DNA of 64,000 nt, from positions 62,001 through 126,000 of the forward strand of contig NZ_QYRN01000008.1 in assembly GCF_003583935.1 (NCBI RefSeq). Reading direction: 5' to 3'. Below are positions 1 through 64,000 of this stretch, piece by piece. The translations under genes and the position numbers were made by a program. Each line of letters opens with the position of its first letter. Position 1 is the stretch's first letter. The notes beneath the pieces were generated by a model, which saw only the letters and a list, made by a program, of their open reading frames with translations, was not told where the DNA came from and did not search any database. This DNA comes from Aureimonas flava. Lineage in GTDB: Bacteria > Pseudomonadota > Alphaproteobacteria > Rhizobiales > Rhizobiaceae.

Positions 1-82
1 AAATGCCTTTATAAGGATGGGGGCTTGGGCCGGGAAGGAGCGGAGCGACGCTCGGCCCGCCGCGCGAACTCGTCGGCGCGGC
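1..82. repeat. 82-bp direct repeat, copy 1
   Basis: This stretch is repeated at 1668-1749 in the same orientation with a single difference (C at 60, T in the other copy). It starts with AAATGCCTTTATAAGG and ends in CGTCGGCGCGGC. The copy may extend left of the window. The two copies bracket the leader peptide and the large 220-1551 gene, as origin or control repeats of a replicon might. Confidence 0.9.
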
Positions 83-187
83 GGCGCTTGACGCGGGGGC
101 GATCCGCCCGGACCCTGAAACGCAAAGACCCGGCCATGTGGGGTTGCCGCCCCGGCCGGGTCATGAAGCGTGTTTACGGAGGCGACG

Positions 188-223
188 ATGCGCGATGGGA
201 CCGCGACCGTCAAGACGAGATGA
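188..223 (+). CDS. 11-aa leader peptide coupled to the next gene
   Basis: A good ribosome binding site (GGAGG at about 178-182) sits 5 nt before an ATG at 188. This frame encodes MRDGTATVKTR and stops at TGA 221-223. The stop overlaps the ATG at 220 of the next gene as ATGA. The downstream gene has no ribosome binding site of its own closer to its ATG. This is the arrangement of a translated leader that hands ribosomes on to a plasmid replication gene, as in IncFII-type rep control. Expression is inferred from layout only. Confidence 0.5.
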   Translation: MRDGTATVKTR

Positions 224-1551
224 GCGTCGAGACCGACGCGTTCGAGTGGGTCCGCGAGCGCGCCTACCAGCGCTGGGGCAGGACGCCAAAGGCCGAACGA
301 CGGGTCGAGGAGGTCGCGGCTTGGTGCGCCGACGCGTCCCGGGCGTGGCGCGCCGGGGGTGAGGGTAGGCATGAGCTATCCGATGCCCAGATCGGCAGCA
401 TGTCGCGCAGCATCGCCAGATTCGTCGTCGATCAGCTCGTGGAGTTTCGGAAGCGTCCGCCGGCCCGCACGACGGCCGAAGGACGGGCGACGGAGCGCCT
501 GCTGATGGCGACCGCCATTCCCGACTGGATCGAGGAGGACGGCGAGCGCGTCACGGCCCGGAAGGTCGCCGCCATCGCGCAGGTCAGTGAACGGAAGGCC
601 TCCCGCGCGCTTGCCGAGCGCCGCGGCGCGCCGAAGCGCGAGGCCCAGGCCGCGGCGCTCGACGGGCACGAGCGCGCGCTGTTCGACGTCGCGAATGCAC
701 TTCTTCCCGACGACGGCTTCTGCGTCCTGCGCGTGAGCGACCTGGAGGCGCGCCTCTGGCCCGAGCCGGCCGAGACCGACGCGGCCCGCCGCAAGCGCCG
801 CTCCCGTCTCCTGAAATCGTTCGAGGCCCTTCGACTGTTGTCGTTCCACGTCGTCGCGAAGGGCGACCTCTTGGCCCTTCGCCGTGGCAGGACGTGGAAG
901 CCCGACGACGCGGCGGCCCGGCTGGCTGCGGCGGCATCGAAGCCCGGTCTCGTCGCCTCCCTCCCGGCTCCTCCGTCGCGTGCCACGTTCTGGACCTCGA
1001 CCGAGGTCCGGGGCCTCGTGGCGACGCTGCGAGTAGCCCTGAAGAAGGGCTATGATCCCGACGTGTTCCGGGACTTCATCGCGATCCAGCGCGTCGTTCT
1101 CGACGGGCGCGCCACGGAGAATCTTCACCGCTTCGCCCATCGGATCAGCGGCGGCTACGGGTACTGGAGCAACGACCTGCCGACCTTCTTCTCCTTCGCG
1201 GCCGCGGGGCACTGGGGCATCCGCCTTGAACCGGGCGTCCGCGACGCGGTCGCCGAACTGGGGCGCCGCATCACCCTGCTGGAAGAGGACGGAAAATGGG
1301 GCCGATCGGCCGAGAGCGTCATGCACTCGCTCGAATGCTTCCAGTCCCGCGGCTCGCCCCTGTTCGAGTGCTTCGAGGCCGAGGGTCGGGCGCGGATCAC
1401 CGCGTTCCGGGCAATCATCGAGGTTCGCGACCGCGCCGGCGACTGGATCGACATCGATCAGGCGCTCGCCCTCTGCGATCGTCTTGCGCGCGAGGAGGAG
1501 GCGGGACGCTGGTCGGCCGAGCCTTATCTCAATCCGGACTGCCCATTCTGA
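220..1551 (+). CDS. Unknown 443-aa protein, candidate replication initiator
   Basis: I do not recognise a family. The open frame extends upstream to 25, but the ATG at 220 is preferred because the residues before it are low-complexity Arg-rich sequence from the repeat and because the stop of the leader peptide overlaps this ATG. Around residues 115-135 a helix-turn-helix-like stretch (VTARKVAAIAQVSERKASRA) suggests DNA binding. The C-terminal half is Trp/Phe-rich and globular. There are no membrane segments. The position between two 82-bp direct repeats, followed at once by a 25-bp inverted repeat, suggests a plasmid-type replication or control protein of the mobilizable element. That role is an inference from context only. 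Confidence 0.55.
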   Translation: MSVETDAFEWVRERAYQRWGRTPKAERRVEEVAAWCADASRAWRAGGEGRHELSDAQIGSMSRSIARFVVDQLVEFRKRPPARTTAEGRATERLLMATAIPDWIEEDGERVTARKVAAIAQVSERKASRALAERRGAPKREAQAAALDGHERALFDVANALLPDDGFCVLRVSDLEARLWPEPAETDAARRKRRSRLLKSFEALRLLSFHVVAKGDLLALRRGRTWKPDDAAARLAAAASKPGLVASLPAPPSRATFWTSTEVRGLVATLRVALKKGYDPDVFRDFIAIQRVVLDGRATENLHRFAHRISGGYGYWSNDLPTFFSFAAAGHWGIRLEPGVRDAVAELGRRITLLEEDGKWGRSAESVMHSLECFQSRGSPLFECFEAEGRARITAFRAIIEVRDRAGDWIDIDQALALCDRLAREEEAGRWSAEPYLNPDCPF

Positions 1552-1574
1552 TCGTTTCGAATTTCGAAGCGATC
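1550..1574. repeat. Inverted repeat just after the 220-1551 gene
   Basis: GATCGTTTCGAA, one T, then TTCGAAGCGATC: 11 of 12 arm positions pair. It begins at the stop codon of the preceding gene. No T tract follows, so it looks more like a protein-binding palindrome than an intrinsic terminator. Confidence 0.6.
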
Positions 1575-1667
1575 CGCCCTGTCTGGCGACCACGTTGTGA
1601 CCGAGCGAGAAAGCTCGAAACCCCTGCGCCACAAGGCTTTCGATAGCCTTCCCGCTCGTCTCCGCCG

Positions 1668-1749
1668 AAATGCCTTTATAAGGATGGGGGCTTGGGCCGG
1701 GAAGGAGCGGAGCGACGCTCGGCCCGTCGCGCGAACTCGTCGGCGCGGC
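1668..1749. repeat. 82-bp direct repeat, copy 2
   Basis: Second copy of the repeat at 1-82, 81 of 82 positions identical. It ends 17 bp before the palindrome at 1766-1783 and lies in the upstream region of the 1845-2213 gene. Confidence 0.9.
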
Positions 1750-1765
1750 AATGGAAACAAAGTCG

Positions 1766-1783
1766 TGTTTGACGTGTCAAACA
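1766..1783. promoter_or_regulatory. Perfect 8+8 bp palindrome, probable operator
   Basis: TGTTTGAC, GT, GTCAAACA: two perfect 8-bp arms with a 2-bp centre, about 60 bp before the start of the 1845-2213 gene. The form is typical of a dimeric repressor site. The binding protein is unknown; the neighbouring small basic protein or the HTH-bearing 220-1551 product are candidates. Confidence 0.5.
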
Positions 1784-1844
1784 TCCATTGCAACTCTTGG
1801 GGAGCGGCGGCACCATTGTCCTGAGACCCGCTCCAGGACCGCCC

Positions 1845-2213
1845 ATGACCAGCCGCGTCGCCGACCCTCTGCACACCCTCTACGACGCGCTGGCCGCCCA
1901 GCAGGCGGCCCAGCCTACCCCTGTCCGTCACCTGCCCGCCGACGAGCGCCGCGCGTACATGCGCGAGGCCAAGCGCCGTTCGCGCGAGCGCCAGCGCGAG
2001 GCGGCCGAGGCCGGGTCTCCACAGGCGACGGACGACGCGATCCGGGCGGCGCTGGCCGACGCCGCGCTGATGATCCTCGCCACCGACGCTCCGGGCGCCG
2101 AGCAGGTCATGTCCGCGCTGCGCAGCGCCTTCCCCGGCCGCGGCGGGGTGGCCGGCACCGTCCGCGCCCGCTGCCGATCGGGGACGCTCCGGCCGACCCT
2201 CCTGCGGCCCTGA
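1845..2213 (+). CDS. Small charged protein of unknown function (122 aa)
   Basis: The ATG at 1845 is preceded by CCAGGA. The product is soluble. Residues 30-52 are dense in Arg, Glu and Lys (around REAKRRSRERQREAAEAG) and probably form a charged helix. A short hydrophobic helix follows (AALADAALMILATDAPG), and the tail is Arg-rich. This composition resembles small DNA-binding or partition/copy-control proteins, but I recognise no family. A probable operator palindrome lies 60 bp upstream, so autoregulation is possible. Confidence 0.5.
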   Translation: MTSRVADPLHTLYDALAAQQAAQPTPVRHLPADERRAYMREAKRRSRERQREAAEAGSPQATDDAIRAALADAALMILATDAPGAEQVMSALRSAFPGRGGVAGTVRARCRSGTLRPTLLRP

Positions 2214-2241
2214 CGGGATTTCCGAACCGGAACAAGGGCTT

Positions 2242-2280
2242 CAAATTGTTGACACCAATCTGGCTCAAATTGTTAACAAG
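2242..2280. repeat. Two tandem 15-bp iteron-like repeats
   Basis: CAAATTGTTGACACC (2242-2256) and CAAATTGTTAACAAG (2266-2280) share their first nine bases and are spaced 24 bp start to start. A third copy, CAAATTGTTGACAAG, lies at 13,086-13,100 near the other end of the element. They sit directly before the hairpin array. Iterons or recombinase/transposase arm sites are both plausible. Confidence 0.65.
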
Positions 2281-2356
2281 CCTCTGTAAACGCTCAGGAA
2301 TTTTTCATCGGGAGCGTTGACGCCAGCGGAAGGCCGTGGGATAACGGGTCTGTCGA

Positions 2357-3037
2357 GGCGGCAACGCCGAGACGCCGATCCGATCCCCGCAGGGGGTTAG
2401 AATTTTCGAGGCTCCGGCCGAGAGGTTCGCGTTTTCGATCCCCCTTGAGGGGTTTTGTGATCGGTCCCCTCGGGGGTCAGGAGAGAGCCGTCATAAGGCG
2501 GATCGAACCTAATGATCGTTCCGCGTAGCGGGTCCCGCATTCTGCCTCGGCTGAATGGGGGGGAAGGCGCTGGCACCGCGCCGTAGGATTACCCCACGGG
2601 GGATTCCTTTTACGGTGCCGACCGCCCTGCGCGAGCAGGGCTTCCCCTGTAAACGCAGGGGTCAACCAGTGTACGACGGTTCACCCGGCGCGCTGGCTCT
2701 ACCCTCCCTGCGCAAGCAGGGTTCCTCCCTTCGTGGGAGGTTGTCTCCTCGGCGACGGGGAGTGGATCGAAACTTATAGAAACCGCTGCACAAGCGGCTC
2801 TGAAATATACGTTGTCGCGAGACATCGTTCACCGCCGAACAGGCGGCTCCTCCCTTCGCGGGAAGGTGTTTCTGCCCTGCGAGAGCAGGGACCCGTTCTC
2901 CCCACACGTGGGAGGGCAAACCGAGGTGGGTAAAGCAGAGGTCTGCTGGTCCATCGGTCTCCCCACATGCGGGAGGGAAATCGCCCTGCGGAAGCGGGGC
3001 CATCTGCAAGACGGGGCGCTCCGGAAACGGGCGCCCC
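2357..3037 (+). ncRNA. Array of about 18 short hairpins, many with GNRA loops
   Basis: No convincing gene lies between 2214 and 3452. Instead there is a dense string of small perfect stems separated by short linkers. GNRA-capped examples: 2357-2368 (loop GCAA), 2625-2640 (GCGA), 2706-2721 (GCAA), 2745-2762 (GCGA), 2813-2824 (GCGA), 2875-2890 (GAGA), 2983-3000 (GGAA) and 3013-3037 (GAAA, bulged 10-bp stem). Others: CCCC/GGGG hairpins at 2385, 2441 and 2466, plus 2644-2661, 2724-2740, 2783-2797, 2832-2846, 2851-2863, 2898-2914, 2934-2947 and 2959-2975. Stem sequences recur: CCCTGC/GCAGGG, CTCCC/GGGAG and CCGCY/RGCGG families. GNRA loops appear only on the plus strand, which argues for plus-strand transcription. 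It matches no RNA family I know, and is inferred to be a structured noncoding RNA. Confidence 0.6.
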
Positions 3038-3452
3038 TTCGGCGTTTCTGAGGCCGAACCGCGGCCCCGCCCATCTCCTCACCGCCCGAAGCCTTGCGAG
3101 TCCTAGCGCCCGGCCGCCCCGGATTGTACGCAACCAAGGATTGCGACCCCCAATCCTTGTCAAGCCGCACCTCCCAATCCTTTGGGCGGTGAGCGTGAGA
3201 AAAACGTTCCGGTTTTCGTGATTTGGAGCCTTCGGATAGGTACGATTTTCCAGCGAGTCCTACCGCGTCGACAGCGTTTTCCGGCGAGTCCTTGTCAATG
3301 TTTTCCCATAAAAATCAGTGCCTTAAATTATTTTTCTTTGCGTCCGAAGCCCTGGACGCCGGGCCGCCTCCTGGGCATTTTCACTGACGACGGAGCCGCC
3401 CGGTCGCGGGCAATTCCGTCAACGTTCAGGATGCAACTTTAAGGAACATTCG

Positions 3453-3899
3453 ATGTCCGACGTGGACGACAAGCAGGCTGCGGAGACCGCCTTGGAGACG
3501 CCGATGCGCGGCGAGGTGATCGCGCTGGACGGCGGGGCGCTCGAAAACCCCGCGTTCGTGAGCCACAAGCGCGGCCGGAACTGGGGCGCAATCCTGACGG
3601 GGCCGAACGCCGCTCGCATGGAGCGGCGGTTCCTGCCGGCGCGCGGGGCGACGGTGGACCTGTCCGACGTGCAGCCCGGACAGGTGATCGAACTCGGCGG
3701 GGACTACGTCACCTCCGGCGGCAACAGGCACTACGACCGCCGCTACTACCTCGTGCTGGCGACGGACGGCGTCGATCAGATGACCGTCGAGCGCCACAGC
3801 ACCGCCGCGCAGGCGCTCCGGGCGGCCCGCGAGCTCGCCAAGGCCGTGCCGGTCATCCAGTCCGCCGCGACGACGGCCGACGCAGCACCGGTGCTGTGA
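3453..3899 (+). CDS. Hypothetical protein (148 aa)
   Basis: First gene of a chain of small unknown genes. It starts at ATG 3453, with AAGGAA 6-8 nt upstream. The product is soluble and slightly acidic, with a compact middle (NWGAILTGPNAARMERRFLPA; GDYVTSGGNRHYDRRYYLV) and an Ala-rich helical end. I recognise no domain. The stop overlaps the next start (TGATG), so the two are probably translationally coupled. The 400 bp before it, at 3040-3440, hold nothing I can identify beyond AT-richer sequence that could carry a promoter. Confidence 0.6.
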   Translation: MSDVDDKQAAETALETPMRGEVIALDGGALENPAFVSHKRGRNWGAILTGPNAARMERRFLPARGATVDLSDVQPGQVIELGGDYVTSGGNRHYDRRYYLVLATDGVDQMTVERHSTAAQALRAARELAKAVPVIQSAATTADAAPVL

Positions 3900-4429
3900 T
3901 GGAGGGCGCGACTCTTTCCATCGGCCCGGGCGGGCTGGTCATGTTCGTGCAATTCTCGGACCCGACCTCCGTCGAGGTCGCAGACCTTCGCCGAGGCAAG
4001 TTGGACATCGGAATCCTCACGGTGGGCGGCACGGGAATCCTCCTGACCCGCTTCGGTGCGGCTATGGACACCCCGAGGTTTCCGCCACAGGACGCCATCG
4101 TGCTGGAGTGCCCGTTCCACATCGGACTCCTTCCGCCCGACCAGCGCCATCTCCCGACGCGCGAGGGTGGTCTGTCGCTCGCCCTGACGATCATCGTCCA
4201 AGACCAGTACGGCACGCAGCGCGGCGGCCGACACCTCGGCCTCGCCATCCCGACCGCCGAGGCGATCGAGCGCATCGTCGCCCGGCAGGCCAAGGAGGCG
4301 GCTCGGCCGGGGTGGACGAGGGCGAGCCACGATGCGGAGGTCGATCGCTTCTACGAGCGCAACCCCGACATCGGCCGGGCAGCCGACCGCCTGTTCGCGA
4401 AGGCGTGGGCGCGGGAGACCGTCCAATGA
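3899..4429 (+). CDS. Hypothetical protein (176 aa)
   Basis: It starts at ATG 3899, overlapping the previous stop by one base. A GTG one codon earlier is possible. The N-terminal half looks beta-rich (GGLVMFVQFSDPTSVEVADL); the C-terminal 50 residues are a charged helix pair (ERIVARQAKEAARP; DRLFAKAWARE). There is no signal peptide and no membrane segment. No family is recognised. The overlaps with the genes on both sides put it in one transcript of element-specific accessory genes. Confidence 0.6.
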   Translation: MEGATLSIGPGGLVMFVQFSDPTSVEVADLRRGKLDIGILTVGGTGILLTRFGAAMDTPRFPPQDAIVLECPFHIGLLPPDQRHLPTREGGLSLALTIIVQDQYGTQRGGRHLGLAIPTAEAIERIVARQAKEAARPGWTRASHDAEVDRFYERNPDIGRAADRLFAKAWARETVQ

Positions 4430-4695
4430 CGACACCCGACGAACTACTCACGTACATCGACCGCGCAGGCTACGAGCGCGCCTGCGCCGACACCGGGACC
4501 ATGCCGCTGCCCGACAACGAGACCGCCCGGCTGGCCGAGACCGGGTACGAGCGACTGGCGGAACTCGCGTCCGCCGGCGCCCCGATGGCCACGAAGGCGG
4601 CCCTCGCCACGCACCTCCGCCGGGGCTGGTCGCTCCACAGCGGCCGGCCGGAGACGACCCCGGTCGGGACTCGGCTTCTCGAAGGGTTGTTGTGA
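4426..4695 (+). CDS. Hypothetical small protein (89 aa)
   Basis: It starts at ATG 4426, overlapping the previous TGA as ATGA. It is a small, predominantly helical soluble protein (TPDELLTYIDRAGYERACAD). No domain is recognised. It is part of the overlapping chain 3453-5481, and the downstream start at 4695 overlaps its stop. Confidence 0.6.
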   Translation: MTTPDELLTYIDRAGYERACADTGTMPLPDNETARLAETGYERLAELASAGAPMATKAALATHLRRGWSLHSGRPETTPVGTRLLEGLL

Positions 4696-4940
4696 TGAAG
4701 GACGACGCTTTCGCACCCGTCGTCGTACCGGAGTCCTCCGGTACGACGCAGCGCCCGCGCCTGTCGCCCGAAGAGCTGACCGTGGTTGCTAAGGCGATGC
4801 GCGAGTCCGCCGCACGCATGGATGCCGTCCTCGGCACCGACATGATGCTCGCGCTCGCCCACCTGGAGGGGCGGCCGGAGGACCCGCTGGCGGCCTTCGT
4901 CGAGTATTGCGGTCTCCCCGACATGCCGGAGGCCCGTTAG
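4695..4940 (+). CDS. Hypothetical small protein (81 aa)
   Basis: It starts at ATG 4695, sharing a base with the previous stop. The first 20 residues are Val/Pro-rich and probably disordered; the rest is helical (LSPEELTVVAKAMRESAAR; MMLALAHLEGRPEDPLAAFV). I recognise no family. It sits in the middle of the small-gene chain. Confidence 0.55.
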   Translation: MKDDAFAPVVVPESSGTTQRPRLSPEELTVVAKAMRESAARMDAVLGTDMMLALAHLEGRPEDPLAAFVEYCGLPDMPEAR

Positions 4941-4942
4941 CC

Positions 4943-5272
4943 ATGCGCGCGCTTCCAGCCACCCTCCGGGCGATCCTCCTCGACCCCGACGCGGACCCCG
5001 GCCACGCCGCTTCCGTCCTCCTGCTGCCGTGGCAGCGGGAGGAGGAAAGCCCTTTCCCTCGGCTGGTGACGGCCGTCGTCCGCGATGGCCGGACGGTTGC
5101 CACGGTGTCGGTCACGAGCGTGGTCGAATGCTGTCACGTCGTTATCATGCGGCGCGGACGCGGCGGCCCTGGCCGGCCGCGCCACTTCCTGACCCTGCCG
5201 GCGGCGCTCGCCGCCGCCGAGACCATCGCCGTCGGCTATGCCCTTGGGCTCAAACCAAGGATGTCCGCATGA
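4943..5272 (+). CDS. Hypothetical protein (109 aa)
   Basis: It starts at ATG 4943, two bases after the previous stop. It is a compact alpha/beta protein: LPATLRAILLDPDADPGHAA near the start, a beta-rich centre ending in a Cys pair (VVECCHVVIM), and a helical end. The predicted strand pattern resembles small DUF-type domains of plasmids, but no specific family is recognised. Its stop overlaps the next start as ATGA. Confidence 0.55.
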   Translation: MRALPATLRAILLDPDADPGHAASVLLLPWQREEESPFPRLVTAVVRDGRTVATVSVTSVVECCHVVIMRRGRGGPGRPRHFLTLPAALAAAETIAVGYALGLKPRMSA

Positions 5273-5481
5273 GCGACCCGATGAATGCCCCGGTGGCGGG
5301 CGGCTTCCTCGCCGTGGTCATCGAGCTTTACGGCGTCGACATTGTTGCCGACGTGCTGCATGTCGACGCCGCGCAGGTCGCAGCGTGGCTTGAAACCGGA
5401 CCGCCTCTCTGGACCTACATCCGCATTTCGGAGTTTGAGGACAAGGTCGAGCGGGCCTCGAAAGACGTCCGACAGGCCTGA
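5269..5481 (+). CDS. Hypothetical small protein (70 aa)
   Basis: It starts at ATG 5269, overlapping the previous stop as ATGA. The central part (ELYGVDIVADVLHVDAAQVA, then WLETG) reads like a helix-turn-helix of the transcription-regulator type, so a small DNA-binding protein is possible. This is a reading of residue pattern only. It is the last gene of the tightly overlapping chain. Confidence 0.5.
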   Translation: MSDPMNAPVAGGFLAVVIELYGVDIVADVLHVDAAQVAAWLETGPPLWTYIRISEFEDKVERASKDVRQA

Positions 5482-5539
5482 CCTGGACGCCCGGACTGCC
5501 GGGCCTCACGCTTGTCTCCCGACCCCAAGGAGGCCCCCC

Positions 5540-5812
5540 ATGCTGCCGATCGTCCTGACCAACGCCCTCCACCGCCGCCCCTGGACGCGGCGCCTCGTCC
5601 TCGCCGCGGGCTACCTCGGCGGGACCGTCGCGCTCGCCTACGGCGGCCTCCTGTTCTGGACGGGCAGCATGAATGACGCGATGGAGTCTGGCTGGTGGAT
5701 GGTCGGCGGGATCGCCGCGTGGCACTACACCGCGGAGGCCCAGACCCTATCCCAGCGCGAGCGCAGGGCCGCGTTGCCTGCTGTCAGCAAGCCCGATCCG
5801 ATCGAATCCTAA
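5540..5812 (+). CDS. Small membrane protein of unknown function (90 aa)
   Basis: The ATG at 5540 follows a strong AAGGAGG site. Two hydrophobic segments are visible, at residues about 20-42 (LVLAAGYLGGTVALAYGGLL) and a weaker one at about 50-66 (GWWMVGGIAAW). The C-terminus is hydrophilic. It probably sits in the inner membrane. It could accompany the DotA/TraY-like protein encoded convergently at 6211-8325, but no family is recognised. Confidence 0.55.
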   Translation: MLPIVLTNALHRRPWTRRLVLAAGYLGGTVALAYGGLLFWTGSMNDAMESGWWMVGGIAAWHYTAEAQTLSQRERRAALPAVSKPDPIES

Positions 5813-5981
5813 GCCGCCTGGACGCCGTTCCGTAACGCCTCTACGGCATCCTCGGTCGCGGGCGCCGATGCCCAAGCGCGAGCGTCGCCGACACGTCGGC
5901 GAGGCAGCTACCCCCGGCCGGGATGCCGCTGGTCGAGGCCGGAACGGCCGCCGGGGCGGCCAGCAGATCGAGGAAACGACC

Positions 5982-6131
5982 ATGGGACAGGCAGCCATCC
6001 AGATCACCGCAGGCATCCGCAGCCGCTGGGTCCGCGCGCTGGCGGTCATGGGGCTGATGGCCCTGCCGCCCGTCATGCTCCTGAGCGCCCCCGTCGTGGT
6101 CTACGCCGTCTGGAAGGCCCTCTACGGCTAA
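5982..6131 (+). CDS. Very small single-pass membrane protein (49 aa)
   Basis: The ATG at 5982 follows GAGGAAA. The product is a single transmembrane helix (MGLMALPPVMLLSAPVVVYA) preceded by a basic, amphipathic N-terminus. It ends just before the terminator shared with the convergent DotA/TraY-like gene. Function is unknown. Membrane mini-proteins of this size are common accessory products of mobile elements. Confidence 0.45.
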   Translation: MGQAAIQITAGIRSRWVRALAVMGLMALPPVMLLSAPVVVYAVWKALYG

Positions 6132-6158
6132 GGCCGGCAGGGTTCGCCGGGAACGACG

Positions 6159-6183
6159 AAGGGCGCCCGCATGGGGCGCCCTT
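6159..6183. terminator. Bidirectional intrinsic terminator
   Basis: AAGGGCGCC (6159-6167) pairs with GGCGCCCTT (6175-6183) around a 7-nt loop. Terminal T and A runs are short on both sides. It lies between the plus-strand small membrane gene (stop 6131) and the end of the minus-strand gene (6211), so it serves convergent transcripts. Confidence 0.65.
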
Positions 6184-6210
6184 TCGCATGTCTGCCGCGT
6201 CCTCGAGCAC

Positions 6211-8325
6211 CTAGGCCGCCGCTCCGGGGCCGCCGGCCGCCGTCGCCGCAGCCTTCGCCCCGAGCTTCATCCCGGCCTTCGCGCCGTGCCCGCCGTCCTC
6301 TGACCCGCCGCCCGTCCTGCCGGACCCTCCGCCGCCCGGCTTCGGAACGTGGCGGGCGCCGCCCGTGACCCCGGCGACGACCGTGTTCCCGGCGTCGTCG
6401 TCGCCCCACGACGAGGCGCTGTAGCCGATGAACTCGGCGACCTTGGCGGGCATCTGCGTGACCATCCGGTACGACCACTGGATGATGGACCACTGGACGT
6501 AGAGCATCACGACGACGGACACGATCACCCCGACCGCCCCGATCGTCTGGCCCGCCTGCGAGGACTTGAAGGCGGCGTTGTAGCCTTCCAGGAAGGCGTT
6601 GAGGATCACCGCGTTCATCATGTGCATGGCGACGAAGGCGCCGACGGTCACGATCGGTCGGAGCATCACGCCGACCAGCAGGGAGACGTAGCCCTGACGC
6701 TGCGCCTGTCCGACGAGCTCCGGCTCGTCCAGCCTCACGTGTAGGAAAGCCCATATCGGAACCGCGATCGCCGATTTCACGACCTCCCACGCCCATGCGG
6801 CCAGCGCGAACGTCATGTAGATGAACGGGACGAGCGGCACGAGGTAGCAGAGCATCGCCCCGACGACGACGGCGCCCGCGATCAGCGGCCAGCCAGCCAG
6901 CATCACGAAGTCGAGCAGGCCGCCGCCGATCCCGCCGAACACCGCGCTGCCGCTATAGGCGACAAGCGCCGTGGCCCAGGCTGCCTGCCCAGACACGAGC
7001 AGCAGGGACCCGAGCGACATCAGGTCCCCCATGGGATCGACGCGCACGCCGTCGTACCCCGTCAGGTAGTCGGTGACGGGCAGTGTGATCGACTCCACGA
7101 CCGCCGACAGGAGGTTGCTTCCCTGCGCCGCGTCCCCCGTCAGCGCCTCGCTCGTCGAGAGGGCGGCGAGCGCGGTTCCACGCCGTAGCTGGCCGTCCAA
7201 CGTCGCAAGGGCAGTTCCGACCGCCCCGTCCAGCGTCTCCCACGCCGCAGGGTCCGGCTTGGTGCGTTCCGCGCGTTCGGCGACGGCCTCGGCGGACACG
7301 AGCGACGAGTGCGCCAAGGTCCGGTAGTAGCTCCCAAGCGCGTACCAGCCCCGCTCCTTGATGTCCCGGAGGACGAGCGTGCGCATGTCGCCGTCGTCGC
7401 CGTTCGAGAGCTTGGCGGCCACCGCCGACAGGCCCCGGTCGTAGCGCTCGCCGGCCTCGCGCAGCGCGGCATCGACGCCCTCTCGAAGGTAGCCGAGCCG
7501 CGCGTAGGCCGTCTCCGCGTCCGGCCCCGCGACATGGGTCTCGGACAGCGTCTTGACCGCCTCCGCGAGCCGCGGAATCCACGCCATCGCGCGGGCCTCC
7601 GAGATTACCGCGGCGACCGCCGCACGCCGCGCGTGACCGAACTCTCCGGCGCCGAACGCGTCCGCCGTCGACAGCGACAGCGACCCGCAGGCCGGACCCC
7701 ACGACCACGCGTAGCCCGTCACCCGCGCGGGCTGGTCCTCGCCCCACGGGAACCAGCTTGCACGAGCCGGCGAGACGACATCCATGCCGGCCGGCGGGGG
7801 CAGCACCGCCGCCCCGTCGCCCTCGATCATCTGGTTCGCCCGCGCGGCGGCATAGGCCTGCGCGCAGACCTCGGACTCGATCACCGCGAGCACGACGTCC
7901 CGGCCGTTCGCCGACACGGGCGAGAGCGGATGCCCGTCGCGCAGCACGTACTCCGCCGCGCCGGCGGCGGCCGCGTTCGCCATGTTGAGGCCCGGCCGCG
8001 CGAACCCGTCCCGCAGCACGTAGTGGACGACGGACAGGCCGCCCGCGACCGGCACGAGGCACCCGAGGCCCAGGACGACGCGGATCATCGCCGCCGCACC
8101 CGACTGGCGCTCGGACAGCGCCTCGCCGCGCTCGGCCGCGCGCAGGACCATGGACAGCAGGGCGTAGGAGAGAACGCCGCAGGCGACGACGAGCAGGCCG
8201 GCCGAGAGGTAGCGGACGACGGTCGCGAACGCCGTGGTGTCCGACGACAGCGGCAGGATGGTGGTGACGATCCGCCACCCCACGTCCGTCGCGGGCGGTT
8301 CCTTCAGGAGGTCAGCCGGGCTCAC
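6211..8325 (-). CDS. DotA/TraY-like type IV secretion membrane protein
   Basis: A 704-aa polytopic inner-membrane protein. The GTG start at 8325 overlaps the stop of the upstream TraD-like gene as GTGA and has a G-rich ribosome site; the open frame extends further but without support. Two hydrophobic segments near the N-terminus (about residues 25-50 and 70-100) are followed by a long periplasmic region with paired cysteines (about residues 100-420). Then comes a cluster of strong membrane segments at about 450-640 (for example AGAVVVGAMLCYLVPLVPFI), and a Gly/Lys/Ala-rich tail. This layout matches the DotA/TraY family of type IVB conjugation systems. No other secretion-system genes are visible, so it may act with a system encoded outside the window. 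Confidence 0.7.
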   Translation of the reverse strand: MSPADLLKEPPATDVGWRIVTTILPLSSDTTAFATVVRYLSAGLLVVACGVLSYALLSMVLRAAERGEALSERQSGAAAMIRVVLGLGCLVPVAGGLSVVHYVLRDGFARPGLNMANAAAAGAAEYVLRDGHPLSPVSANGRDVVLAVIESEVCAQAYAAARANQMIEGDGAAVLPPPAGMDVVSPARASWFPWGEDQPARVTGYAWSWGPACGSLSLSTADAFGAGEFGHARRAAVAAVISEARAMAWIPRLAEAVKTLSETHVAGPDAETAYARLGYLREGVDAALREAGERYDRGLSAVAAKLSNGDDGDMRTLVLRDIKERGWYALGSYYRTLAHSSLVSAEAVAERAERTKPDPAAWETLDGAVGTALATLDGQLRRGTALAALSTSEALTGDAAQGSNLLSAVVESITLPVTDYLTGYDGVRVDPMGDLMSLGSLLLVSGQAAWATALVAYSGSAVFGGIGGGLLDFVMLAGWPLIAGAVVVGAMLCYLVPLVPFIYMTFALAAWAWEVVKSAIAVPIWAFLHVRLDEPELVGQAQRQGYVSLLVGVMLRPIVTVGAFVAMHMMNAVILNAFLEGYNAAFKSSQAGQTIGAVGVIVSVVVMLYVQWSIIQWSYRMVTQMPAKVAEFIGYSASSWGDDDAGNTVVAGVTGGARHVPKPGGGGSGRTGGGSEDGGHGAKAGMKLGAKAAATAAGGPGAAA

Positions 8326-8594
8326 TGTCCCGCCCCCTCGAACTCGGGCACGGGACCTCTCGCCATGTCGGCGAACAAGGCCGCGTCCCGCGGCTGCATC
8401 CGACCAACCAGCGCCGACAGAATCCAGTCCGGCGCAGTGCCGTCGCGCAGCGCCGCGAGCAAGGCGCCGCCGAGGACGACCTTGCGCCTCGTGTCGTCGC
8501 GGCGGCGAGCTTCCCGGAGCGCGGTGTCCGCGCTGGCGAGGGCCGCTTCGAGGCGCGCCTTCTTCTGCGCGAGCCGGTTGAGGTCGAGTGCCAT
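8322..8594 (-). CDS. TraD/MobD-like mobilization accessory protein
   Basis: A 90-aa protein. The start ATG at 8594 is preceded by GGGAGGA. An N-terminal coiled-coil-like helix (RLAQKKARLEAALASAD) leads into RRDDTRRKVVLGGALLAAL. This resembles the short RKxDTRxKIxLGG motif of TraD-type accessory proteins that accompany MobQ relaxases on Ti-like and RSF1010-like plasmids. It is transcribed away from the oriT, divergent from the relaxase operon, as in many mobilization regions. Its stop overlaps the GTG of the DotA/TraY-like gene, so the two are coupled. Confidence 0.65.
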   Translation of the reverse strand: MALDLNRLAQKKARLEAALASADTALREARRRDDTRRKVVLGGALLAALRDGTAPDWILSALVGRMQPRDAALFADMARGPVPEFEGAGQ

Positions 8595-8817
8595 GCGGTG
8601 TCCTCCCGTTCGTGCCGATCGACTCATCGCCGCCGGCGGAATCCGAAGCGCGGATCGGAAAACTCTTCCGCTCCGAGCGGGCCAACCGCCAGTTTTGCGA
8701 GGTTTCGTGCGGCCCGCAGGCACCCACGCGGAGCGCCCGACAGCCATGGTTCGGCGTCGGCTTGCGTCGCGCAAATCGGCGCCTGACGCTCTGCGTGGGG
8801 AAACCGGGAGAACCCGA

Positions 8818-8853
8818 AGGGCGCACTTATGCAAACCCCCTTCGGGAGTTTGC
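8818..8853 (-). other. oriT: oriT with RSF1010-type nic site
   Basis: On the minus strand, 8829 to 8818 reads TAAGTGCGCCCT, the core nic sequence of the RSF1010/MobQ family. The expected nick is between G (8822) and C (8821). Immediately 5' of it lies a hairpin: GCAAAC...GTTTGC (8831-8853) with inner CCC/GGG pairing. The same hairpin-then-nic arrangement is found in RSF1010. It sits in the 305-bp gap between the divergent TraD-like gene and the relaxase operon. Confidence 0.85.
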
Positions 8854-8899
8854 GCGCGGCCTACGGCGCTGGCCCCCGTCGCCGACGAGGAGGGACTAC

Positions 8900-9169
8900 A
8901 TGCCGACCGCACATCGCCAGATCGCCGACGCCGCGCGCGCCGCCTGGGACCATGCCACGACGCTCATCCTCGCGGCGCGGATCGACGGCACGTCGCGCGC
9001 CGACCTCGACGCGATCGCCGACTATGCCGACGAGCAGCGCGACCGCTGGCTGCGGGCGGACTGTCAGGCGCGCCGCGAACAGGACCGCAGTCCCGATCCG
9101 CTGACGGTTCTGTCGGCGCTCGACTACGGTATCAACGATCCGTTCGGCGAGCCGGGAGATGGTCGATGA
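8900..9169 (+). CDS. Small helical protein upstream of the relaxase (89 aa)
   Basis: The ATG at 8900 follows GAGGAGGGA. The product is a soluble, acidic helical protein (RQIADAARAAWDHATTLILA; DYADEQRDRWLRADCQARRE). It is the first gene of the mobilization operon and directly follows oriT, a place where relaxosome accessory or regulatory proteins often lie. No family is recognised. Its stop overlaps the start of the secreted-protein gene as ATGA. Confidence 0.6.
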   Translation: MPTAHRQIADAARAAWDHATTLILAARIDGTSRADLDAIADYADEQRDRWLRADCQARREQDRSPDPLTVLSALDYGINDPFGEPGDGR

Positions 9170-9660
9170 GAGCGGTGCTCCTCCTCGCCGCTGCGGTCCT
9201 CGCGGGCTTCCCTGCCGCGAGTGCCGCCGACTACGTCTTCCGGGGCAAGCTTGCGCCGATCGAGGCGATGAACGCGCCCACGCCATCCGCACCCGCGGCG
9301 CCGGAATGGACGGCCGAGGGGATGCTCGCCTTGCGCCCCGGCGTGACGTACCTGACCGGGCCGACCTACCACGAGCTCATGGCGACAGGACTGCCGTCGC
9401 TCGTCGGCAATCGGATTGCGTCAATGCGCAACGAGCCGAAGTCCGGCGCCGTCTACCTCCAGACGTACAACTGGCGCCTTGGCCTTGGCTACATGGTCCG
9501 GTCGATGGACGAGGCACTGTCCCCGTTCGGCGTCCGCGCGTCCGCGCGTGGCGACCGGATCACGCTTCGCGTCGGGACGCGCGGCCTGTGGCTCAACCCG
9601 GCCTCGCAGGCCGGCGAAGGTCTGCTGCGCCTTCTCGGGCTGCGGGAGGCGGTGCCTTGA
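9166..9660 (+). CDS. Periplasmic protein of unknown function (164 aa)
   Basis: It starts at ATG 9166, overlapping the previous stop. A clear Sec signal peptide is present (MRAVLLLAAAVLAGFPAASA, cleavage probably after ASA). The mature part has no cysteines or metal motifs and looks beta-rich (YLQTYNWRLGLGYMVRSMDE). The stop TGA (9658-9660) overlaps the TTG start of the relaxase. A periplasmic protein inside a mobilization operon may belong to transfer-channel assembly or entry exclusion; this is inference. No family is recognised. Confidence 0.6.
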   Translation: MRAVLLLAAAVLAGFPAASAADYVFRGKLAPIEAMNAPTPSAPAAPEWTAEGMLALRPGVTYLTGPTYHELMATGLPSLVGNRIASMRNEPKSGAVYLQTYNWRLGLGYMVRSMDEALSPFGVRASARGDRITLRVGTRGLWLNPASQAGEGLLRLLGLREAVP

Positions 9661-11528
9661 CCTCGCTCCCGTCCAACGAGGCGTTGTTCCACCTGAACGC
9701 CAAGGTCATCCAGCGCTCCCGCGGCAAGAGCGCTGTCGCCGCTGCCGCCTACCGCGCCGGCGCGCGCCTCACCGACGCCCGCACCGGTTCCGTCTGGGAC
9801 TACACGCGCAAGCGCCACATCCTGGACTCCTACGTGACGGCCCCGGCCGGCGCGCCTGCCTGGGCGCTGGACCGCGAGACGCTGTGGAGCCGCGTGGAAC
9901 TCGCCGAGGTCCGCAGGAACTCCCAGACCGCACGCGAGATCGAGGTCAGCATCCCGCGCGACCTCCCACCGGCCGCGTGGCGCGCCTTTCTCGCCGACGT
10001 GGCGCGCCCCTACGTCGAGGCCGGGGCCGTGGTGGACACCTGCATCCACGTCCCGCCTGCCGCCGACAAGGCGCTGAACGCCCACGCGCACATGCTGATG
10101 ACCTGCCGTCGGCTGGACCCCGTCAGCGAGACCGGGTTCGCGAGGACCCGGAACAACGACCTCGCCGCCTTCTTCGAGAGCGGCGGGCGGCGCGGCGGGA
10201 CACGCGGCGACGCCCTGAAAGCCGAGCGCGGGCGCGTCGCCGCGGTGGTCAACGACCACCTCCGCCGCGCCGGGTCCCGCCGCCGCGCGGACCATCGCAG
10301 CTACGAGGCCCGGGGCGACCCACGCCCCCCCGAGCCGCACATCGGCGAGGGGCGGAAGTCCGCGACGATGCGGCGCCGGTCCCACGACCGTCGAACGATC
10401 GTCGTGGCGGGGCTCCGCCGGACCAAGACCCTCGAAAACCAGATCATCGAAGTGGAGAAAGAGATGGCACTGACCGCCCGAGGGTTCGCCCGCGCGCCTG
10501 CCCAAGACAAGAAGGCCCCGCGCCAGCAGGACTACAAGCTTTCGCTCCTTCGCGATCGCTTTCCGGACGGCGACTTCACGCCCTTCCGCGATGTCCTCTA
10601 CCTCGTGGACGCCAAGGACCCGAGGCGCACCCGAGTCCTGACCCGCGACGGCGCATGGGTGGAGGCGGACGACGAAAGCGGCACCGTGTCCCTGTGGGGG
10701 CCGCGCAGCGCGCAGGCCGCCGCACTCGCCGACGCGATCAGCGTTTCCACCGGCTACGGCGTCGACAGGATCGAGCGCACCGCAGCGGCCGGGAAGCCAG
10801 GCAAGAGCCGCCGCAAGGGCGCCATCCCCGAGGAGGAGGCCGTCAGTCTCGCGGACCGCTGGCGGCGGCGAGGTTTCTCGGACGTGACAGAGTCCCCGGC
10901 CGGGGTCCGCGTCGGGCTCGGCGGGCGCAGCCGCCTCTTGGACTCCGGCGACCACATCGACCTGATCGGCCCTGTCTCCGACCAAGCCCTACGCGCCCTC
11001 GCGTCGAAAGCCGCCGAGGACTGGGGCGGGACGCTCGAACTCGACGGCCCGTGGCCTCCGGAGGCGCAGGCTCGCCTCTGGACGGAGTGCCAGCGGCAGG
11101 GCGTGACCCTGGCCGGCTACACCCCGCCGCCCGCCGTCGCCGCCGCATGGGCGGCCGAAAGCGGTTCCGTCGCCGACACGTCAACGAAATTGCGAGCCGT
11201 ACGGTCGGAGACGGCCGAGGCGGACCTCCTCCTAGGCGCAGCGGCGGGCGACGTTGCGTCCCTCAAGCGCCTCGAACCCTCCCTCCGGGCCTTCGTGTCG
11301 GGCCACTGCGACGACGAACAGCGCCGCGACCTCGCGCGCGCCGACCGCGAGGACATCGTTCAGGCCCTCGCGGAGTTCCGGAAGTTGGGCGCGGCCGAGT
11401 TCGAGCGCCAGAAGGCTGAACGCCTCGCCGGGCGCCCGTCCATTTTCGATGCTCCGGCGAAGCCCGCCGATGCGCCGGCGCGGGATGCCGCCCCTGCGTT
11501 CGGGCGACGCTCGAATCCGATCGACTGA
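9657..11528 (+). CDS. mobA: MobA/MobL-family relaxase with C-terminal LPD7-like domain
   Basis: A 623-aa protein that should nick oriT at 8821/8822 and lead the strand into the recipient. The TTG start at 9657 overlaps the preceding TGA and has GGGAGG 10 nt upstream. The N-terminal relaxase domain (1-220) carries the MobA/MobL signature FHLNAKVIQRSRGKSAVAAA, followed by AYRAG, and the His triad region NAHAHMLMTCRR. The middle is basic and probably disordered (about 225-300). Residues about 390-500 (AVSLADRWRRRGF ... LWTECQRQGVTLAGY) resemble the LPD7 domain found behind many relaxases. The matching RSF1010-type oriT upstream supports the call. No coupling protein gene is visible in the window. 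Confidence 0.88.
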   Translation: MTSLPSNEALFHLNAKVIQRSRGKSAVAAAAYRAGARLTDARTGSVWDYTRKRHILDSYVTAPAGAPAWALDRETLWSRVELAEVRRNSQTAREIEVSIPRDLPPAAWRAFLADVARPYVEAGAVVDTCIHVPPAADKALNAHAHMLMTCRRLDPVSETGFARTRNNDLAAFFESGGRRGGTRGDALKAERGRVAAVVNDHLRRAGSRRRADHRSYEARGDPRPPEPHIGEGRKSATMRRRSHDRRTIVVAGLRRTKTLENQIIEVEKEMALTARGFARAPAQDKKAPRQQDYKLSLLRDRFPDGDFTPFRDVLYLVDAKDPRRTRVLTRDGAWVEADDESGTVSLWGPRSAQAAALADAISVSTGYGVDRIERTAAAGKPGKSRRKGAIPEEEAVSLADRWRRRGFSDVTESPAGVRVGLGGRSRLLDSGDHIDLIGPVSDQALRALASKAAEDWGGTLELDGPWPPEAQARLWTECQRQGVTLAGYTPPPAVAAAWAAESGSVADTSTKLRAVRSETAEADLLLGAAAGDVASLKRLEPSLRAFVSGHCDDEQRRDLARADREDIVQALAEFRKLGAAEFERQKAERLAGRPSIFDAPAKPADAPARDAAPAFGRRSNPID

Positions 11529-11538
11529 GGAGACCGCC

Positions 11539-12135
11539 ATGCGCACCACCGACGACCTTTCCACCGTCCCGACATACCGTTCCCGTGCGATCGTGCGGGA
11601 CCTTCAGGCCCTTGCGGTGCAGCCCGGCCTCGCGATCTCTGGACGCCACCCACTCAAGGATTTTCCCGCTCTGTCGGACGACCTGGCGCTCCGCCGTTTC
11701 GCGGCCGACCTTAGAGCGGGCGACTGGCATCGAATCGCCGATGCCGATCCCCACGACCTCGCCGCCCGGCTGCCCGCTTGGCGCGAGCAGGGGCGCGACC
11801 TCATCGCACGCGACCATGCCATCGCGACCGATTTCGTGGCGGCGCTGGACGGTGACAAGGCGGCGCTCGACCGCCTCCGGGCGCCAGAGTCCGAGGGCGG
11901 CTATGGAGAGGACTGGCTCGCCCGGCAGGTCTCCAGCCAACGCGGCCGTGCAGATGCGTGGCGCGAGCGCCTGACCGATTTGGACGTATTCAATGAGGAG
12001 CTTGGAGAGCTGGCTGCCGATGCGTATTTTGCCAGCCGCGAGCCTCTCCACGACAACGACTACGACGAGTTGGACGACTACGATCGCATCCGCGACTACG
12101 AGGACGGCGACAAGCCGGGACGGTACTACGGATGA
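11539..12135 (+). CDS. Hypothetical protein of the mobilization operon (198 aa)
   Basis: The ATG at 11,539 lies 10 nt after the relaxase stop, with GAGGAGA before it. The product is soluble and helical, with a strikingly acidic, Tyr/Asp-rich tail (NDYDELDDYDRIRDYEDGD) of the kind that mimics DNA or binds basic partners. No domain is recognised. The tail and operon position could fit a partner of the basic relaxase or an anti-restriction role, but that is speculation. Its stop overlaps the next start. Confidence 0.6.
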   Translation: MRTTDDLSTVPTYRSRAIVRDLQALAVQPGLAISGRHPLKDFPALSDDLALRRFAADLRAGDWHRIADADPHDLAARLPAWREQGRDLIARDHAIATDFVAALDGDKAALDRLRAPESEGGYGEDWLARQVSSQRGRADAWRERLTDLDVFNEELGELAADAYFASREPLHDNDYDELDDYDRIRDYEDGDKPGRYYG

Positions 12136-12602
12136 CCACCGCCGCCGACGTTCTCGAATCCCGCCGCGAGGCAGTCGCGCTCCGGCGGTACGTCCGCGAG
12201 CAAGCGGCCGGCAGGGCCGCCCCCGAATGGGTCATCTACGACGATCGGCTCGGTGCCTGGCTCTCGACCAGTGAAGCCCAAGCCACTGGCGGCGGTCGGG
12301 ACTGGCGGCGCGTTCGGCAGCCCGGCGAGCCATGGTGCAGCACGCTCGGCCGCGACCTCACCATCGCGACCGACGACTCGCTCCAGGCCGTTTTCGCCAC
12401 GATCGGCGAGGACGACCCCGGCGCATGGCGGCGCCTGTTCCTCGACGTCGACCGCGCCCCTGCGCGCTGCCTGTCGGACTGGCGCGCCCGCGGCCGACGC
12501 CTCCTCGCCGCGGTGTCCGGCGATCCCGTCGCGACGGGCGGAAACCTCGCCGGGCGGTTCGCCGCGCGGGGTACGGGCAAGCGGTCCTTGGCGGGCGTCT
12601 GA
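12132..12602 (+). CDS. Hypothetical protein, last gene of the mobilization operon (156 aa)
   Basis: It starts at ATG 12,132, overlapping the previous stop as ATGA. It is a soluble protein rich in Trp and Arg (EWVIYDDRLGAWLSTSE; RRLFLDVDRAPARCLSDWRA). No family is recognised and there is no signal peptide. It closes the operon that begins at 8900. Confidence 0.55.
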   Translation: MTTAADVLESRREAVALRRYVREQAAGRAAPEWVIYDDRLGAWLSTSEAQATGGGRDWRRVRQPGEPWCSTLGRDLTIATDDSLQAVFATIGEDDPGAWRRLFLDVDRAPARCLSDWRARGRRLLAAVSGDPVATGGNLAGRFAARGTGKRSLAGV

Positions 12603-13085
12603 AACGGCCGCCCGGCACCCTCTCGCCGCAAGGACTCGACGGGGTGGTCCGATGCCGCCCGGCAAGGACTCACCGCTCTCGCGGCTCGCAGGAAGGCCCT
12701 TAAGAGCGACGGAAGTTTCAAGGGGTAGGAATGTGCCGCCCAACCTCACTTCGTCGTTCTGGCGGCTCGCACAGAAGCCTCCAGAACGCTCCGGCCTCTT
12801 CAGACGGCCTCGGGCACGTCCTCGCGGTCCCCGCCGCCCTCGTGCCGGGCAGCGCCCCGCCTAGGGGCCGGCGGGACGGGGGAGGCCCCTCACGGGACTA
12901 TTGCCTGCTCGCCGGGGGCAGTCGGTCCCGCGCCTGTCTGCGGCGGCGCTCCTGCGGCTACCCCGAGAACCGGTCTCGCAGCCGAGAACTCCCGCAGCCG
13001 TGCCGGCCGCTCCGGTGCTCTGAGTCCTGCGTCGGCTTCGCCAGGGGGCATCTGCCGGTCGTCCGTGCAACGTCCTTCTACGCCG
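12603..13085. other. Gene-poor terminal stretch of the left element
   Basis: About 480 bp without a convincing gene. An open frame from ATG 12,731 is preceded by GGGGTAGGA but its translation (Ser/Arg/Pro-rich, no pattern) looks non-coding. Several GC-rich inverted repeats occur (for example GCCGGCGGG/CCCGCCGGC-like segments near 12,860-12,890). They are irregular and lack the GNRA loops of the 2.4-3.0 kb array. Confidence 0.5.
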
Positions 13086-13100
13086 CAAATTGTTGACAAG
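13086..13100. repeat. Third copy of the 15-bp iteron-like repeat
   Basis: CAAATTGTTGACAAG, nearly the same as the pair at 2242-2280. It lies 9 bp from the left att-like repeat at 13,109. Its presence at the end of the element is typical of binding sites for the protein that recombines or transposes the element. Confidence 0.65.
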
Positions 13101-13108
13101 CGGTCCGG

Positions 13109-13132
13109 TTAATGTCGCACACCATCAGTATG
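13109..13132. mobile_element. Internal attachment-like direct repeat (left end of second block)
   Basis: TTAATGT-C-GCACACC-A-TCAG-T-ATG matches 29,959-29,982 at 21 of 24 positions in the same orientation. Similarity continues weakly to about 13,145 (both read xGxGGxCGCCGG). Read on the minus strand, the sequence resembles the comM segment coding for the residues before the Walker A motif, but no comM coding sequence follows on its left. It is read as the junction of two elements in tandem. Confidence 0.6.
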
Positions 13133-13261
13133 ACGCGGACGCCGGATTTTAGTCAGCGTAACGTACCTCTCAGTGACGCATCTGAGTAAAAAGCTTCCTG
13201 CCCAATTTAAGGGAGTGTCGGTCGACTACCTGACATCAACTCAATTGCAGCAACGGAAGCA

Positions 13262-13699
13262 TCACCCGTGGTACGCGACCAGCACGGCCCCCGCCGCGAT
13301 GAGCCCGACGCCCAACCAGTTCGGGCCAGATAGCCGTTCGCCGAGGAACAGTGCGCCGAGGATCGCCACCAGAACGACACTCAGCTTGTCGATCGGTGCG
13401 ACGCGGGCCGCATCGCCCATCTTCAGGGCGCGGAAGTAGCAGAGCCACGAGCCGCCCGTGGCCAGCCCGGAAAGGACCAGGAACAGGTAGGTCCGTCCCG
13501 ACACCGCCCCCGGCCATTGCAGACGCCCGGTAACGGCCAGGATGCCGGCAAGAACGAACAGGATCACCACGGTGCGGATCAGCGTCGCGAAATCGGAATC
13601 GATGTTGGCGACGCCGACTTTGGCGAGAATCGCGGTCAGGGCGGCGAACCCCGCCGAACACAGTGCCCAGAACTGCCAGGAGGCAAGAGCGAGTTTCAT
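13262..13699 (-). CDS. Small EamA-type membrane transporter (145 aa)
   Basis: A single EamA domain with five probable membrane segments (first at WQFWALCSAGFAALTAILAK, last at WLGVGLIAAGAVLVAYHG). At about 145 aa it matches the short, single-repeat EamA proteins (COG2510 type), which act as dimers, rather than the 300-aa ten-helix DMT exporters. The start ATG at 13,699 has AAAAGAGGAG upstream. It lies downstream of the CLC-DUF190 gene on the same strand, 45 bp away, so it may share the fluoride-controlled transcript. Substrate unknown. Confidence 0.75.
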   Translation of the reverse strand: MKLALASWQFWALCSAGFAALTAILAKVGVANIDSDFATLIRTVVILFVLAGILAVTGRLQWPGAVSGRTYLFLVLSGLATGGSWLCYFRALKMGDAARVAPIDKLSVVLVAILGALFLGERLSGPNWLGVGLIAAGAVLVAYHG

Positions 13700-13743
13700 G
13701 ATGTGACTCCTCTTTTGAGACGGGGACTTCGTTGCGGAACACG

Positions 13744-15588
13744 CTATCCGACGCGGGCGACGGCCACGTCGTCGGTCTCGGGGGCCGGCGTCTTCTCCTC
13801 GAGCGCGCCGTCGCCCGCCCCGACCGTCCAGCGCTCGATATGCTTGAACACGATCACCTTGTCGCGCAGCAGCGCGCCGTGATGTCGGCAGAACGCCTCG
13901 AGGTCCGGCCGATGGCCGACCAGCTCGACGCACATCGTCAGCTCGGGGTTCGGCGTCTCGCTACCCTCGGGCTGCACGGGGCCGTGGTTGCTGAAGCCGT
14001 AGTGCGTGTGGTGGGCGACCGCGTTCACGATGCCCGCCTTCTTCGCCAGGAGCACGAGTTCACGATAGAGCGGCTTGGCGCCCCAGGAGGCGAAGCGCCC
14101 CGATCCCGGCGCCTTGTCGCGTGGCCTCAGGTAGATGCGCAGCATCCCGACGTCGCTCGGGATGAGGTAGTGGGTGTCGGTCATGGTGGTTCCTTCGGTG
14201 GCATAAGAGACGATCGGAACGACGACACCCGGACGGGCGCGTCGGCGGGGCAGCGACACGTTCGGGCGGGGACGCGGCAGGGCGCGCACCTCGCGCAGCG
14301 ACACGTCGGGGGGCACGAAGCCGTGGTCGAGCTTCGGCACCCCGACGCGCTGGGACAGGTAGATGCCTGAATGGCCGCTGAAGACGTAGGCGAGGAAGCA
14401 TCCGGTCGCGATGTAGACGGCGTTGTCGGCGCCGAAGAGTTCGATGCCCATGATGGTACAGGCGATCGGCGTGTTGGAGGCGCCTGCGAATACGGCGACA
14501 AAGCCGATCCCGGCGAAGAGGTCGACCGGCGCACCGATCGTGTGGCCGATCGATGCCCCGAGGCCGGCGCCGATGAAGAACAGGGGTGTGACCTCGCCGC
14601 CCTTGAACCCGCAGCCGAGCGTGACGACCGTGAACAGAAGCTTCCAGGCCCAGGCCCACGCATCGGAACGGGCGGGATCGAAGAAGCCGGAGATCGTCAC
14701 GTCGGCCGGGTTCGGCGACCAGACCCCTAGGCCGAGATACTCGCGGGTGCCGAGCGCATGGACCAGCGCGATCAGGACAAGACCGCCGAGGACAGGGCGC
14801 AGCGGCGCGAACGGCACGACGCGCTTCACCAGCCCCTGCACGGCGTGAAGGCTTTCGGCGAAGAACTGGCTGACGAGCCCGAACGCGACGCCCGCGATCG
14901 CAACTTGGGCGAACAAGAGGATATCGAGCCGGAACCCTGGCCCGTCGGCACCGAACCCGATCAGGAAGTGGGTGTGCTCGATCCCCCATTGGAGGCAGAC
15001 CCAATCTCCGACCACTGCCGCGACGAGACAGGGCACCAGCGCCTCGTACTGGATGCGACCGACGGTCAGCACCTCGAGCGCGAACACCGCCCCGGCGATG
15101 GGGGTGCCGAACACCGCACCGAAGCCCGCCGCGATGCCGGCCATGAGCAGGAGGCGAACCTCGCCCAACTCGAGGCGCAAAGCTTTGCCGAAGCCGGAGG
15201 CCAAGCTCCCGCCGAGCTGGACCGCCGTGCCCTCGCGTCCGGCAGAGCCGCCGAACAGGTGCGTGGCGACCGTCGAGACAAGGATCAGCGGCGCCATGCG
15301 CAAGGGCACGCCCGCGCCGGGCTCGTGGATCTGCTCGACGATCAGGTTGTTGCCGCTCTCGGCCGAGCGGCCGAACCAGTGGTAGACGAGGCCGACCGCA
15401 AGACCGCCGACGGGCAGCCAGTAGAGGAGCACCGGGTTGTCGAAGCGCGTGCGCGTCGCGACGTCGAGCGCCCACAGGAACAAGGCGCAGGCCGAACCGA
15501 CGGCGGCCGCCATCGGCAGGACGAAGAGCACCCATCGGGCGAGAGCGAACGCCTGTAGGGTTCGGTTGGCGAGGGCGTTGGGCGGCAT
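13744..15588 (-). CDS. CLC-type fluoride/proton transporter fused to DUF190
   Basis: A 614-aa open frame. Residues 1-420 are a CLC channel/antiporter domain with about ten membrane segments. It lacks the usual GSGIP motif (here [12 protein letters not shown]) and carries [14 protein letters not shown], features of the fluoride-specific CLC-F branch. Residues 470-614 are a DUF190 domain ([20 protein letters not shown]), often encoded beside fluoride exporters as a separate protein. No stop separates the two, but ATG 14,184 has a good site (GAAGGA) 6 nt upstream, so DUF190 could also be made alone. A fluoride riboswitch precedes the gene. The start at 15,588 is chosen for its GGAG site; a GTG at 15,639 lacks one. 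CrcB, the other bacterial fluoride exporter, lies in the same island. Confidence 0.85.
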
Positions 15589-15679
15589 GGTCTGGCTCCG
15601 GATGAGGGCGGAGCGATCAGACGGAGTGTCGGGAAACACGGGCCGGACATGACTACTCGCCCGCGTGTGTTGCGGGTGG

Positions 15680-15742
15680 AGTAGGAGTCATCAGCCCATC
15701 GGGGAGCGGTTCGGCGCGAGGCCCGGCAGAATCCATTGCCGT
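15680..15742 (-). promoter_or_regulatory. Fluoride riboswitch (crcB motif) upstream of the CLC gene
   Basis: On the minus strand the stretch begins GGCAATGGATTCTGCC, continues through ACCGCTCCCC, and ends GGGCTGATGACTCCTAC. This is the conserved core of the crcB/fluoride motif. Directly 3', GACT-CCT-ACTC can pair with GAGT-AGTC (plus-strand 15,651-15,658) around a CCCGC/GCGGG stem, an alternative hairpin that would capture the 3' pseudoknot strand of the aptamer. That is a plausible switching structure. The CLC start lies about 90 nt downstream. Confidence 0.85.
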
Positions 15743-15880
15743 TCATGACGTCTACGTGATCGCCGCGAGCATTGTCAACGCGGGCCTCGTGCGTCGCGAG
15801 ATACGCCAACGGGGAACTGGTAGGCGAAGGGAATGTTGCTCTCTCCTGACGCAGTTTCCTGCGCCCTCGGAGATGTCACC

Positions 15881-17065
15881 ATGCTCACAAGACGCGCCGT
15901 GCTCCAGGGGGCAAGTTCCATCGCAGTGGCTCGTACGACATGGCCCGCTTCCGCCGCTTCGGCGTCGGCGACCATGGCGGCACCCTCCGAGCCTTCCAGC
16001 GACTTGCTCGTCCACAGCAAGCTTCCCCTGAACGCCGAGACGCCGATAGCCAAGCTCCGGTCCGCCTTCGTCACGCCCCAGGCCGAGTTCTATATCCGCG
16101 ACCACGGCACCGTGCCGACGATCGAGGAGGCGGGCTACAGGCTGACGATCGGCGGCAAGGTGAGAGCGCCCATCGAGCTGTCGCTCTCGGATCTCAAGTC
16201 ACGCTTTCCCGAGCGCAAGGTGATGGCCGTCATGCAGTGCGCCGGCAACCGCCGGGCCGACATGGTCGACGTCGGGTATGTCGAGGGTGATCTCTGGGGT
16301 CCCGGAGCGATCGGCAATGCGGAGTGGACAGGCGTTTCACTTGCCGACGTCCTGAGCGCTGCCGGCGTCGAAGACGGTAGCGGGTTGCACGTCGCCTTCT
16401 CCGCTCACGACGAGGTGGTCATGAAGGATGACCGCTTCGACTACGGCGTTTCGATCCCGCTCGAGAAGGCGATGACGCCGGACGTGCTCCTCGCATGGGC
16501 CATGAACGGCGAGCCGTTGATGGCCGAGCACGGCTTTCCCCTACGCGTCGTGGTACCCGGCTATGCGGGAACGCGCAGCCCCAAATGGTTGGCCTCCATC
16601 ATGGTGCAGGACGAAGAGGCCGATACCCCGATCCAGCGCAAGGAGTATCGGCTCTTTCCCCCGACGACGACGAAGGAGACGGCCGACAAGGACCCGAACG
16701 TCGTCATCAACGACATGCCGCTGAATTCCGCGATCTGCATGCCGGCGGCCGGGGCAACATTGAGGCCGGGAACGACGACAATCGAGGGTTACGCGATCGG
16801 GACGCAAAATGGCGTCGCGAAGGTCGAGGTCTCCTACGACGGTGGCGAGAACTGGCACGAGGCCGCCATCGACAAGCGGGCCGATACTCAATGGGCGTGG
16901 GTCTTCTGGTCCGTTGTCCTCGACCTGCCGGCCGGTCAGCACCAGCTCGCCGTCCGTTCCTTCGACGAGGTCGGCGGTTCGCAACCCGAGGACATCGCGA
17001 GGATCTGGAACTGGAAGGGCTACCTCGCCAATTCATGGCATCGCGTCTCGGTCAGCGTCGGCTAA
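15881..17065 (+). CDS. Sulfite oxidase family molybdopterin enzyme, Tat-exported
   Basis: A 394-aa protein. ATG 15,881 follows CGGAGA. The N-terminus carries a Tat-type signal (LTRRAVLQGASSIAV, then an Ala-rich stretch). The oxidoreductase molybdopterin domain (about 60-260) has the cofactor-ligand cysteine in VMQCAGNRR, and the C-terminal Mo-co dimerisation domain (about 280-390) includes VEVSYDGGENWHEA. There is no heme domain. It should oxidise sulfite to sulfate in the periplasm, passing electrons to an unidentified acceptor; no cytochrome gene is adjacent. The small membrane protein at 17,182 follows on the same strand, and a TDT-type exporter lies at 19.4 kb. Confidence 0.85.
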   Translation: MLTRRAVLQGASSIAVARTTWPASAASASATMAAPSEPSSDLLVHSKLPLNAETPIAKLRSAFVTPQAEFYIRDHGTVPTIEEAGYRLTIGGKVRAPIELSLSDLKSRFPERKVMAVMQCAGNRRADMVDVGYVEGDLWGPGAIGNAEWTGVSLADVLSAAGVEDGSGLHVAFSAHDEVVMKDDRFDYGVSIPLEKAMTPDVLLAWAMNGEPLMAEHGFPLRVVVPGYAGTRSPKWLASIMVQDEEADTPIQRKEYRLFPPTTTKETADKDPNVVINDMPLNSAICMPAAGATLRPGTTTIEGYAIGTQNGVAKVEVSYDGGENWHEAAIDKRADTQWAWVFWSVVLDLPAGQHQLAVRSFDEVGGSQPEDIARIWNWKGYLANSWHRVSVSVG

Positions 17066-17181
17066 GCTCTCGGGCTCTGACAATTACAACTCAACGCATC
17101 CGGTTGGCTTGGGCAGAGAAAAGCGCCGACCGAGATGCGGTGGGTTGGAGACCTGCGGACCGTATGATGAGGGGAACTGTC

Positions 17182-17367
17182 ATGAGCAAACCAGACGGCT
17201 GGGAAGATCCGGAGGGGCTCGAGATGAAGGAGCTAGCCCAAATTGAAGATCGGAAGGCCGCAGCCAGAGGCGCGTCCCGATCGACCGTAGGCTCGGGTCT
17301 GACATGGCTTCTCATCGCAGGTTCGTTGCTGGCGGTCTGCGTCGTCCTGTGGATGACGCTTCGCTAG
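17182..17367 (+). CDS. Small single-pass membrane protein (61 aa)
   Basis: ATG 17,182 follows GAGGGGA. A hydrophilic N-terminus of about 40 residues is followed by one membrane helix (GLTWLLIAGSLLAVCVVLWM) and three residues. It lies 117 bp after the sulfite oxidase gene. It could anchor or accompany the oxidase, but no family is recognised. Confidence 0.55.
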   Translation: MSKPDGWEDPEGLEMKELAQIEDRKAAARGASRSTVGSGLTWLLIAGSLLAVCVVLWMTLR

Positions 17368-17390
17368 CGATGCAATGCTGGTCCACCCTT

Positions 17391-18773
17391 CTAGCGGCTG
17401 CTGAGGACCGGGGCGGCGGTGGCTTTCAGACCCTCGACCACGACCAGCCGCGGCTCCTCCCCCGCCGTCGGCTCCCCCGGGACGGCAAGCGTGCGCACCG
17501 GGCCGATGCTGGAGGCCATGCCGGCTCCCTTGTCGTTGGTCTTCAGCACCACGACGGGCTCGTCCTGTCCTTCGAAGAAGACGCCGTACTCCGTCATCGG
17601 CTTCAGCTTGGCGACGCTGACATCGATCGCGTCGACGAGCCCGAGATTGCGCGACACGACCATCCCGGAGCCAGTGGCCCCCTCAGGCGCCTTCAGCGAA
17701 AGCGTTAGGTTCTCCGGACCCGCCTTCAGCGGCACAAGGTTCTCGGTGCCCGCACCATCCGGGACCGCGCCCGGCACGAAGACGAGCGCCTGCGGGGCCT
17801 GTCCGATCGGGATCTCGGCGACGACCTTCTGCTCGGCCGTGTCGATCACATCGACCCGATCGTCATTCTCGAGCCCGACGAAGATACGGCTGCCGTCGTC
17901 GGATCCCCAGATGCCGTGGGGCAGGGCGCCCACCGGAATGGTTGCGACGAGTTCTGTCTTCTCTCCGGGCTTGTAGACCTTCACGACGTTCTCGCCGCCG
18001 ATCGTGACATAGACCAGCGTCTCCCCGTTTACCGTGCCGAAGCCGAGATGGTTGGAGATCGGCCCGCTGTCGATGACCTCCTTCACCTCGAGCGTCCTAG
18101 CATCGACGCGCGTGACCTTGCCGACGTCCTTGTGCGTCAGCCAGACGTCGCTGCCGTCGGGGCTGACCTGCACGAAGGGCACGAAGGGCGAGACGACAGG
18201 AATGCGCTTGACGAGCGCGTGGCTCGCGACGTCGAAGACCTCCAGCACCGGATTGAACGAGTTCGCGACGAAGGCGAACTTGCCGTCGCGGGAGAACTTC
18301 GTCATGCCCGGACCGCTCGTCGTCGGGATGCGACCTGTTTCCTTGAAGGTCGCGGCATCGATCACCGAGAGGTAGTCCTCCCCGCGCACCGTCGCCCAGA
18401 CTTGCGCGCCGTCCGGCGTGAAGAAGGCCTCGTGCGGGTTGCGCCCGACATAGGTCGTGCCCTTCACCGCGTTGGTCGCCGTATCGATGAAGGTGACGGA
18501 GTTCGTGACGGTCGAGACGACGACGAGCGTCTTGTGGTCCGGCGAGAACCCGAGGCCGTGGACGTTGACCTCGCCCTTGTAGAGCGGGCTCAGAACGTCC
18601 GGGCGTGGATTGCCGAGGCGGATCTGGCCGAGCAACGTGTTCCCGACGGGGTCGATGACAGACACCGTGTTGGAGTTCTGGTCGGCGGTATAGACGCGAT
18701 CGGAGGCGGCAGGCAGCGCGAAGGCCGATGTCGAGACGACGAGCGCGGCGGCGAGGATGGCGGTGCGGGTCAT
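17391..18773 (-). CDS. YncE-like beta-propeller protein, periplasmic
   Basis: A 460-aa protein with a Sec signal peptide (AAALVVSTSAFALPAASD). Residues 25-350 are a row of about 40-residue YVTN-type blades with recurring patterns (NTVSVIDPVGNTLLG; NSVTFIDTATNAVKG; DRVDVIDTAEQKVVAEIPIG). The last 100 residues form a separate beta domain. Such proteins bind peptides or metals or serve as scaffolds; the exact role is unknown. Its start overlaps the stop of the DUF305 gene as ATGA, so the two are co-translated. A link to metal or redox stress fits the neighbours. Confidence 0.75.
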   Translation of the reverse strand: MTRTAILAAALVVSTSAFALPAASDRVYTADQNSNTVSVIDPVGNTLLGQIRLGNPRPDVLSPLYKGEVNVHGLGFSPDHKTLVVVSTVTNSVTFIDTATNAVKGTTYVGRNPHEAFFTPDGAQVWATVRGEDYLSVIDAATFKETGRIPTTSGPGMTKFSRDGKFAFVANSFNPVLEVFDVASHALVKRIPVVSPFVPFVQVSPDGSDVWLTHKDVGKVTRVDARTLEVKEVIDSGPISNHLGFGTVNGETLVYVTIGGENVVKVYKPGEKTELVATIPVGALPHGIWGSDDGSRIFVGLENDDRVDVIDTAEQKVVAEIPIGQAPQALVFVPGAVPDGAGTENLVPLKAGPENLTLSLKAPEGATGSGMVVSRNLGLVDAIDVSVAKLKPMTEYGVFFEGQDEPVVVLKTNDKGAGMASSIGPVRTLAVPGEPTAGEEPRLVVVEGLKATAAPVLSSR

Positions 18774-19174
18774 GGGGTCGTCTCCGGAACGGGTTTCGCG
18801 GTGTCGGCTGATGCGGCAAGCATCGAGCGCATCAGCGTGATCTCGTAGGTCTGTTCGGTGATGATGGACTGGGCGAGGTTGCGGATCGCCGGGTCCTCGG
18901 TCGATCCGAGGACAGCCTTCGCCATGTCGATCGCACCCTGATGATGCGGGATCATCTGGGACAGGAAGTCATGATCGGGGTCGCCGGTCACCGGCGCCGA
19001 CATCATGCCTGCGTGCATCGTCTCCATCGCCGCCGCGGTCGCTTGCGCATAGGGCGAGCCGTCGGGCGAGGCTGGTGCCATCGTCGCATGCTGATGGGCA
19101 CGAGCGTCCTGCGCTTCGGCCGAAGTCAATGACATCCCGGCGAAGGCGAGGGCGAGGAGGAGCGTCTTCAACAT
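18770..19174 (-). CDS. DUF305 periplasmic protein, copy 1
   Basis: A 134-aa protein with a signal peptide (LLLALAFAGMSLTSAEAQ). The ferritin-like DUF305 helical bundle carries the hallmark IPHHQGAIDMA plus a Met/His-rich N-terminal segment, suggesting metal (often copper) binding in the periplasm. ATG 19,174 is chosen because the signal peptide starts there. It is upstream of, and overlaps, the beta-propeller gene. Two further DUF305 proteins lie at 27.7-28.7 kb. Confidence 0.8.
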   Translation of the reverse strand: MLKTLLLALAFAGMSLTSAEAQDARAHQHATMAPASPDGSPYAQATAAAMETMHAGMMSAPVTGDPDHDFLSQMIPHHQGAIDMAKAVLGSTEDPAIRNLAQSIITEQTYEITLMRSMLAASADTAKPVPETTP

Positions 19175-19404
19175 GGGGCTGGCGTTTCCTTCGAGCACGG
19201 GCTGGAAGGGAAGACGCTCGGCGAACGCTTTCATTCCCGACGTCGCGACTTTTTTCCGCGACGCGGAGCCGAGAGCGCGTCCGCCGCTGCCGGTCCGACG
19301 CTGGAAGCAACCGATCGATGCAACCGATCGGAAAGACCGGAACAACGCGTTGGATGAATCCGTCGCCGCCGCGCATGGTCTGAGCAGAAAAAGGACCTCC
19401 GCCC

Positions 19405-20556
19405 ATGACCTTCGAACAGATGCGTGCCGTCTCGCTCGGCCTCCACCCGCTGTCGCGCCTCGACAGCCCCCGCGAGGTGGTGCGCCAGTTCACCCCGAAC
19501 TGGTTCGCCGCCACCATGGGGACGGGCATCCTGGCCATCGCGCTCGCGCAGTTCGGGACCGCGGTCCCGGTCCTCCATGCGATCGGGGAAGGGCTGTGGA
19601 TGCTGAACATCGGGCTCTTCGCCCTGTTCACCGCGCTCTACGCCGCCCGCTGGATCTTCTTCTTCGACGGGGCCAAGCGCATCTTCGGCCATTCCGTCGT
19701 GTCGATGTTCTTCGGCTGCATTCCGATGGGGCTCGCCACCATCATCAACGGTTTCCTCGTCTTCGGACTACCGCGCTTCGGCTCCGCCGCGGTCGGGATC
19801 GCCGAGACGCTCTGGTGGATCGACGTCGCAATGGCGGCGGCCTGCGGGATCGCGATCCCCTACATGATGTTCACGCGCCAAAGCCACTCGATCGACCAGA
19901 TGACCGCGGTCTGGCTTCTGCCGATGGTGGCGGCCGAGGTCGCCGCGGTGTCGGGCGGGCTGCTTGCACCCCATCTCGCCGACCCGCAGAGCCAGCTCCT
20001 CGTCCTCACGCTGTCCTACGCGCTCTGGGCCCTGTCGGTACCGATCGCGATGAGCGTCCTCGTCGTGCTCGTTCTGCGGCTCGCCGTCCATAAGCTGCCG
20101 CACGCATCCATGGCCTCGTCGAGTTGGCTGGCGCTCGGCCCCATCGGCACCGGCGCGCTTGGCCTGATGACGCTGGGCGGAGCCGCCCCCGCGATCCTCG
20201 CCGCCAACGGGCTGGACCGCTTCGGGGCGACGATGGAGGGCGTTGGCCTCGTCGGCGGCCTGCTTCTCTGGGGCTACGGCCTGTGGTGGCTCGCCATCGC
20301 GACGCTGGTCACGGTCCGCTACGTCAGGGAAGGCCTGCCGTTCAATCTAGGCTGGTGGGGTTACACGTTCCCGATCGGCGTCTACGCCGTGACGACGCTG
20401 AAGCTCGGCACCATCCTGCCCATTCCCGCGATCCACGGCTTCGGCGTGGCGCTGGTCGCACTTCTGGCCGTGGTTTGGTCGATCGTGGCGGTGCGCACGG
20501 TCCGGGGCGCGTGGCGCGGCGACCTCTTCGTCGCTCCCTGCCTCAAGGCCGGCTGA
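19405..20556 (+). CDS. TDT-family transporter, probable sulfite exporter
   Basis: A 383-aa protein with ten predicted membrane segments, matching the tellurite-resistance/dicarboxylate transporter (TehA/Mae1/SSU1) family. The opening FTPNWFAATMGTGILA is the typical first motif; the later GWWGYTFPIGVYAVTTLKLG resembles the family's C-terminal signature. ATG 19,405 follows GACCTCC with a weak site. The nearby sulfite oxidase and a divergently transcribed LysR regulator make sulfite export more likely than C4-dicarboxylate transport, but substrate cannot be told from sequence. Confidence 0.8.
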   Translation: MTFEQMRAVSLGLHPLSRLDSPREVVRQFTPNWFAATMGTGILAIALAQFGTAVPVLHAIGEGLWMLNIGLFALFTALYAARWIFFFDGAKRIFGHSVVSMFFGCIPMGLATIINGFLVFGLPRFGSAAVGIAETLWWIDVAMAAACGIAIPYMMFTRQSHSIDQMTAVWLLPMVAAEVAAVSGGLLAPHLADPQSQLLVLTLSYALWALSVPIAMSVLVVLVLRLAVHKLPHASMASSSWLALGPIGTGALGLMTLGGAAPAILAANGLDRFGATMEGVGLVGGLLLWGYGLWWLAIATLVTVRYVREGLPFNLGWWGYTFPIGVYAVTTLKLGTILPIPAIHGFGVALVALLAVVWSIVAVRTVRGAWRGDLFVAPCLKAG

Positions 20557-20659
20557 TCCACCTTTGTGCTGACCCGATCATGCCCTCGGAACCCGCCCTG
20601 AAGGAATGCGGGCGGGGCTGGCGAGCGTCCTTCCCGACACAGCCAAGAACCGACTGTCG

Positions 20660-21319
20660 TCACGACCCTTCAGAACGAAACGCAGCCGCGCCAGCCTGGA
20701 ACTTTGCCGCACCGCCCTGGGCGGGATGGCGGACGTAGGTGACCGGTACGCCGAACCCTTCGCTCGCGCCTTCCGCCACTCGACCGATGGCGAGGATGCG
20801 ACGGGGTCGGATGGCTTCGACGAGAAGCGCCAGTGTGTCCCGAGACCTAGTGATCTCGGACCGGGACGGCGTTCGGTTGCGCACGGGTATCCCCGTCCGG
20901 TGCGGGTGGTGCATCACCGCGTTCCAGAACAGGGGCAGCCGTTCCGGCAGTGCATCCCAGATCTGGCGCGAGGTGCCGGACGGCGGTGCGGCGGAGGCGT
21001 CGGCCGTCGTGGCGATCTCGAACGGTGCGATGGCAAGGCGCGAGGAGAGGTCGACCAGTCGGCCTTCGCCCGTGAAGGGCACGCCCGTGCGCCGGGCTCC
21101 GAACCTCGAAGGCGCTTCACCGAGCCATAGGTCGATGCCGTCCCGTCCGGCAAACGCATGGAGGTATCGCCGAAGGTTGCGGCAGCGGATCGAAGCGGCA
21201 TCCGGAACATCGACCGCCGGGTCCGTGTCGGCGTAGGGATTGAAGAGGGTCGGCATCCCGGCCGATGCGGCCATGTGCATGACGAGACGATCCAGCCCCG
21301 TCTTCTGGTTGCCTGTCAC
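20660..21319 (-). CDS. Uracil-DNA glycosylase superfamily protein
   Basis: A 219-aa protein. LWLGEAPSRFGARRTGVPFT resembles motif 1 of the family-4/5-like uracil-DNA glycosylases, and VTYVRHPAQGG matches the His-Pro-containing motif near the C-terminus. It has no iron-sulfur cysteine set, so it is closer to the uncharacterised cluster-free branch than to family 4. The start overlaps the stop of the LysR gene (ATGA), so the two are co-translated. A repair enzyme coupled to a LysR regulator is unusual. Confidence 0.65.
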   Translation of the reverse strand: MTGNQKTGLDRLVMHMAASAGMPTLFNPYADTDPAVDVPDAASIRCRNLRRYLHAFAGRDGIDLWLGEAPSRFGARRTGVPFTGEGRLVDLSSRLAIAPFEIATTADASAAPPSGTSRQIWDALPERLPLFWNAVMHHPHRTGIPVRNRTPSRSEITRSRDTLALLVEAIRPRRILAIGRVAEGASEGFGVPVTYVRHPAQGGAAKFQAGAAAFRSEGS

Positions 21320-22215
21320 GCGCCCGGACCCGGATGGTCGTTTCGAAGCTCGTGCAGGAACGCCGATGCCGCTCGGCTGAGGCTGCGCTCCTTCATCTCC
21401 ACCGCATGGAAGCCGCGAGCGGGAAGCGCAAAGGCGATCTCGATCAGCGTCCGGCTCCGCAGTCCCGGCTGAGCCACTGCGAGCGGCAGGACGCCCACGA
21501 CGCCGCCGGCCTCGATGGCTGATCGCACGGCCTCGTTGGACGGGAGTTCGAGATCGACCGACAATGCGGCGGGATCGATGCCCGCGCCCCGCAGCGCGTC
21601 TTCCAGAATGCTACGCGTGCCGGATCCGGGCTCGCGCATGACCCATCTCACCCCTGCAAGCTCCGGGACGCGTGGCGGGGCGCCCTTGGGCGATTCAGCA
21701 CCTGGGGATGCGACGAGAACGAGCCGGTCGTCGGCGACACGGGTCGTGCGCAGACGCGGATCGCGCAGTTCGTCCTCGACGAAGCCGAGATCGGCATCCC
21801 CGGCGGCCACCGCCTCGCTGACCTCCAGTGTGTTGGCGATCCGCAGGGAGAGGGTGATGCCGGGATGGCGTTCGCGGAAGTGCCGCATGCGAGGTGGAAG
21901 CCAGTGGTTGGCGACCGTCTGGCTGGCTGCCAGCGCGACATGCCCGCGCCGAAGGTCGGTCAGATCGTCGAGTGCCTTGGCCGCCTCCGCGGCCCGTGCG
22001 AGGACCGAGCGCGCTTCCGGGAGGAACAACCGTCCCGCCTCGGTCAACTCGATGCCGCGCCCGACCCGGTCGAACAGACGGACGCCGTGACGGCTCTCCA
22101 GCGCGGCCAGCGCCGAGCTCGTGGCCGACTGCGTGAGGTTCAACGACCGCGCCGCCTCGGTCACGTGTTGGCGCTCGGCGACCGCGACGAAGATGCGAAG
22201 CTGTTCCAGCGTCAC
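21316..22215 (-). CDS. LysR-type transcriptional regulator
   Basis: A 299-aa protein of standard family length. An N-terminal winged HTH (TLEQLRIFVAVAERQHVTEA through about 65) is followed by an effector domain similar to the CysB/YeiE group (SQTVANHWLPPRMRHFRERH). YeiE-type regulators sense sulfite, which would fit the sulfite oxidase and TDT genes of the island. However, its nearest targets by position are the overlapping glycosylase gene and the TDT gene 0.7 kb away. Target assignment is inference. Confidence 0.85.
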   Translation of the reverse strand: MTLEQLRIFVAVAERQHVTEAARSLNLTQSATSSALAALESRHGVRLFDRVGRGIELTEAGRLFLPEARSVLARAAEAAKALDDLTDLRRGHVALAASQTVANHWLPPRMRHFRERHPGITLSLRIANTLEVSEAVAAGDADLGFVEDELRDPRLRTTRVADDRLVLVASPGAESPKGAPPRVPELAGVRWVMREPGSGTRSILEDALRGAGIDPAALSVDLELPSNEAVRSAIEAGGVVGVLPLAVAQPGLRSRTLIEIAFALPARGFHAVEMKERSLSRAASAFLHELRNDHPGPGA

Positions 22216-22224
22216 GGGCGCTCC

Positions 22225-23037
22225 TCAAAGCTGGTTCGCGGGCTTGGGCTCCGGCGGTCGCTCCAGTTCGTCGTAGACGAGCCGGGCGACCGGCATCAAC
22301 GCCTCGCGGGCTGTCGCGGCCGTCACGACATAGCCAAGGCCGCGGTCGCGCCACAGGAAGGCGGATACGCCGTCCTCCTCGACGAACTGGAACGACGTCT
22401 CCTCCGTCTCATCCGTCTTGACGTACAGCGTCAGCCGCGTGCCCGCGTCATCGTCGTACATCAGCATCGCGGCCGGACCGGAACGACCCGGCAGAAGGCG
22501 GCCGCCCATCAGGCGGTAGCCGAGCCGGGTAAGGTCTGGGACGGTGATCGGCGTTCGCAGCCGCTTCGACAGCCAGCCCACGAGATGGGCTCCCTCGTCG
22601 GCCCTGACCTCGACGGGATGGACGACCTCGACCACGAAGGTGCGGTAGGCCGCGATCGCGTCGTCCGCCATGCGGGCGGTGCGGACGGGTTCGGCGTTCG
22701 GGGCGCCGAGGATGCCGTTCGCCATCCAGCCCCCGAGCCCGCCGAGTGCGAGCCAGGCGCAGACGGCCGCGACCGACCGTAGATGAAGCAGCCGGCGACG
22801 GCGCACCCCGGCGCGGATGCTGGAGATGCGAAGGCGAGCCGGGATGGGTTCGGCGGCCTTGGGCCCAAGGCGGTCGCGCAACTCGGCGAGCAGCCTGCGA
22901 TCCCGCTCCAGGTCGGCGGCGATCGCAGGGTGGTCCACGAGATAGCGTTCCACCGCTTCGACGCGTTCGGCACCGAGACGCCCGTCGAGATAGGCCTGGA
23001 GGTCGTCCTCGCCGACGGGAAGATCGATCGGGTTCAC
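22225..23037 (-). CDS. Membrane anti-sigma factor
   Basis: A 270-aa protein. The N-terminal cytoplasmic part has DLQAYLDGRLGAERVEAVER, typical of anti-sigma domains (the zinc ligands of ZAS proteins are absent). One membrane helix follows at about residues 87-108 (VAAVCAWLALGGLGGWMANG), then a periplasmic domain of about 160 residues. Its start overlaps the stop of the ECF sigma gene upstream, the usual arrangement for a cognate pair. The periplasmic domain presumably senses the signal. No cysteine pair for redox sensing is visible. Confidence 0.8.
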   Translation of the reverse strand: MNPIDLPVGEDDLQAYLDGRLGAERVEAVERYLVDHPAIAADLERDRRLLAELRDRLGPKAAEPIPARLRISSIRAGVRRRRLLHLRSVAAVCAWLALGGLGGWMANGILGAPNAEPVRTARMADDAIAAYRTFVVEVVHPVEVRADEGAHLVGWLSKRLRTPITVPDLTRLGYRLMGGRLLPGRSGPAAMLMYDDDAGTRLTLYVKTDETEETSFQFVEEDGVSAFLWRDRGLGYVVTAATAREALMPVARLVYDELERPPEPKPANQL

Positions 23038-23549
23038 TTGACCCTCCTGAGGTTCGGCCTCGCGCCATGGTCGAGATAAGAGCGCAAGCGCTCCCGGGCA
23101 CGCGACAGGCGCGACATCACGGTTCCGATCGGCAGTCCCGTGACCTTGGCGGTCTCCTCGTAGCTCAGGTCTTCGACGCCGACGAGAAGAAGCACCGTGC
23201 GGTGCTCCTCGCTGAGCGTCTCTAGGCCGGCGAGGACGTCGCGGAACTCGGCCTTGCCCAACTGGCCGCCATCGACTCCGGGCGGCTCGGCCATGTCGTC
23301 GAGCCCGACGTGCTCGCCGCGCCGGCGGCCCTGGCGCAGAGCCGACAGGTGAAGGTTGCGCAGGATGGCGTAGATCCAGGCGCGCAGGTCGCCGTCGGGG
23401 CGGCGCAGGTGCCAGCGCCCGACGACGCGCTCCAAACAGTCCTGGACGAGATCGTCGGCGGCTGTGGCGTCCCGCACTAGGGCGTAGGCATAGCGCCGCA
23501 GCCCCGGGATCAGCGGTTCCACCAACCGTGCGATCTCATCCTCGCTCAT
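23034..23549 (-). CDS. ECF-family RNA polymerase sigma factor
   Basis: A 171-aa protein of typical ECF size. Region 2 includes YALVRDATAADDLVQDCLER; region 4 includes LSYEETAKVTGLPIGTVMSR, the recognition HTH. The 3' end overlaps the anti-sigma gene. A small secreted SnoaL-like protein gene lies 22 bp upstream on the same strand, so the three form one transcription unit. Targets may include this operon and the flanking redox genes, but no promoter motif was identified with confidence. Confidence 0.9.
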   Translation of the reverse strand: MSEDEIARLVEPLIPGLRRYAYALVRDATAADDLVQDCLERVVGRWHLRRPDGDLRAWIYAILRNLHLSALRQGRRRGEHVGLDDMAEPPGVDGGQLGKAEFRDVLAGLETLSEEHRTVLLLVGVEDLSYEETAKVTGLPIGTVMSRLSRARERLRSYLDHGARPNLRRVK

Positions 23550-23570
23550 GGCGGCCCTCGCTTCCCGGCC

Positions 23571-23987
23571 TTACTTCGCGAGCGCCGGGTCGACCTGCCA
23601 GATCTCGTCGGCAAGCTTGCCGTCGCGGAACAGCATGACGTAGCGCACGGGAATCTTGTCCTTGCCCGCGAACACGACGTTCGCGGTGACGGTCGCACCC
23701 TTCGGGTTCATCGCCTCCGAGACGCCCATGACGTTCGCGGTCAGGTTCGGCTGGGCCTTGGCGAACTTCTCCCAGACCGCCTTGATCTCGGAACCCTTGT
23801 AGGTGCCGTCGAGCGGGCCGCCTACCCAATGAAGGGTCGCGCCGTCACCGTAGGCGCCTGCGACTGCGGCGGTGTCCCCCTTGGCGATCGATGCGATGCG
23901 GGCCTGCGCCATGTCGGCGGCAGGGCCGGCATGGGCTGCGGTTGCCGTGATCACGGCCATGGCCGCGGTGGCGAGAAGGGTCTTCAT
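23571..23987 (-). CDS. Secreted SnoaL/DUF4440-like protein (138 aa)
   Basis: A signal peptide (LLATAAMAVITATAAHAG) is followed by a cone-shaped NTF2-like domain: ADMAQARIASIAKGDTAAVA, then AGAYGDGATLHWVGGPLDGT, then IPVRYVMLFRDGKLADEIWQ. This pattern is typical of SnoaL/DUF4440/SgcJ proteins, which bind small ligands and are often controlled by ECF sigma factors. ATG 23,987 is chosen for the signal peptide. It leads the operon with the sigma/anti-sigma pair. Confidence 0.7.
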   Translation of the reverse strand: MKTLLATAAMAVITATAAHAGPAADMAQARIASIAKGDTAAVAGAYGDGATLHWVGGPLDGTYKGSEIKAVWEKFAKAQPNLTANVMGVSEAMNPKGATVTANVVFAGKDKIPVRYVMLFRDGKLADEIWQVDPALAK

Positions 23988-24175
23988 GGGTGTTCGTCCT
24001 CGACGTCGGAGATTGCTGACCATGCCGAGACGCTGCCGACGATCCCTTATTCCCGTGCGATTGGCAAAAATCTCGGGTGCGTCTCGCGGAATAAACTCCG
24101 GCGGGCAGCGTCCCTTTCTTGAACCGCCCGGTCTTTGGGGCACCCACCACCCGACGCAAACCGCCAGGAGTTCCG

Positions 24176-24979
24176 ATGTTCCGCCTTCCACTTCTTGCTG
24201 CCGGCGCCGTGCTTGCCGCATGCGCTTTCGCGCAGGCCGCCGACACCGAACTGTTCGATCCCACCATCCGGCACGAGCCGAAGGACGGCGTCGTTCGCCT
24301 CTACGGTGCGGGCGGACCCAACACGGCGTTCCAGAAGGTCGCCGACCTTTGGATGCGGCAGACCGGGAACAAGGTCGAGATCACCGCCGGCCCGGAGGGC
24401 ACGTGGTCGAAGAAGGCCCAGGGTGATGCCGACATCATCTGGGGCACGTCCGAGCAGTCGATGACGGCCTTCCTCCAGACCTACAAGACCTTCTCGTCGA
24501 CCCAAGTTCAGCCGATCTACGTCCGTCCCACCGTGATCGCGGTGAAGAAAGGCAATCCGAAGGGGATCCAGGGCTTCGAGGACCTCCTGAAGGACGGCAT
24601 GCGGATTGTCGTCACGGAAGGGTCGGGCGTCGCCAACACGTCGGGCACCGGAACCTGGGAGGACGTGGCGGGCCGTCTCGGCAGGCTGTCGGACATCGAG
24701 CGCTTCCGCCGCAACATCGTCAGCTTCTCCACCGGCTCTGGCGCCAGCTTCAAGGCGTTCGGGGATCTCGATGCGGACGCCTGGATCACGTGGCCGGACT
24801 GGACGGTGACGAAGGCCGACGTGCTCGACGCCGTGCCGATCGAGACGGACCGCCGCATCTGGCGCGACCTGAACATTGCGGTCGCTCCGGACGCCGATCC
24901 GCAGGCGAAGGAGTTCGCCGAATTCCTGGTCACACCGGAGGCGCAGGCTTTGATGCGCACGGAAGGGTGGGAGCGGTGA
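24176..24979 (+). CDS. Periplasmic substrate-binding protein (267 aa), orphan
   Basis: ATG 24,176 follows CAGGAG. A signal peptide (LLAAGAVLAACAFAQAAD) precedes a type-2 periplasmic-binding fold resembling oxyanion-binding proteins such as ModA/PstS relatives: VVRLYGAGGPNTAFQKVADL, then VIAVKKGNPKGIQGFEDLL, then the anion-loop-like TEGSGVANTSGTGTWEDV. No permease or ATPase gene is adjacent. It stops 42 bp before the fluoride riboswitch of crcB. It could bind an oxyanion, or act as a scavenger for a transporter elsewhere. Confidence 0.7.
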   Translation: MFRLPLLAAGAVLAACAFAQAADTELFDPTIRHEPKDGVVRLYGAGGPNTAFQKVADLWMRQTGNKVEITAGPEGTWSKKAQGDADIIWGTSEQSMTAFLQTYKTFSSTQVQPIYVRPTVIAVKKGNPKGIQGFEDLLKDGMRIVVTEGSGVANTSGTGTWEDVAGRLGRLSDIERFRRNIVSFSTGSGASFKAFGDLDADAWITWPDWTVTKADVLDAVPIETDRRIWRDLNIAVAPDADPQAKEFAEFLVTPEAQALMRTEGWER

Positions 24980-25020
24980 CTTCCCAACCTCGCGAGAGCG
25001 CGTTACCGTCTCATCGCTAC

Positions 25021-25132
25021 GGGGATGGGGTTCCCCCACAACCGCCCGCGTCGGGCTGATGACTCCTATCGAAACCGCGGCGCATGCTTGGATTTCTCCG
25101 AGCATGCGAACCCATGTCGATAGGAGACCCGC
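25021..25132 (+). promoter_or_regulatory. Fluoride riboswitch with Shine-Dalgarno sequestration, upstream of crcB
   Basis: The aptamer runs 25,021-25,070: GGGGATGGGGTTCCCC, then ACCGCCCG-CGT-CGGGC, then TGATGACTCCTA, matching the fluoride motif core. The segment CTCCTATCGA (25,063-25,072) belongs to the aptamer's 3' strand. It is perfectly complementary to TCGATAGGAG (25,117-25,126), which contains the crcB ribosome site 6 nt before its ATG. A GCATGCTTGGA/TCCGAGCATGC stem (25,082-25,107) lies between and would bring the two together. So without fluoride the site would be hidden; with fluoride it is free. Confidence 0.9.
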
Positions 25133-25564
25133 ATGTCCTTCACCAGTTGCGTCATCGTCATGCTGGGCGGTGCGCTCGGCACGTTCCTGCGCTACGCCAT
25201 CTCGGTTGTCGCCCTGCCGATCAGCCGCGACCTGCCCTGGGGCACGATCCTCATCAACATCGCGGGCTCCTTCGCGATCGGCCTGTTCGGGACGCTCACG
25301 CTCGCTTCGGGCCGTTTCCCGGCTTCGGAGAACCTTCGTCTGTTCGTGATGATCGGCCTCTGCGGTGGCTTCACCACCTTCTCCTCGTTCAGCCTTCAGA
25401 CGCTCGATCTCCTGCGGGCCGGTGCCGTCCCCCGCGCCATGCTGAACGTTGCCCTGTCGGTGGTCCTGTGCGTGGCGGCCGTTGCCGTTGGTCACTTCGT
25501 GGCTTCACGCTACAACGACAGCGCCCAGCGTATCGCGCAGATCGACATCGAGGAGGATGCGTAG
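25133..25564 (+). CDS. crcB: Fluoride ion exporter CrcB/Fluc
   Basis: A 143-aa protein with four membrane segments, the standard size for a dual-topology Fluc channel. It opens with [17 protein letters not shown], contains the pore motif region [17 protein letters not shown] with the conserved Asn, and the signature [10 protein letters not shown]. It exports fluoride from the cytoplasm passively. The start ATG 25,133 is fixed by TAGGAG. A fluoride riboswitch controls it. Together with the CLC-DUF190 gene it makes a two-pump fluoride-resistance set in one island. Confidence 0.95.
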
Positions 25565-25784
25565 CCTTGTGCGGCGACCGGCGCTGTCCTGTTGAGGGAA
25601 GTTACAGAAACACGCGTGTTGTCTCCGAAGGGTCGATGGCTGATGGTCTGCTACAGGAGGCTCGTTTCGTAGTGCCGATCGTGCGAAAGGGATGGCACCC
25701 GGTCGGTCGATTTCGGGTGTGGAATGTGGTCGACCGGACGGGCCGAAGCAGCACCCAGGGTGCCGTATCGTTCGACGAGGGCGC

Positions 25785-26564
25785 ATGGTCCTGCGACGCC
25801 TAGCGCTTGCCGTCGGCGGAAGTGCCGTCGCGTGGGCCTGCATGGCGTATCTCGTCCTGCCGTTCGCGCTGCGCCACTACGAGCATCAGACCGCGCTGAA
25901 CGGCTTGGAGATGGTGACGCGTACGGCGGACGGGCTGTCGGGCGATCCTCTCAACGTCGGCGTCGTCGGATCCCGGAGCGAACTCGTGACGGCCATGGCA
26001 GCCGCAGGTTGGACGCCGGCCGATCCCGTGACGCTTCGCACCAGCATCGAGATCGTCGGTAGCGTGGTTCTCGACCGCGCTTATCGCGATGCGCCCGTAA
26101 GTCCGCTGTTCTACCAAAGGCGACAACAGGACCTCGCCTTCGAGAAGGCGGTCGGACTGAGCGCAGACCGGCGCCAGCATGTGCGTTTCTGGAATGTCCT
26201 GTCAGCCGGGGCGGAGGGCCGACCTGTCTGGCTCGGATCCGCCTCGTTCGATGTCGGCGTCGGGTTCAGCCATTACACGGGTGCCGTGACCCATGCCATC
26301 TCTCCGGACGTCGATGCGATGCGTGACGAGTTGGCGGCCGATCTTGCCAGGACCGGGCGTGTTGCGGAGGTCTACGAGGTGACGGGCGTCGGCTTGACCT
26401 TGAACGGTCGCAATGGCGAAGGGGACCGCTACTACACGGACGGCGAGATCCGCTTCTCCATCCTGGCGCCTCCGGGGGTGGCGGGACGCCAGCCGCCTCC
26501 CGTCCTGCCCAACCCGCCGCTCATCGACCTCAAGAACGCGTTGTGGAACGCCGCCACCAACTGA
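25785..26564 (+). CDS. LssY C-terminal-domain protein, membrane-anchored
   Basis: A 259-aa protein. ATG 25,785 follows CGAGG. One N-terminal membrane helix (LALAVGGSAVAWACMAYLVL) anchors a periplasmic LssY_C-type domain: SGDPLNVGVVGSRSELVTAM, then AAAGWTPADPVT, then PLFYQRRQQDLAFEKAVG, then HVRFWNVL. Family members accompany PAP2 phosphatases and secretion genes, but the biochemical role is unknown. The 220 bp before it contain no obvious gene. Confidence 0.75.
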   Translation: MVLRRLALAVGGSAVAWACMAYLVLPFALRHYEHQTALNGLEMVTRTADGLSGDPLNVGVVGSRSELVTAMAAAGWTPADPVTLRTSIEIVGSVVLDRAYRDAPVSPLFYQRRQQDLAFEKAVGLSADRRQHVRFWNVLSAGAEGRPVWLGSASFDVGVGFSHYTGAVTHAISPDVDAMRDELAADLARTGRVAEVYEVTGVGLTLNGRNGEGDRYYTDGEIRFSILAPPGVAGRQPPPVLPNPPLIDLKNALWNAATN

Positions 26565-26626
26565 GGACGTGCAACGCTTTGGCAAAGTGCGCCTAGGAAT
26601 CGTATCGTCCGCTAGGGAGCGGATTT

Positions 26627-26857
26627 ATGAGAGGTACCTACGGCGCGAACGGGCCGGAAGCAGATGGGCCGCAGGCCGACGCCTACCCGATCGTCTGTAT
26701 CTTTGATGGCGAGGCATTCTTCGTGACGCCGAACAACCTCTTCCGCGCCACGGTGGGGGCCGTCGTGCTGGGCCTCGGCACGATCACCTCCGTCGAGGCG
26801 TTCCCGAACGGCGGCGACACCGTCGCCGGCACGGAGGCAGTCCTGCGGACGCGCTGA
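26627..26857 (+). CDS. Small hypothetical protein (76 aa)
   Basis: ATG 26,627 follows AGGGAGCGGA. The protein has a hydrophilic start, a short beta-like core (YPIVCIFDGEAFFVTPNNLF) and a hydrophobic stretch RATVGAVVLGLGTITSVEAF that may be a membrane or signal-like helix. No family is recognised. It is convergent with the glutaredoxin-MauE gene. Confidence 0.4.
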   Translation: MRGTYGANGPEADGPQADAYPIVCIFDGEAFFVTPNNLFRATVGAVVLGLGTITSVEAFPNGGDTVAGTEAVLRTR

Positions 26858-26881
26858 ACCGACGACGATCCGGCTTCCCCG

Positions 26882-27670
26882 TCACGCGAACATGCGGGCA
26901 GCCATCCAAACCGCCATCCCGACCATCATGAGGTTCTCGGTGAGGGACACGAAGCCGAGGGGCACGTTGGAGTCCCCGCCGACGCACGCGCACTTCAGTT
27001 CGCGCTTCTGGACGTAGACAGCCTTGAAGACCGAGATGGCTCCGACCGTGCCGATGAACAGCGCGACCGGGACGGACAGCCACATCGCGGCGCCTGCCAG
27101 CATCAGCACGCCCGCCAGCGCCTCGCCGAAGGGGTAGAGGTAGGCGTAGCGGACCCAGCGCTGGGCCAGGAGATCGTAGCCAAGGAACATCGTGGCGAAG
27201 CCCTCCACGTCCCGCAGCTTCTGCACAGCCAGGAGGCACATCGCGATCGAGACGAACCACTCGACGGTTCGCACCGTCAGCAGGGTTTCGAGAAGCGCCC
27301 AGGTCACCGCCATCGCCATCAGGGCGGCCATGGCGAAGATGGCGATAACGGGCTTGTAGGTGACGGCCTTGGGGTCGGCGACGGACTTGCCGAGGAAGCG
27401 CCGGAGGTCGTCGTACCCGCCGACCCGCTTCCCGTCCACGAACGTCTGGGGCGTCGTCTCCACGTGGTGCTCTGCCTTGAAGGCGTCGGTCTCGTCGCGG
27501 GTCGTCAGCCAGCGGTCGTCGACCTCGAAGCCCTCGCGCTTGAGGAGGTCGACGGCGCGCAGGCCCCAGGGGCAGATGTGTTTGGGCATGACCATCCGGT
27601 AGATGGTCGCCCGCTTGGCCTTCACCGCGCTTGAGGGAGCCGTGCTGCCGTCTGCAATCGTCGTGGACAT
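26882..27670 (-). CDS. Glutaredoxin-MauE/DoxX-like fusion protein
   Basis: A 262-aa protein. Residues 20-95 are a glutaredoxin domain with active site CPWG (PKHICPWGLRAVDLLKREGF) and the cis-Pro segment TTPQTFVDGKRVGGY. Residues 105-262 carry four membrane segments of the MauE/DoxX type, with a conserved Cys pair (KCACVGGDSNVPLG). It probably passes thiol-reducing power at the membrane. It lies 20 bp after a DUF305 gene and belongs to the copper/redox set. ATG 27,670 is preferred because it follows AAAGGA and upstream sequence looks non-coding. Confidence 0.8.
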   Translation of the reverse strand: MSTTIADGSTAPSSAVKAKRATIYRMVMPKHICPWGLRAVDLLKREGFEVDDRWLTTRDETDAFKAEHHVETTPQTFVDGKRVGGYDDLRRFLGKSVADPKAVTYKPVIAIFAMAALMAMAVTWALLETLLTVRTVEWFVSIAMCLLAVQKLRDVEGFATMFLGYDLLAQRWVRYAYLYPFGEALAGVLMLAGAAMWLSVPVALFIGTVGAISVFKAVYVQKRELKCACVGGDSNVPLGFVSLTENLMMVGMAVWMAARMFA

Positions 27671-27690
27671 GTCGGCGTCCTTTCCTTCGC

Positions 27691-28203
27691 TCAATTGCCG
27701 GCCGCGATGGCGGCCTCGGGCATCCGCGGCGGCAGGTCCGGTGCGCCGTCGGCGGGCGGGTTGGCCTCGAGGTCGGCGATGAGGCGCTCCATCTCCCCGA
27801 TCTCGCGGACCTGCGCCTCCACGATGCCGTCGGCGAGCTCGCGGACCCGCGGGTCGCGAATGTGTGCGCGCTCGCTCGTCATGATCGCGATGGAGTGGTG
27901 GGGGATCATCGCCTTCATGTAGGCGACGTCGTGGACGGTCTCCTGGCTGCGCACGAGCCACAGGGCCCCGGCGAAGACGACGACGCCGGCCGCGACGATG
28001 GCCGCGTTGGTACCCTTCCTGGGGTACATCCCCCACATGAAGCCGATCATGATCAGTGCCATCACGGCACCCATCACCACGGCCATCCACGTCCGCGTCT
28101 GGCTGTAGAAGACGTGGTCGAGCGCGTATGTGTTTAGGTACATCAAGCCGAACATCACGACCGTCGAGGTCGCGATCATCGCGGCGAACCGTCCGTAACC
28201 CAT
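27691..28203 (-). CDS. Membrane-anchored DUF305 protein, copy 2
   Basis: A 170-aa protein. Three N-terminal membrane segments (FAAMIATSTVVMFGLMYLNT; WMAVVMGAVMALIMIGFMWG; AAIVAAGVVVFAGALWLV) precede a DUF305 domain with MIPHHSIAIMTSERAHI. The Met/His arrangement suggests metal binding on the periplasmic face. ATG 28,203 follows GGAGCT. It is followed directly by the glutaredoxin-MauE gene, and a secreted DUF305 gene lies upstream on the same strand. Confidence 0.8.
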   Translation of the reverse strand: MGYGRFAAMIATSTVVMFGLMYLNTYALDHVFYSQTRTWMAVVMGAVMALIMIGFMWGMYPRKGTNAAIVAAGVVVFAGALWLVRSQETVHDVAYMKAMIPHHSIAIMTSERAHIRDPRVRELADGIVEAQVREIGEMERLIADLEANPPADGAPDLPPRMPEAAIAAGN

Positions 28204-28274
28204 AGCTCCTGCTCCGTTCGTTGGTGTGTCGAGATGCCCCGGAGGCGGCCGCCCCCGGGGCACGGGTCCGCCGC

Positions 28275-28727
28275 TTACTTCGCGAGCGCCTCGACGCGGG
28301 CGGTCATCTCCTCGATTTCCTTCTTCTGCGCGTCGATGATCATCCGGGCCATCTCCTTGGACTTCTCGTCCTTGCCCGTCTTGAGCTCGACCTCGGACAT
28401 GGCGATCGCACCCTGGTGATGGGCGATCATCCCGCAGTTGAACGCGAGGTCCGGGTCCTTGATCATGGCCGCCTTCATCATGGGGCCGTGCATCTTCATC
28501 ATCGCGTCCATGTTGCCCTTCTGGACCTCGTCCATCTGGCCGCCGGACATCATGCCCTCCATGCCGCCCATCATCTTGGACATGTCCATGGACCCGGCGG
28601 CGGCCTCGCAGGCGGCGGGGAGCGTCACCTGCTCCGACGACGCCGCCATGCCGTGCTGGTCCTGCGCGGAAGCGTGGGAGACGGCGGCGGCGAGAAGAGC
28701 GGCGGACAGGATCGTGATCTTGCGCAT
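28275..28727 (-). CDS. Secreted Met/His-rich DUF305 protein, copy 3
   Basis: A 150-aa protein. Signal peptide (ITILSAALLAAAVSHASAQ), then an extremely Met-rich segment (MDMSKMMGGMEGMMSGGQMD) and the DUF305 signature MIAHHQGAIAMSEVELKTG. Met-rich motifs of this kind bind Cu(I) in periplasmic copper proteins, so a copper-buffering role is likely. It heads the minus-strand group 28,727-26,882. The 280 bp upstream (28,728-29,008) hold no gene that I can support. Confidence 0.8.
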   Translation of the reverse strand: MRKITILSAALLAAAVSHASAQDQHGMAASSEQVTLPAACEAAAGSMDMSKMMGGMEGMMSGGQMDEVQKGNMDAMMKMHGPMMKAAMIKDPDLAFNCGMIAHHQGAIAMSEVELKTGKDEKSKEMARMIIDAQKKEIEEMTARVEALAK

Positions 28728-29008
28728 TGGTTCGTTCCTATGGATGGGGTCCCTCGGGACCTTTTGCTGGATGTCAGCGTGCGGCCGCGGGAGCGCGGCG
28801 ACGCCGTTGCTTGTTCGCTCAGTGACGGCGGACCGGGTGCTCCGGCCCCGCCGACGGCATGCGTCGTCATGGATGGGGATTCGTGCCGATCCGGTCGCCG
28901 ACGCCGCGGCGACCGTCGTCGGACGGGGACGGTGAGCGACGCCATCGGACTCGGACCGCCTCGCGGCCGCGAGGGCTCGGCACGGTCGGTCGGGCCTCTC
29001 GAGACGGC

Positions 29009-29353
29009 TCAGGCGGTCTTTGGGGGACGCTTCGGGCCGGGCGGCAGGATGCCCTTGCCGTCCTGGTACAAGGTTGGGGCGGGATCGGCCTCGAGGGCCA
29101 CGCGGACGAAGCCGGGCGGCGCCGGGAACGGCAGGAGGCTGGTGCAGGACTTCCCGCAGCAGGACATGCCAGACGTGTCGCCGTCGGGCTTGTGTGCCCC
29201 GCCATGGGCATGCGTCGACGGACTCGGCGCGCAATCGGCGGCCGGATGGTCGTGGACGCTCACGCCGGCCGTCGCCGTTCCGTGCCCGGCGAACGCGGCG
29301 ACCGCAACCAGGGACAGGATGACGACGAGACTACGCAGGCATGCGCCGAGCAT
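29009..29353 (-). CDS. Small exported Cys/His-containing protein (114 aa)
   Basis: ATG 29,353 begins a signal-type helix (LRSLVVILSLVAVAAFAGHG). The mature part has a His-rich stretch (HDHPAADCAPSPSTHAHGGA) and a cysteine cluster (MSCCGKSC), both plausible metal ligands. It resembles the small exported proteins (DUF2946-like) that accompany copper genes, but I cannot assign the family firmly. Position between a DUF305 gene and a DUF411 remnant supports a copper link. Confidence 0.55.
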   Translation of the reverse strand: MLGACLRSLVVILSLVAVAAFAGHGTATAGVSVHDHPAADCAPSPSTHAHGGAHKPDGDTSGMSCCGKSCTSLLPFPAPPGFVRVALEADPAPTLYQDGKGILPPGPKRPPKTA

Positions 29354-29482
29354 GGGACGTTCCGACTTCCGATCCGTCGAGAACAGGCGGCGGCGGAAGG
29401 AGTTCCATTCGATCGGCACGAGGTGCGAGGAACGACGACCCAGGAGTGGCCGTATGCGTGTCTCCGGTGGGGCCATCGGGTC

Positions 29483-29752
29483 TCACTCCCGTCCAGCGCG
29501 GTAGAAGACCCCGGGGGCGGTCGACACGTCTCCGAACGACAGGACGTCGGACCGGGCCTTCGGGTCTTGCCATGCCGGGCGATCCCGCTGGCATGCCCGG
29601 TGCCGCGATGCCCGCAACCCTCGGCCTGTCGACATGAGCCTGTCGACGCCATCCATGGGCACGTGCCCTTCAATCACGTAGCCGCCGATCCTGGCCGTGT
29701 GGCAGGATTCGACCGCCTCCAAGACGCCGAGCAGGCGCTTCTGCCTTGCCAT
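29483..29752 (-). pseudogene. Decayed DUF411 (copper-associated) gene
   Basis: The frame from 29,752 shows LEAVESCHTARIGGYVIEGH, a clear piece of the DUF411 domain. The next conserved block, GIAAPGMPAGSPGM, is in a different frame (about 29,615-29,570). The final block, SDVLSFGDVSTAPGVFYRAG, is back in the first frame. Two compensating frameshifts therefore split the domain. The N-terminal signal peptide and the usual GCCxxW segment are missing upstream. The gene is probably dead and lies next to the island boundary. Confidence 0.7.
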
Positions 29753-29954
29753 GTCATCTCGTTTGCTCTCGCCCCGACGTGCTTCGTTCTGCTCACAATC
29801 TGGAAGGCGCCGCCGTGGCTGGTCGTGCCCTTCGGTGCGCTGGGGGCGTGGCGATCGGGGTTTAGTAACTCAGACTGCGGAACGGCCGCTTTCGGGTTTC
29901 TAGTGAACCCCGTCGAACGGCGAGCTTGGGTCGGTCGGGGTCGGTGTATACGTG

Positions 29955-30617
29955 TCAATTAATGTAGCACACCCTCAGCATGTTGTGGCCGCCGGCCGCC
30001 GCGACCTCCAGCGCCCGGCGAGCGCTCGCCTGGCCGCGGATCTCGGCCATGTCGGGCAGGTCGGTGGCGGCGAGGCGGACCGCGGGCTCCGGTCGGCCGA
30101 GCACCTGCGTGCCGCGGAAATGGTTGGCGATCTGGATCAGGCTGCGCGCCGCCACGATCGCCATATCGGCCCCGGCCCAAGCGGCCTCCGGGCCGCCGGG
30201 CTCGGGACAGATGAGGCCGAGCCCCAGCTCGTTGGCGGCCATGGCGGCCGGCAGCACGCCCGCCACCGGCGAGACCGTGCCGCCGAGCGAGAGCTCTCCG
30301 AGCACCAGGTACTCCGCCAGCCGGTCGGCTGGCAGCGCGCCGAGCGCGGCCATCAGCCCGAGGGCGATCGGCAGATCGTAGTGGGAGCCTTCCTTCGGCA
30401 GGTCGGCGGGGGCGAGGTTCACGGTCACGCGCTTGGGCGGCATGGCGAGGCCCGAGGCGTGGAGCGCGGCCTGCACCCGCTCGCGGCTCTCGGCCACCGC
30501 CTTGTCGGCGAGACCGACGATCTGCATTCCCATCTTGCCGGGCGCGACCATCACCTCGACATCCACCGGAATGGCGTCGACGCCCTGGAAGGCGACGGTC
30601 CTGACGCGTGAGATCAT
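29955..30617 (-). pseudogene. comM: comM (YifB) truncated by island insertion
   Basis: Only the N-terminal 214 or so codons remain. The start MISRVRTVAFQG and the Lon-like N-terminal domain (IQIVGLADKAVAESRERVQA-type pattern; here MQIVGLADKAVAESRERVQA) are intact. The frame runs into island DNA after AAAGGHNML and ends five residues later (RVCYI N). A normal ComM would continue with the Walker A motif GPPGSGKS and the AAA+ helicase domain needed for branch migration of incoming DNA in transformation. The gene is probably non-functional. Its neighbour gshB is the usual one in this group. comM is a known insertion hotspot (for example AbaR islands of Acinetobacter). Confidence 0.88.
29959..29982. 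mobile_element. Attachment-like direct repeat at the comM junction (right end)
   Basis: TTAATGT-A-GCACACC-C-TCAG-C-ATG pairs with 13,109-13,132 (21 of 24). comM coding sequence begins at about 29,976 on its right, and island sequence lies on its left. It marks the right boundary of the inserted DNA. Confidence 0.7.
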
Positions 30618-30764
30618 GCTGGACCGCCCCCGACCGGCTCAAGCGGCCCGCGAGCCGTGGTCGGAGGCTAGTTCGAAGCCACGCGCCGCGCAAGAACAGG
30701 CAGGGAACGGCTCGCCGCGCGTGAAGAAAAAAGGGGCGGCCTGCGCCGCCCCCTCTCGCGATTG

Positions 30765-31400
30765 TCAGTAGTCGCGGTCGTAGGGGCCGTCCTCGGGATC
30801 GAAGGGGCGCATGTCCGTCCGCTGCCAGCGCGGCGGCGGCGGGCCGTCCTCGAAGCGGTCGTCACGGCGGTCCCGGCGGTCCTCGCGCCGCTCCTCCCAG
30901 CGATCGCGGCGCTCGTCGCGGCGCGCATGGGGCGGCGGGGGCGGCGGACCGTCGCGCCAGTCGCGGCGCGGCGCCGCGCGGTCGAAGATGCGCGGTCCGT
31001 AGACGCCGTCCCAGCGCTGGCGGTCGCGATAGAACGGCCGGCCGCGATAGTGGCGGTCCCAGTAGTCGCCGAAGGAATAGGTGATCACCGGCGCGCCGAG
31101 ATAACGCACCGACCGTTCGCCGGTGTAGCGCGTGCCGCCGCGCACGAAGGCGAGGTAGTTCGACGACATCCAGCCGCGCTGGCCGTAGAAGTCGACGTCG
31201 CACCAGGAACGGTTGGCGAGGCAGCCGTAGACCTGGACGTCCTCGCCGCCGCGCACGACGTTGACGGGCGGATAGGCGGTCGAGGGTCCGGCGCGCAGGT
31301 TGACGTTGGTGGTGGCGATCGCGGTCGCCGCGTGGGCGACCCCGGGCAGCGCCACGGCGCCCAGGGCGAAGGCGGTCTTCAGGAGGGTCAGTCGGGGCAT
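30765..31400 (-). CDS. Secreted SH3b-domain protein with basic low-complexity tail
   Basis: A 211-aa protein. Signal peptide (LLKTAFALGAVALPGVAHAA), a bacterial SH3 domain (about 25-90: TTNVNLRAGPSTAYPPVNVV ... WCDVDFYGQRGWMSSNYLA), then a Tyr/Arg-rich stretch and a tail of Arg/Asp/Glu repeats with a run of prolines. SH3b proteins of this kind in Rhizobiales are periplasmic and may bind peptidoglycan. The exact role is unknown. ATG 31,400 is chosen because the signal peptide starts there. Confidence 0.75.
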   Translation of the reverse strand: MPRLTLLKTAFALGAVALPGVAHAATAIATTNVNLRAGPSTAYPPVNVVRGGEDVQVYGCLANRSWCDVDFYGQRGWMSSNYLAFVRGGTRYTGERSVRYLGAPVITYSFGDYWDRHYRGRPFYRDRQRWDGVYGPRIFDRAAPRRDWRDGPPPPPPHARRDERRDRWEERREDRRDRRDDRFEDGPPPPRWQRTDMRPFDPEDGPYDRDY

Positions 31401-31505
31401 GGGAGCCGTCCGGTTCTCGTGTCGTCGATGGAAGCCATTCAAGCACCGCCCGGGCGAACGGTTCCCGAACGCCGCGTTCATCGGGCGTTCAGGATGCGGC
31501 CCGGC

Positions 31506-32444
31506 CTATCGCTTGGCCTCCACCGCGTCCCAGTAGAGCGCGGCGATGTCGGCGCCGCCGAACCGCTTCACCTCGCGGATGCCCGTCGGCGAGGTGACGT
31601 TGATCTCGGTCAGGTAGTCGCCGATCACGTCGATGCCGACGAAGACCTGGCCGCGCTCCTTCAGCGCCGGGCCGATCCGCGCGCAGATCTCGCGCTCGCG
31701 CTCCGTCAGCTCGGTCGGCTCGGCTCGCCCGCCCACATGCATGTTGGAGCGCGCGTCGGTCTCGGACGGCACGCGGTTGATCGCGCCCACCGGCTCGCCG
31801 TCGATCAGGATCACGCGCTTGTCGCCCCGGCGCACGTCCTTCAGGTAGCGTTGCACGATGAAGGGCTCGCGGAACAGGAGCGCGAAGGTCTCCATGAAGG
31901 AGGACAGGTTGCGGTCCTCCCGCGTCAGGTGGAACACGCCCGCGCCGCCGTTGCCGTAGAGCGGCTTCATCACGATCTCGCCGAACTCGGCGCGAAACGC
32001 GGCGACCTCGTCCGGATCCTTGGTGATGATCGTCTCCGGCATCAGGTCGGCGAACTCGGTGACGAAGATCTTCTCGGGCATGTTGCGCACCCAGGCCGGA
32101 TCGTTGACCACCAGCGTCTTCGGGTGGATGCGCTCCAGGATGTGGGTGGAGGTGATGTAGTTCATGTCGAAGGGCGGGTCCTGGCGCAGCAGCACCACGT
32201 CCATCTCGGAGAGGTCCACCTTCTCCGGCGCGCCGAGGGTGAAGTGCCGGCCCTGCTCCTCCACGAGGTTCATCGTCTCGACGCGGGCCGTCGCGCGCCC
32301 GTCGCGCAGCGACAGCCGGTCGGGCGTGTAGTGGAACAGCTCGTGCCCGCGCCGCTCCGCCTCCAGGCACAGGGCGAAGGTCGAATCGCCCTTGATGGTG
32401 ATTCCCGACACATGGTCCATCTGGACCGCGACCTTGAGCGACAT
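31506..32444 (-). CDS. gshB: Glutathione synthetase
   Basis: A 312-aa ATP-grasp enzyme, normal family length, which joins glycine to gamma-glutamylcysteine. The N-terminal substrate domain starts [20 protein letters not shown]; the ATP-grasp part has [36 protein letters not shown] and a C-terminal metal/ATP-binding [19 protein letters not shown]. It lies upstream of comM on the same strand, the common order in Rhizobiales, which fixes this region as core chromosome. Confidence 0.96.
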
Positions 32445-32584
32445 GGCGGCTTTCCCCGGCTGGAATGGGCGCTTACCGGCGCGAGGTAGCGGGGAACCGG
32501 GCCCAAGTCCATGCGCCTCCAGTTGCCGGCGCGCCTCGCGCCTCCCATCTCGTGGTCGCAGACCCGCTCAAGGAGCCGCCCGCG

Positions 32585-33382
32585 ATGATCCTGGCCTCGG
32601 CCGCCCGCGCCCTGCGCGACCTCTTCTCACCGCCCTTCCGGGCCGCGCTCTGGAAGTCGCTCGGCCTCACCGCCGTGGTGCTGGTGGCGCTGTGGTTCGC
32701 CGTGCGCTGGCTGTTCGAATGGGTCGCGATCCCCTTCTTCGCGCAGTTCTCGCCGGACATGCCGGCCTGGGTCGACAATGCCGGCACCTTCGCCGGATGG
32801 GCGGCCGGGATCGCGCTGGCCTTCCTTCTCGCCTTCCTGATCGCCCCGGTCTCGGCGGTGATCGCGGGCCTGTTCCTGGACGACGTGGCCGAGGTGGTGG
32901 AGCGCGACGACTACGCCGGCCAGCCGGTGGGGCGCGCCCTGCCGCTCGGCCGCTCCGTCGTGCTCTCGGTCCGCTTCTTCGGCGTCGTGATCCTCGGCAA
33001 TCTCGTCGCCTTCGCGCTGCTCTGGGTGCCGGTGGTCAATTTCGGCGCCTTCTTCGTGATCAACGGCTATCTGCTGGGGCGCGAGTATTTCGAGTTCGCG
33101 GCGCTGCGCTACCGGTCGGAGGAGGAGGTTCGCACGCTGCGCACCCGCTACGGCACGACGGTGTTTCTGGCCGGGCTGCTGCTTGCCGCTTTCCTGGCGG
33201 TGCCGATCCTCAATCTCCTGACGCCGCTGTTCGCCGCCGCGATGATGGTGCACCTCCACCAGCGCGTGTCGCAGCGCGAGGGCGGCCTGCCGCTCCCCGC
33301 CGCCGGCACGCCGGGCGCGATCGGCGGCGAGGCCGCCGCGTCTCAGCCGCCCGGCCGCTTCGCCCCCGGCGGCAGGGGCTGA
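32585..33382 (+). CDS. CysZ/EI24-family membrane protein
   Basis: A 265-aa protein. ATG 32,585 is preferred over upstream in-frame starts because the membrane protein pattern begins there (MILASAARALRDLFSPPFRA). Four membrane regions are visible (about 22-45, 65-95, 120-155, 190-220), with the EI24/CysZ-type motif FFGVVILGNLVAFALLWVPV. CysZ transports sulfate in enterobacteria, but many alphaproteobacterial EI24 proteins have no known substrate. It overlaps the end of the convergent nth by 40 bp. Confidence 0.75.
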   Translation: MILASAARALRDLFSPPFRAALWKSLGLTAVVLVALWFAVRWLFEWVAIPFFAQFSPDMPAWVDNAGTFAGWAAGIALAFLLAFLIAPVSAVIAGLFLDDVAEVVERDDYAGQPVGRALPLGRSVVLSVRFFGVVILGNLVAFALLWVPVVNFGAFFVINGYLLGREYFEFAALRYRSEEEVRTLRTRYGTTVFLAGLLLAAFLAVPILNLLTPLFAAAMMVHLHQRVSQREGGLPLPAAGTPGAIGGEAAASQPPGRFAPGGRG

Positions 33383-34215
33383 GGTCCCGGCGGCGCGTCC
33401 GGCAGGGCGACCAGGGGCGCGGCCGTGTCGCACGTCTTCTCGTCGGCCCGGCAGAGGTCGGCGATGACGCACACCGCGCAGTCGGGCTTGCGCGCCTTGC
33501 ACACGAAGCGCCCGTGCAGGATCAGCCAATGGTGGGCGTGGCGCAGGAACCCGTCCGGGATGATCGCGAGGAACCCCTGCTCCACCGCCTCCGGCGTCTT
33601 GCCCGGCGCGATCCGGATACGGTTGCCGATGCGCAGGATATGCGTGTCGACCGCCAGCGTCTCCTCGCCGAAGGCCGTGTTCATGATGACGTTGGCGGTC
33701 TTGCGTCCGACGCCCGGCAGCGCCTCCAGCGCCGCCCGCTCGCGCGGCACCTCGCCGCCGTGCCGGTCCCGGAGGATCTCGGACAGGCGATGGACGTTCC
33801 GCGCCTTGGTTCGGAAGAAGCCGATCGTCCGGATCGCCTCGCGGATCGCGTCCTCGCCAAGCGCCGCCATGGTCTCGGGGGTCGCCGCCCGGGCGAAGAG
33901 GTCCCGCGTCGCCCGGTTGACGCCGGCGTCCGTCATCTGCGCCGAGAGCACCACGGCCACCAACAGCGTGAACGTGTTGACGTGCTCCAGCTCGGAGGTC
34001 GGATGCGCGCGCTGGACGGCGAAGCGGCGGAAGATCTCGGCCACCTCCTCCGGCGCGTAGGGGATCGGCGGCGCTTCGGCGCCGGCCTTGGCGCGCACCG
34101 CCCGGGCGAGCGCGCTCGCCCCGCCGGCCTTCGGCTCCGACGCGTCGGATCGCTTTCGCGGCGCTTTCTCCGATGCCTTCGGGGCGCGTTTGGCCGCAGG
34201 CGCTTTTTCCGCCAT
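33343..34215 (-). CDS. nth: Endonuclease III (DNA glycosylase/AP lyase), copy 1
   Basis: A 290-aa protein with a long Lys/Ala-rich N-terminal extension (about 65 residues) before the standard HhH-GPD domain. The catalytic pair is present: Lys in LPGVGRKTANVIMNTAFG and Asp in VDTHILRIGNRI. The 4Fe-4S ligands follow the C-X6-C-X2-C-X5-C pattern (CKARKPDCAVCVIADLC). It removes oxidised pyrimidines. ATG 34,215 is preferred over a GTG three codons earlier because AGGTGG lies 6 nt upstream. Its convergent neighbour overlaps the stop. Confidence 0.95.
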   Translation of the reverse strand: MAEKAPAAKRAPKASEKAPRKRSDASEPKAGGASALARAVRAKAGAEAPPIPYAPEEVAEIFRRFAVQRAHPTSELEHVNTFTLLVAVVLSAQMTDAGVNRATRDLFARAATPETMAALGEDAIREAIRTIGFFRTKARNVHRLSEILRDRHGGEVPRERAALEALPGVGRKTANVIMNTAFGEETLAVDTHILRIGNRIRIAPGKTPEAVEQGFLAIIPDGFLRHAHHWLILHGRFVCKARKPDCAVCVIADLCRADEKTCDTAAPLVALPDAPPGPQPLPPGAKRPGG

Positions 34216-34296
34216 GGTTTCCACCTATGATGCGCTGACGGGCCCATCGGGCCCGTCCCTGTTTGGAACGGATCCAGCCTGCGAGGCAAGACGCGG

Positions 34297-34776
34297 ATGA
34301 CCGACGGCTCCGAGCGCACCGTGTTCCACGCCCTCCTGACCCCCTACCGCTCGCTTGGCCGGCGCGGCTTCAACGTCACCATGGCCCTGTTCGGCGGAGC
34401 GAGCCTCCTGTCGGGCCTGGTGTTCCTGTCGCACGGGGCCTGGCCGGTGGTGGGCTTCTTCGGGCTGGACGTGTGCCTCCTGTGGCTCGCGCTGCGCGCC
34501 AGCTTCCGTTCGGCGCGCGCCACCGAGGAGGTGCGCGTGTCGCGGCTGGAGCTCACCATCCGCAAGACCTCGGCGCGCGGCACCGTGCAGGAGGCGCGCT
34601 ACAATCCGTTCTGGGCGCGGTTCCTGGTGCGTCGGCACGAACTGGCCGGGGTCACGCACATGGCCGTCGCCGGCGAGGGTCGCCAGACCGAGATCGGCGC
34701 CTTCCTGAACCCGGAGGACCGGGCGAGCTTCGCCGAGGCGTTCGGCCGGGCGCTCCACGAGGCCAAGCGCGGCTGA
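34297..34776 (+). CDS. DUF2244 membrane protein
   Basis: A 159-aa protein with two adjacent membrane helices (VTMALFGGASLLSGLVFL; WPVVGFFGLDVCLLWLAL) followed by a beta-rich cytoplasmic domain (VRVSRLELTIRKTS; GRQTEIGAFLNPEDRASFAE). This matches DUF2244, a family commonly encoded next to nth in alphaproteobacteria. Function is unknown. It is divergent from nth, 81 bp apart. Confidence 0.88.
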   Translation: MTDGSERTVFHALLTPYRSLGRRGFNVTMALFGGASLLSGLVFLSHGAWPVVGFFGLDVCLLWLALRASFRSARATEEVRVSRLELTIRKTSARGTVQEARYNPFWARFLVRRHELAGVTHMAVAGEGRQTEIGAFLNPEDRASFAEAFGRALHEAKRG

Positions 34777-34853
34777 CGGGTGCCGGAAAACGGGTGGCGG
34801 GCGAAGCCCCGAGGGTCCAAGTTCGGCGCGACCACCCGCCGAGGAGCGATCCG

Positions 34854-35774
34854 ATGACCCTTCACGCCCCGTCCCCCGTCTCGGCCCTGCCGCCGGACGC
34901 GGCCTCGGACGGCCTCAGCGAAGTTCCGCCCCCGTCCGACTATCCGCTGGTGCGCGCGGCGATCGAGTTCATCTCGGCCGAGTATCGCAGCCAGCCCTCG
35001 CTGGACGCCGTGGCCGAGGCCTGCGGCGTCACGCCCCAGCGTCTGGAGGCCGCGTGCCGCCGCTGGGCGGGGCTCAGCCCCAAGGCCTTCCTCCAGGCGG
35101 TGACCATCGATCACGCGCGCCGCCTCCTGGCCGACGGCCTGCCGCTGCTCGACACCGCCCTCGAGGTCGGCCTGTCCGGCCCCTCGCGCCTGCACGACCT
35201 CTTCGTCAAGCACGAGGCGATGAGCCCCGGCCTGCACAAGGCGCGCGGCCAGGGATTGAGCCTCGCCTACGGCTTCGCGGACACGCCCTTCGGCCGGGCG
35301 CTCGCGATCTGGACCGCGCAGGGGCTCGCCGGGCTCGCCTTCTCCGACGAGGACCGGGGCGGCGACGCGCATGCGCTGTCCGACATGCTGGGCCGCTGGC
35401 CGCGCGCCGAGGCGACCCGCAGCGACGAGGGTGCGGCGCGGCGGCTCGCCCGCGTGTTCCGTCCGCAGGAATGGGCCGCCGGCGCGCCGCTGCGCATCGT
35501 GCTGATCGGCACCGACTTCGAGGTGCGGGTGTGGGAGCGGCTCCTCGCCATCCCGCTCGGCGAGGCACACACCTATTCGGGCATCGCGGCCGAGATCGGG
35601 GCGCCCAAGGCCTCGCGCGCCGTGGGCGCGGCGGTCGGCCGCAACCCGATCTCCTTCGTGGTGCCCTGCCACCGCGTGGTCGGAAAGTCCGGCGCGCTCA
35701 CCGGCTACCATTGGGGCCTGACGCGCAAGCGCGCCATGCTCGGCTGGGAGTTCGCGATGACGCGCGCGGGCTGA
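34854..35774 (+). CDS. AraC-HTH/methylated-DNA-cysteine methyltransferase (Ada-like)
   Basis: A 306-aa protein. An AraC-type HTH (about 35-120; AVAEACGVTPQRLEAACRRW, then SPKAFLQAVTIDHARRLLA) precedes an O6-alkylguanine methyltransferase domain whose acceptor cysteine is in SFVVPCHRVVGKSGALTGYH. The N-terminal methyl-phosphotriester (zinc) domain of full Ada is absent. It repairs O6-methylguanine in a suicide reaction and may also regulate transcription. ATG 34,854 follows GAGGAGCG; the frame is open further upstream over DUF2244 but without support. Confidence 0.93.
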   Translation: MTLHAPSPVSALPPDAASDGLSEVPPPSDYPLVRAAIEFISAEYRSQPSLDAVAEACGVTPQRLEAACRRWAGLSPKAFLQAVTIDHARRLLADGLPLLDTALEVGLSGPSRLHDLFVKHEAMSPGLHKARGQGLSLAYGFADTPFGRALAIWTAQGLAGLAFSDEDRGGDAHALSDMLGRWPRAEATRSDEGAARRLARVFRPQEWAAGAPLRIVLIGTDFEVRVWERLLAIPLGEAHTYSGIAAEIGAPKASRAVGAAVGRNPISFVVPCHRVVGKSGALTGYHWGLTRKRAMLGWEFAMTRAG

Positions 35775-35850
35775 TCGCCGCAGGCCGGGAACGCGGCGGG
35801 CCGCCGGAGCGTCCTTCGCGGGCGAGGCAACGGGCGGGAACGGCGACGAT

Positions 35851-36561
35851 ATGGACGCACGGACGGTGGAGGCGGACACGCCGGCGGGCGATGCGGGCGC
35901 GATGAGCGCACCGGAGCGCGCGGAGGCCTTTCGCCGCCTGCGCGAGCACATGCCCGGCCGGACCCGCGACGCGAAGGGCCCGAAGGACCAGCCCGACCCG
36001 TTCCGCTCCGTGGTCTCCTGCCTCCTGTCGGCCCAGAGCCGCGACGTCAACACGGCCGCCGCCGTGCGCGCGCTGTTCGCCCTCGCCACCACGCCCGACG
36101 CGATGCTGCGCCTGCCGCAGGAGGAGATCGCGCGGGCGATCAAGCCGTGCGGGCTCTACAACATGAAGGCGAGGAGCATCCATCGCCTCTGCGCGGCGCT
36201 GATCGCCGAGCATGGGCGCGTGGTGCCGCGCACGCGCGAGGGCCTGATGAGCCTGCCCGGCATCGGGCGCAAATGCGCCGACATCGTCATGAGCTTCGCC
36301 TTCGACCAGGACGTGATCGCCGTGGACACCCACGTCTTCCGCGTCTGCAACCGCACCGGCATCACGCGCGAGCGCACGGCCGACCGGACCGCCGAGGCGC
36401 TGGAGCGCACCGTGCCCGACTGGGCGCGGCACGACGGCCATTTCTGGCTGATCCAGTTCGGCAAGAGCGTGTGCCTGTCGCGGCGGCCGCGTTGCGAGAC
36501 CTGCTTCCTGGCCGACCTCTGCCGCTGGTACGCCGCGGTGCGCGAGGCGCCCGACGCCTGA
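35851..36561 (+). CDS. Endonuclease III-family DNA glycosylase, copy 2
   Basis: A 236-aa protein. The HhH-GPD domain carries the Lys in LPGIGRKCADIVMSFAF and the Asp in VDTHVFRVCNRTG. The iron-sulfur motif is complete (CLSRRPRCETCFLADLC). It is a diverged paralogue of the nth 1.7 kb away. It probably acts on oxidised pyrimidines too, but a different lesion range is possible. ATG 35,851 is used; an ATG at 35,902 is an alternative. It ends next to tex, which is convergent. Confidence 0.9.
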   Translation: MDARTVEADTPAGDAGAMSAPERAEAFRRLREHMPGRTRDAKGPKDQPDPFRSVVSCLLSAQSRDVNTAAAVRALFALATTPDAMLRLPQEEIARAIKPCGLYNMKARSIHRLCAALIAEHGRVVPRTREGLMSLPGIGRKCADIVMSFAFDQDVIAVDTHVFRVCNRTGITRERTADRTAEALERTVPDWARHDGHFWLIQFGKSVCLSRRPRCETCFLADLCRWYAAVREAPDA

Positions 36562-36609
36562 CGCCGGACCCTTGGCGCCCCACGCTCCGGCCGGCCCCGA
36601 TCGCCCGGC

Positions 36610-38919
36610 CTACCGGCGCTTCAGCGCGGCCGAAAGCGCCGCGCCGAGAGCGCCCTCCTCGCGCGCCGGCTCCGCCCGGGGCGCGGGCTGCGGCCTGGGC
36701 GCCGCCGTCCCGGAGGCCGGTCGCCCCGCGGGCGCGCCGCCCTCGGCCGGATCGCGCCGCATGGACAGGGAGATCCGCTTGCGCTTCACGTCCACCTCCA
36801 CCACGCGCACCCGCACGATCTGCCCCGTCCTGACCACCTCGGCCGGATCCTTCACGAAACAGTCGGCGAGCTGGGAGACATGCACCAGCCCGTCCTGGTG
36901 GACGCCGATGTCCACGAAGGCGCCGAAGGCCGCGACGTTGGTGACCGTGCCCTCCAGGCTCATGCCGGGCCGCAGGTCCCCGATCGTGTCCACGCCTTCG
37001 GCGAAGGTCGCGGTCCGGAAGGCGGGTCGCGGATCGCGGCCGGGCTTCTCCAGCTCGGCGATGATGTCGCGCACGGTCGGCAGGCCGAACCCGTCGCCCA
37101 CGAAGCGGCCGGGATCGAGCGACTTCAGCGCGGCCGGATCGCGCATCGCGCTTCGCACGTCGCGGCCCAGTGCCGCCACGATCCGGCGCGCCACCGGATA
37201 GGCTTCCGGGTGCACGGCCGAGGCGTCGAGCGGCTCCGCGCCGTCCGCGATGCGCAGGAAGCCGGCGCATTGCTCGAAGGCCTTCGGCCCGAGGCGCGCC
37301 ACGTCGAGGAGCCGGCGGCGCGAGGCGAACGGGCCGTTCGCGTCGCGGTGCGCGACGATCGCATCGGCCAGCGCCGGCCCGAGCCCGGCGACGTGCGACA
37401 GGAGCGCGGCGGAGGCGGTGTTGAGATCGACGCCGACCGCGTTCACCGCGTCCTCCACCACCGCGTCGAGCGCGCGCGACAGGCGTCCCTGGTCCACGTC
37501 GTGCTGGTACTGGCCGACGCCGATCGCCTTGGGATCGACCTTGATGAGTTCGGACAGAGGGTCCTGCAGGCGCCGCGCGATCGACACGGCGCCCCGGATC
37601 GAGACGTCCACGTCCGGCATCTCGCGGGCGGCGAGCTCGGAGGCCGAGTAGACCGAGGCGCCCGCCTCGCTCACCACCGCCTTCGCCGGCTTGGCGCCCG
37701 GCAGACCGGCGATCACGGCGGCGGCGAGGGCCTCGGTCTCGCGGCTCGCGGTGCCGTTGCCGATCGCCACCAGTTCGACGCCGTGGCGGGCGATCAGGCG
37801 GGCGAGCGTCGCGCTGGCGCCGGCGACGTCGTTGCGCGGCTGGAACGGGTACACGGTGGCGCTGTCCAGGAGGCGGCCCGTGGCGTCCACCACCGCGACC
37901 TTGACGCCGGTGCGCACGCCGGGATCGAGGCCCAGCACCGTCCTGGCGCCGGCGGGCGCGGCCAGGAGCAGGTCCTTGAGATTGCGCGAGAAGACGCGGA
38001 TCGCCTCGCCGTCGGCGCCGTCCTTCAGCGTTCCCATCAGCTCGGTGGAGAGGCTCGGGCGCAGCTTCTGCCGCCAGGCCCAGCGCGCGACGCCCAGAAG
38101 CCATGCGTCGCCCGCCCCGCCGCCCGCGAGCCTCGCGCCGGCATGCCGCGCGACCATCGCCTCCACCGGCTTCACGCTCGCCGGATCGTCCGCGTCCACC
38201 TCGATCTCGAGCGCGACCACGCCTTCCTTCTCGGCGCGCAGCAGCGCCAGCACCCGGTGGCTCGGCGCGGTGGCCCACTTCTCGTCGTGGTCGAAATAGT
38301 CGGAGAACTTGGCGCCCGTCTCCTCCTTGCCCGCCACCACGCGCGCCCGCAGCCGCGCCCTGGCCACGAGGTGGCGCCGGATCTCGCCGACCAGCGCGGG
38401 GTTCTCCGCCATGCCCTCGGCGACGATGTCGCGCGCGCCCTCCAGCGCGGCCTTCGCGTCCGGCACGTCGGCCGTCACGAAGCGGGCGGCGAGCGCGGCG
38501 GGATCGGCCGCGCGGTCGGCGAGGATGCGCTCGGCGAGCGGGCCGAGGCCGCGCTCGCGGGCGGCGTCGGCGCGGTTTCGGCGCTTGGGGCGGAAGGGAA
38601 GATAGACGTCCTCCAGCGCGACCCGCGTCGCCGCGCCCCGGATCGCCGCCTCGATCTCGCGCGTGAGCTTGCCCTGCTCGCGCACCGACTTCAGCACCGC
38701 GGCGCGGCGCGCCTCCAGCTCGCGCAGGTAGGCGAGGCGCGTCTCCAGCGCGCGGAGCTGCGTGTCGTCGAGCCCGCCCGTCGCCTCCTTGCGGTAGCGC
38801 GCGACGAAGGGCACCGTGGCGCCGCCGTCCAGAAGCGCCACCGCCGCCGCGACCTGTTCGGCCCGCGCCCCGATCTCGCCGGCGATGGTGCTCTCGATGG
38901 CCGATTGCGTGGTGGTCAT
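36610..38919 (-). CDS. tex: Tex-family RNA-binding transcription accessory protein
   Basis: A 769-aa protein with the standard Tex layout: N-terminal Tex domain (about 1-200, VPFVARYRKEATGGLDDTQL), YqgF-like RNase H fold (about 330-460, TVLGLDPGVRTGVKVAVVDA), helix-hairpin-helix region (about 480-570, AIGVGQYQHDVDQ; LNTASAALLSHVAGLGPALA) and an S1 RNA-binding domain (about 655-725, LEGTVTNVAAFGAFVDIGVH). The C-terminal tail is Ala/Arg-rich. It binds nucleic acid and affects transcription. ATG 38,919 follows CGGAGAGCC; the open frame upstream has no ribosome site and poor sequence. Confidence 0.95.
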   Translation of the reverse strand: MTTTQSAIESTIAGEIGARAEQVAAAVALLDGGATVPFVARYRKEATGGLDDTQLRALETRLAYLRELEARRAAVLKSVREQGKLTREIEAAIRGAATRVALEDVYLPFRPKRRNRADAARERGLGPLAERILADRAADPAALAARFVTADVPDAKAALEGARDIVAEGMAENPALVGEIRRHLVARARLRARVVAGKEETGAKFSDYFDHDEKWATAPSHRVLALLRAEKEGVVALEIEVDADDPASVKPVEAMVARHAGARLAGGGAGDAWLLGVARWAWRQKLRPSLSTELMGTLKDGADGEAIRVFSRNLKDLLLAAPAGARTVLGLDPGVRTGVKVAVVDATGRLLDSATVYPFQPRNDVAGASATLARLIARHGVELVAIGNGTASRETEALAAAVIAGLPGAKPAKAVVSEAGASVYSASELAAREMPDVDVSIRGAVSIARRLQDPLSELIKVDPKAIGVGQYQHDVDQGRLSRALDAVVEDAVNAVGVDLNTASAALLSHVAGLGPALADAIVAHRDANGPFASRRRLLDVARLGPKAFEQCAGFLRIADGAEPLDASAVHPEAYPVARRIVAALGRDVRSAMRDPAALKSLDPGRFVGDGFGLPTVRDIIAELEKPGRDPRPAFRTATFAEGVDTIGDLRPGMSLEGTVTNVAAFGAFVDIGVHQDGLVHVSQLADCFVKDPAEVVRTGQIVRVRVVEVDVKRKRISLSMRRDPAEGGAPAGRPASGTAAPRPQPAPRAEPAREEGALGAALSAALKRR

Positions 38920-39082
38920 GTGGCTCTCCGCTCCTGGAACTGCGGCGACCCCTCGGCCACCAAGTCGGCGCATTCGCGGCGAAGGAGGTGGAGCGTGAAC
39001 ACTGCGTTCCCCCGCGCCCCGGCTGCGCGAACGGCCAAGGCGTGGCATGGGACGCAACCGTTTCCAAGGGAGATTTTCGTCC

Positions 39083-39688
39083 ATGAAGCTCTACTACAAG
39101 CCCGGCGCGTGCTCGCTCGCGCCCCACATCGTCGCCTGCGAGGCGGACCTTCCCGTCGAGCTGGTGGCGGTGGATCTCGCCCGCAAGACGCTCGGCGACG
39201 GGTCGGACTACGCCGCGGTCAACCCGAACGGCTACGTGCCGGCGCTCGACATCGGCGACGGCCCGGTGCTTACGGAGGCCTCCGTGGTGGTGCAGTACCT
39301 GGCGGACCGCAAGCCCGGCTCCGGCCTGATGCCGGCGGCCGGCACCACGGAGCGCTACCGCGCGCAGCAGTGGCTCGCCTTCGTCTCCACCGAGCTGCAC
39401 AAGCAGTTCAGCCCGCTGTTCAAGCCGAACACCCCGGACGCCACCAAGGAGATCCAGCGGGAGATCCTGGCCCGGCGCTTCGCCTTCGTGGACGATGCGC
39501 TGGCCGACCGGACCTTCCTCACCGGCGAAGGGTTCACGGCGGCCGACGCCTACCTCTTCACCGTGCTGCGCTGGGCGGACGCGATGCGGCTCGACATGAC
39601 GGCCTTCCCCAACATCGCGCGCTTCATGGCGGCGGTGCAGGCCCGCCCGGCGGTCCGGCGGGCGCTCGAGGCCGAGGGCCTCGCCTGA
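39083..39688 (+). CDS. Beta-class glutathione S-transferase
   Basis: A 201-aa protein. It opens MKLYYKPGACSLAPHIVACE, the bacterial beta-class (GstA) signature with the catalytic cysteine at position 10. The thioredoxin-like domain continues to LTEASVVVQYLADRKPG; the helical domain has LTGEGFTAADAYLFTVLRWA. It conjugates or binds glutathione. ATG 39,083 follows GGGAGA. The last base of its stop abuts the stop of the convergent epimerase gene (shared TGATCA). Confidence 0.93.
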   Translation: MKLYYKPGACSLAPHIVACEADLPVELVAVDLARKTLGDGSDYAAVNPNGYVPALDIGDGPVLTEASVVVQYLADRKPGSGLMPAAGTTERYRAQQWLAFVSTELHKQFSPLFKPNTPDATKEIQREILARRFAFVDDALADRTFLTGEGFTAADAYLFTVLRWADAMRLDMTAFPNIARFMAAVQARPAVRRALEAEGLA

Positions 39689-40690
39689 TCAGGCCACCAC
39701 GAAACCGTGGGCGAAGGGGTCGCGGTCGTCGATGAAGATCGTGTTGATGCCGGTCTGACGCGCCCAGCCGGCGACCGAGGGCACGATCGCCGGGCGGTCG
39801 CCCACGGTGGCGGCCGCCTCCACCCGGCCCCGGAACAGCGAGCCGATGATGCTCTCGTGCACGAAGTCGTCGCCGACCGCCAGGCGCCCCTTGGCGGCGA
39901 GCTGCGCCATGCGCGCCGAGGTGCCGGTGCCGCAGGGGCTGCGGTCGATCGCCTTGTCGCCGTAGAACACGGCGTTGCGCGCGTGCGCCTCCGCGTGGCG
40001 CGGGGCGCCTGTCCACAGGACATGGCTGAGGCCCCGGATCGCCGGGTGTTCGGGATGGACGAACTCGTAGCGTTCGTTGAGCGCCCGGCGCAGGCGGGGC
40101 GACAGGGCGATCAGGTCGCCCGCCGAGAAGTCCGCCATGTCGCGATACACCGCCTGCGGCTCCACGATGGCGTAGAAGTTGCCGCCATAGGCGACGTCGA
40201 CCACCACCTCGCCGAACCCTTCGACCTGGACCGCGAGCCCTTCCGAATGGAGGAAGCCCGGCACGTTGCGCAGGCGCACCTCCTCCACGAAGCGGCCGTC
40301 CTGGACGTAGGTCACGTCGACCCGGCCGGCCGGTGCGTCCACCGCCAGCCGCCCCGGCTCGCGCGGGGTGACGAGCCCGTTCTCGATCGCCATGGTCACC
40401 GTGCCGATCAGCCCGTGGCCGCACATGGGCAGGCAGCCCGAGGTCTCGATGAACAGGACGCCCACGTCGCAGTCGGCGCGGGTCGGCGGGTAGAGGATCG
40501 AGCCCGACATCATGTCGTGGCCGCGCGGCTCGAACATCAGGCCGGTGCGGATCCAGTCGTACTGCGCCAGGAAATGCGCCCGCCGCTCCAGCATGGTGGC
40601 GCCCTCCAGGAGCGGCCCGCCGCCGGACACGAGGCGCACCGGGTTGCCGCAGGTGTGGCCGTCGAGGCAGGAGAAGGTGCGGGTTGCCAT
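39689..40690 (-). CDS. 4-hydroxyproline 2-epimerase
   Basis: A 333-aa protein of the proline racemase superfamily. Both catalytic cysteines are present, in GCLPMCGHGLIG and in RSPCGTGTSARM. Two cysteines mark racemases and epimerases; trans-3-hydroxyproline dehydratases have Thr at the second site. It converts trans-4-hydroxy-L-proline to cis-4-hydroxy-D-proline, the first catabolic step. It is the last gene of the minus-strand hydroxyproline operon, 8 bp after the oxidase. ATG 40,690 is well placed for the fold (MATRTFSCLDGHTCGNPVRL). Confidence 0.92.
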   Translation of the reverse strand: MATRTFSCLDGHTCGNPVRLVSGGGPLLEGATMLERRAHFLAQYDWIRTGLMFEPRGHDMMSGSILYPPTRADCDVGVLFIETSGCLPMCGHGLIGTVTMAIENGLVTPREPGRLAVDAPAGRVDVTYVQDGRFVEEVRLRNVPGFLHSEGLAVQVEGFGEVVVDVAYGGNFYAIVEPQAVYRDMADFSAGDLIALSPRLRRALNERYEFVHPEHPAIRGLSHVLWTGAPRHAEAHARNAVFYGDKAIDRSPCGTGTSARMAQLAAKGRLAVGDDFVHESIIGSLFRGRVEAAATVGDRPAIVPSVAGWARQTGINTIFIDDRDPFAHGFVVA

Positions 40691-40698
40691 GGGATGCC

Positions 40699-41949
40699 TC
40701 AAGCGAAACGCTGGGGGGAGAAGGATCGAAGCGGGATCGGCGGAACCTGTCCGGTCAGGAGGTCGGCGACGAGGCGCGCCGTGCCGGCCGACTGCGTGAG
40801 GCCGAGATGGCCGTGGCCGAAGGCATAGGCGACCCGCCGGCTGCCGCGCGAGAAGCCGATCGCGGGCAGCGAATCGGGCAAGGAGGGGCGAAAGCCCATC
40901 CACGGCCGCCCGCCCTCGGTGCGGAGGCCCGGCAGGAAGCGCGCCGCCTTGGCGAGCATCGCCTCGGACCGCCGGAAGTCCGGCGCCCGCTCTAGGCCGG
41001 CGAGTTCCACCGCGCCGCCGACGCGGATGCCGCCCGCCAGCCGGGTGACCACGAACCCATGGCCCCCGAAGGTGACCTGCGTGCGCAGGTCGAAGGCGCC
41101 GGGCGGCAAGGTCGTGTTGTAGCCGCGCTCGGTTTCCAGCGGGATGCGCTCGCCGAGCGTGCGGGCGAGCCGGTGCGAGAAGGCGCCCGCCGCCACCACC
41201 ACCTGCCCGGCGCGGCGCGCGGCCCCTTGCGTCTCCACCGTGACGCCCCCGGCGTCCGGCCGCAGCGCGCGCGCATCCGCGACGGCGATCGCGCCGCCGC
41301 CGGCAGCGAACCGCTCGGCCAGCGCCAGCACGTAGTCGCGCGGATCGGCGATCGAGAACCAGCCGGGCGTGAAGGTGCCGCGCACGAAGCGGGGCGAAAG
41401 GCCGGGCTGCACGGCCGCCATGTCGCCTGCGTCGAGGTGGCGGAAGTCGATGCCGTGCCGCTCGCGCGCGTCCCAGCCGGGCAAGGAGGCGAGCCACTCG
41501 GCCTCGCTCTCGTAGAGTTCGAGATTGCCCTCCCGGCGCAGCATCGGCAGCGTGCCGGTGGCGGCGAGGAAGGGTTCGAGCTCGGCGCGCGACAGGTCCA
41601 TCAGCGCGGTCTGCGCGGCGGTCGCCGCCTCGACGCGCGTTGGCGAGCAGGCCCGCGCCACGCGCCACATCCAGGGCGCGACGCGCGGCGCGTACGGGAT
41701 CGGCACCGAGAGCGGCCCCAGCGGGTCGAGCAGCCAGCGCGGGGCCTTGCGCATCAGCCCCGGCGAGGCGAGCGGCAGGATGTCGGTGAAGGCGAAGGCA
41801 CCCGCGTTGCCGGCCGAGGCGCCCGCCGCCGGTCCCTCGCGGTCGATCACCAGGACCCGGCGCCCGCGCCCCTGGAGGGCGAGCGCCGCCGACAGGCCGA
41901 CCACGCCGGCCCCGATCACGATCACGTCCGGCTCCGGGGCGTCCTCCAC
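40699..41949 (-). CDS. FAD-dependent D-hydroxyproline dehydrogenase (DadA/DAO family)
   Basis: A 416-aa protein. A Rossmann FAD motif lies at the N-terminus (VIVIGAGVVGLSAALALQGR), and the C-terminal part has GSRRVAYAFGHGHLGLTQSA, typical of DadA-like enzymes. It should oxidise cis-4-hydroxy-D-proline to 1-pyrroline-4-hydroxy-2-carboxylate. The likely start is GTG 41,949, reading VEDAPEPDVIVIG, 23 nt after the previous stop; an ATG near the domain is lacking. It is the single-subunit type rather than the three-subunit HcnABC-like one. Confidence 0.88.
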   Translation of the reverse strand: MEDAPEPDVIVIGAGVVGLSAALALQGRGRRVLVIDREGPAAGASAGNAGAFAFTDILPLASPGLMRKAPRWLLDPLGPLSVPIPYAPRVAPWMWRVARACSPTRVEAATAAQTALMDLSRAELEPFLAATGTLPMLRREGNLELYESEAEWLASLPGWDARERHGIDFRHLDAGDMAAVQPGLSPRFVRGTFTPGWFSIADPRDYVLALAERFAAGGGAIAVADARALRPDAGGVTVETQGAARRAGQVVVAAGAFSHRLARTLGERIPLETERGYNTTLPPGAFDLRTQVTFGGHGFVVTRLAGGIRVGGAVELAGLERAPDFRRSEAMLAKAARFLPGLRTEGGRPWMGFRPSLPDSLPAIGFSRGSRRVAYAFGHGHLGLTQSAGTARLVADLLTGQVPPIPLRSFSPQRFA

Positions 41950-41972
41950 GGGCGAAACGGGTCCCCGGCCGT

Positions 41973-42935
41973 TCAGGCGGCGCGACGCGGCGCGTGGGTC
42001 GCCGTGCGCGACCAGTCGGCGTACCAGGCGTCGAACAGGGCGAGCTGCGCCTCGGCATAGCCGCGCTGCGACGCGGACAAGGCGTCGCTCTCGTTGAAGT
42101 GCAGCGCGAACTCGCCGTATCCCTTGAGCACCATCAGGTGCTTGAAGAAGAGCACGAGATCCGGCCCCTCGTCGAACGAGGACAGGACGGCGAGCGCCGC
42201 CTCCAGCTCGCCGGCCTGGCGCCGCGCCTCGGCGTCGCCCCGCGCCGCCGCCTCGGACAGGGCGCACAGGTGCAGCACCTCGCGCGGCAGCACGTTGCCG
42301 ATGCCGGTGATGGCGCCGGTCGCTCCGCAGTTGACGAAGCCGTGCACCACGGCGGTGTCGACGCCCACCATCAGCGTCACGCCGTCGTCGCGGCTGGTGA
42401 TGTGCTCGGCCGCGTAGCGCAGGTCGTCCGGGCCGCCGAACTCCTTGAAGCCGACGAGGTTGGGATGCTCGGCGCGCAGCGCGAAGAACAGCTCGGCGCG
42501 TGTCGCAAAGCCATAGTACGGGCTGTTGTAGATCACCGCCGGAAGCTCCGGCGCGGCCGAAAGCACGGCCTTGAAATGCGCCTTCTGGGCGGCGGGCACC
42601 GTGCCGCGCGACAGGACGCGCGGAATGACCATGAGCCCCTTGGCGCCGACCTTCGCGGCGTGCGCGGCATGGGCCGCGGCCGCGGCCGTGCTCACCGCGC
42701 CCGTGCCGACGATCACCGGCACGCCGGCGCGGCAGAGCCGTTCCACGCCCTCCATGCGCTCCGCGTCGGTCAGGAGCGGCCAGTCGCCCATCGAGCCGCA
42801 ATAGACCACGGCCGACATGCCCGCCGCGACGAGGCGGCGGGCGGTGGCGACCAGCGCGTCGAAGTCGGGCGTGCGGTCGGGGCGGCACGGCGTCATCAGG
42901 GCGGGGATCACCCCGGAGAAGACGGTCGAGGACAT
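41973..42935 (-). CDS. DapA-family 1-pyrroline-4-hydroxy-2-carboxylate deaminase
   Basis: A 320-aa TIM-barrel enzyme of the DHDPS/NAL superfamily. The Schiff-base lysine is in NLVGFKEFGGPDDLRY and the catalytic tyrosine in PAVIYNSPYYGF. In this operon it should deaminate and dehydrate pyrroline-4-hydroxy-2-carboxylate to alpha-ketoglutarate semialdehyde. It is not the lysine-pathway DapA, because context and the SGVIPALMTPC opening fit the hydroxyproline branch. ATG 42,935 follows AGGAGCC. It is the first structural gene after the GntR regulator. Confidence 0.9.
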   Translation of the reverse strand: MSSTVFSGVIPALMTPCRPDRTPDFDALVATARRLVAAGMSAVVYCGSMGDWPLLTDAERMEGVERLCRAGVPVIVGTGAVSTAAAAAHAAHAAKVGAKGLMVIPRVLSRGTVPAAQKAHFKAVLSAAPELPAVIYNSPYYGFATRAELFFALRAEHPNLVGFKEFGGPDDLRYAAEHITSRDDGVTLMVGVDTAVVHGFVNCGATGAITGIGNVLPREVLHLCALSEAAARGDAEARRQAGELEAALAVLSSFDEGPDLVLFFKHLMVLKGYGEFALHFNESDALSASQRGYAEAQLALFDAWYADWSRTATHAPRRAA

Positions 42936-43012
42936 GGCGGGCTCCTGACGGTTCGGGGCGGACGGGCACCGACGGCGCCGCGCCTCATACCCCCCGATTA
43001 CCACTCTGCATT

Positions 43013-43738
43013 CTATTTGTCGACAGAACTGCGCGTGAGTGCGATCGCCAGGTCGGAGCGGCGCGCCATCAGCCGGCCGATCTGCTCCACGATCTGCTCG
43101 GCATGGGCACCTGCCAGCCGGTCGGACGCCTCGGCGTCGCGCGCGGCCAGGGCGGCGATCAGGTCCTCGTGCTCCTCCACGAAGCGCCGTGGCAGGCGGT
43201 CGTCGTAGGATTCGTAGTAGAGCCGGAGCAGGCGCCGGCCGTCGTTCAGCAGCCGGTCGAACAGCGCGCAGAAGTAGGGGTTCCGCCCGGCCTCGGCGAT
43301 CGCGGCGTGGAAGGCGGCGTTGGTGGCGATCATGGCCAGCGCGTCCTGCGCGGCGACGGCCTCGGCGAAGGCCGCCTGCCGGGCGCGGATGGCGTCGAGG
43401 TCGCCCGCGCGGTGATGCTCGGCGGCGAGCCGCGTGGTGACGCGGTACATCAGGACCAGCGCGTCGAAGAAGGGCGGCAGCGCGGCGACGTCGAGCGACG
43501 ACACGAGAGTGGAGCGGTTGGGCAGGGCCGTCACCAGCCCCTCCCCCTGGAGGCGCACCAGCGCCTCGCGCACCGGCGTGCGCGACAGGCCGAAGCGTTC
43601 GGACAGCGCCACCTCGTCCACCGGGCTGCCGGGCGCGAGACGGAGGTCCAGGATCTCGTCGCGGAGCTGCTCGTAGACGAGCCGCGCGCCCGAGCCGCGT
43701 CGGCGCTCCGGGGTCGTCGGATCGGCGGGCTCGCTCAT
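43013..43738 (-). CDS. GntR/FadR-family regulator of the hydroxyproline operon
   Basis: A 241-aa protein. The N-terminal winged HTH (RLVYEQLRDEILDLRLAPGS, then LSERFGLSRTPVREALVRLQ) is followed by an all-helical FCD ligand domain with metal-ligand-type residues (NAAFHAAIAEAGRNPYF; FVEEHEDLIAALAARD). It lies directly upstream of the three catabolic genes on the same strand with a 77-bp gap, so it is the likely local repressor responding to hydroxyproline or an intermediate. Confidence 0.9.
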   Translation of the reverse strand: MSEPADPTTPERRRGSGARLVYEQLRDEILDLRLAPGSPVDEVALSERFGLSRTPVREALVRLQGEGLVTALPNRSTLVSSLDVAALPPFFDALVLMYRVTTRLAAEHHRAGDLDAIRARQAAFAEAVAAQDALAMIATNAAFHAAIAEAGRNPYFCALFDRLLNDGRRLLRLYYESYDDRLPRRFVEEHEDLIAALAARDAEASDRLAGAHAEQIVEQIGRLMARRSDLAIALTRSSVDK

Positions 43739-43809
43739 GGGGGCTCCTGGAAGCGGGACGGGGCCGAGCTTTAGGCGGCGGACGCGGCGAAGGCCAGCCC
43801 GGCCGGGCC

Positions 43810-44484
43810 TCAGCCGCGCCGCCAGAGCGTCTCGATCTCCCGCCCACCGCGCATGCGCACCACCCGGCGCACATGCGCGGCGATGTCGGGCACGCCGGGC
43901 TCGACGGCAAGCTCCACCACGCGCTCGCCCCGCGCCCGCTTCGCGCGCCAGGCGGCGTAGGGATAGTCCGCGATGGGCAGGAAGGTGGAGCGGCCGCGCG
44001 GCGCGGCCCGGCGCGCGGCAAAGCCCGAGTTGATCGCGCACAGCGTGATCCGGTCGCGATGGGCGGCGACCAGCGACGCGGTGTCCGCCTCGATCACGTC
44101 GTGCGCCTCGGCGCGATAGGAGCCGGCGTTGAGGAGCCGCAGGAGGCGCGCCCGCGTGAGGCTGAAGAAGGCGCGGGCGTTGAGGAGCGCATACCAGTCC
44201 GCCGGCCTCAGCCCGTCCTCGAGACACGCGGCGAGGCTGCGCTCCGCCAACGGCTTCTGGTCGCGGATCGTCGCGCCGCCGTGTTCGGGGTGGCGGATCC
44301 GCACCGACGCCGCACGACGCGCTTCCACCAAGCGGCGCGCCTCGCCCTCCACCTCGAACAGGTCGAGGAGCGCCGCCGTGCCCCAGAGCCCGTGGCGCCG
44401 GATCGAGAGCCAGCTTCCCTCGGTGGTCATGTGGTAGAGGACCGGGCAGTCCCGGACCAGTTCGGCGAACTCGTCCTCGCTCAT
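43810..44484 (-). CDS. DUF7002-like protein (possible ADP-ribosyltransferase fold)
   Basis: A 224-aa protein. The opening VLYHMTTEGSWLSIRRHGLW resembles the DUF7002 family and, more distantly, the His-Tyr/Met start of DarT-like ADP-ribosyltransferases. A second block, RADWYALLNARAFFSLTRAR (here PADWYALLNARAFFSL), and a third, SFL-like FLPIADYPYAAWRAKRARGE, follow. No antitoxin gene (such as a macro-domain DarG) is next to it. A house-keeping enzyme or an orphan effector are both possible. The ribosome site is CGGGGA. Confidence 0.6.
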   Translation of the reverse strand: MSEDEFAELVRDCPVLYHMTTEGSWLSIRRHGLWGTAALLDLFEVEGEARRLVEARRAASVRIRHPEHGGATIRDQKPLAERSLAACLEDGLRPADWYALLNARAFFSLTRARLLRLLNAGSYRAEAHDVIEADTASLVAAHRDRITLCAINSGFAARRAAPRGRSTFLPIADYPYAAWRAKRARGERVVELAVEPGVPDIAAHVRRVVRMRGGREIETLWRRG

Positions 44485-44570
44485 TCCCCGCGCCTCCCGA
44501 ACCGCGTCGAGACGCAGATGGGGCGCGCGGGCCGGCCCGGCAGGCGGCGCGTCGCCGCGCCGCGCCGGCC

Positions 44571-45599
44571 TCAGGCGAAGAGCTGCCAGCGGCGGGGGCG
44601 CACGGTGATCGGCGTTCCCGCCTCGCTCGGGGCGTCGGCCGGCAGCTCCACCTCGATCCGGCGCGCCGGTTCCGCGAGGTTGAACTCGGCCATGCGCGCG
44701 CCGCCGACGCGCCGCGTCAGCGAGATGCGGCCCGACAGGCCGCGCGCCTCGGCCGGCAGGACCTCGAAGTCGTGCGGGCGCACGAACATGCGCCAGGCGC
44801 CGTCGGCGGCGTCGGTACGTCCCAGCGGCACGCCCCCGCAGGCGATCTCGCCGCCGCGCACCGCCACCGGCAGCTCGTTGGACTGGCCGATGAAGGAGAA
44901 CACGAAGGGGCTCTCCGGCCGGTCGTAGATGTCGTCGGCCGAGCCCACCTGCTCGATCCGGCCCTGGCTCATCACCACCACCCGGTCGGCCAGCTCCACC
45001 GCCTCGTCCTGGTCGTGGGTGACGAAGACCGTGGTGTGGCCGGTGCGCTCGTGCAGCTCGCGCAGCCAGCGGCGAAGGTCCTTGCGCACCTTGGCGTCGA
45101 GCGCGCCGAAGGGCTCGTCGAGCAGCAGCACGCGCGGCTCGGTGGCGAGCGCGCGGGCCAGCGCGACGCGCTGGCGCTGGCCCCCCGAGAGCTGCATCGG
45201 ATAGCGCCGGCCGATGTCGGGAAGCTGCACGAGGTCGAGAAGCTCCTGCGTCCGGCGGCGGATCTCGGCGCCGGGCGGCCGGGAGCGGCGCTCGCGCACC
45301 GACAGGCCGAAGCCGATATTGTCGGCCACCGTCATGTGCTTGAACAGCGCGTAGTGCTGGAACACGAAGCCGACGTTGCGCTCCTGCACGCTCTTGGCCG
45401 AGGCGTCCTCGTCGCCGAACAGGATCCGGCCGGCGGTGGGGAACTCGAGCCCCGCGATCAGCCGGAGCAGCGTGGTCTTCCCCGAGCCGGAGGGCCCCAG
45501 CAGCGCGATCAGCTCGCCCGAGCGGATGTCGAGCGAGACGTCGTGCAGCGCGGGGTAGCGGTCGAATTCCTTGCGGATGTTGTGGACGCCGATCTTCAT
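44571..45599 (-). CDS. cysA: Sulfate/thiosulfate ABC transporter ATPase
   Basis: A 342-aa protein. Walker A ([18 protein letters not shown]), signature ([15 protein letters not shown]) and Walker B ([15 protein letters not shown]) are intact, followed by a C-terminal regulatory domain (about 245-342, [15 protein letters not shown]). It energises uptake of sulfate. ATG 45,599 is chosen because the CysA fold starts there. It is the last gene of the sbp-cysT-cysW-cysA operon, 16 bp after cysW. Confidence 0.95.
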
Positions 45600-45615
45600 C
45601 GTGGACTTTCCGTCG

Positions 45616-46515
45616 TCAGTGGCCGCCGCGACCGGCCCGGATGTCGCCGGCATAGCGCCATTCCAGGAAGGTCTTGAGGCAGAGGGTGAGAAGGGCGAGC
45701 AGCGCCAGGAGCGTGGCCACGGCGAAGGCGGCCGAGAAGGCGTATTCGTTGTAGAGGATCTCGACATGGAGCGGCATCGTGTTGGTCTCGCCCCGGATCC
45801 GGCCCGAGATCACCGCGACCGCCCCGAACTCGCCCATGGCGCGCGCGTTGCACAGGAGCACGCCGTAGAGCAGCGCCCAGCGCACGTTGGGCAGCGTCAC
45901 GCGCCGGAAGGTCTGCCAGCCGCCGGCGCCGAGCGAGATCGCCGCCTCCTCGTCGCCCGTGCCCTGCTCCTGCATCAGCGGGATCAGCTCGCGCGCCACG
46001 AAGGGCAGCGTGACGAAGACGGTGGCCATCACGATGCCCGGCAGCGCGAAGACGATGGGGATCCCCGTCGCCTGCACCAGCCAGTGGAAATAGCCCTGGG
46101 CGCCGAACAGGAGCACGAAGACCAGGCCCGCGATCACCGGAGAGACCGAGAAGGGCAGGTCGATCAGCGTGGTCAGCAGCGTCTTGCCGCGGAACTCGAA
46201 CTTGGCGATCGCCCAGGCGGCGCACAGGCCGAACACGAGGTTCACCGGCACGGCGATGGCCGCGACGGTCAGCGTCAGCCGGATGGCGGCGAGCGCGTCC
46301 GGGTCGCTCACCGCCTCGCGGAAGGCGGCGACGCCCCCGCGCAGCGCCTCCGCGAACACGGCCACCAGCGGCAGGAACAGGACCAGCGCCAGGAACAGCA
46401 TCGCGACGGCGATCAGCGTCCAGCGGACGGCCGGGCTCTCGTCCGTGGGCGAGGGACGGCGGCGACGCGCGGCGCCGGCCGGCGCCGGCGAGTGGGTATC
46501 AAGCGCCAAGGCCAT
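45616..46515 (-). CDS. cysW: Sulfate ABC transporter permease CysW
   Basis: A 299-aa protein with six membrane segments and the permease EAA-type loop ([20 protein letters not shown]). [20 protein letters not shown] is typical of CysW. It pairs with CysT to form the membrane channel. The start overlaps the end of cysT by 17 bp, so the two are translated together. Confidence 0.95.
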
Positions 46516-47392
46516 GTCTGCGCCGGCTCCAGGTCTGAAGGAGGTTGATGAGAAGCAGGATGGCGAAGGAGATCAGGAGCATCAGCGCCGCCACGGCCGT
46601 GGCGGCGGGATAGTTGAACTCCTCCAGCCGGATCACGATCAGGAGCGGCGCGATCTCCGACACGTAGGGGATGTTGCCGGCGATGAAGATCACCGAGCCG
46701 TATTCGCCGATCGAGCGCGCGAGGGCCAGCGCGAAGCCGGTGAGCAGCGCCGGCAGCACGCTCGGCAGCACGACGCGGAACACGGTCTGGAAGCGGTTGG
46801 CCCCGAGGGTCGCGGCGGCCTGCTCCAGCTCGGCGTCGACCTCCTCCAGCACCGGCTGCACCGTGCGCACCACGAAGGGCAGCGACACGAACACCAGCGC
46901 CACCACCACGCCGAGCGGCGAATAGGCGATGCGCAGGCCGCCTTCGCCGAACATGGGCGCGAAGGGGCCGCCCGGCGCGAACAGCCGGCCCACCCAGCCG
47001 TTCGGCGCGTAGAGCGAGGTCAGCGCGATGCCGGCCACGGCCGTGGGCAGGGCGAAGGGCAGGTCGATCGCCGCGTCCACCAGCCGGCGGCCGGGAAAGC
47101 GGTAGCGCACCAGGACCCAGGCGAGCAGCAGCCCGAACGCGGCGTTCACCAGCGCCGCCACCAGCGAGGCGCCGAACGACAGGGTCAGCGCCGACACGAC
47201 CCGGCGGTCGGTGGCGAGCGCGAGGAACTCAGCCGGCCCGAGCCCCGCCGCCCGGACGGCCAGCGCCGACAGGGGCAGGAGCACGAGCAGGCTGAGGACG
47301 CAGAGCGTGACGCCCAGCGACAGGCCGAAGCCCGGCACCACGCTGGGCTGTCGGAAGCGGAAGGCCGGGCGTCCGGCGACGGTCGAGGCCAT
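46499..47392 (-). CDS. cysT: Sulfate ABC transporter permease CysT
   Basis: A 297-aa protein with six membrane segments. The EAA loop is [20 protein letters not shown], and [20 protein letters not shown] is characteristic of CysT/CysU. The N-terminal [20 protein letters not shown] agrees with the family start. It follows the binding-protein gene at 77 bp. Confidence 0.95.
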
Positions 47393-47468
47393 GGGGCTCC
47401 TGGAAACGGGGCGGCCGGCGGCGCGCCCGGGCGGCTCGATGGGGAAGGTGGCCGGGCTCGCCGGGCCG

Positions 47469-48482
47469 TCAGTTGGCGGGCCGGTAGATCTGGTCGAAGA
47501 TGCCGCCGTCGCCGAAATGCTCCGGCTGCACCTTGGCCCAGCCGCCGAATTCGGCGTCGTCCACCGTCACGAGGTCCACCGCCGGAAACCGCTCTAGAAG
47601 CGCCTTGTCGGCGACCTTCTCGGGCTCGGACGGACGGTAGAAATGCTTGGCCGCGAGGCTCTGGCCGTCCGGCGAATAGAGATAGTCGAGATAGGCCTTG
47701 GCCACCTCGGTCGTGCCCTTGGCGTCGCTGTTGCCCGGCACCAGCGCGACCGGCGGCTCCGCCAGGATCGAGACCGAGGGCACCACGATCTCGAACTGGT
47801 CGGGCCCGAGTTCCTCCAGCGCCAGGAAGGCCTCGTTCTCCCAGGCCAGGAGCACGTCGCCGATGCCGCGCTGGACGAAGGTGGTGGTGGAGCCGCGCGC
47901 CCCGGTGTCGAGCACCGGCACGTGGCGATAGACATCGCCCACATAGGCCTTCACCTTTTCGGCGTCGCCGCCGAACTGCCGGTCGGCCCAGGCCCAGGCG
48001 GCCAGGTAGTTCCAGCGCGCGCCGCCCGAGGTCTTGGGGTTGGGCGTGACGACCTGGACGCCGTCCTTCACCAGGTCGCCCCAGTCGGCGATGCCCTTGG
48101 GATTGCCCTTGCGCACCAGGAACACGATGGTCGACGTGTAGGGCGCCGAGTTGTGCGGCAGGAGCGTGCGCCAGTTCTCCGGAATCTTTCCGGTGGCCTT
48201 GGCGATCGCATCGATGTCGGCCTGGAGGGCCAGGGTCACGACGTCGGCGTCGAGGCCGTCGATCACGGTGCGCGCCTGCGCGCCCGAGCCGCCGTGCGAC
48301 ATGCGCACGGTGGGCGCGTCCTGCCCCTCGGCCTTGCGATGCGCGGCGAAGGCGGCGTTGAAGTCGCGATAGAGCTCGCGCGTCGGATCGTAGGAGACGT
48401 TGAGCAGCGTCTGGGCGGACGCGGGCACCGCGAGGGCCAGGAGCGCGGCGGCGGCCATTCCGAGCGACGGGATGAGGCGCAT
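47469..48482 (-). CDS. sbp: Periplasmic sulfate-binding protein
   Basis: A 337-aa protein. Signal peptide ([18 protein letters not shown]), then [20 protein letters not shown], the standard sulfate-binding opening. Ligand-binding segments include [20 protein letters not shown] and [20 protein letters not shown]. It delivers sulfate to CysTWA. It heads the operon; an AT-rich possible operator lies about 80-100 bp upstream. Confidence 0.96.
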
Positions 48483-48560
48483 TCGGGGTTCCTTTCCGGC
48501 CTGAGGCCCGAGCTTCGATGAGACGAGGCTATGGGCGCCGGACGGATCGGAACAGGAACA

Positions 48561-48580
48561 ATCTACTAAATCAAGTCAGT
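48561..48580 (-). promoter_or_regulatory. AT-rich possible operator/promoter of the sulfate operon
   Basis: In an otherwise GC-rich gap, the plus strand reads ATCTACTAAATCAAGTCAGT. On the minus strand this gives ACTTGATTTAGTAGAT, which resembles Rrf2-type (IscR/CymR-like) regulator sites and includes a TTGATT box. It lies 79-98 bp before the sbp start. The match is by general form only. Confidence 0.3.
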
Positions 48581-48597
48581 TTGTGGACAATTCGATG

Positions 48598-48631
48598 CTG
48601 CGAGCCGCCGGCCGACGTCGGCGGCCCGCAG
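48598..48631 (-). terminator. GC hairpin after gpmA
   Basis: CTGCGAGCCGCC pairs with GGCGGCCCGCAG (one mismatch) seven bases past the gpmA stop. No clear U tract follows, so it is a probable but weak terminator, or a processing/stability hairpin. Confidence 0.45.
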
Positions 48632-48637
48632 GGTGCG

Positions 48638-49258
48638 TCAGGCGGACAGGATCTCCTTCGACGCCACGGAGGAGTCGGCGTTGAGGCGGTAGACGATCGG
48701 CACGCCGGTCGCGAGCTCCTGGCCGACGATCTCCTCGCCAGACAGGCCGTCCAGTGCCATGATCAGCGCGCGCAGCGAGTTGCCGTGGGCGGCGACGATC
48801 ACCGTGCCCCCGCCCAGCACCTGGGGCTGGATGCGGTGGATGTAGTAGGGCCAGACGCGGGCGCCGGTGTCCTTCAGCGACTCCCCGCCCGGCGGCGGCA
48901 CGTCGTAGGAACGGCGCCAGACGTGCACCTGGTCCTCGCCCCACTTGGCGCGGGCGTCGTCCTTGTTGAGACCGGACAGGTCGCCGTAGTCGCGCTCGTT
49001 CAGCGCCTGGTCGCGATGGGTCTCGATGCCGCCCTGGCCGAGCTCGCCCTCGATCAGCGCCAGCGTGCGCTGGGCGCGCGACAGGACGCTGGTGAAGGCC
49101 ACGTCGAAGCGCAGGCCCGCCGCCTTCAGCCGGCGGCCGGCGGCGCGCGCCTCCTCGACGCCCTGCTCGGTCAGGTCCGGGTCGCGCCAGCCGGTGAAGA
49201 GGTTCTTGAGGTTCCATTCGCTCTGGCCGTGGCGGACGAGGACGAGGGTTCGGGACAT
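48638..49258 (-). CDS. gpmA: 2,3-bisphosphoglycerate-dependent phosphoglycerate mutase
   Basis: A 206-aa glycolytic enzyme. The phospho-histidine motif is [37 protein letters not shown] and [17 protein letters not shown] carry the other active-site residues. It interconverts 3- and 2-phosphoglycerate. ATG 49,258 follows GGGAGCC. It lies 32 bp after dapB on the same strand. Confidence 0.96.
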
Positions 49259-49290
49259 CGGGCAGGCTCCCTTGGGGGTTGAAGGTCGGG

Positions 49291-50103
49291 TCAGAGGCCG
49301 AGAACGTCGCGCATCGAATAGAGGCCGGGCGGCCGGTTCCGAGCCCAGAGCGCCGCGCGCAGGGCGCCGCGCGCGAAAATCGCCCGGTCCTCGGCGTGGT
49401 GCGACAGGGTGATGCGCTCGCCCTCGCCCGCCAGGATCACGTCGTGGTCGCCCACCACCGAGCCGCCGCGCAGGGTGGCGAAGCCGATCGTTCCGGCGGC
49501 GCGGGGCCCGGTGTGCCCGTCGCGGACGCGCACGGAGGTCTCCGCGAGGTCGATCCCGCGCCCTTCGGCGGCGGCCCGGCCGAGGAGCAGCGCGGTGCCG
49601 GAGGGCGCGTCCACCTTGTGGCGGTGGTGCATCTCCAGGATCTCTATGTCGAAGGCGTCCGGCCCGAGCGCGCGCGCCGCCTGCTCCACCAGGACGGACA
49701 GGAGGTTGACGCCAAGGCTCATGTTGCCGGACTTCACGATCCGCGCGCCCTGCGCCCCGGCCGCGGCGATGGCCTCGTCGTCCGCAGCGGAGCACCCGGT
49801 CGTGCCGATCACGTGCACCAGCCCGCGCCGGGCCGTCTCGCGCGCCAGGAAGACGCTGGCCGCCGGGGCGGTAAAGTCGATCACGCCGTCGCCGGCCGCG
49901 AGCGCCGCGTCGAGATCGTCGGTCACGGGGACACCGAGATGCCCGGCGCCCGCGAGTTGGCCCGCGTCGCTGCCGAGCGCCAGCGAGCCCGGCCGCTCCA
50001 GCGCGGCGGCCACGGTCAGGTCCGGCGCCTCGTGCGCCAGACGCACCAGCGTGCGGCCCATCCGGCCCGCCGCCCCCAGAATCACCAGCCGCATCGCGTC
50101 CAT
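49291..50103 (-). CDS. dapB: 4-hydroxy-tetrahydrodipicolinate reductase
   Basis: A 270-aa enzyme of lysine/diaminopimelate synthesis. The NAD(P)-binding motif is [16 protein letters not shown], and the catalytic/substrate motif is [22 protein letters not shown] 50,103 follows AAGGAGGGG; a second ATG at 50,094 is possible. It lies 13 bp after the ABC exporter gene and before gpmA, all on the minus strand. Confidence 0.96.
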
Positions 50104-50116
50104 GCGCGCCCCTCCT

Positions 50117-51925
50117 TCAGTCCACCGTCTCGCCCGCGCCCGACTGGAGCGCGTGGAAGCGTGCGTAGAGCCCGTTCGGGCGCGCGCTGAGCTCGGCATG
50201 GCTGCCGGTCTCCACCACGCGGCCGCGCTCCACCACCAGGATCTGGTCGGCGCCCACCACCGTGGAGAGGCGATGGGCGACCACCAGCACGGTGCGCCCG
50301 CGCATCGCCTCCTCCAGCGCCCGCTGCACCAGCATCTCGGAGCGCGAATCCAGCGCCGAGGTGGCCTCGTCCAGCACCAGGATCGGCGCGTCGCGCACCA
50401 GGGCGCGGGCGATCGACAGGCGCTGGCGCTGGCCGCCAGACAGGGTCGCACCGCCTTCGCCGACCGGCGTCTCGTAGCCCAGCGGCTGGGCCAGGATGAA
50501 GTCCTCCGCCTGGGCGCGGCGCGCCGCCTCCTCCACCTCGGCGTCGTCCGCCTCGGGCCGCCCGAAGCGGATGTTGTCGCGGATCGTGCCCTCGAACAGA
50601 ACCGGCTGCTGCGGCACATAGGCGATCTGCGTGCGCAGGGAACGCTTGGTGACCTCCCGGATGTCCTGGCCGTCGATCAGGATATGGCCCGAGGCCGGGT
50701 CGTGAAACCGCTCCAGCAGCGACAGGACCGTGGACTTGCCCCCGCCCGACGCTCCCACCAGCGCCGTGGTCCGCCCGGCCGGCGCGGTGAAGCCGACGCC
50801 GCGCAGGACCTCCTCACCGCCGGGATAGGCGAAGCGCACGTCCTGGAACACGATCTCGCCGCGCGCCACCTCCAGCGCCCGCGCGCCCGGCGCGTCGGCC
50901 TGCCGGGGCGGCTCGTCCAGGATCTCGTAGATCATGCGCGCGTTGACCAGCGCCTTCTCGAGCTGCACCTGCAGCCGGGCCAGCCGGCGCGCCGGGTCGT
51001 AGGCGAGGAGCAGCGCCGTGATGAAGGCGAACATGGCGCCGGGCGAATAGCCGTAGACGATGGAGCGGTAGCCCGACCAGGCGATCACGGCGGCCACGGC
51101 GAGGCCGGCCACCGTTTCCGTCACCGGACCGGACCGCTCGGTGATCGCCGCGATGCGGTTGGAGCGCTCCTCCGCCTGCCGGATCAGCCCTTCGGTGCGA
51201 TCGCGCAGCAGCGCCTCCATGGTGAAGGCCTTCACCACCTGGATGCCCTGCGCCGTCTCCTGCATGGAGCCCAGGACGCGGGCGTTGAGGTCCACCGACT
51301 GGCGCGTCGCCTTGCGCAGCTTGCGCGACAGGGTGGAGATCATGATCGCGATCGGCGGCCCGGCGGTGAGCGCGATCAAGGACAGGACCCAGTCCTGCCA
51401 GATCATCGCGGCCACCAGGAACACCAGGGTCAGGAGGTCGCGCGCGAGCGAGGTGACCGTGAGGTTCAGCGTGTCGCGCACGCCCGAGACGTTCTGGTTG
51501 ATGCGCGCGGCGAGCTGCGCCGATCGGTTCTCGCTGTAGAAGTCGACCGACAGCTCGGTGAGATGCGCGAAGAGCCGGCGCTGGTAGCGCGCCACGATGT
51601 CGTTGCCGATCCGCGACAGGATCACGCCCTGTCCGTAGGAGGCCATCCCCCGGATCAGGAACGAGAGGAACACGGCGAAGGGCAGCGAGAACAGGACCGC
51701 GCGGTTGCCCTCCACGAAGATCTGGTCGATCACGTCGCGCATGATCCAGGCGAGGAAGGCCGTGGTCAGCGCCACCAGGATCAGGCACACGATCGCCAGG
51801 GCGTAGCCGCGCACGTGCTCTCGCCCGTTCTCCGCCAGGATCCGCCTCAGGAGGCGCAGCGCCTCGCCGCGCTCGGCCCCGTCCGACAGCGACAGGCTCT
51901 TCTTGGTTCCGATCAACGCCACCAA
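50117..51925 (-). CDS. MsbA-like ABC exporter (membrane domain + ATPase)
   Basis: A 602-aa half-transporter. Six membrane helices (about 35-310) precede the ATPase with Walker A ([20 protein letters not shown]), signature ([18 protein letters not shown]) and Walker B ([20 protein letters not shown]). It resembles MsbA and related lipid or multidrug exporters; the substrate cannot be told. It lies upstream of dapB in one run of minus-strand genes. Confidence 0.9.
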
Positions 51926-51994
51926 CCCTCGTTCGGCGGCTCTATAGCGCGTCGCCGCGAGGCTGCCTACCGGGCGCGAATTCGCGCCCTCCCG

Positions 51995-53020
51995 TCAGGC
52001 GATCCAGCGCCGGCCCGCCGTTTCCAGGCCGTAGAAGCGGGGCGTGCGGGCGTAGGCGGCAAGGCCGGCGAGCGCAGCCAGCGGCTGGGTGATCACGAAC
52101 AGCGGGATGTCGCGCAGCAGATCGCCGTGTGGCGCCTTGTCCTCGAAGGCGGCGCGCATCTCGGCGGCCCGGACCACCGGGATGATGCGCTGGAAGATGC
52201 CGCCGGCGATGTAGACCCCGCCGCGCGCCATGAACAGGAGCGCGAGGTCGCCGGCGAGTCGCCCGAGATACACGGCGAAGAGCTGCACGGCCTCGCCCGA
52301 CTGGTGGTCGCGCGCGTTCAGCGCGGCCTCGGTCACGGCCGCCGGGTCGGCATGGACCGGGGCGACGCCGTCGGCCGCGCACACGGCGCGGTAGAGATTG
52401 ACGAGGCCGCGCCCGCACAGGATCTGCTCGCCCGAGACGCGGCCCCCGATCGTTTCGAGATGCGGCCAGATGGCGGCGTCGCGCGCGGTTCGCGGGCCGA
52501 GATCGACATGGCCGCCCTCGCCCGCCACGGGAATCCACATCCGGCGCGCGCGCACCAGCCCGGCGACGCCGAGGCCCGTGCCGGGCCCGACCACGACCCG
52601 GCTCGCCCCCTCGCGCACGGTGCCCCCGCCGATCGCCTCGCGCCCGCCCTCGGGCAGCGCCGACACGGCGAGCGCCTGCGCCTCGAAGTCGTTGAGCACG
52701 ATGACCTCCTCGAAGCCGAGGCCGCCGATCAGCGTGCGCGGACGCACCACCCAGGGGCAGTTGGTGAGGTCGATCTCGTCGCCGTCCACCGGGCCGGCGA
52801 TGGCCAGGACCGCCGTGGCAGGGCGGATCGAGGTCTTGTCCAGGACGGCGGACTGGATCGCGTCGTCGATGTTGGCGAAATCGGCGGTCTGGACGGTGGG
52901 AAAAGCCTTGGGCTCGGCCAGCGCGTCGGGGAGAATCGCGAAGCGGGCGTTGGTGCCCCCGATGTCGCCGATCAGGATGGGAAACTTCAGACTGTCGGTC
53001 GTGTCGGCGACATGAACCAT
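51995..53020 (-). CDS. glk: Glucokinase
   Basis: A 341-aa protein of the bacterial (COG0837) glucokinase family. The phosphate-binding motif is [33 protein letters not shown] holds the catalytic Asp; [16 protein letters not shown] is the sugar-binding motif. It phosphorylates glucose with ATP. The start is uncertain: ATG 53,020 is used, while ATG 53,032 is also in frame and neither has a strong ribosome site. It is divergent from bioR. Confidence 0.93.
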
Positions 53021-53148
53021 GGGACATCCCATCTCATCGTTTGACGATCGCCATAACACCGCGGCGCCGCCGGCAAAAGACGCCCCCGCCGGGGCGCCCG
53101 TCGCCGAGCCGGTCGACGCGCCCCATTTCGTGGACTATCCCGAGTCTC

Positions 53149-53787
53149 ATGAACGCAACCAAGGACGACCCGCTTGCGATCCGCATCAGCCGCGCGCTGG
53201 CCGACCGCATCGTCACCGGCGCGATCGCGGCGGGAGCCCGGTTGCGCCAGGACCACGTGGCGGCGGAGTTCCAGGCCAGCCATGTGCCGGTGCGCGAGGC
53301 CTTCCGCCGCCTCGAGGCGCAGGGGCTCGTGGTGAGCGAGCCGCGACGGGGGGTGCGGGTCGCGAGCTTCAGCCCCGACGAGGTGCGCGAGGTCGCCGAG
53401 ATGCGCGCCTCGCTGGAGAGCCTCGCCCTGCGCAACGCCTTCCCGCACCTGACGCGCTCGCTCCTGGACGAGGCCGGCCGGATCGTGGAGGCGGGCGACC
53501 AGGCGCGCAGCGTGCAGGCCTGGGAGGAGGCCAACCGGGCCTTCCACCGCACGATCCTCGGCCCGTGCGGCATGCCACGCCTGCTGCGGACCATCGAGGA
53601 TCTCCAGGCGGCCAGCGCGCGGTTCCTGTTCTCCGGCTGGCGCGCGGAGTGGGACGCGCCCACGGACCGCGATCACCGGGCGATCCTGGAGGCGCTGCGC
53701 GCCGGCGACCGCGACCGCGCCGCCGGCACGCTCGCGCGCCACGTGCAGCGGGCCGGACAGGTCGGTCCATCGGCACCGCCGCGCTGA
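53149..53787 (+). CDS. bioR: GntR-family biotin regulator BioR
   Basis: A 212-aa FCD-type GntR regulator. The HTH is LRQDHVAAEFQASHVPVREA, then FRRLEAQGLVVSEPRRGVRV. In alphaproteobacteria a GntR protein next to bioYB with TTATCTATAA-like sites is BioR, the repressor of biotin genes. Both conditions are met here: two such sites lie in the 94-bp gap before bioY. ATG 53,149 is chosen over an earlier in-frame ATG (53,041) because the GntR domain starts just after it. Confidence 0.88.
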   Translation: MNATKDDPLAIRISRALADRIVTGAIAAGARLRQDHVAAEFQASHVPVREAFRRLEAQGLVVSEPRRGVRVASFSPDEVREVAEMRASLESLALRNAFPHLTRSLLDEAGRIVEAGDQARSVQAWEEANRAFHRTILGPCGMPRLLRTIEDLQAASARFLFSGWRAEWDAPTDRDHRAILEALRAGDRDRAAGTLARHVQRAGQVGPSAPPR

Positions 53788-53795
53788 CAGAGGAA

Positions 53796-53809
53796 TTTAT
53801 CTATTATTT
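53796..53809. promoter_or_regulatory. BioR operator, distal
   Basis: TTTATCTATTATTT contains TTATCTATTA, one base from the BioR consensus TTATMKATAA. It is the exact inverted copy of the site at 53,867-53,880, 71 bp away centre to centre. Confidence 0.8.
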
Positions 53810-53866
53810 GCAGGTCTATTGATCGAATCGCCGCAGACGGCAATGCTCCGCCGATCAGATCCCTAG

Positions 53867-53880
53867 AAATAATAGATAAA
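53867..53880. promoter_or_regulatory. BioR operator, next to the bioY start
   Basis: AAATAATAGATAAA contains TAATAGATAA, the reverse complement of the distal site. It ends one base before the bioY ATG (53,882), so bound repressor would cover the start region. The usual GGAGG is absent there; AGATAAAG is the only candidate. Confidence 0.8.
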
Positions 53881-53881
53881 G

Positions 53882-54442
53882 ATGATGCGCGATCCCTCCA
53901 CCTCCCTTCCCGCCATCCGGTCGCGGCGGCTGCCCGTCGTGCTCGCCCTGCCGCTCGGCGTCGCGCTGATGACGCTGGCCGCCAAGGTGCAGGTGCCCTT
54001 CTGGCCTGTTCCCATGACCCTGCACACCATGGCGGTCATGGGCTTCGCGGCGTTCCTCGGCCCGCGCCGCGCCGCGACGATCTTCCTCGCCTACCTCGCC
54101 GCCGGCGCCGCCGGCCTGCCGGTGTTCTCCGGCACGCCCGAGCGCGGGATCGGCCTTGCCTACATGGTCGGGCCGACGGGCGGGTACCTCGCCGGGTACC
54201 TGGTCGCCTGCGCGCTGGTGGGACATCTCGCCGCCGGGCGCGGCGCCCTCGGCCGCTTCGCGGCGATGCTGGCGGGGCTCGTTCCGGTCTACGCGCTGGG
54301 CGCGGCCTGGCTGACGCTGTTCGTCCCGGCCTCCGAGGTCTTTGCGACGGGCGTCGCGCCGTTCGTTCCGGGGGACGTCGTGAAGATCGCCATCCTGACG
54401 GCCGTCTTCGCGGCGCTGGCGCGCCGGACCGCCGCCCGATGA
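53882..54442 (+). CDS. bioY: Biotin transporter BioY (S component)
   Basis: A 186-aa membrane protein with about six segments. [20 protein letters not shown] is the BioY signature region, and [20 protein letters not shown] the second. It takes up biotin, alone or with an ECF energising module (no ecfAT genes are here). Its stop overlaps the bioB start as ATGA. Two BioR operators precede it. Confidence 0.95.
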
Positions 54443-55431
54443 GCGCCGACGACGGCCGAATCCGCCACGACTGGGTGGTGGACGAGATCGCGGCGCTGCT
54501 CGGCGCGCCGCTTCTCGACCTCGTCGGCCGCGCCCAGGCCGTGCATCGGCAGCATCACGATCCGAACGCCGTGCAGCGCGCGAGCCTCCTGTCGATCAAG
54601 ACGGGCGGCTGCCCGGAGAACTGCGCCTACTGCCCGCAGTCGGCCCATCATCGCGAGGTGGACCTCACGCGCGAGCGGCTGATGCGGCCGGAGGCCGTGC
54701 TCCGGCTCGCCGAAACGGCGCGAGCGGCGGGCGCCACGCGCTTCTGCATGGGCGCGGCGTGGCGAGAGGTGCGCGACGGCCCGGCGTTCGACGCCGTGGT
54801 GGAGATGGTGGAGGGCGTCGACGCGCTGGGCCTCGAGGCCTGCGTGACGCTCGGCATGCTGAAGCCGCACCACGCCGAGCGCCTCGCGCGGGCGGGCCTC
54901 AAGGCCTACAACCACAATCTCGACACCTCGCCCGAATTCTACAGCCGCATCGTCACCACGCGGACCTACGAGGACCGACTGGAGACGCTCGCCGCCGTGC
55001 GCGCCGCCGGCATCGACCTGTGCTGCGGCGGCATCATCGGCATGGGCGAGAGCCTCCGGGACCGGGCGAGCCTCCTGCAGGTGCTGGCCGGCTTCGATCC
55101 CCATCCCGAGAGCGTGCCGATCAACGCCCTGGTGCCCGTCGCCGGCACGCCGCTCGCCGGGCGGCGGGAGGTCGACGCGCTGGACCTCGTGCGCATGGTC
55201 GCCGCCGCGCGCCTGACGATGCCTAAGGCGCGCGTGCGCCTGTCGGCCGGACGAGCCGCGCTCGGCCGCGACGCGCAGATCCTATGCTTCCTGGCCGGGG
55301 CAAACTCGATCTTCTATGGCGACACGCTGCTGACCACGCCCAACGCGGGGATCGGCGAGGACGCCGACCTCCTGGCCGCGATCGGCCCGCTCGCGGACAA
55401 GGCGCCGGCGTTCGCGGCGGCGGCCTCCTGA
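54439..55431 (+). CDS. bioB: Biotin synthase
   Basis: A 330-aa radical-SAM enzyme that inserts sulfur into dethiobiotin. The 4Fe-4S motif is [16 protein letters not shown] (CxxxCxxC). Further family motifs: [34 protein letters not shown] and [12 protein letters not shown]. It is translated with bioY. Other bio genes (bioA, F, D) are absent from the window. Confidence 0.97.
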
Positions 55432-55444
55432 CCGCTCGCCGCGC

Positions 55445-56497
55445 TCAGCCGTTGGGACGGAAGCGCGGCATCGGCAGGCGTCCGGCGTCCGGCACGGCGG
55501 CCGGCGGCACCGGGGCGGCCACCGGCGGACGGGCGGCCGGCACCGGCTCCGGCGCGAGCGCCATCGGCGCCGCCTCGACGGGCGGGGCGGCGCGCGCGGC
55601 CACCGGCGCACCGCCGGCGTCGGGCTGCTTCAGCACCGCCGCGCAGGCGCGCGGCAGCGCGGCCAGGAAGATCGGCGGCGGCTTCTTGTAGGGCTTGGCG
55701 TTCGGCGGCGGCGGCTGGAGCGCCACGTTGAACCACCAGTCCAGCTTGTCGCAGCCGTCGCCCTTGCCGGTGGATTCCTGCGGCTGGCAGTTGGGCGAGC
55801 CCGGCTGGCAGACCATGCGGACGTGGAAATGGTAGTCGTGGCCGTACATCGGCCGCACCTTGTTGAGCCAAGCCCGGTCGCGCCCGGCCGTGCGGCAGAG
55901 CTTCTCCTTGATGCCGGGATGCACGAAGATGCGCTCCACCTCGGGCTCGCGCGCGGCGGTGCGCAGGAGCTTCAGCATCTCCGGCCGCCAGCGCCGCTCG
56001 TCGACATGGCGGGTGCGCGGGTCGATCACGGAGGGCAGCGGCATGCCGTCCCGCTCCTCGTCCGAGAGGCGGCGGTTCGGCATCTCGGTGAGATAGATGT
56101 CGGCATCGAGGCCGATCTGGTGCGAGGCGTGGCCGTCCCTCATCGGGCCGCCGCGCGGCTGGGCCATGTCGCCGAACAGGAGGCCGCGCCAGTTCGCCTC
56201 GCGCCGCGCGTCGACCGACAGGCGCTGGAGCAGCGCGATCATCGCGGGATGGGCATAGGCGCGGTCGCGCGAGGGCTTCATCACCTGCCAGGTCGGCCCG
56301 TCCTTGGGCATCTCCATGCCGCCGGCGAGGCACCCCTTGGAATAGAAGCCGATGCTCTGCGGCGCGGCGGCCGAAGGGTGACGCTCGGCCGAGAACAGAT
56401 CCTTGGCCGCCGGCTCGGCCCGCGCCGCGCCGCCGAGTGCGAGCGCCAGCGCCAGCGCCAGTGCGAGGGCCCGTCCCGGCCCCATCGATCCCGCCAT
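55445..56497 (-). CDS. mepA: Penicillin-insensitive murein endopeptidase MepA
   Basis: A 350-aa periplasmic LAS-family metallopeptidase that cuts D-Ala-mDAP cross-links. Signal peptide with an unusual LALALALALALALGG run, encoded by a tandem six-base repeat (about 56,445-56,465). Zinc-ligand motifs are HASHQIGLDADIYLT and YHFHVRMVCQPG. Three extra cysteines follow. The C-terminal 80 residues are Ala/Pro-rich and probably disordered. It is convergent with bioB. Confidence 0.93.
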   Translation of the reverse strand: MAGSMGPGRALALALALALALGGAARAEPAAKDLFSAERHPSAAAPQSIGFYSKGCLAGGMEMPKDGPTWQVMKPSRDRAYAHPAMIALLQRLSVDARREANWRGLLFGDMAQPRGGPMRDGHASHQIGLDADIYLTEMPNRRLSDEERDGMPLPSVIDPRTRHVDERRWRPEMLKLLRTAAREPEVERIFVHPGIKEKLCRTAGRDRAWLNKVRPMYGHDYHFHVRMVCQPGSPNCQPQESTGKGDGCDKLDWWFNVALQPPPPNAKPYKKPPPIFLAALPRACAAVLKQPDAGGAPVAARAAPPVEAAPMALAPEPVPAARPPVAAPVPPAAVPDAGRLPMPRFRPNG

Positions 56498-56589
56498 GCC
56501 ACAACCCTCCGTTCGGCCGCGATGAGCCCCACAGATCGGCCGAAACTATGGCCGGCGGTTGACCTGGAGCTTGCGCGGGGCGTGGCGCC

Positions 56590-57576
56590 TCAGACCGGGA
56601 CGGGCGCGCCCGCCTCGGCCGAGCGGTAGAAGGCGTCGATGACGCGCTGATTGAGCACCGACTCCTCCAGCGTGAACAGCGCCTCGCCCGAGCCCGCGAC
56701 GGCCCGTGCGAAGGCCTCGGCCTGGAGCCGGTACTGATCGACCCCGCCGAAGCGCGCGGTCTCGGCATGGCCGTGGCCGCAGTCGTGCAGGTGCACGGCG
56801 GCGTCGCCGTAGATCCCCGCGTTGAAGGGCGCGTCCACCTCGATGAAGCCCCCCGTGCCGTGGAACACCATGGTCTGGCGCGCGGCGAGCTGGGTGGCGA
56901 CGTAGAAGCCGAGGCGGAAGTCCTCGAACTCCGCCTCGCACTCGGCCAGGATGTCTGTGCCGAACCGCTCGTCGCGCTCGATCCGGGCGCGCGCGGCGCG
57001 CGGCTCCAGGCCCGTGGCGAAGCGCGTCGCCACCACCGGATAGACGCCGATGTCGGGCAGGCCGCCGCCGCCGAGCTCGAGCCGGTTGCGCATGTTGGAC
57101 GGGTCGTCGTTGAAATAGGAGAAGGCGCCCTGCACCAGGCGCAGGCGGCCGATGCGGCCCGCCGCGATCCACTCGCGCACCTTGGCCCATTGCGGATGGT
57201 GGCGCACCATGAAGGCCTCCGCCACCACGACGCCGGCGCGGTCGCGCGCGGCGATCACGGGCGCGATGTCCTCGGCGCGCAGGGCCAGCGGCTTCTCCAC
57301 CAGCACGTGCTTGCCCGCCTCGGCCGCCCGGACCGCCCACTCCACGTGCTGCGCGGTGGGAAGCGGCACGTAGACCGCGTCGATCTCGGGCGAGGCGAGC
57401 AGCGCCTCGTAGGAGCCGAAGGCGCGCGGCGCGCCGAAATGGCGCGCGAGCTCGCGCGCCCGCCCCTCGTCGCGGCTGGCGATGCCCTCCACCACGCAGC
57501 CCTCCGCCTTCAGGAGCGCCGGAACGACGTGCTCGCGGGCGATCTTGGCGCCCGACAGAATTCCCCAACGCAGCAT
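56590..57576 (-). CDS. Gfo/Idh/MocA-family oxidoreductase
   Basis: A 328-aa protein. N-terminal NAD(P)-binding domain (LRWGILSGAKIAREHVVPAL) with the EKP catalytic motif (AGKHVLVEKPLALRAEDI). The C-terminal substrate domain has LGGGGLPDIGVYPVVATRFA. It probably acts on a sugar or polyol; the exact substrate is unknown. ATG 57,576 follows GGGGAGG. It lies 68 bp after pheT on the same strand. Confidence 0.88.
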   Translation of the reverse strand: MLRWGILSGAKIAREHVVPALLKAEGCVVEGIASRDEGRARELARHFGAPRAFGSYEALLASPEIDAVYVPLPTAQHVEWAVRAAEAGKHVLVEKPLALRAEDIAPVIAARDRAGVVVAEAFMVRHHPQWAKVREWIAAGRIGRLRLVQGAFSYFNDDPSNMRNRLELGGGGLPDIGVYPVVATRFATGLEPRAARARIERDERFGTDILAECEAEFEDFRLGFYVATQLAARQTMVFHGTGGFIEVDAPFNAGIYGDAAVHLHDCGHGHAETARFGGVDQYRLQAEAFARAVAGSGEALFTLEESVLNQRVIDAFYRSAEAGAPVPV

Positions 57577-57644
57577 GGCCGCCTCCCCTTCTCCCTTGTG
57601 CCGGCCCTCGGGTCCGGCTCCGTCGACCGGCTCGCCTGCCCCGC

Positions 57645-60059
57645 TCAGGCGCGCAGCCGGCCGCCGGTCGCCTTCTCCACCGCCGCCACGATCTTGGCGG
57701 AGGCCGCCTCGAGATCCTCGTCGGTGAGCGTCTTCTCCGCCGGATTGAGCGTCACCTCGATGGCCACCGACTTGGCGTTCTCGCCGAGCGCGGCGCCTTC
57801 GAACACGTCGAACAGGCGCACCTCGCCGATCAGCTTGCGGTCGGCCCCCTCGGCGGCGCGGATCAGACGGATCGCGTCGACGCCCCGGTCCACCACGAAG
57901 GCGAAGTCGCGCTTCACCGGCTGGAAGGGCGAAAGCCGCAGCACCGGCTTGGTGCGCGTCGCCTTGCGCTTGCCCTCCGGCACCTCGTCCAGGAACACCT
58001 CGAAGCCGGCCGCGGCGCCCGACACGCCGAGCGTCTTCAGCGCGCGCGGATGGAACTCGCCGAACTCGGCCAGCACGGTCTTCGGACCGAGCTTGATCCG
58101 GCCCGACCGGCCCGGATGGTACCAGGAACTGGCGGGCGTCTCGAACTGGAGCCGCTCCACCGGCACGCCCACGGCCTCCAGCACGGCCAGCGCGTCGGCC
58201 TTGGCGTCGAACACGCCGACGGGCGCCGCGTTGCCGGCCCAGTCGCGCCCGGCGCCGGCATGGCCCGCCGTGCCCCGTCGCACGCCGCCCGCCACGCGCG
58301 CCTGGCCGTCCGGCTCGTCGGAGCGGTAGACCGACGCCACCTCGAACAGCGCCAGGTCGCCGAAGCCGCGCTGCGTGTTGCGCTGGGCCGCCTGCAGGAG
58401 GTTGGGCAGCAGGGAGGGGCGCATGTCCGACAGGTCGGCCGCGATCGGGTTCTCCAGGCTGAGATGGGCGGCGCCCCCGCCGAACGCCCGGGCCGCCTCC
58501 GCAGAGACGAAGGAATAGGTCACCGCCTCGGCGAGGCCCCGCGCGGCGAGCGTGCGCCGGGCGGCGCGGTCGCGCAACTGGCGCGGCGTCAGGATGCGGG
58601 CGTTGACGCCCGCCAGCGGCGGCAGCGGCCGGGGCTCGATCGTGTCGACGCCCACGAGGCGCATGATCTCCTCCACGAGATCGGCCTTGCCCTCGATGTC
58701 CGGGCGCCAGGACGGGGGCGCGACGCCCGCTTCGTCGCCGCGCCGCTCCACGGCGAAGCCGAGCCGGGTCAGGATCTCGACCTGGCGCTCGGGTTCGACC
58801 TGGAGGCCGGTCAGGCGCTCCACCTCGGAGAAGGGGAAACGGATCGGCTCGCGCGCGTCCGCGCGCGCGGGCACCACCAGCGCCTCGCTGGGCGTGCCGC
58901 CGCACAGGTCCATCACGAGGCGAGTGGCGAGCTCGAGGCCCGTCGCCATGAAGGCCGGGTCGACGCCGCGCTCGAAGCGGTAGCGCGCGTCGGTGATGAT
59001 GCCGAGCGAACGGCCGGTGCGGGCGATGGCGAGCGGCTCCCACAGCGCCGATTCGATCAGGACGTCGGTGGTGCGCTCGTCGCAGCCCGACGCTTCGCCC
59101 CCCAGGATGCCGCCGATGGATTCGGGGCCCCGGTCGTCGGCGATCACGCAGACCTTCGGGTTCAGGGCATGGGTGCGCCCGTCCAGGCCGACCAGTTCCT
59201 CGCCCTCGCGCGCCTGGCGCACCACGAGCCCGCCCGCGACCTTGGCCGCGTCGAACACGTGCAGCGGCCGGCCCCGATCGAAGGTCATGTAGTTGGTGAC
59301 GTCGACCAGAGCGTTGATCGGACGCAGGCCGATCGCCTTCAGCCGCTTCTGCATCCATTCGGGCGAGGCGCCGTTGCGCACGCCCGACACGCGGCGCAGC
59401 GCGAAGCCGAGGCAGGTCGCGCTGTCGACCGAGACCGGCACCGGGCAGGCGCCCTCGCCCGCCACCGGCTCCACCGCGTCGCCCTTCAGCGTGCCGAGGC
59501 CGGAGGCCGCGAGATCGCGCGCGATGCCGTGGACGCCCGTCGCGTCCGGCCGGTTGGGCGTCAGGTTGATCTCGATCACCGGGTCGGCAAGCCCGGCATA
59601 GTCGGCGAAGGCGGTGCCCACGGGCGCGTCGTCCGGCAGGTCGATGATGCCGTTGTGCTCGTCGGACAGCTCCAGCTCGCGCTCCGAGCACATCATGCCG
59701 AAGCTCTCGACGCCGCGGATCTTGCCGATGCCCAGCGTCACGTCGAGGCCGGGCACGTAGGTGCCCGGCAGGCCCAGCACGCCCACGAGACCGGCGCGCG
59801 CGTTGGGCGCCCCGCAGACGACCTGCAGCGGCTTGCCGTCGTTGACGCCGGGCCCGGCGTCAACGGTCAGCACCTGGAGCTTGTCGGCGTCGGGATGGCG
59901 CGCGGCGGCGAGGACGCGCGCGATGGTGAAGGCGCGCATGCCCGCCTTGTCGTCGAGCGATTCCACCTCGAGGCCGATGGCGGTGAGACGCTCGGCGATC
60001 TCCGGCAGGGTGGCGTCGGTGTCGAGATGATCCTTCAGCCAGGACAGGGTGAACTTCAT
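57645..60059 (-). CDS. pheT: Phenylalanyl-tRNA synthetase beta subunit
   Basis: An 804-aa subunit of normal length. Domains in order: tRNA-binding EMAP-like (about 40-150), B3/B4 editing domain (about 210-380, [20 protein letters not shown] just before), B5 (about 400-475, [16 protein letters not shown]), the catalytic-like domain (about 490-690) and a C-terminal ferredoxin-like anticodon-binding domain (about 710-804, [20 protein letters not shown]). It lies downstream of pheS but is separated from it by two genes. Confidence 0.97.
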
Positions 60060-60119
60060 GACGGGCTCGATGGTCTGGAACGAAAAGGGGGCTCGGGCGC
60101 GGGCCGGAGCGGGACGGGA

Positions 60120-60536
60120 TCAGGCGCGGTCGGCGACGTCGTCGGCCGCCCGGCGGACCAGGCCGCTGGCATGCACGAAGCGGTACACCGAAAGGGCGAC
60201 CAGCGCGAACACGAGGTTGAGGATCAGGAGCGTGCCCAAGGGCTCGGCGGCGTCGAAGGCGAAGCGCGCGATCACCGTGGGCAGCAGGATGCCGACGCCC
60301 AGCGAGCCGAGAACGGCAGGCGTCGCCGGCAGGTTGGCGTAGAGCACGGCGAAGATCGCCACGGTGACGAGGGCCAGCACGTAGACGGAGGCGGACCCCG
60401 CCAGCGCACCGAAGGACACCGACAGGAACAGCCAGCCGAACACGGCCGCGACCAGCGTGCCGATGATCGCGCCGGCGATCACGGACACCGCTTCCACCAC
60501 GGCGGTTCGGGCGATGCCGGCGGCGGATCGGGCCAT
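60120..60536 (-). CDS. Small integral membrane protein (138 aa)
   Basis: Four hydrophobic segments (about 12-38, 42-65, 72-92, 96-120; first is VVEAVSVIAGAIIGTLVAAV). No signature residues and no family that I recognise. It lies between a glycosyltransferase gene and pheT on the same strand. ATG 60,536 follows GAGGAGACG. Confidence 0.6.
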   Translation of the reverse strand: MARSAAGIARTAVVEAVSVIAGAIIGTLVAAVFGWLFLSVSFGALAGSASVYVLALVTVAIFAVLYANLPATPAVLGSLGVGILLPTVIARFAFDAAEPLGTLLILNLVFALVALSVYRFVHASGLVRRAADDVADRA

Positions 60537-60639
60537 GGGATGCGTCTCCTCGTTGGACCCGGCGCGGGCCGGGCGGACGGTCGCGGCTGTGATGCCCGCC
60601 TTTGGCCCCAGGGTCAAATGGGCACCGCCCGAACGCGGC

Positions 60640-61686
60640 TCAGGGGGCGCGTGGGTCCTGCATGAAGCCGCGCCGCACGAGGTCCTGCGTGTCGCCGACC
60701 CGAAGCGAGCCCGGATAGGCGAGCGAGAGGTCCGCGCCGAACCCGTCGGCTTCGCTGATCTGGCGGTAGAACATCGAGCCGCCGAAGTGCTGGCCCTCGC
60801 GGGCGAGACGCGGGAACTCCTCCACCGAGGCGGCCGAGAACTTGAAGTGGAGGAGCACCGCGTTGACCGGGGCGAAGTTGCGCGCGATGGGCAGCGGGCC
60901 GTGGATCGAACCGCCGGCCAGCGAGGTCGCCTCGTCCACCAGGATCAGGGGAAACTTGGTGAGGCGGATGGCGTTGCCGAAGAGGCGCGTGCGCGGCCCC
61001 CCGCGCACCGCCAGGGTGAACTTCTCGGCCCGGATCTCGTAGCCGTCGCCGTCGATCATCGGCGAGACCTCCAGCGGATGGCGTCCGCCGGACGGATCGG
61101 CGTCCCGCAGCGCGCCCGTGGGGTAGAGGTCCAGCATCGGCGCGAGGCAGCGCTTGCGGCCGGCCCGCTCGAGATCGGCGATGAGGTCGGGGATCCGTCG
61201 CGTCTCGCTGCCCGGAAAGACCAGGAACTCGTCGGCGTCGACGTTGAGATACCAGCGACCGCGCCCGTAGAGCGTGAACAGCGCGTCGCGCCAAGCGAGG
61301 CCGCGACCGCCCTCGGCGAAGGAGGCCGCGGCGGTGAAGAGGTCGACGTCGCCTTGGGCCGCGAGGCGCTCGGCCGTGCCGTCGGTGGAGCGGTCGTCCA
61401 CCAGCACGAAGCGGGTGACTCCCAGGCGCCGGTAATGGTCGAGGAAGGCGTCGAGATAGGCCGCCACGTTGCGCAGAACGCAGACCAGCGCGAGATCGCC
61501 GGCCGCGAGCGGGCGCACCGGCCCGGCCGGCGTCAGCCCGGCCCCGGCCGCATCCGCCGCCGGCGGGGCACGGCGCCGGTAGCGCCGCTCTCGCAGCGCG
61601 AGCGCCAGCCGCCGGAGCGGCGACAGCCGCCCGATCGCCGCCCAGTCGGCGGGATCGGCCACGGGGTAGCGGACGCCGTGCGCCAT
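60640..61686 (-). CDS. Family 2-type glycosyltransferase
   Basis: A 348-aa protein. The nucleotide-sugar binding core lies at about 75-180: LVDDRSTDGTAERLAAQGDV, then the metal-binding DxD in WYLNVDADEFLVFPGSE. The pattern matches the Glyco_tranf_2_4/GT92-like group often found in polysaccharide or LPS clusters. There is no membrane anchor. Acceptor unknown. It starts 14 bp after pheS ends. Confidence 0.8.
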   Translation of the reverse strand: MAHGVRYPVADPADWAAIGRLSPLRRLALALRERRYRRRAPPAADAAGAGLTPAGPVRPLAAGDLALVCVLRNVAAYLDAFLDHYRRLGVTRFVLVDDRSTDGTAERLAAQGDVDLFTAAASFAEGGRGLAWRDALFTLYGRGRWYLNVDADEFLVFPGSETRRIPDLIADLERAGRKRCLAPMLDLYPTGALRDADPSGGRHPLEVSPMIDGDGYEIRAEKFTLAVRGGPRTRLFGNAIRLTKFPLILVDEATSLAGGSIHGPLPIARNFAPVNAVLLHFKFSAASVEEFPRLAREGQHFGGSMFYRQISEADGFGADLSLAYPGSLRVGDTQDLVRRGFMQDPRAP

Positions 61687-61699
61687 TCTCCAAGGCTCC

Positions 61700-62782
61700 C
61701 TAGCTGCTGAGCCCCCCGAACAGTGTCGGCATGTCGAGGGGACGGAAACCGTAATGCTCGACCCAGCGGATGTCCGCGTCGAAGAAGGCGCGCAGGTCCG
61801 GCATGCCGTATTTCAGCATGGCGATGCGGTCGATGCCCATGCCCCAGGCGAAGCCTTGGTACTCGTCCGGGTCGAGGCCGACGCCGCGCAGGACGTTGGG
61901 ATGGACCATGCCGCAGCCGAGGATCTCCATCCAGTCCGTGCCCTCGCCGAAGCGCACCTCGCTGCCCGAGCGGTCGCACTGGATGTCGAGCTCCATGGAG
62001 GGCTCGGTGAACGGGAAGAAGCTCGGCCGGAAGCGCATCTCGAGGCTCGGTACCTCGAAGAACGCCTTGCAGAACTCGGTCAGCACCCACTTCATGTTGG
62101 CGATGTTGGCCGTCCGGTCGACCACCAGCCCCTCCACCTGGTGGAACATGGGCGTGTGCGTCGCGTCCGAATCCTGCCGGTAGGTCTTGCCGGGGATCAC
62201 GATGCGGATCGGCGGGCGCGAGGCCTCCATGGTGCGGATCTGCACGGGCGAGGTGTGGGTGCGCAGGAGCTTGCGCTCCGCTCCCTCGCGCGGCTTCAGG
62301 AAGAACGTGTCGTGCATCTCGCGCGCCGGGTGGCCTTCGGGAAAGTTCAGCGCGGTGAAGTTGTAGCGGTCGGTCTCGATGTCGGGCCCTTCCGCCACCG
62401 AGAAGCCCATGTCGGCGAAGATCGCGGTGATCTCGTCCACCACCTGGGAGATCGGGTGGATGCGCCCGCGACCCACGGCGGCGGGACGCACCGGCAGCGT
62501 GACGTCGAGCGTCTCGGCGGCCAGGCGCGCGTCGATCGCGGCTTCGGCCAGCCGTTCGCGCTTGGCGCCCATCGCGTCCTGCACGCGGTCGCGCAAGCCG
62601 TTGAGCTTCGGCCCGAACTCGCGCCGCTCCTCGGCGTCCATCCGGCCGAGGCCCTTGAGCAGGTCGGAGATCTCCCCCTTCTTGCCGAGGGCGGCGAGGC
62701 GCACGGCCTCCAGCGCGCCCTCGTCGGCGGCTTGGTCGATGTCCTGGAGATAGCGGGCTTCGATCGCGGACAGGTCCGTCAC
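61700..62782 (-). CDS. pheS: Phenylalanyl-tRNA synthetase alpha subunit
   Basis: A 360-aa class II synthetase subunit. N-terminal coiled coil (about 1-85), then motif 2 ([20 protein letters not shown]) and motif 3 ([17 protein letters not shown]). With PheT it charges tRNA-Phe. ATG 62,782 is chosen as the standard start [20 protein letters not shown]. It follows a kinase-like gene at 109 bp. Confidence 0.97.
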
Positions 62783-62891
62783 GGCGGGTCCTCACGGGCA
62801 GGCGGCAGGATGCCGGAGGGCGCCAAAGGCCGCCCGGCGGCGCCTTCCTACAGCATCGACCGGCCGAGCAAAACGCTTTTCGCTCCGGGTC

Positions 62892-63749
62892 CTACAGGGA
62901 CGGGCCGCCGTCCTCCTCGCTCCAGGTCGCCGCGGGCCTGGGCGCCAGCGGCCCGGGCATCGGGTCGACGCCCGTCAGCGCGGCCAGGAGGAAGGTCGTC
63001 GCCGCGACGTAGCGCAGAAGGTCCCCGCCGTTGTGAAGACGCAGCAGGAGGCGGCCGGGCCCGAGCGTCCAGGCCAGCCGGCAGAGATGGAGGCGCAGCC
63101 GCGTGGAGGCCGTCTCGGGCGCCCGGGCACGATAGGCGGCCATGGCGCGCAGCGGCGTCTGGGGATCGATCGCCCGATGGCAGACCTGGAAGAACAGGAG
63201 CCAGAGGTCGCGCGCCTGCGCGTCGGACAGCGGCATCGCCGCCTCCGGCTCCTCCTCGAAGTCGAACCAGACGAACCGCCCGCCGCCGAGCGGCGCCGTG
63301 TCGCGCGGGTGGGGACGACCATGGCACAGGCCGGCGGCGTGGATCTCGGCCAGCGAGCCGGCGAGCGCGACCAGGAGGGCGTCGTGCCGCGCCGTCTCGC
63401 CCTCCAGCCGCAGCCGCTTCAGGACGGCCTGCGTGTCCGAACCGGCGTCGGAGGCGCTGAGCGCCGTCGGCCCGGCGGGCGCCAGGTCGGGCACGGCGAT
63501 GCCGGCCGCGCGGAACCGGGCGCTCTTGCGCAGCTCTCGCGCCACGCGCTGGCGCGGGTCGGCCGGCGGCGAGGCGCTCCAGATGCCGGCCGGCAGGATG
63601 GCGGAGAGGCGGGCATGGACCCGGCAGCCGAACGAGACGCCCTCCTTGCCGAAATCCTTGATGAACACGGACCGGCCGTCCGGGCCGGTCGCGCGCAGAA
63701 CACGCCCCTCGCCGCCGTCGCCTGATCCCGTTCCGCCTGCCGCCCGCAC
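62892..63749 (-). CDS. Kdo-kinase/InaA-like small-molecule kinase
   Basis: A 285-aa protein with a protein-kinase-like fold: a lysine-containing strand (RSVFIKDFGKEGV), the catalytic-loop-like AGLCHGRPHPRDTAPLGGGR (normally H-G-D-x-H) and the DFG-like FVWFDFEEEP. It resembles the LPS core heptose/Kdo kinase and InaA families. The substitution of D by R-P in the loop makes activity uncertain. Start GTG 63,749 is tentative. It lies between rplT and pheS. Confidence 0.6.
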   Translation of the reverse strand: MRAAGGTGSGDGGEGRVLRATGPDGRSVFIKDFGKEGVSFGCRVHARLSAILPAGIWSASPPADPRQRVARELRKSARFRAAGIAVPDLAPAGPTALSASDAGSDTQAVLKRLRLEGETARHDALLVALAGSLAEIHAAGLCHGRPHPRDTAPLGGGRFVWFDFEEEPEAAMPLSDAQARDLWLLFFQVCHRAIDPQTPLRAMAAYRARAPETASTRLRLHLCRLAWTLGPGRLLLRLHNGGDLLRYVAATTFLLAALTGVDPMPGPLAPRPAATWSEEDGGPSL

Positions 63750-63903
63750 CGTTTTCCGCTCCGCCGATCGCTTCGCCGGCGGGGATCGCGCTCGCCGCGC
63801 CGCCGCCTCAACCTCTGGTCGAAACGGCTAGCACGCCTGTCATGGAACTGTCATCCGAAACTCGCGAAGGCCCGGGCGAGCCGGGTCGCGGACCACGAAA
63901 AAA

Positions 63904-63930
63904 GGCCCGCGACGGTGTCCGTCGCGGGCC
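63904..63930 (-). terminator. Strong intrinsic terminator after the right-edge gene
   Basis: A perfect 12-bp stem GGCCCGCGACGG/CCGTCGCGGGCC with a 3-nt loop. On the minus strand it is followed by six T residues (plus-strand A 63,898-63,903); four T follow on the plus strand. It ends the transcript of the gene at 63,965. Confidence 0.9.
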
Positions 63931-63964
63931 TTTTGGGTCGTCGATCCCGGAAGGGCGCTTCGCC

Positions 63965-64000
63965 TCAGGCGGCGCGCTTCTCGCCCACGGCGCGGGCATG
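63965..64000 (-). CDS. rplT: 3' end of a gene, probably ribosomal protein L20 (partial)
   Basis: Only the last 11 codons are in the window, reading HARAVGEKRAA and stop. Helix-ending Ala/Lys-rich residues of this kind are common at the C-terminus of L20, and rplT normally lies just before pheS in alphaproteobacteria. A strong terminator follows. The assignment rests on position more than sequence. Confidence 0.4.
   Translation of the reverse strand, partial: HARAVGEKRAA

Follow-up and report, generated by a model that had tools for sequence, protein, structure and literature searches.

A hairpin array on a probable conjugative element of Aureimonas resembles CRISPR repeats of two subtypes

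Introduction

Why does an element of Aureimonas flava carry, in a short stretch without a gene, a dense string of small hairpins, and what might such hairpins bind? The array lies at positions 2357-3037 of the 64,000-nt stretch of DNA analysed here (the window), which is part of a 214,626-base contig of a 4.09-Mb genome. An earlier note, made from the letters alone, had singled it out as a candidate new structured RNA and suggested a protein sponge, a copy-control RNA, or a packaging or scaffold RNA.

RNA anti-CRISPRs (Racrs), or solitary repeat units, were described by Camara-Wilpert et al. 2023 with tested I-C, I-E and I-F examples; function is experimentally shown for single units, whose hosts commonly carry a matching CRISPR-Cas subtype (PMC10651486). 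Viral CRISPR mini-arrays are also known, with repeats identical to those of the host and real spacers against rivals (PMC11656645).

Judged by sequence and structure, at least three hairpins of the array mimic CRISPR repeats of two subtypes, one I-C and two I-F; at that level the mimicry is established, as are the clustering of the units and their recurrence at another Aureimonas locus. We propose that the array probably encodes a non-coding RNA of ~0.7 kb on the plus strand, in which decoy CRISPR repeats follow one another and would blunt immunity; it would hence be a clustered, multi-subtype version of a Racr.

Results

Genomic setting of the array

The features around the array are as follows.

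178..1551, plus strand: putative replication initiator gene, without a Pfam, NCBIfam, PHROG or PADLOC match
1845..2213, plus strand: small ORF directly upstream of the array
2357..3037, plus strand: the whole hairpin array, as used for hairpin density, GNRA count and folding against shuffles
6211..8700, minus strand: DotA/TraY family protein of a type IVB (I-type) conjugation system (TIGR04346, 214.9 bits, cut-off 100)

The DotA/TraY gene implies that a type IVB (I-type) conjugation system is present on the element at least in part, and the array-bearing element is probably conjugative. The array sits between the small ORF and an iteron-like block, whose repeats are common to three Aureimonas elements. 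The repeats, AATCCTTGTCAA and CGAGTCCTTG, occur at 3145-3295 of the window, at 10200-10400 of L006 and at 4340-4420 of L073, beside an initiator-like gene (by eye). The sole other copy of the array that we found is identical: Aureimonas psammosilenae (L069, NZ_WEZG01000010.1) has the same DNA with 0 mismatches across the 6210 nt compared, so the two may be the same or a near-identical strain.

With the putative initiator gene on one side and the iteron-like block on the other, the array could act as DNA in the replication region, for instance as single-strand initiation hairpins or an origin-linked repeat cluster. We regard this as very improbable. An initiator-like gene upstream of the same block is also found in two further elements (by eye), one of which, G010, shares the next gene as well (80% identical protein); neither G010 nor the other, L073, has an array between gene and block. 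The array is therefore likely an accessory insert. The array of A. mangrovi, described below, sits behind dotA, and the GNRA loops of the A. flava array lie on one strand only.

We found 46 homologues of the small ORF, the named ones in Aureimonas, Mesorhizobium and Microvirga. It was rejected as a marker of arrays, as none adjoined it in five of the five loci read by eye (identical L069 aside). A hairpin-density screen of 22 small-ORF loci placed L069 first (14 per 600 nt) and a phage contig, L085, second; the latter is hairpin-dense at 2001-2600, with 13 per 600 nt. On another phage contig (L079, 4001-4333) a homologue directly precedes a terminase large subunit-like gene (by eye). A leader of ~60 bp, AAATGCCTTTATAAGGATGGGGGCTTGGGCC..., stands at 1-59 and 1669-1727 of the window, upstream of the initiator-like gene and of the small ORF respectively, and a related copy precedes the gene in L006 (by eye). 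Elsewhere in the window, two fluoride riboswitches score above the Rfam gathering level: 25012-25075 on the plus strand (58.6 bits) and 15675-15749 on the minus strand (43.9 bits).

Hairpin density and choice of strand

The array is real, and its stems exceed what shuffling yields. Counting perfect hairpins (stem of at least 5 bp, loop of 3-7), we found 12 in 2357-3037, whereas 1000 dinucleotide shuffles averaged 3.9 (sd 1.8) and never exceeded 11; the figure of about 18 short perfect stems given previously was not reproduced. Among 634 tiles of 681 nt, the top four by hairpin number (15, 14, 13 and 13) all overlie the array, and 11 of the 12 hairpins fall within 2624-2975. The stem sequence families noted before were confirmed.

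GNRA loops are concentrated on one strand, as the earlier note had said: with stems of at least 4 bp and G-U pairs allowed, 2357-3050 holds nine on the plus strand and none on the minus strand, compared with a mean of 0.45 and a maximum of 4 in 2000 shuffles and at most three on either strand in 620 other tiles of the window. Only three GNRA hairpins remain in the array when stems must have at least five Watson-Crick pairs, so the original count of at least eight holds for the permissive definition and depends on 4-bp stems or a G-U pair. The array folds better than shuffled controls, with z of -7.95 on the plus strand and -6.66 on the minus strand (20 shuffles per strand); since both strands do so, folding energy alone cannot pick the strand, and we chose the plus strand because of the GNRA bias and the repeat matches reported below. 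That GNRA loops matter in RNA alone is a weak argument, as the minus strand folds nearly as well and some GNNA loops stabilise DNA hairpins too.

At gathering level, Rfam has no match in the array; those to P36, naRNA4 and others are weak and below gathering. Plasmids gave no BLAST match to the region at E 0.01. A 36-bp match in G053, the sole other among 61 genomes, was rejected as coding by eye. We found no promoter for the array. A simple terminator scan lists 2853-2866 as terminator-like and does not list the hairpin at 3013-3045, which is nevertheless the probable transcript end.

Individual hairpins and the repeat models

Real repeats were collected by pattern: I-E from 19 and I-F from 25 of 398 genomes of the phylum, and I-C from 9 of 289 genomes of the class, of which G737 and G602 gave one chance-like match each. 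Covariance models were built from the distinct listed repeats (14 I-F, 19 I-E and 7 I-C sequences), with three single I-C pattern matches (L091-L093) excluded from the I-C model. The hairpins compare with these models as follows.

2357..2620, plus strand: first part of the array, with a single perfect 5-bp hairpin (2566-2582); its other stems are shorter, and those at 2357 and 2416 have GNRA loops
2624..2641, plus strand: GCCCTGC-GCGA-GCAGGGC, an I-E-like stem with one compensated pair and a GNRA loop, without the I-E handle (I-E model 8.0 bits, E 2.2, not significant)
2641..2669, plus strand: CCCCTG/CAGGGG then TCAACCAG, weakly I-E-like (I-E model 8.4 bits, E 1.5, not significant)
2706..2721, plus strand: CCCTGC-GCAA-GCAGGG, one base pair off the real I-E stem-loops CCCCGCGCAAGCGGGG (I-E model E 5.5, not significant)
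2724..2740, plus strand: CCTCCC-TTCGT-GGGAGG, loop as in some I-C repeats, without a handle (I-C model 8.6 bits, E 5.4, not significant)
2743..2773, plus strand: I-C mimic, GT and a 7-bp stem CTCCTCG/CGGGGAG (one U-G pair), GCGA loop and 11-nt handle TGGATCGAAAC (25.7 bits, E 1.4e-5)
2778..2805, plus strand: I-F mimic A, 5-bp stem CCGCT/AGCGG, loop GCACA, handle CTCTGAAA (I-F model E 0.016; CRISPR-DR4 20.6 bits)
2813..2824, plus strand: short hairpin TGTC-GCGA-GACA between I-F mimics A and B (in the GNRA count)
2827..2849, plus strand: I-F mimic B, GTTCACCGCCGAACAGGCGGCTC, handle lost after CTC (I-F model 23.4 bits, E 9.8e-5; CRISPR-DR4 21.1 bits)
2849..2866, plus strand: hairpin CCTCCCTTCGCGGGAAGG, without a handle (I-C model 8.5 bits, E 5.9, not significant)
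2875..2890, plus strand: CCCTGC-GAGA-GCAGGG, an I-E-like stem (I-E model E 5.7, not significant)
2895..2923, plus strand: CTCCC-CACACGT-GGGAG then GGCAAACCG, possible I-E mimic (I-E handle kept at 6 of 8 positions; not significant by alignment)
2956..2983, plus strand: CTCCC-CACATGC-GGGAG then GGAAATCG, possible I-E mimic (the array's best I-E alignment, equalled by 10 of 454 tiles)
2983..3000, plus strand: GCCCTGC-GGAA-GCGGGGC, an I-E-like stem with one U-G pair (in the GNRA count)
3013..3045, plus strand: strong G+C hairpin GGGGCGC/GCGCCCC then TTCGGCGT (weak Rfam P36 match, below gathering)

The first part of the array (2357-2620) has no match to the I-F, I-E or I-C repeat models at E<=10 and was assigned to no CRISPR subtype. 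The core CCCTTCGCGGG of the hairpin at 2849-2866 is also present in a real I-C repeat (G854).

Imitation of I-C and I-F repeats

In an unfiltered search of the 64-kb window, the best I-C match (E 1.4e-5) and the two best I-F matches (E 9.8e-5 and 0.016) fall inside the array, in a span of 107 nt, although the E-values are rough, a partial I-C match at 5377 reaching E 9.5e-4. The I-C unit matches a real I-C repeat in its 7-bp stem and 11-nt handle; its loop is shorter by one base. Mimic A follows the 5+5+5+5+8 layout of a real I-F repeat, with the last stem pair changed on both sides, and mimic B is identical at 21 of 22 nt to the real repeat GTTCACCGCCGCACAGGCGGCTTAGAAA and matches ~80% of the length of that 28-nt repeat. 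The two I-F mimics start 49 nt apart inside the hairpin cluster and may be copies of each other.

Tests that did not use the models gave the same picture for handles and alignments. Of the hairpins listed in the window (2316 on the plus and 2445 on the minus strand), the one at 2745 alone carries the I-C handle in all 11 nt (others reach at most 9), and 7 of 8 I-F handle positions are found only in mimic A (other hairpins reach at most 6). Plain alignment with six I-F and six I-C repeats scored the array at 40 for I-F against a maximum of 32, and at 36 for I-C against a maximum of 34, over 454 tiles. In a permissive Rfam scan, the type I-F family CRISPR-DR4 (RF01317) aligned weakly to both I-F mimics, with paired stem changes, at the bit scores given in the list, which are below the gathering score of 35.

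When 15 I-F sequences (11 mimics and 4 real repeats) were aligned, 75 of 75 stem cells paired, and two of the five pairs were changed on both sides; three of the four double-changed cells are in real repeats and one in a mimic. The number of pair types in these 15 sequences is not above shuffles, which favours kept pairing over active covariation.

Within the A. flava genome, 2743-2773 is the only I-C match at E<=0.001 among 150 candidates scored of 3795 found at first look. With 150 candidates scored per genome, I-C matches at E<=0.001 appeared in 2 of 21 Aureimonas genomes (the array and a shortened G009 match, coding by eye) and I-F matches at E<=0.1 in 3 of 21 (the array, A. mangrovi and a G017 match, coding by eye). 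No comparable match was present in the remainder of the A. flava contig (all but 2 kb), in the G010 contig or in 57% of a Microvirga plasmid. Both matches to a tailored I-F pattern were rejected as coding by eye, and a two-part pattern (I-C tail then I-F start) gave 15 stretches of viral contigs, none with an I-F stem by eye.

Single units of the array share the stem, loop and handle layout of type I-C and I-F CRISPR repeats, and the presence of such units could be read as one or more decayed real CRISPR arrays left without cas genes. We give this little credence. Near-identical, regular repeats are absent, two subtypes adjoin, no regular 60-66 nt spacing is seen, and the stem changes are paired rather than breaks. 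The A. flava genome has no Cas1 match, no Cas2 match and none of the three repeat patterns (I-E, I-F, I-C), so that a search covering Cas1, Cas2, Cas6f and these patterns gave no matching CRISPR-Cas subtype in the host. Cas6f above cut-off is found in 0 of 297 genomes of the order, with one weak match, and there is thus no I-F target at hand in close relatives.

GNRA hairpins with I-E-like stems

Four GNRA hairpins have the form CCCTGC-GNRA-GCAGGG (one with a U-G pair), an I-E-like stem changed at one base pair. Some real I-E repeats likewise have GNRA loops: L468 carries 19 copies, at 61-nt steps where counted, and its stem-loop CCCCGC-GCAA-GCGGGG differs from 2706-2721 by one compensated pair. 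On both strands together, I-E-like stems with a GNRA loop number four in the array, none in the remaining 63 kb and three in a 404-kb control. With any tetraloop, such stems number four plus-strand and three minus-strand in the array, 12 in the rest of the window and 46 in the control.

Only stem geometry and loop fit type I-E, and no match was significant. The I-E model was not accepted, as its best array match (E 1.5) ranks below six matches elsewhere in the window, and neither was the I-E alignment, in which 10 of 454 tiles score as high as the array. The I-E handle is missing from the four CCCTGC hairpins, which may be copies of each other; at least five of eight I-E handle positions occur on the plus strand in 10 of 36 array hairpins versus 300 of 2280 others. 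The CCCTGC-GNRA-GCAGGG pattern itself occurs in at least 120 stretches of viral contigs. An I-E origin of the GNRA hairpins is plausible.

On three phage contigs, diverged I-E-like units are spaced otherwise than at the usual 61 nt. L476 (3860-4160) has five at 48-51 nt steps, one of them with CCCTGC/GCAGGG, followed by a terminator by eye; L475 (11550-11950) has three before a terminator, at steps of 75 and 36; and L470 (1595-1720) has two before a terminator, at a step of 50.

A second Aureimonas locus and other clusters

In A. mangrovi (G006), behind dotA, an I-C-like hairpin with TGGATTGAAG (L298, 10090-10119) is followed by I-F mimics at 10143-10170 (E 8.3e-6) and 10245-10265 (E 0.034), 97 nt apart. 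A terminator follows (by eye), the whole lying within about 220 nt, with a MobA/MobL relaxase nearby. Taken alone the I-C-like unit is weak (16.3 bits, E 0.073), and the locus folds with z -4.05. Position and stems differ from those of the A. flava array; the pair of subtypes is the same. Between 10120 and 10240 of L298 lie two more hairpins, ACCGTC-GAATA-GATGGT and GAGCGCGAT...ATCGCTC, neither of which matches models R1 or R3 at E<=5.

Such co-location was not seen in the phage loci compared. In 80 of them selected for I-F matches (678 kb in all), the I-C model had one strong match, ~8 kb from the I-F units, and one at E 0.28; in 59 of 64 phage loci with I-C matches (leaving out L201, L207, L218, L223 and L252, which hold long arrays), the I-F model had nothing below E 0.7; I-C and I-F units close together were found in none of these 80 and 59 loci. 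Among 92 solitary viral matches screened for hairpin density, 13 were inspected, and several of those were coding or regular arrays by eye.

I-F units also cluster on other plasmids. A conjugative plasmid of Roseovarius indicus carries five in two intergenic clusters at 110-113 nt steps, each before a terminator-like hairpin and without an I-C unit. On a Sulfitobacter plasmid (L465, 1700-3108), 18 I-F repeat-like units at 74-94 nt steps alternate with further strong hairpins, the whole forming tandem units of ~245 nt; the intervening stretches recur, so this is not a CRISPR array. Most BLAST matches of the mimic regions in phages and plasmids were short and weak, and of 20 records from one such search six were inspected: Roseovarius is a mimic cluster, and the other five show none by eye. 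The same BLAST recovered a true I-F array beside cas6f in Salinimonas, which indicates that the likeness is to real I-F repeats. A Rhizobium match (C104, 22.3 bits) lies in a stretch without an annotated gene.

Could the repeat-like units instead flank guides that use a host Cas complex for repression or attack? CreA-like RNAs are one type of crRNA-like guide, and the array could be such an RNA or a mini-array. Mimic A keeps an I-F-like handle and mimic B begins 21 nt later, so that a crRNA-like product carrying a short guide could be freed by Cas6f cleavage. Mini-arrays have precedent in viruses (PMC11656645). Two phage contigs, L120 (1942-2260, six units) and L170 (17-275, five units), carry diverged I-F units before a terminator; they were rejected as mimic clusters because their regular steps of 59-60 nt make small CRISPR-like arrays more likely, which agrees with a guide locus, and they are not counted as support for our reading. 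Most handles in the A. flava array are broken, the spacing is irregular, neighbouring units belong to different subtypes, and intervening stretches recur in the Sulfitobacter cluster, and we judge a guide locus to be a rather improbable reading.

A further possibility is a structured RNA of another kind, whose stable hairpins would bind some unrelated RNA-binding protein or protect RNA ends, its CRISPR likeness being coincidental in GC-rich, hairpin-rich sequence. Most hairpins, including those of the first 260 nt and of the CTCCC, CCTCCC and CCCTGC families, have no significant model match, and neither Cas1 nor Cas2 has a match in the host. The resemblance to I-C and I-F repeats, however, extends beyond the stems to unpaired handles and loops, the array holds the window's best likeness for both models, and the two subtypes recur together in the second Aureimonas locus; we therefore hold this explanation to be unlikely, if somewhat less so than a guide locus.

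Discussion

We identify a dense array of plus-strand hairpins that includes look-alikes of I-C and I-F repeats. Of the roles suggested at the outset, a sponge-like protein-binding RNA on a mobile element is the best reading, whereas copy control, packaging and scaffolding found no support. The principle is known from Racrs, here in a clustered, mixed arrangement, and several of the hairpins are CRISPR-repeat look-alikes.

As with Racrs, the array consists of non-coding repeat mimics on a mobile element, here indicated by the I-C and I-F models, the tile control and DotA/TraY; Racrs occur on phages and plasmids and keep the stem with some changes (PMC10651486). The array differs in placing many units of at least two subtypes side by side, with handles partly lost, while Racrs are described there as solitary (PMC10651486); here the two I-F mimics lie less than 100 bp from each other. 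The loss of the handle in mimic B fits the known mechanism, because RacrIF1 works without a 5' handle on its product (PMC10651486). Viral mini-arrays (PMC11656645) resemble the array as repeat units on a mobile element without cas genes; the repeats of the array, in contrast, are diverged, mixed and irregularly spaced.

The published search kept solitary units only and dropped candidates whose 100-bp flanks were >70% identical to them, and SRUFinder demands at least 90% identity across most of the repeat and 41.1 bits (PMC10651486); clustered, diverged units would thus probably have been missed. In the open-access literature, the scope of our search (subscription papers and preprints lie outside it), we found no report of clustered or mixed-subtype Racrs.

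We infer that the array is transcribed, that its RNA binds Cas proteins and inhibits immunity, and that the I-E-like hairpins take part. Given that several hairpins look like repeats of different subtypes, Cas proteins of crRNA processing and of the backbone are the likely binding partners. In a recipient cell equipped with type I CRISPR-Cas, the crRNA-processing nuclease would bind and cut whichever hairpins match it; this nuclease would be Cas6f for the I-F hairpins, and we take it to be Cas5c/Cas5d for I-C and Cas6e for I-E. Because the cut pieces would lack a proper handle, full spacer and repeat, Cas subunits would be tied up in dead complexes, and immunity against the element would be blunted. 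Several subtypes on one transcript would suit an element that moves among hosts with different CRISPR systems, and placing different subtypes side by side would also keep proper crRNAs from forming.

More tentatively, and with somewhat less than even confidence, we suggest that the array is a polyvalent inhibitor, one plasmid transcript with diversified decoys against I-C, I-E and I-F at once, and that it may be one case of a broader class on conjugative plasmids and phages that has gone overlooked because searches look for solitary, near-identical units. Known RNA anti-CRISPRs are single repeat copies aimed at one system. If our proposal is true, a mixed-subtype cassette would bring to light a class that current searches, by the way they are built, probably throw away, offer multi-target CRISPR off-switches and explain how a conjugative element could pass through hosts with different immune systems.
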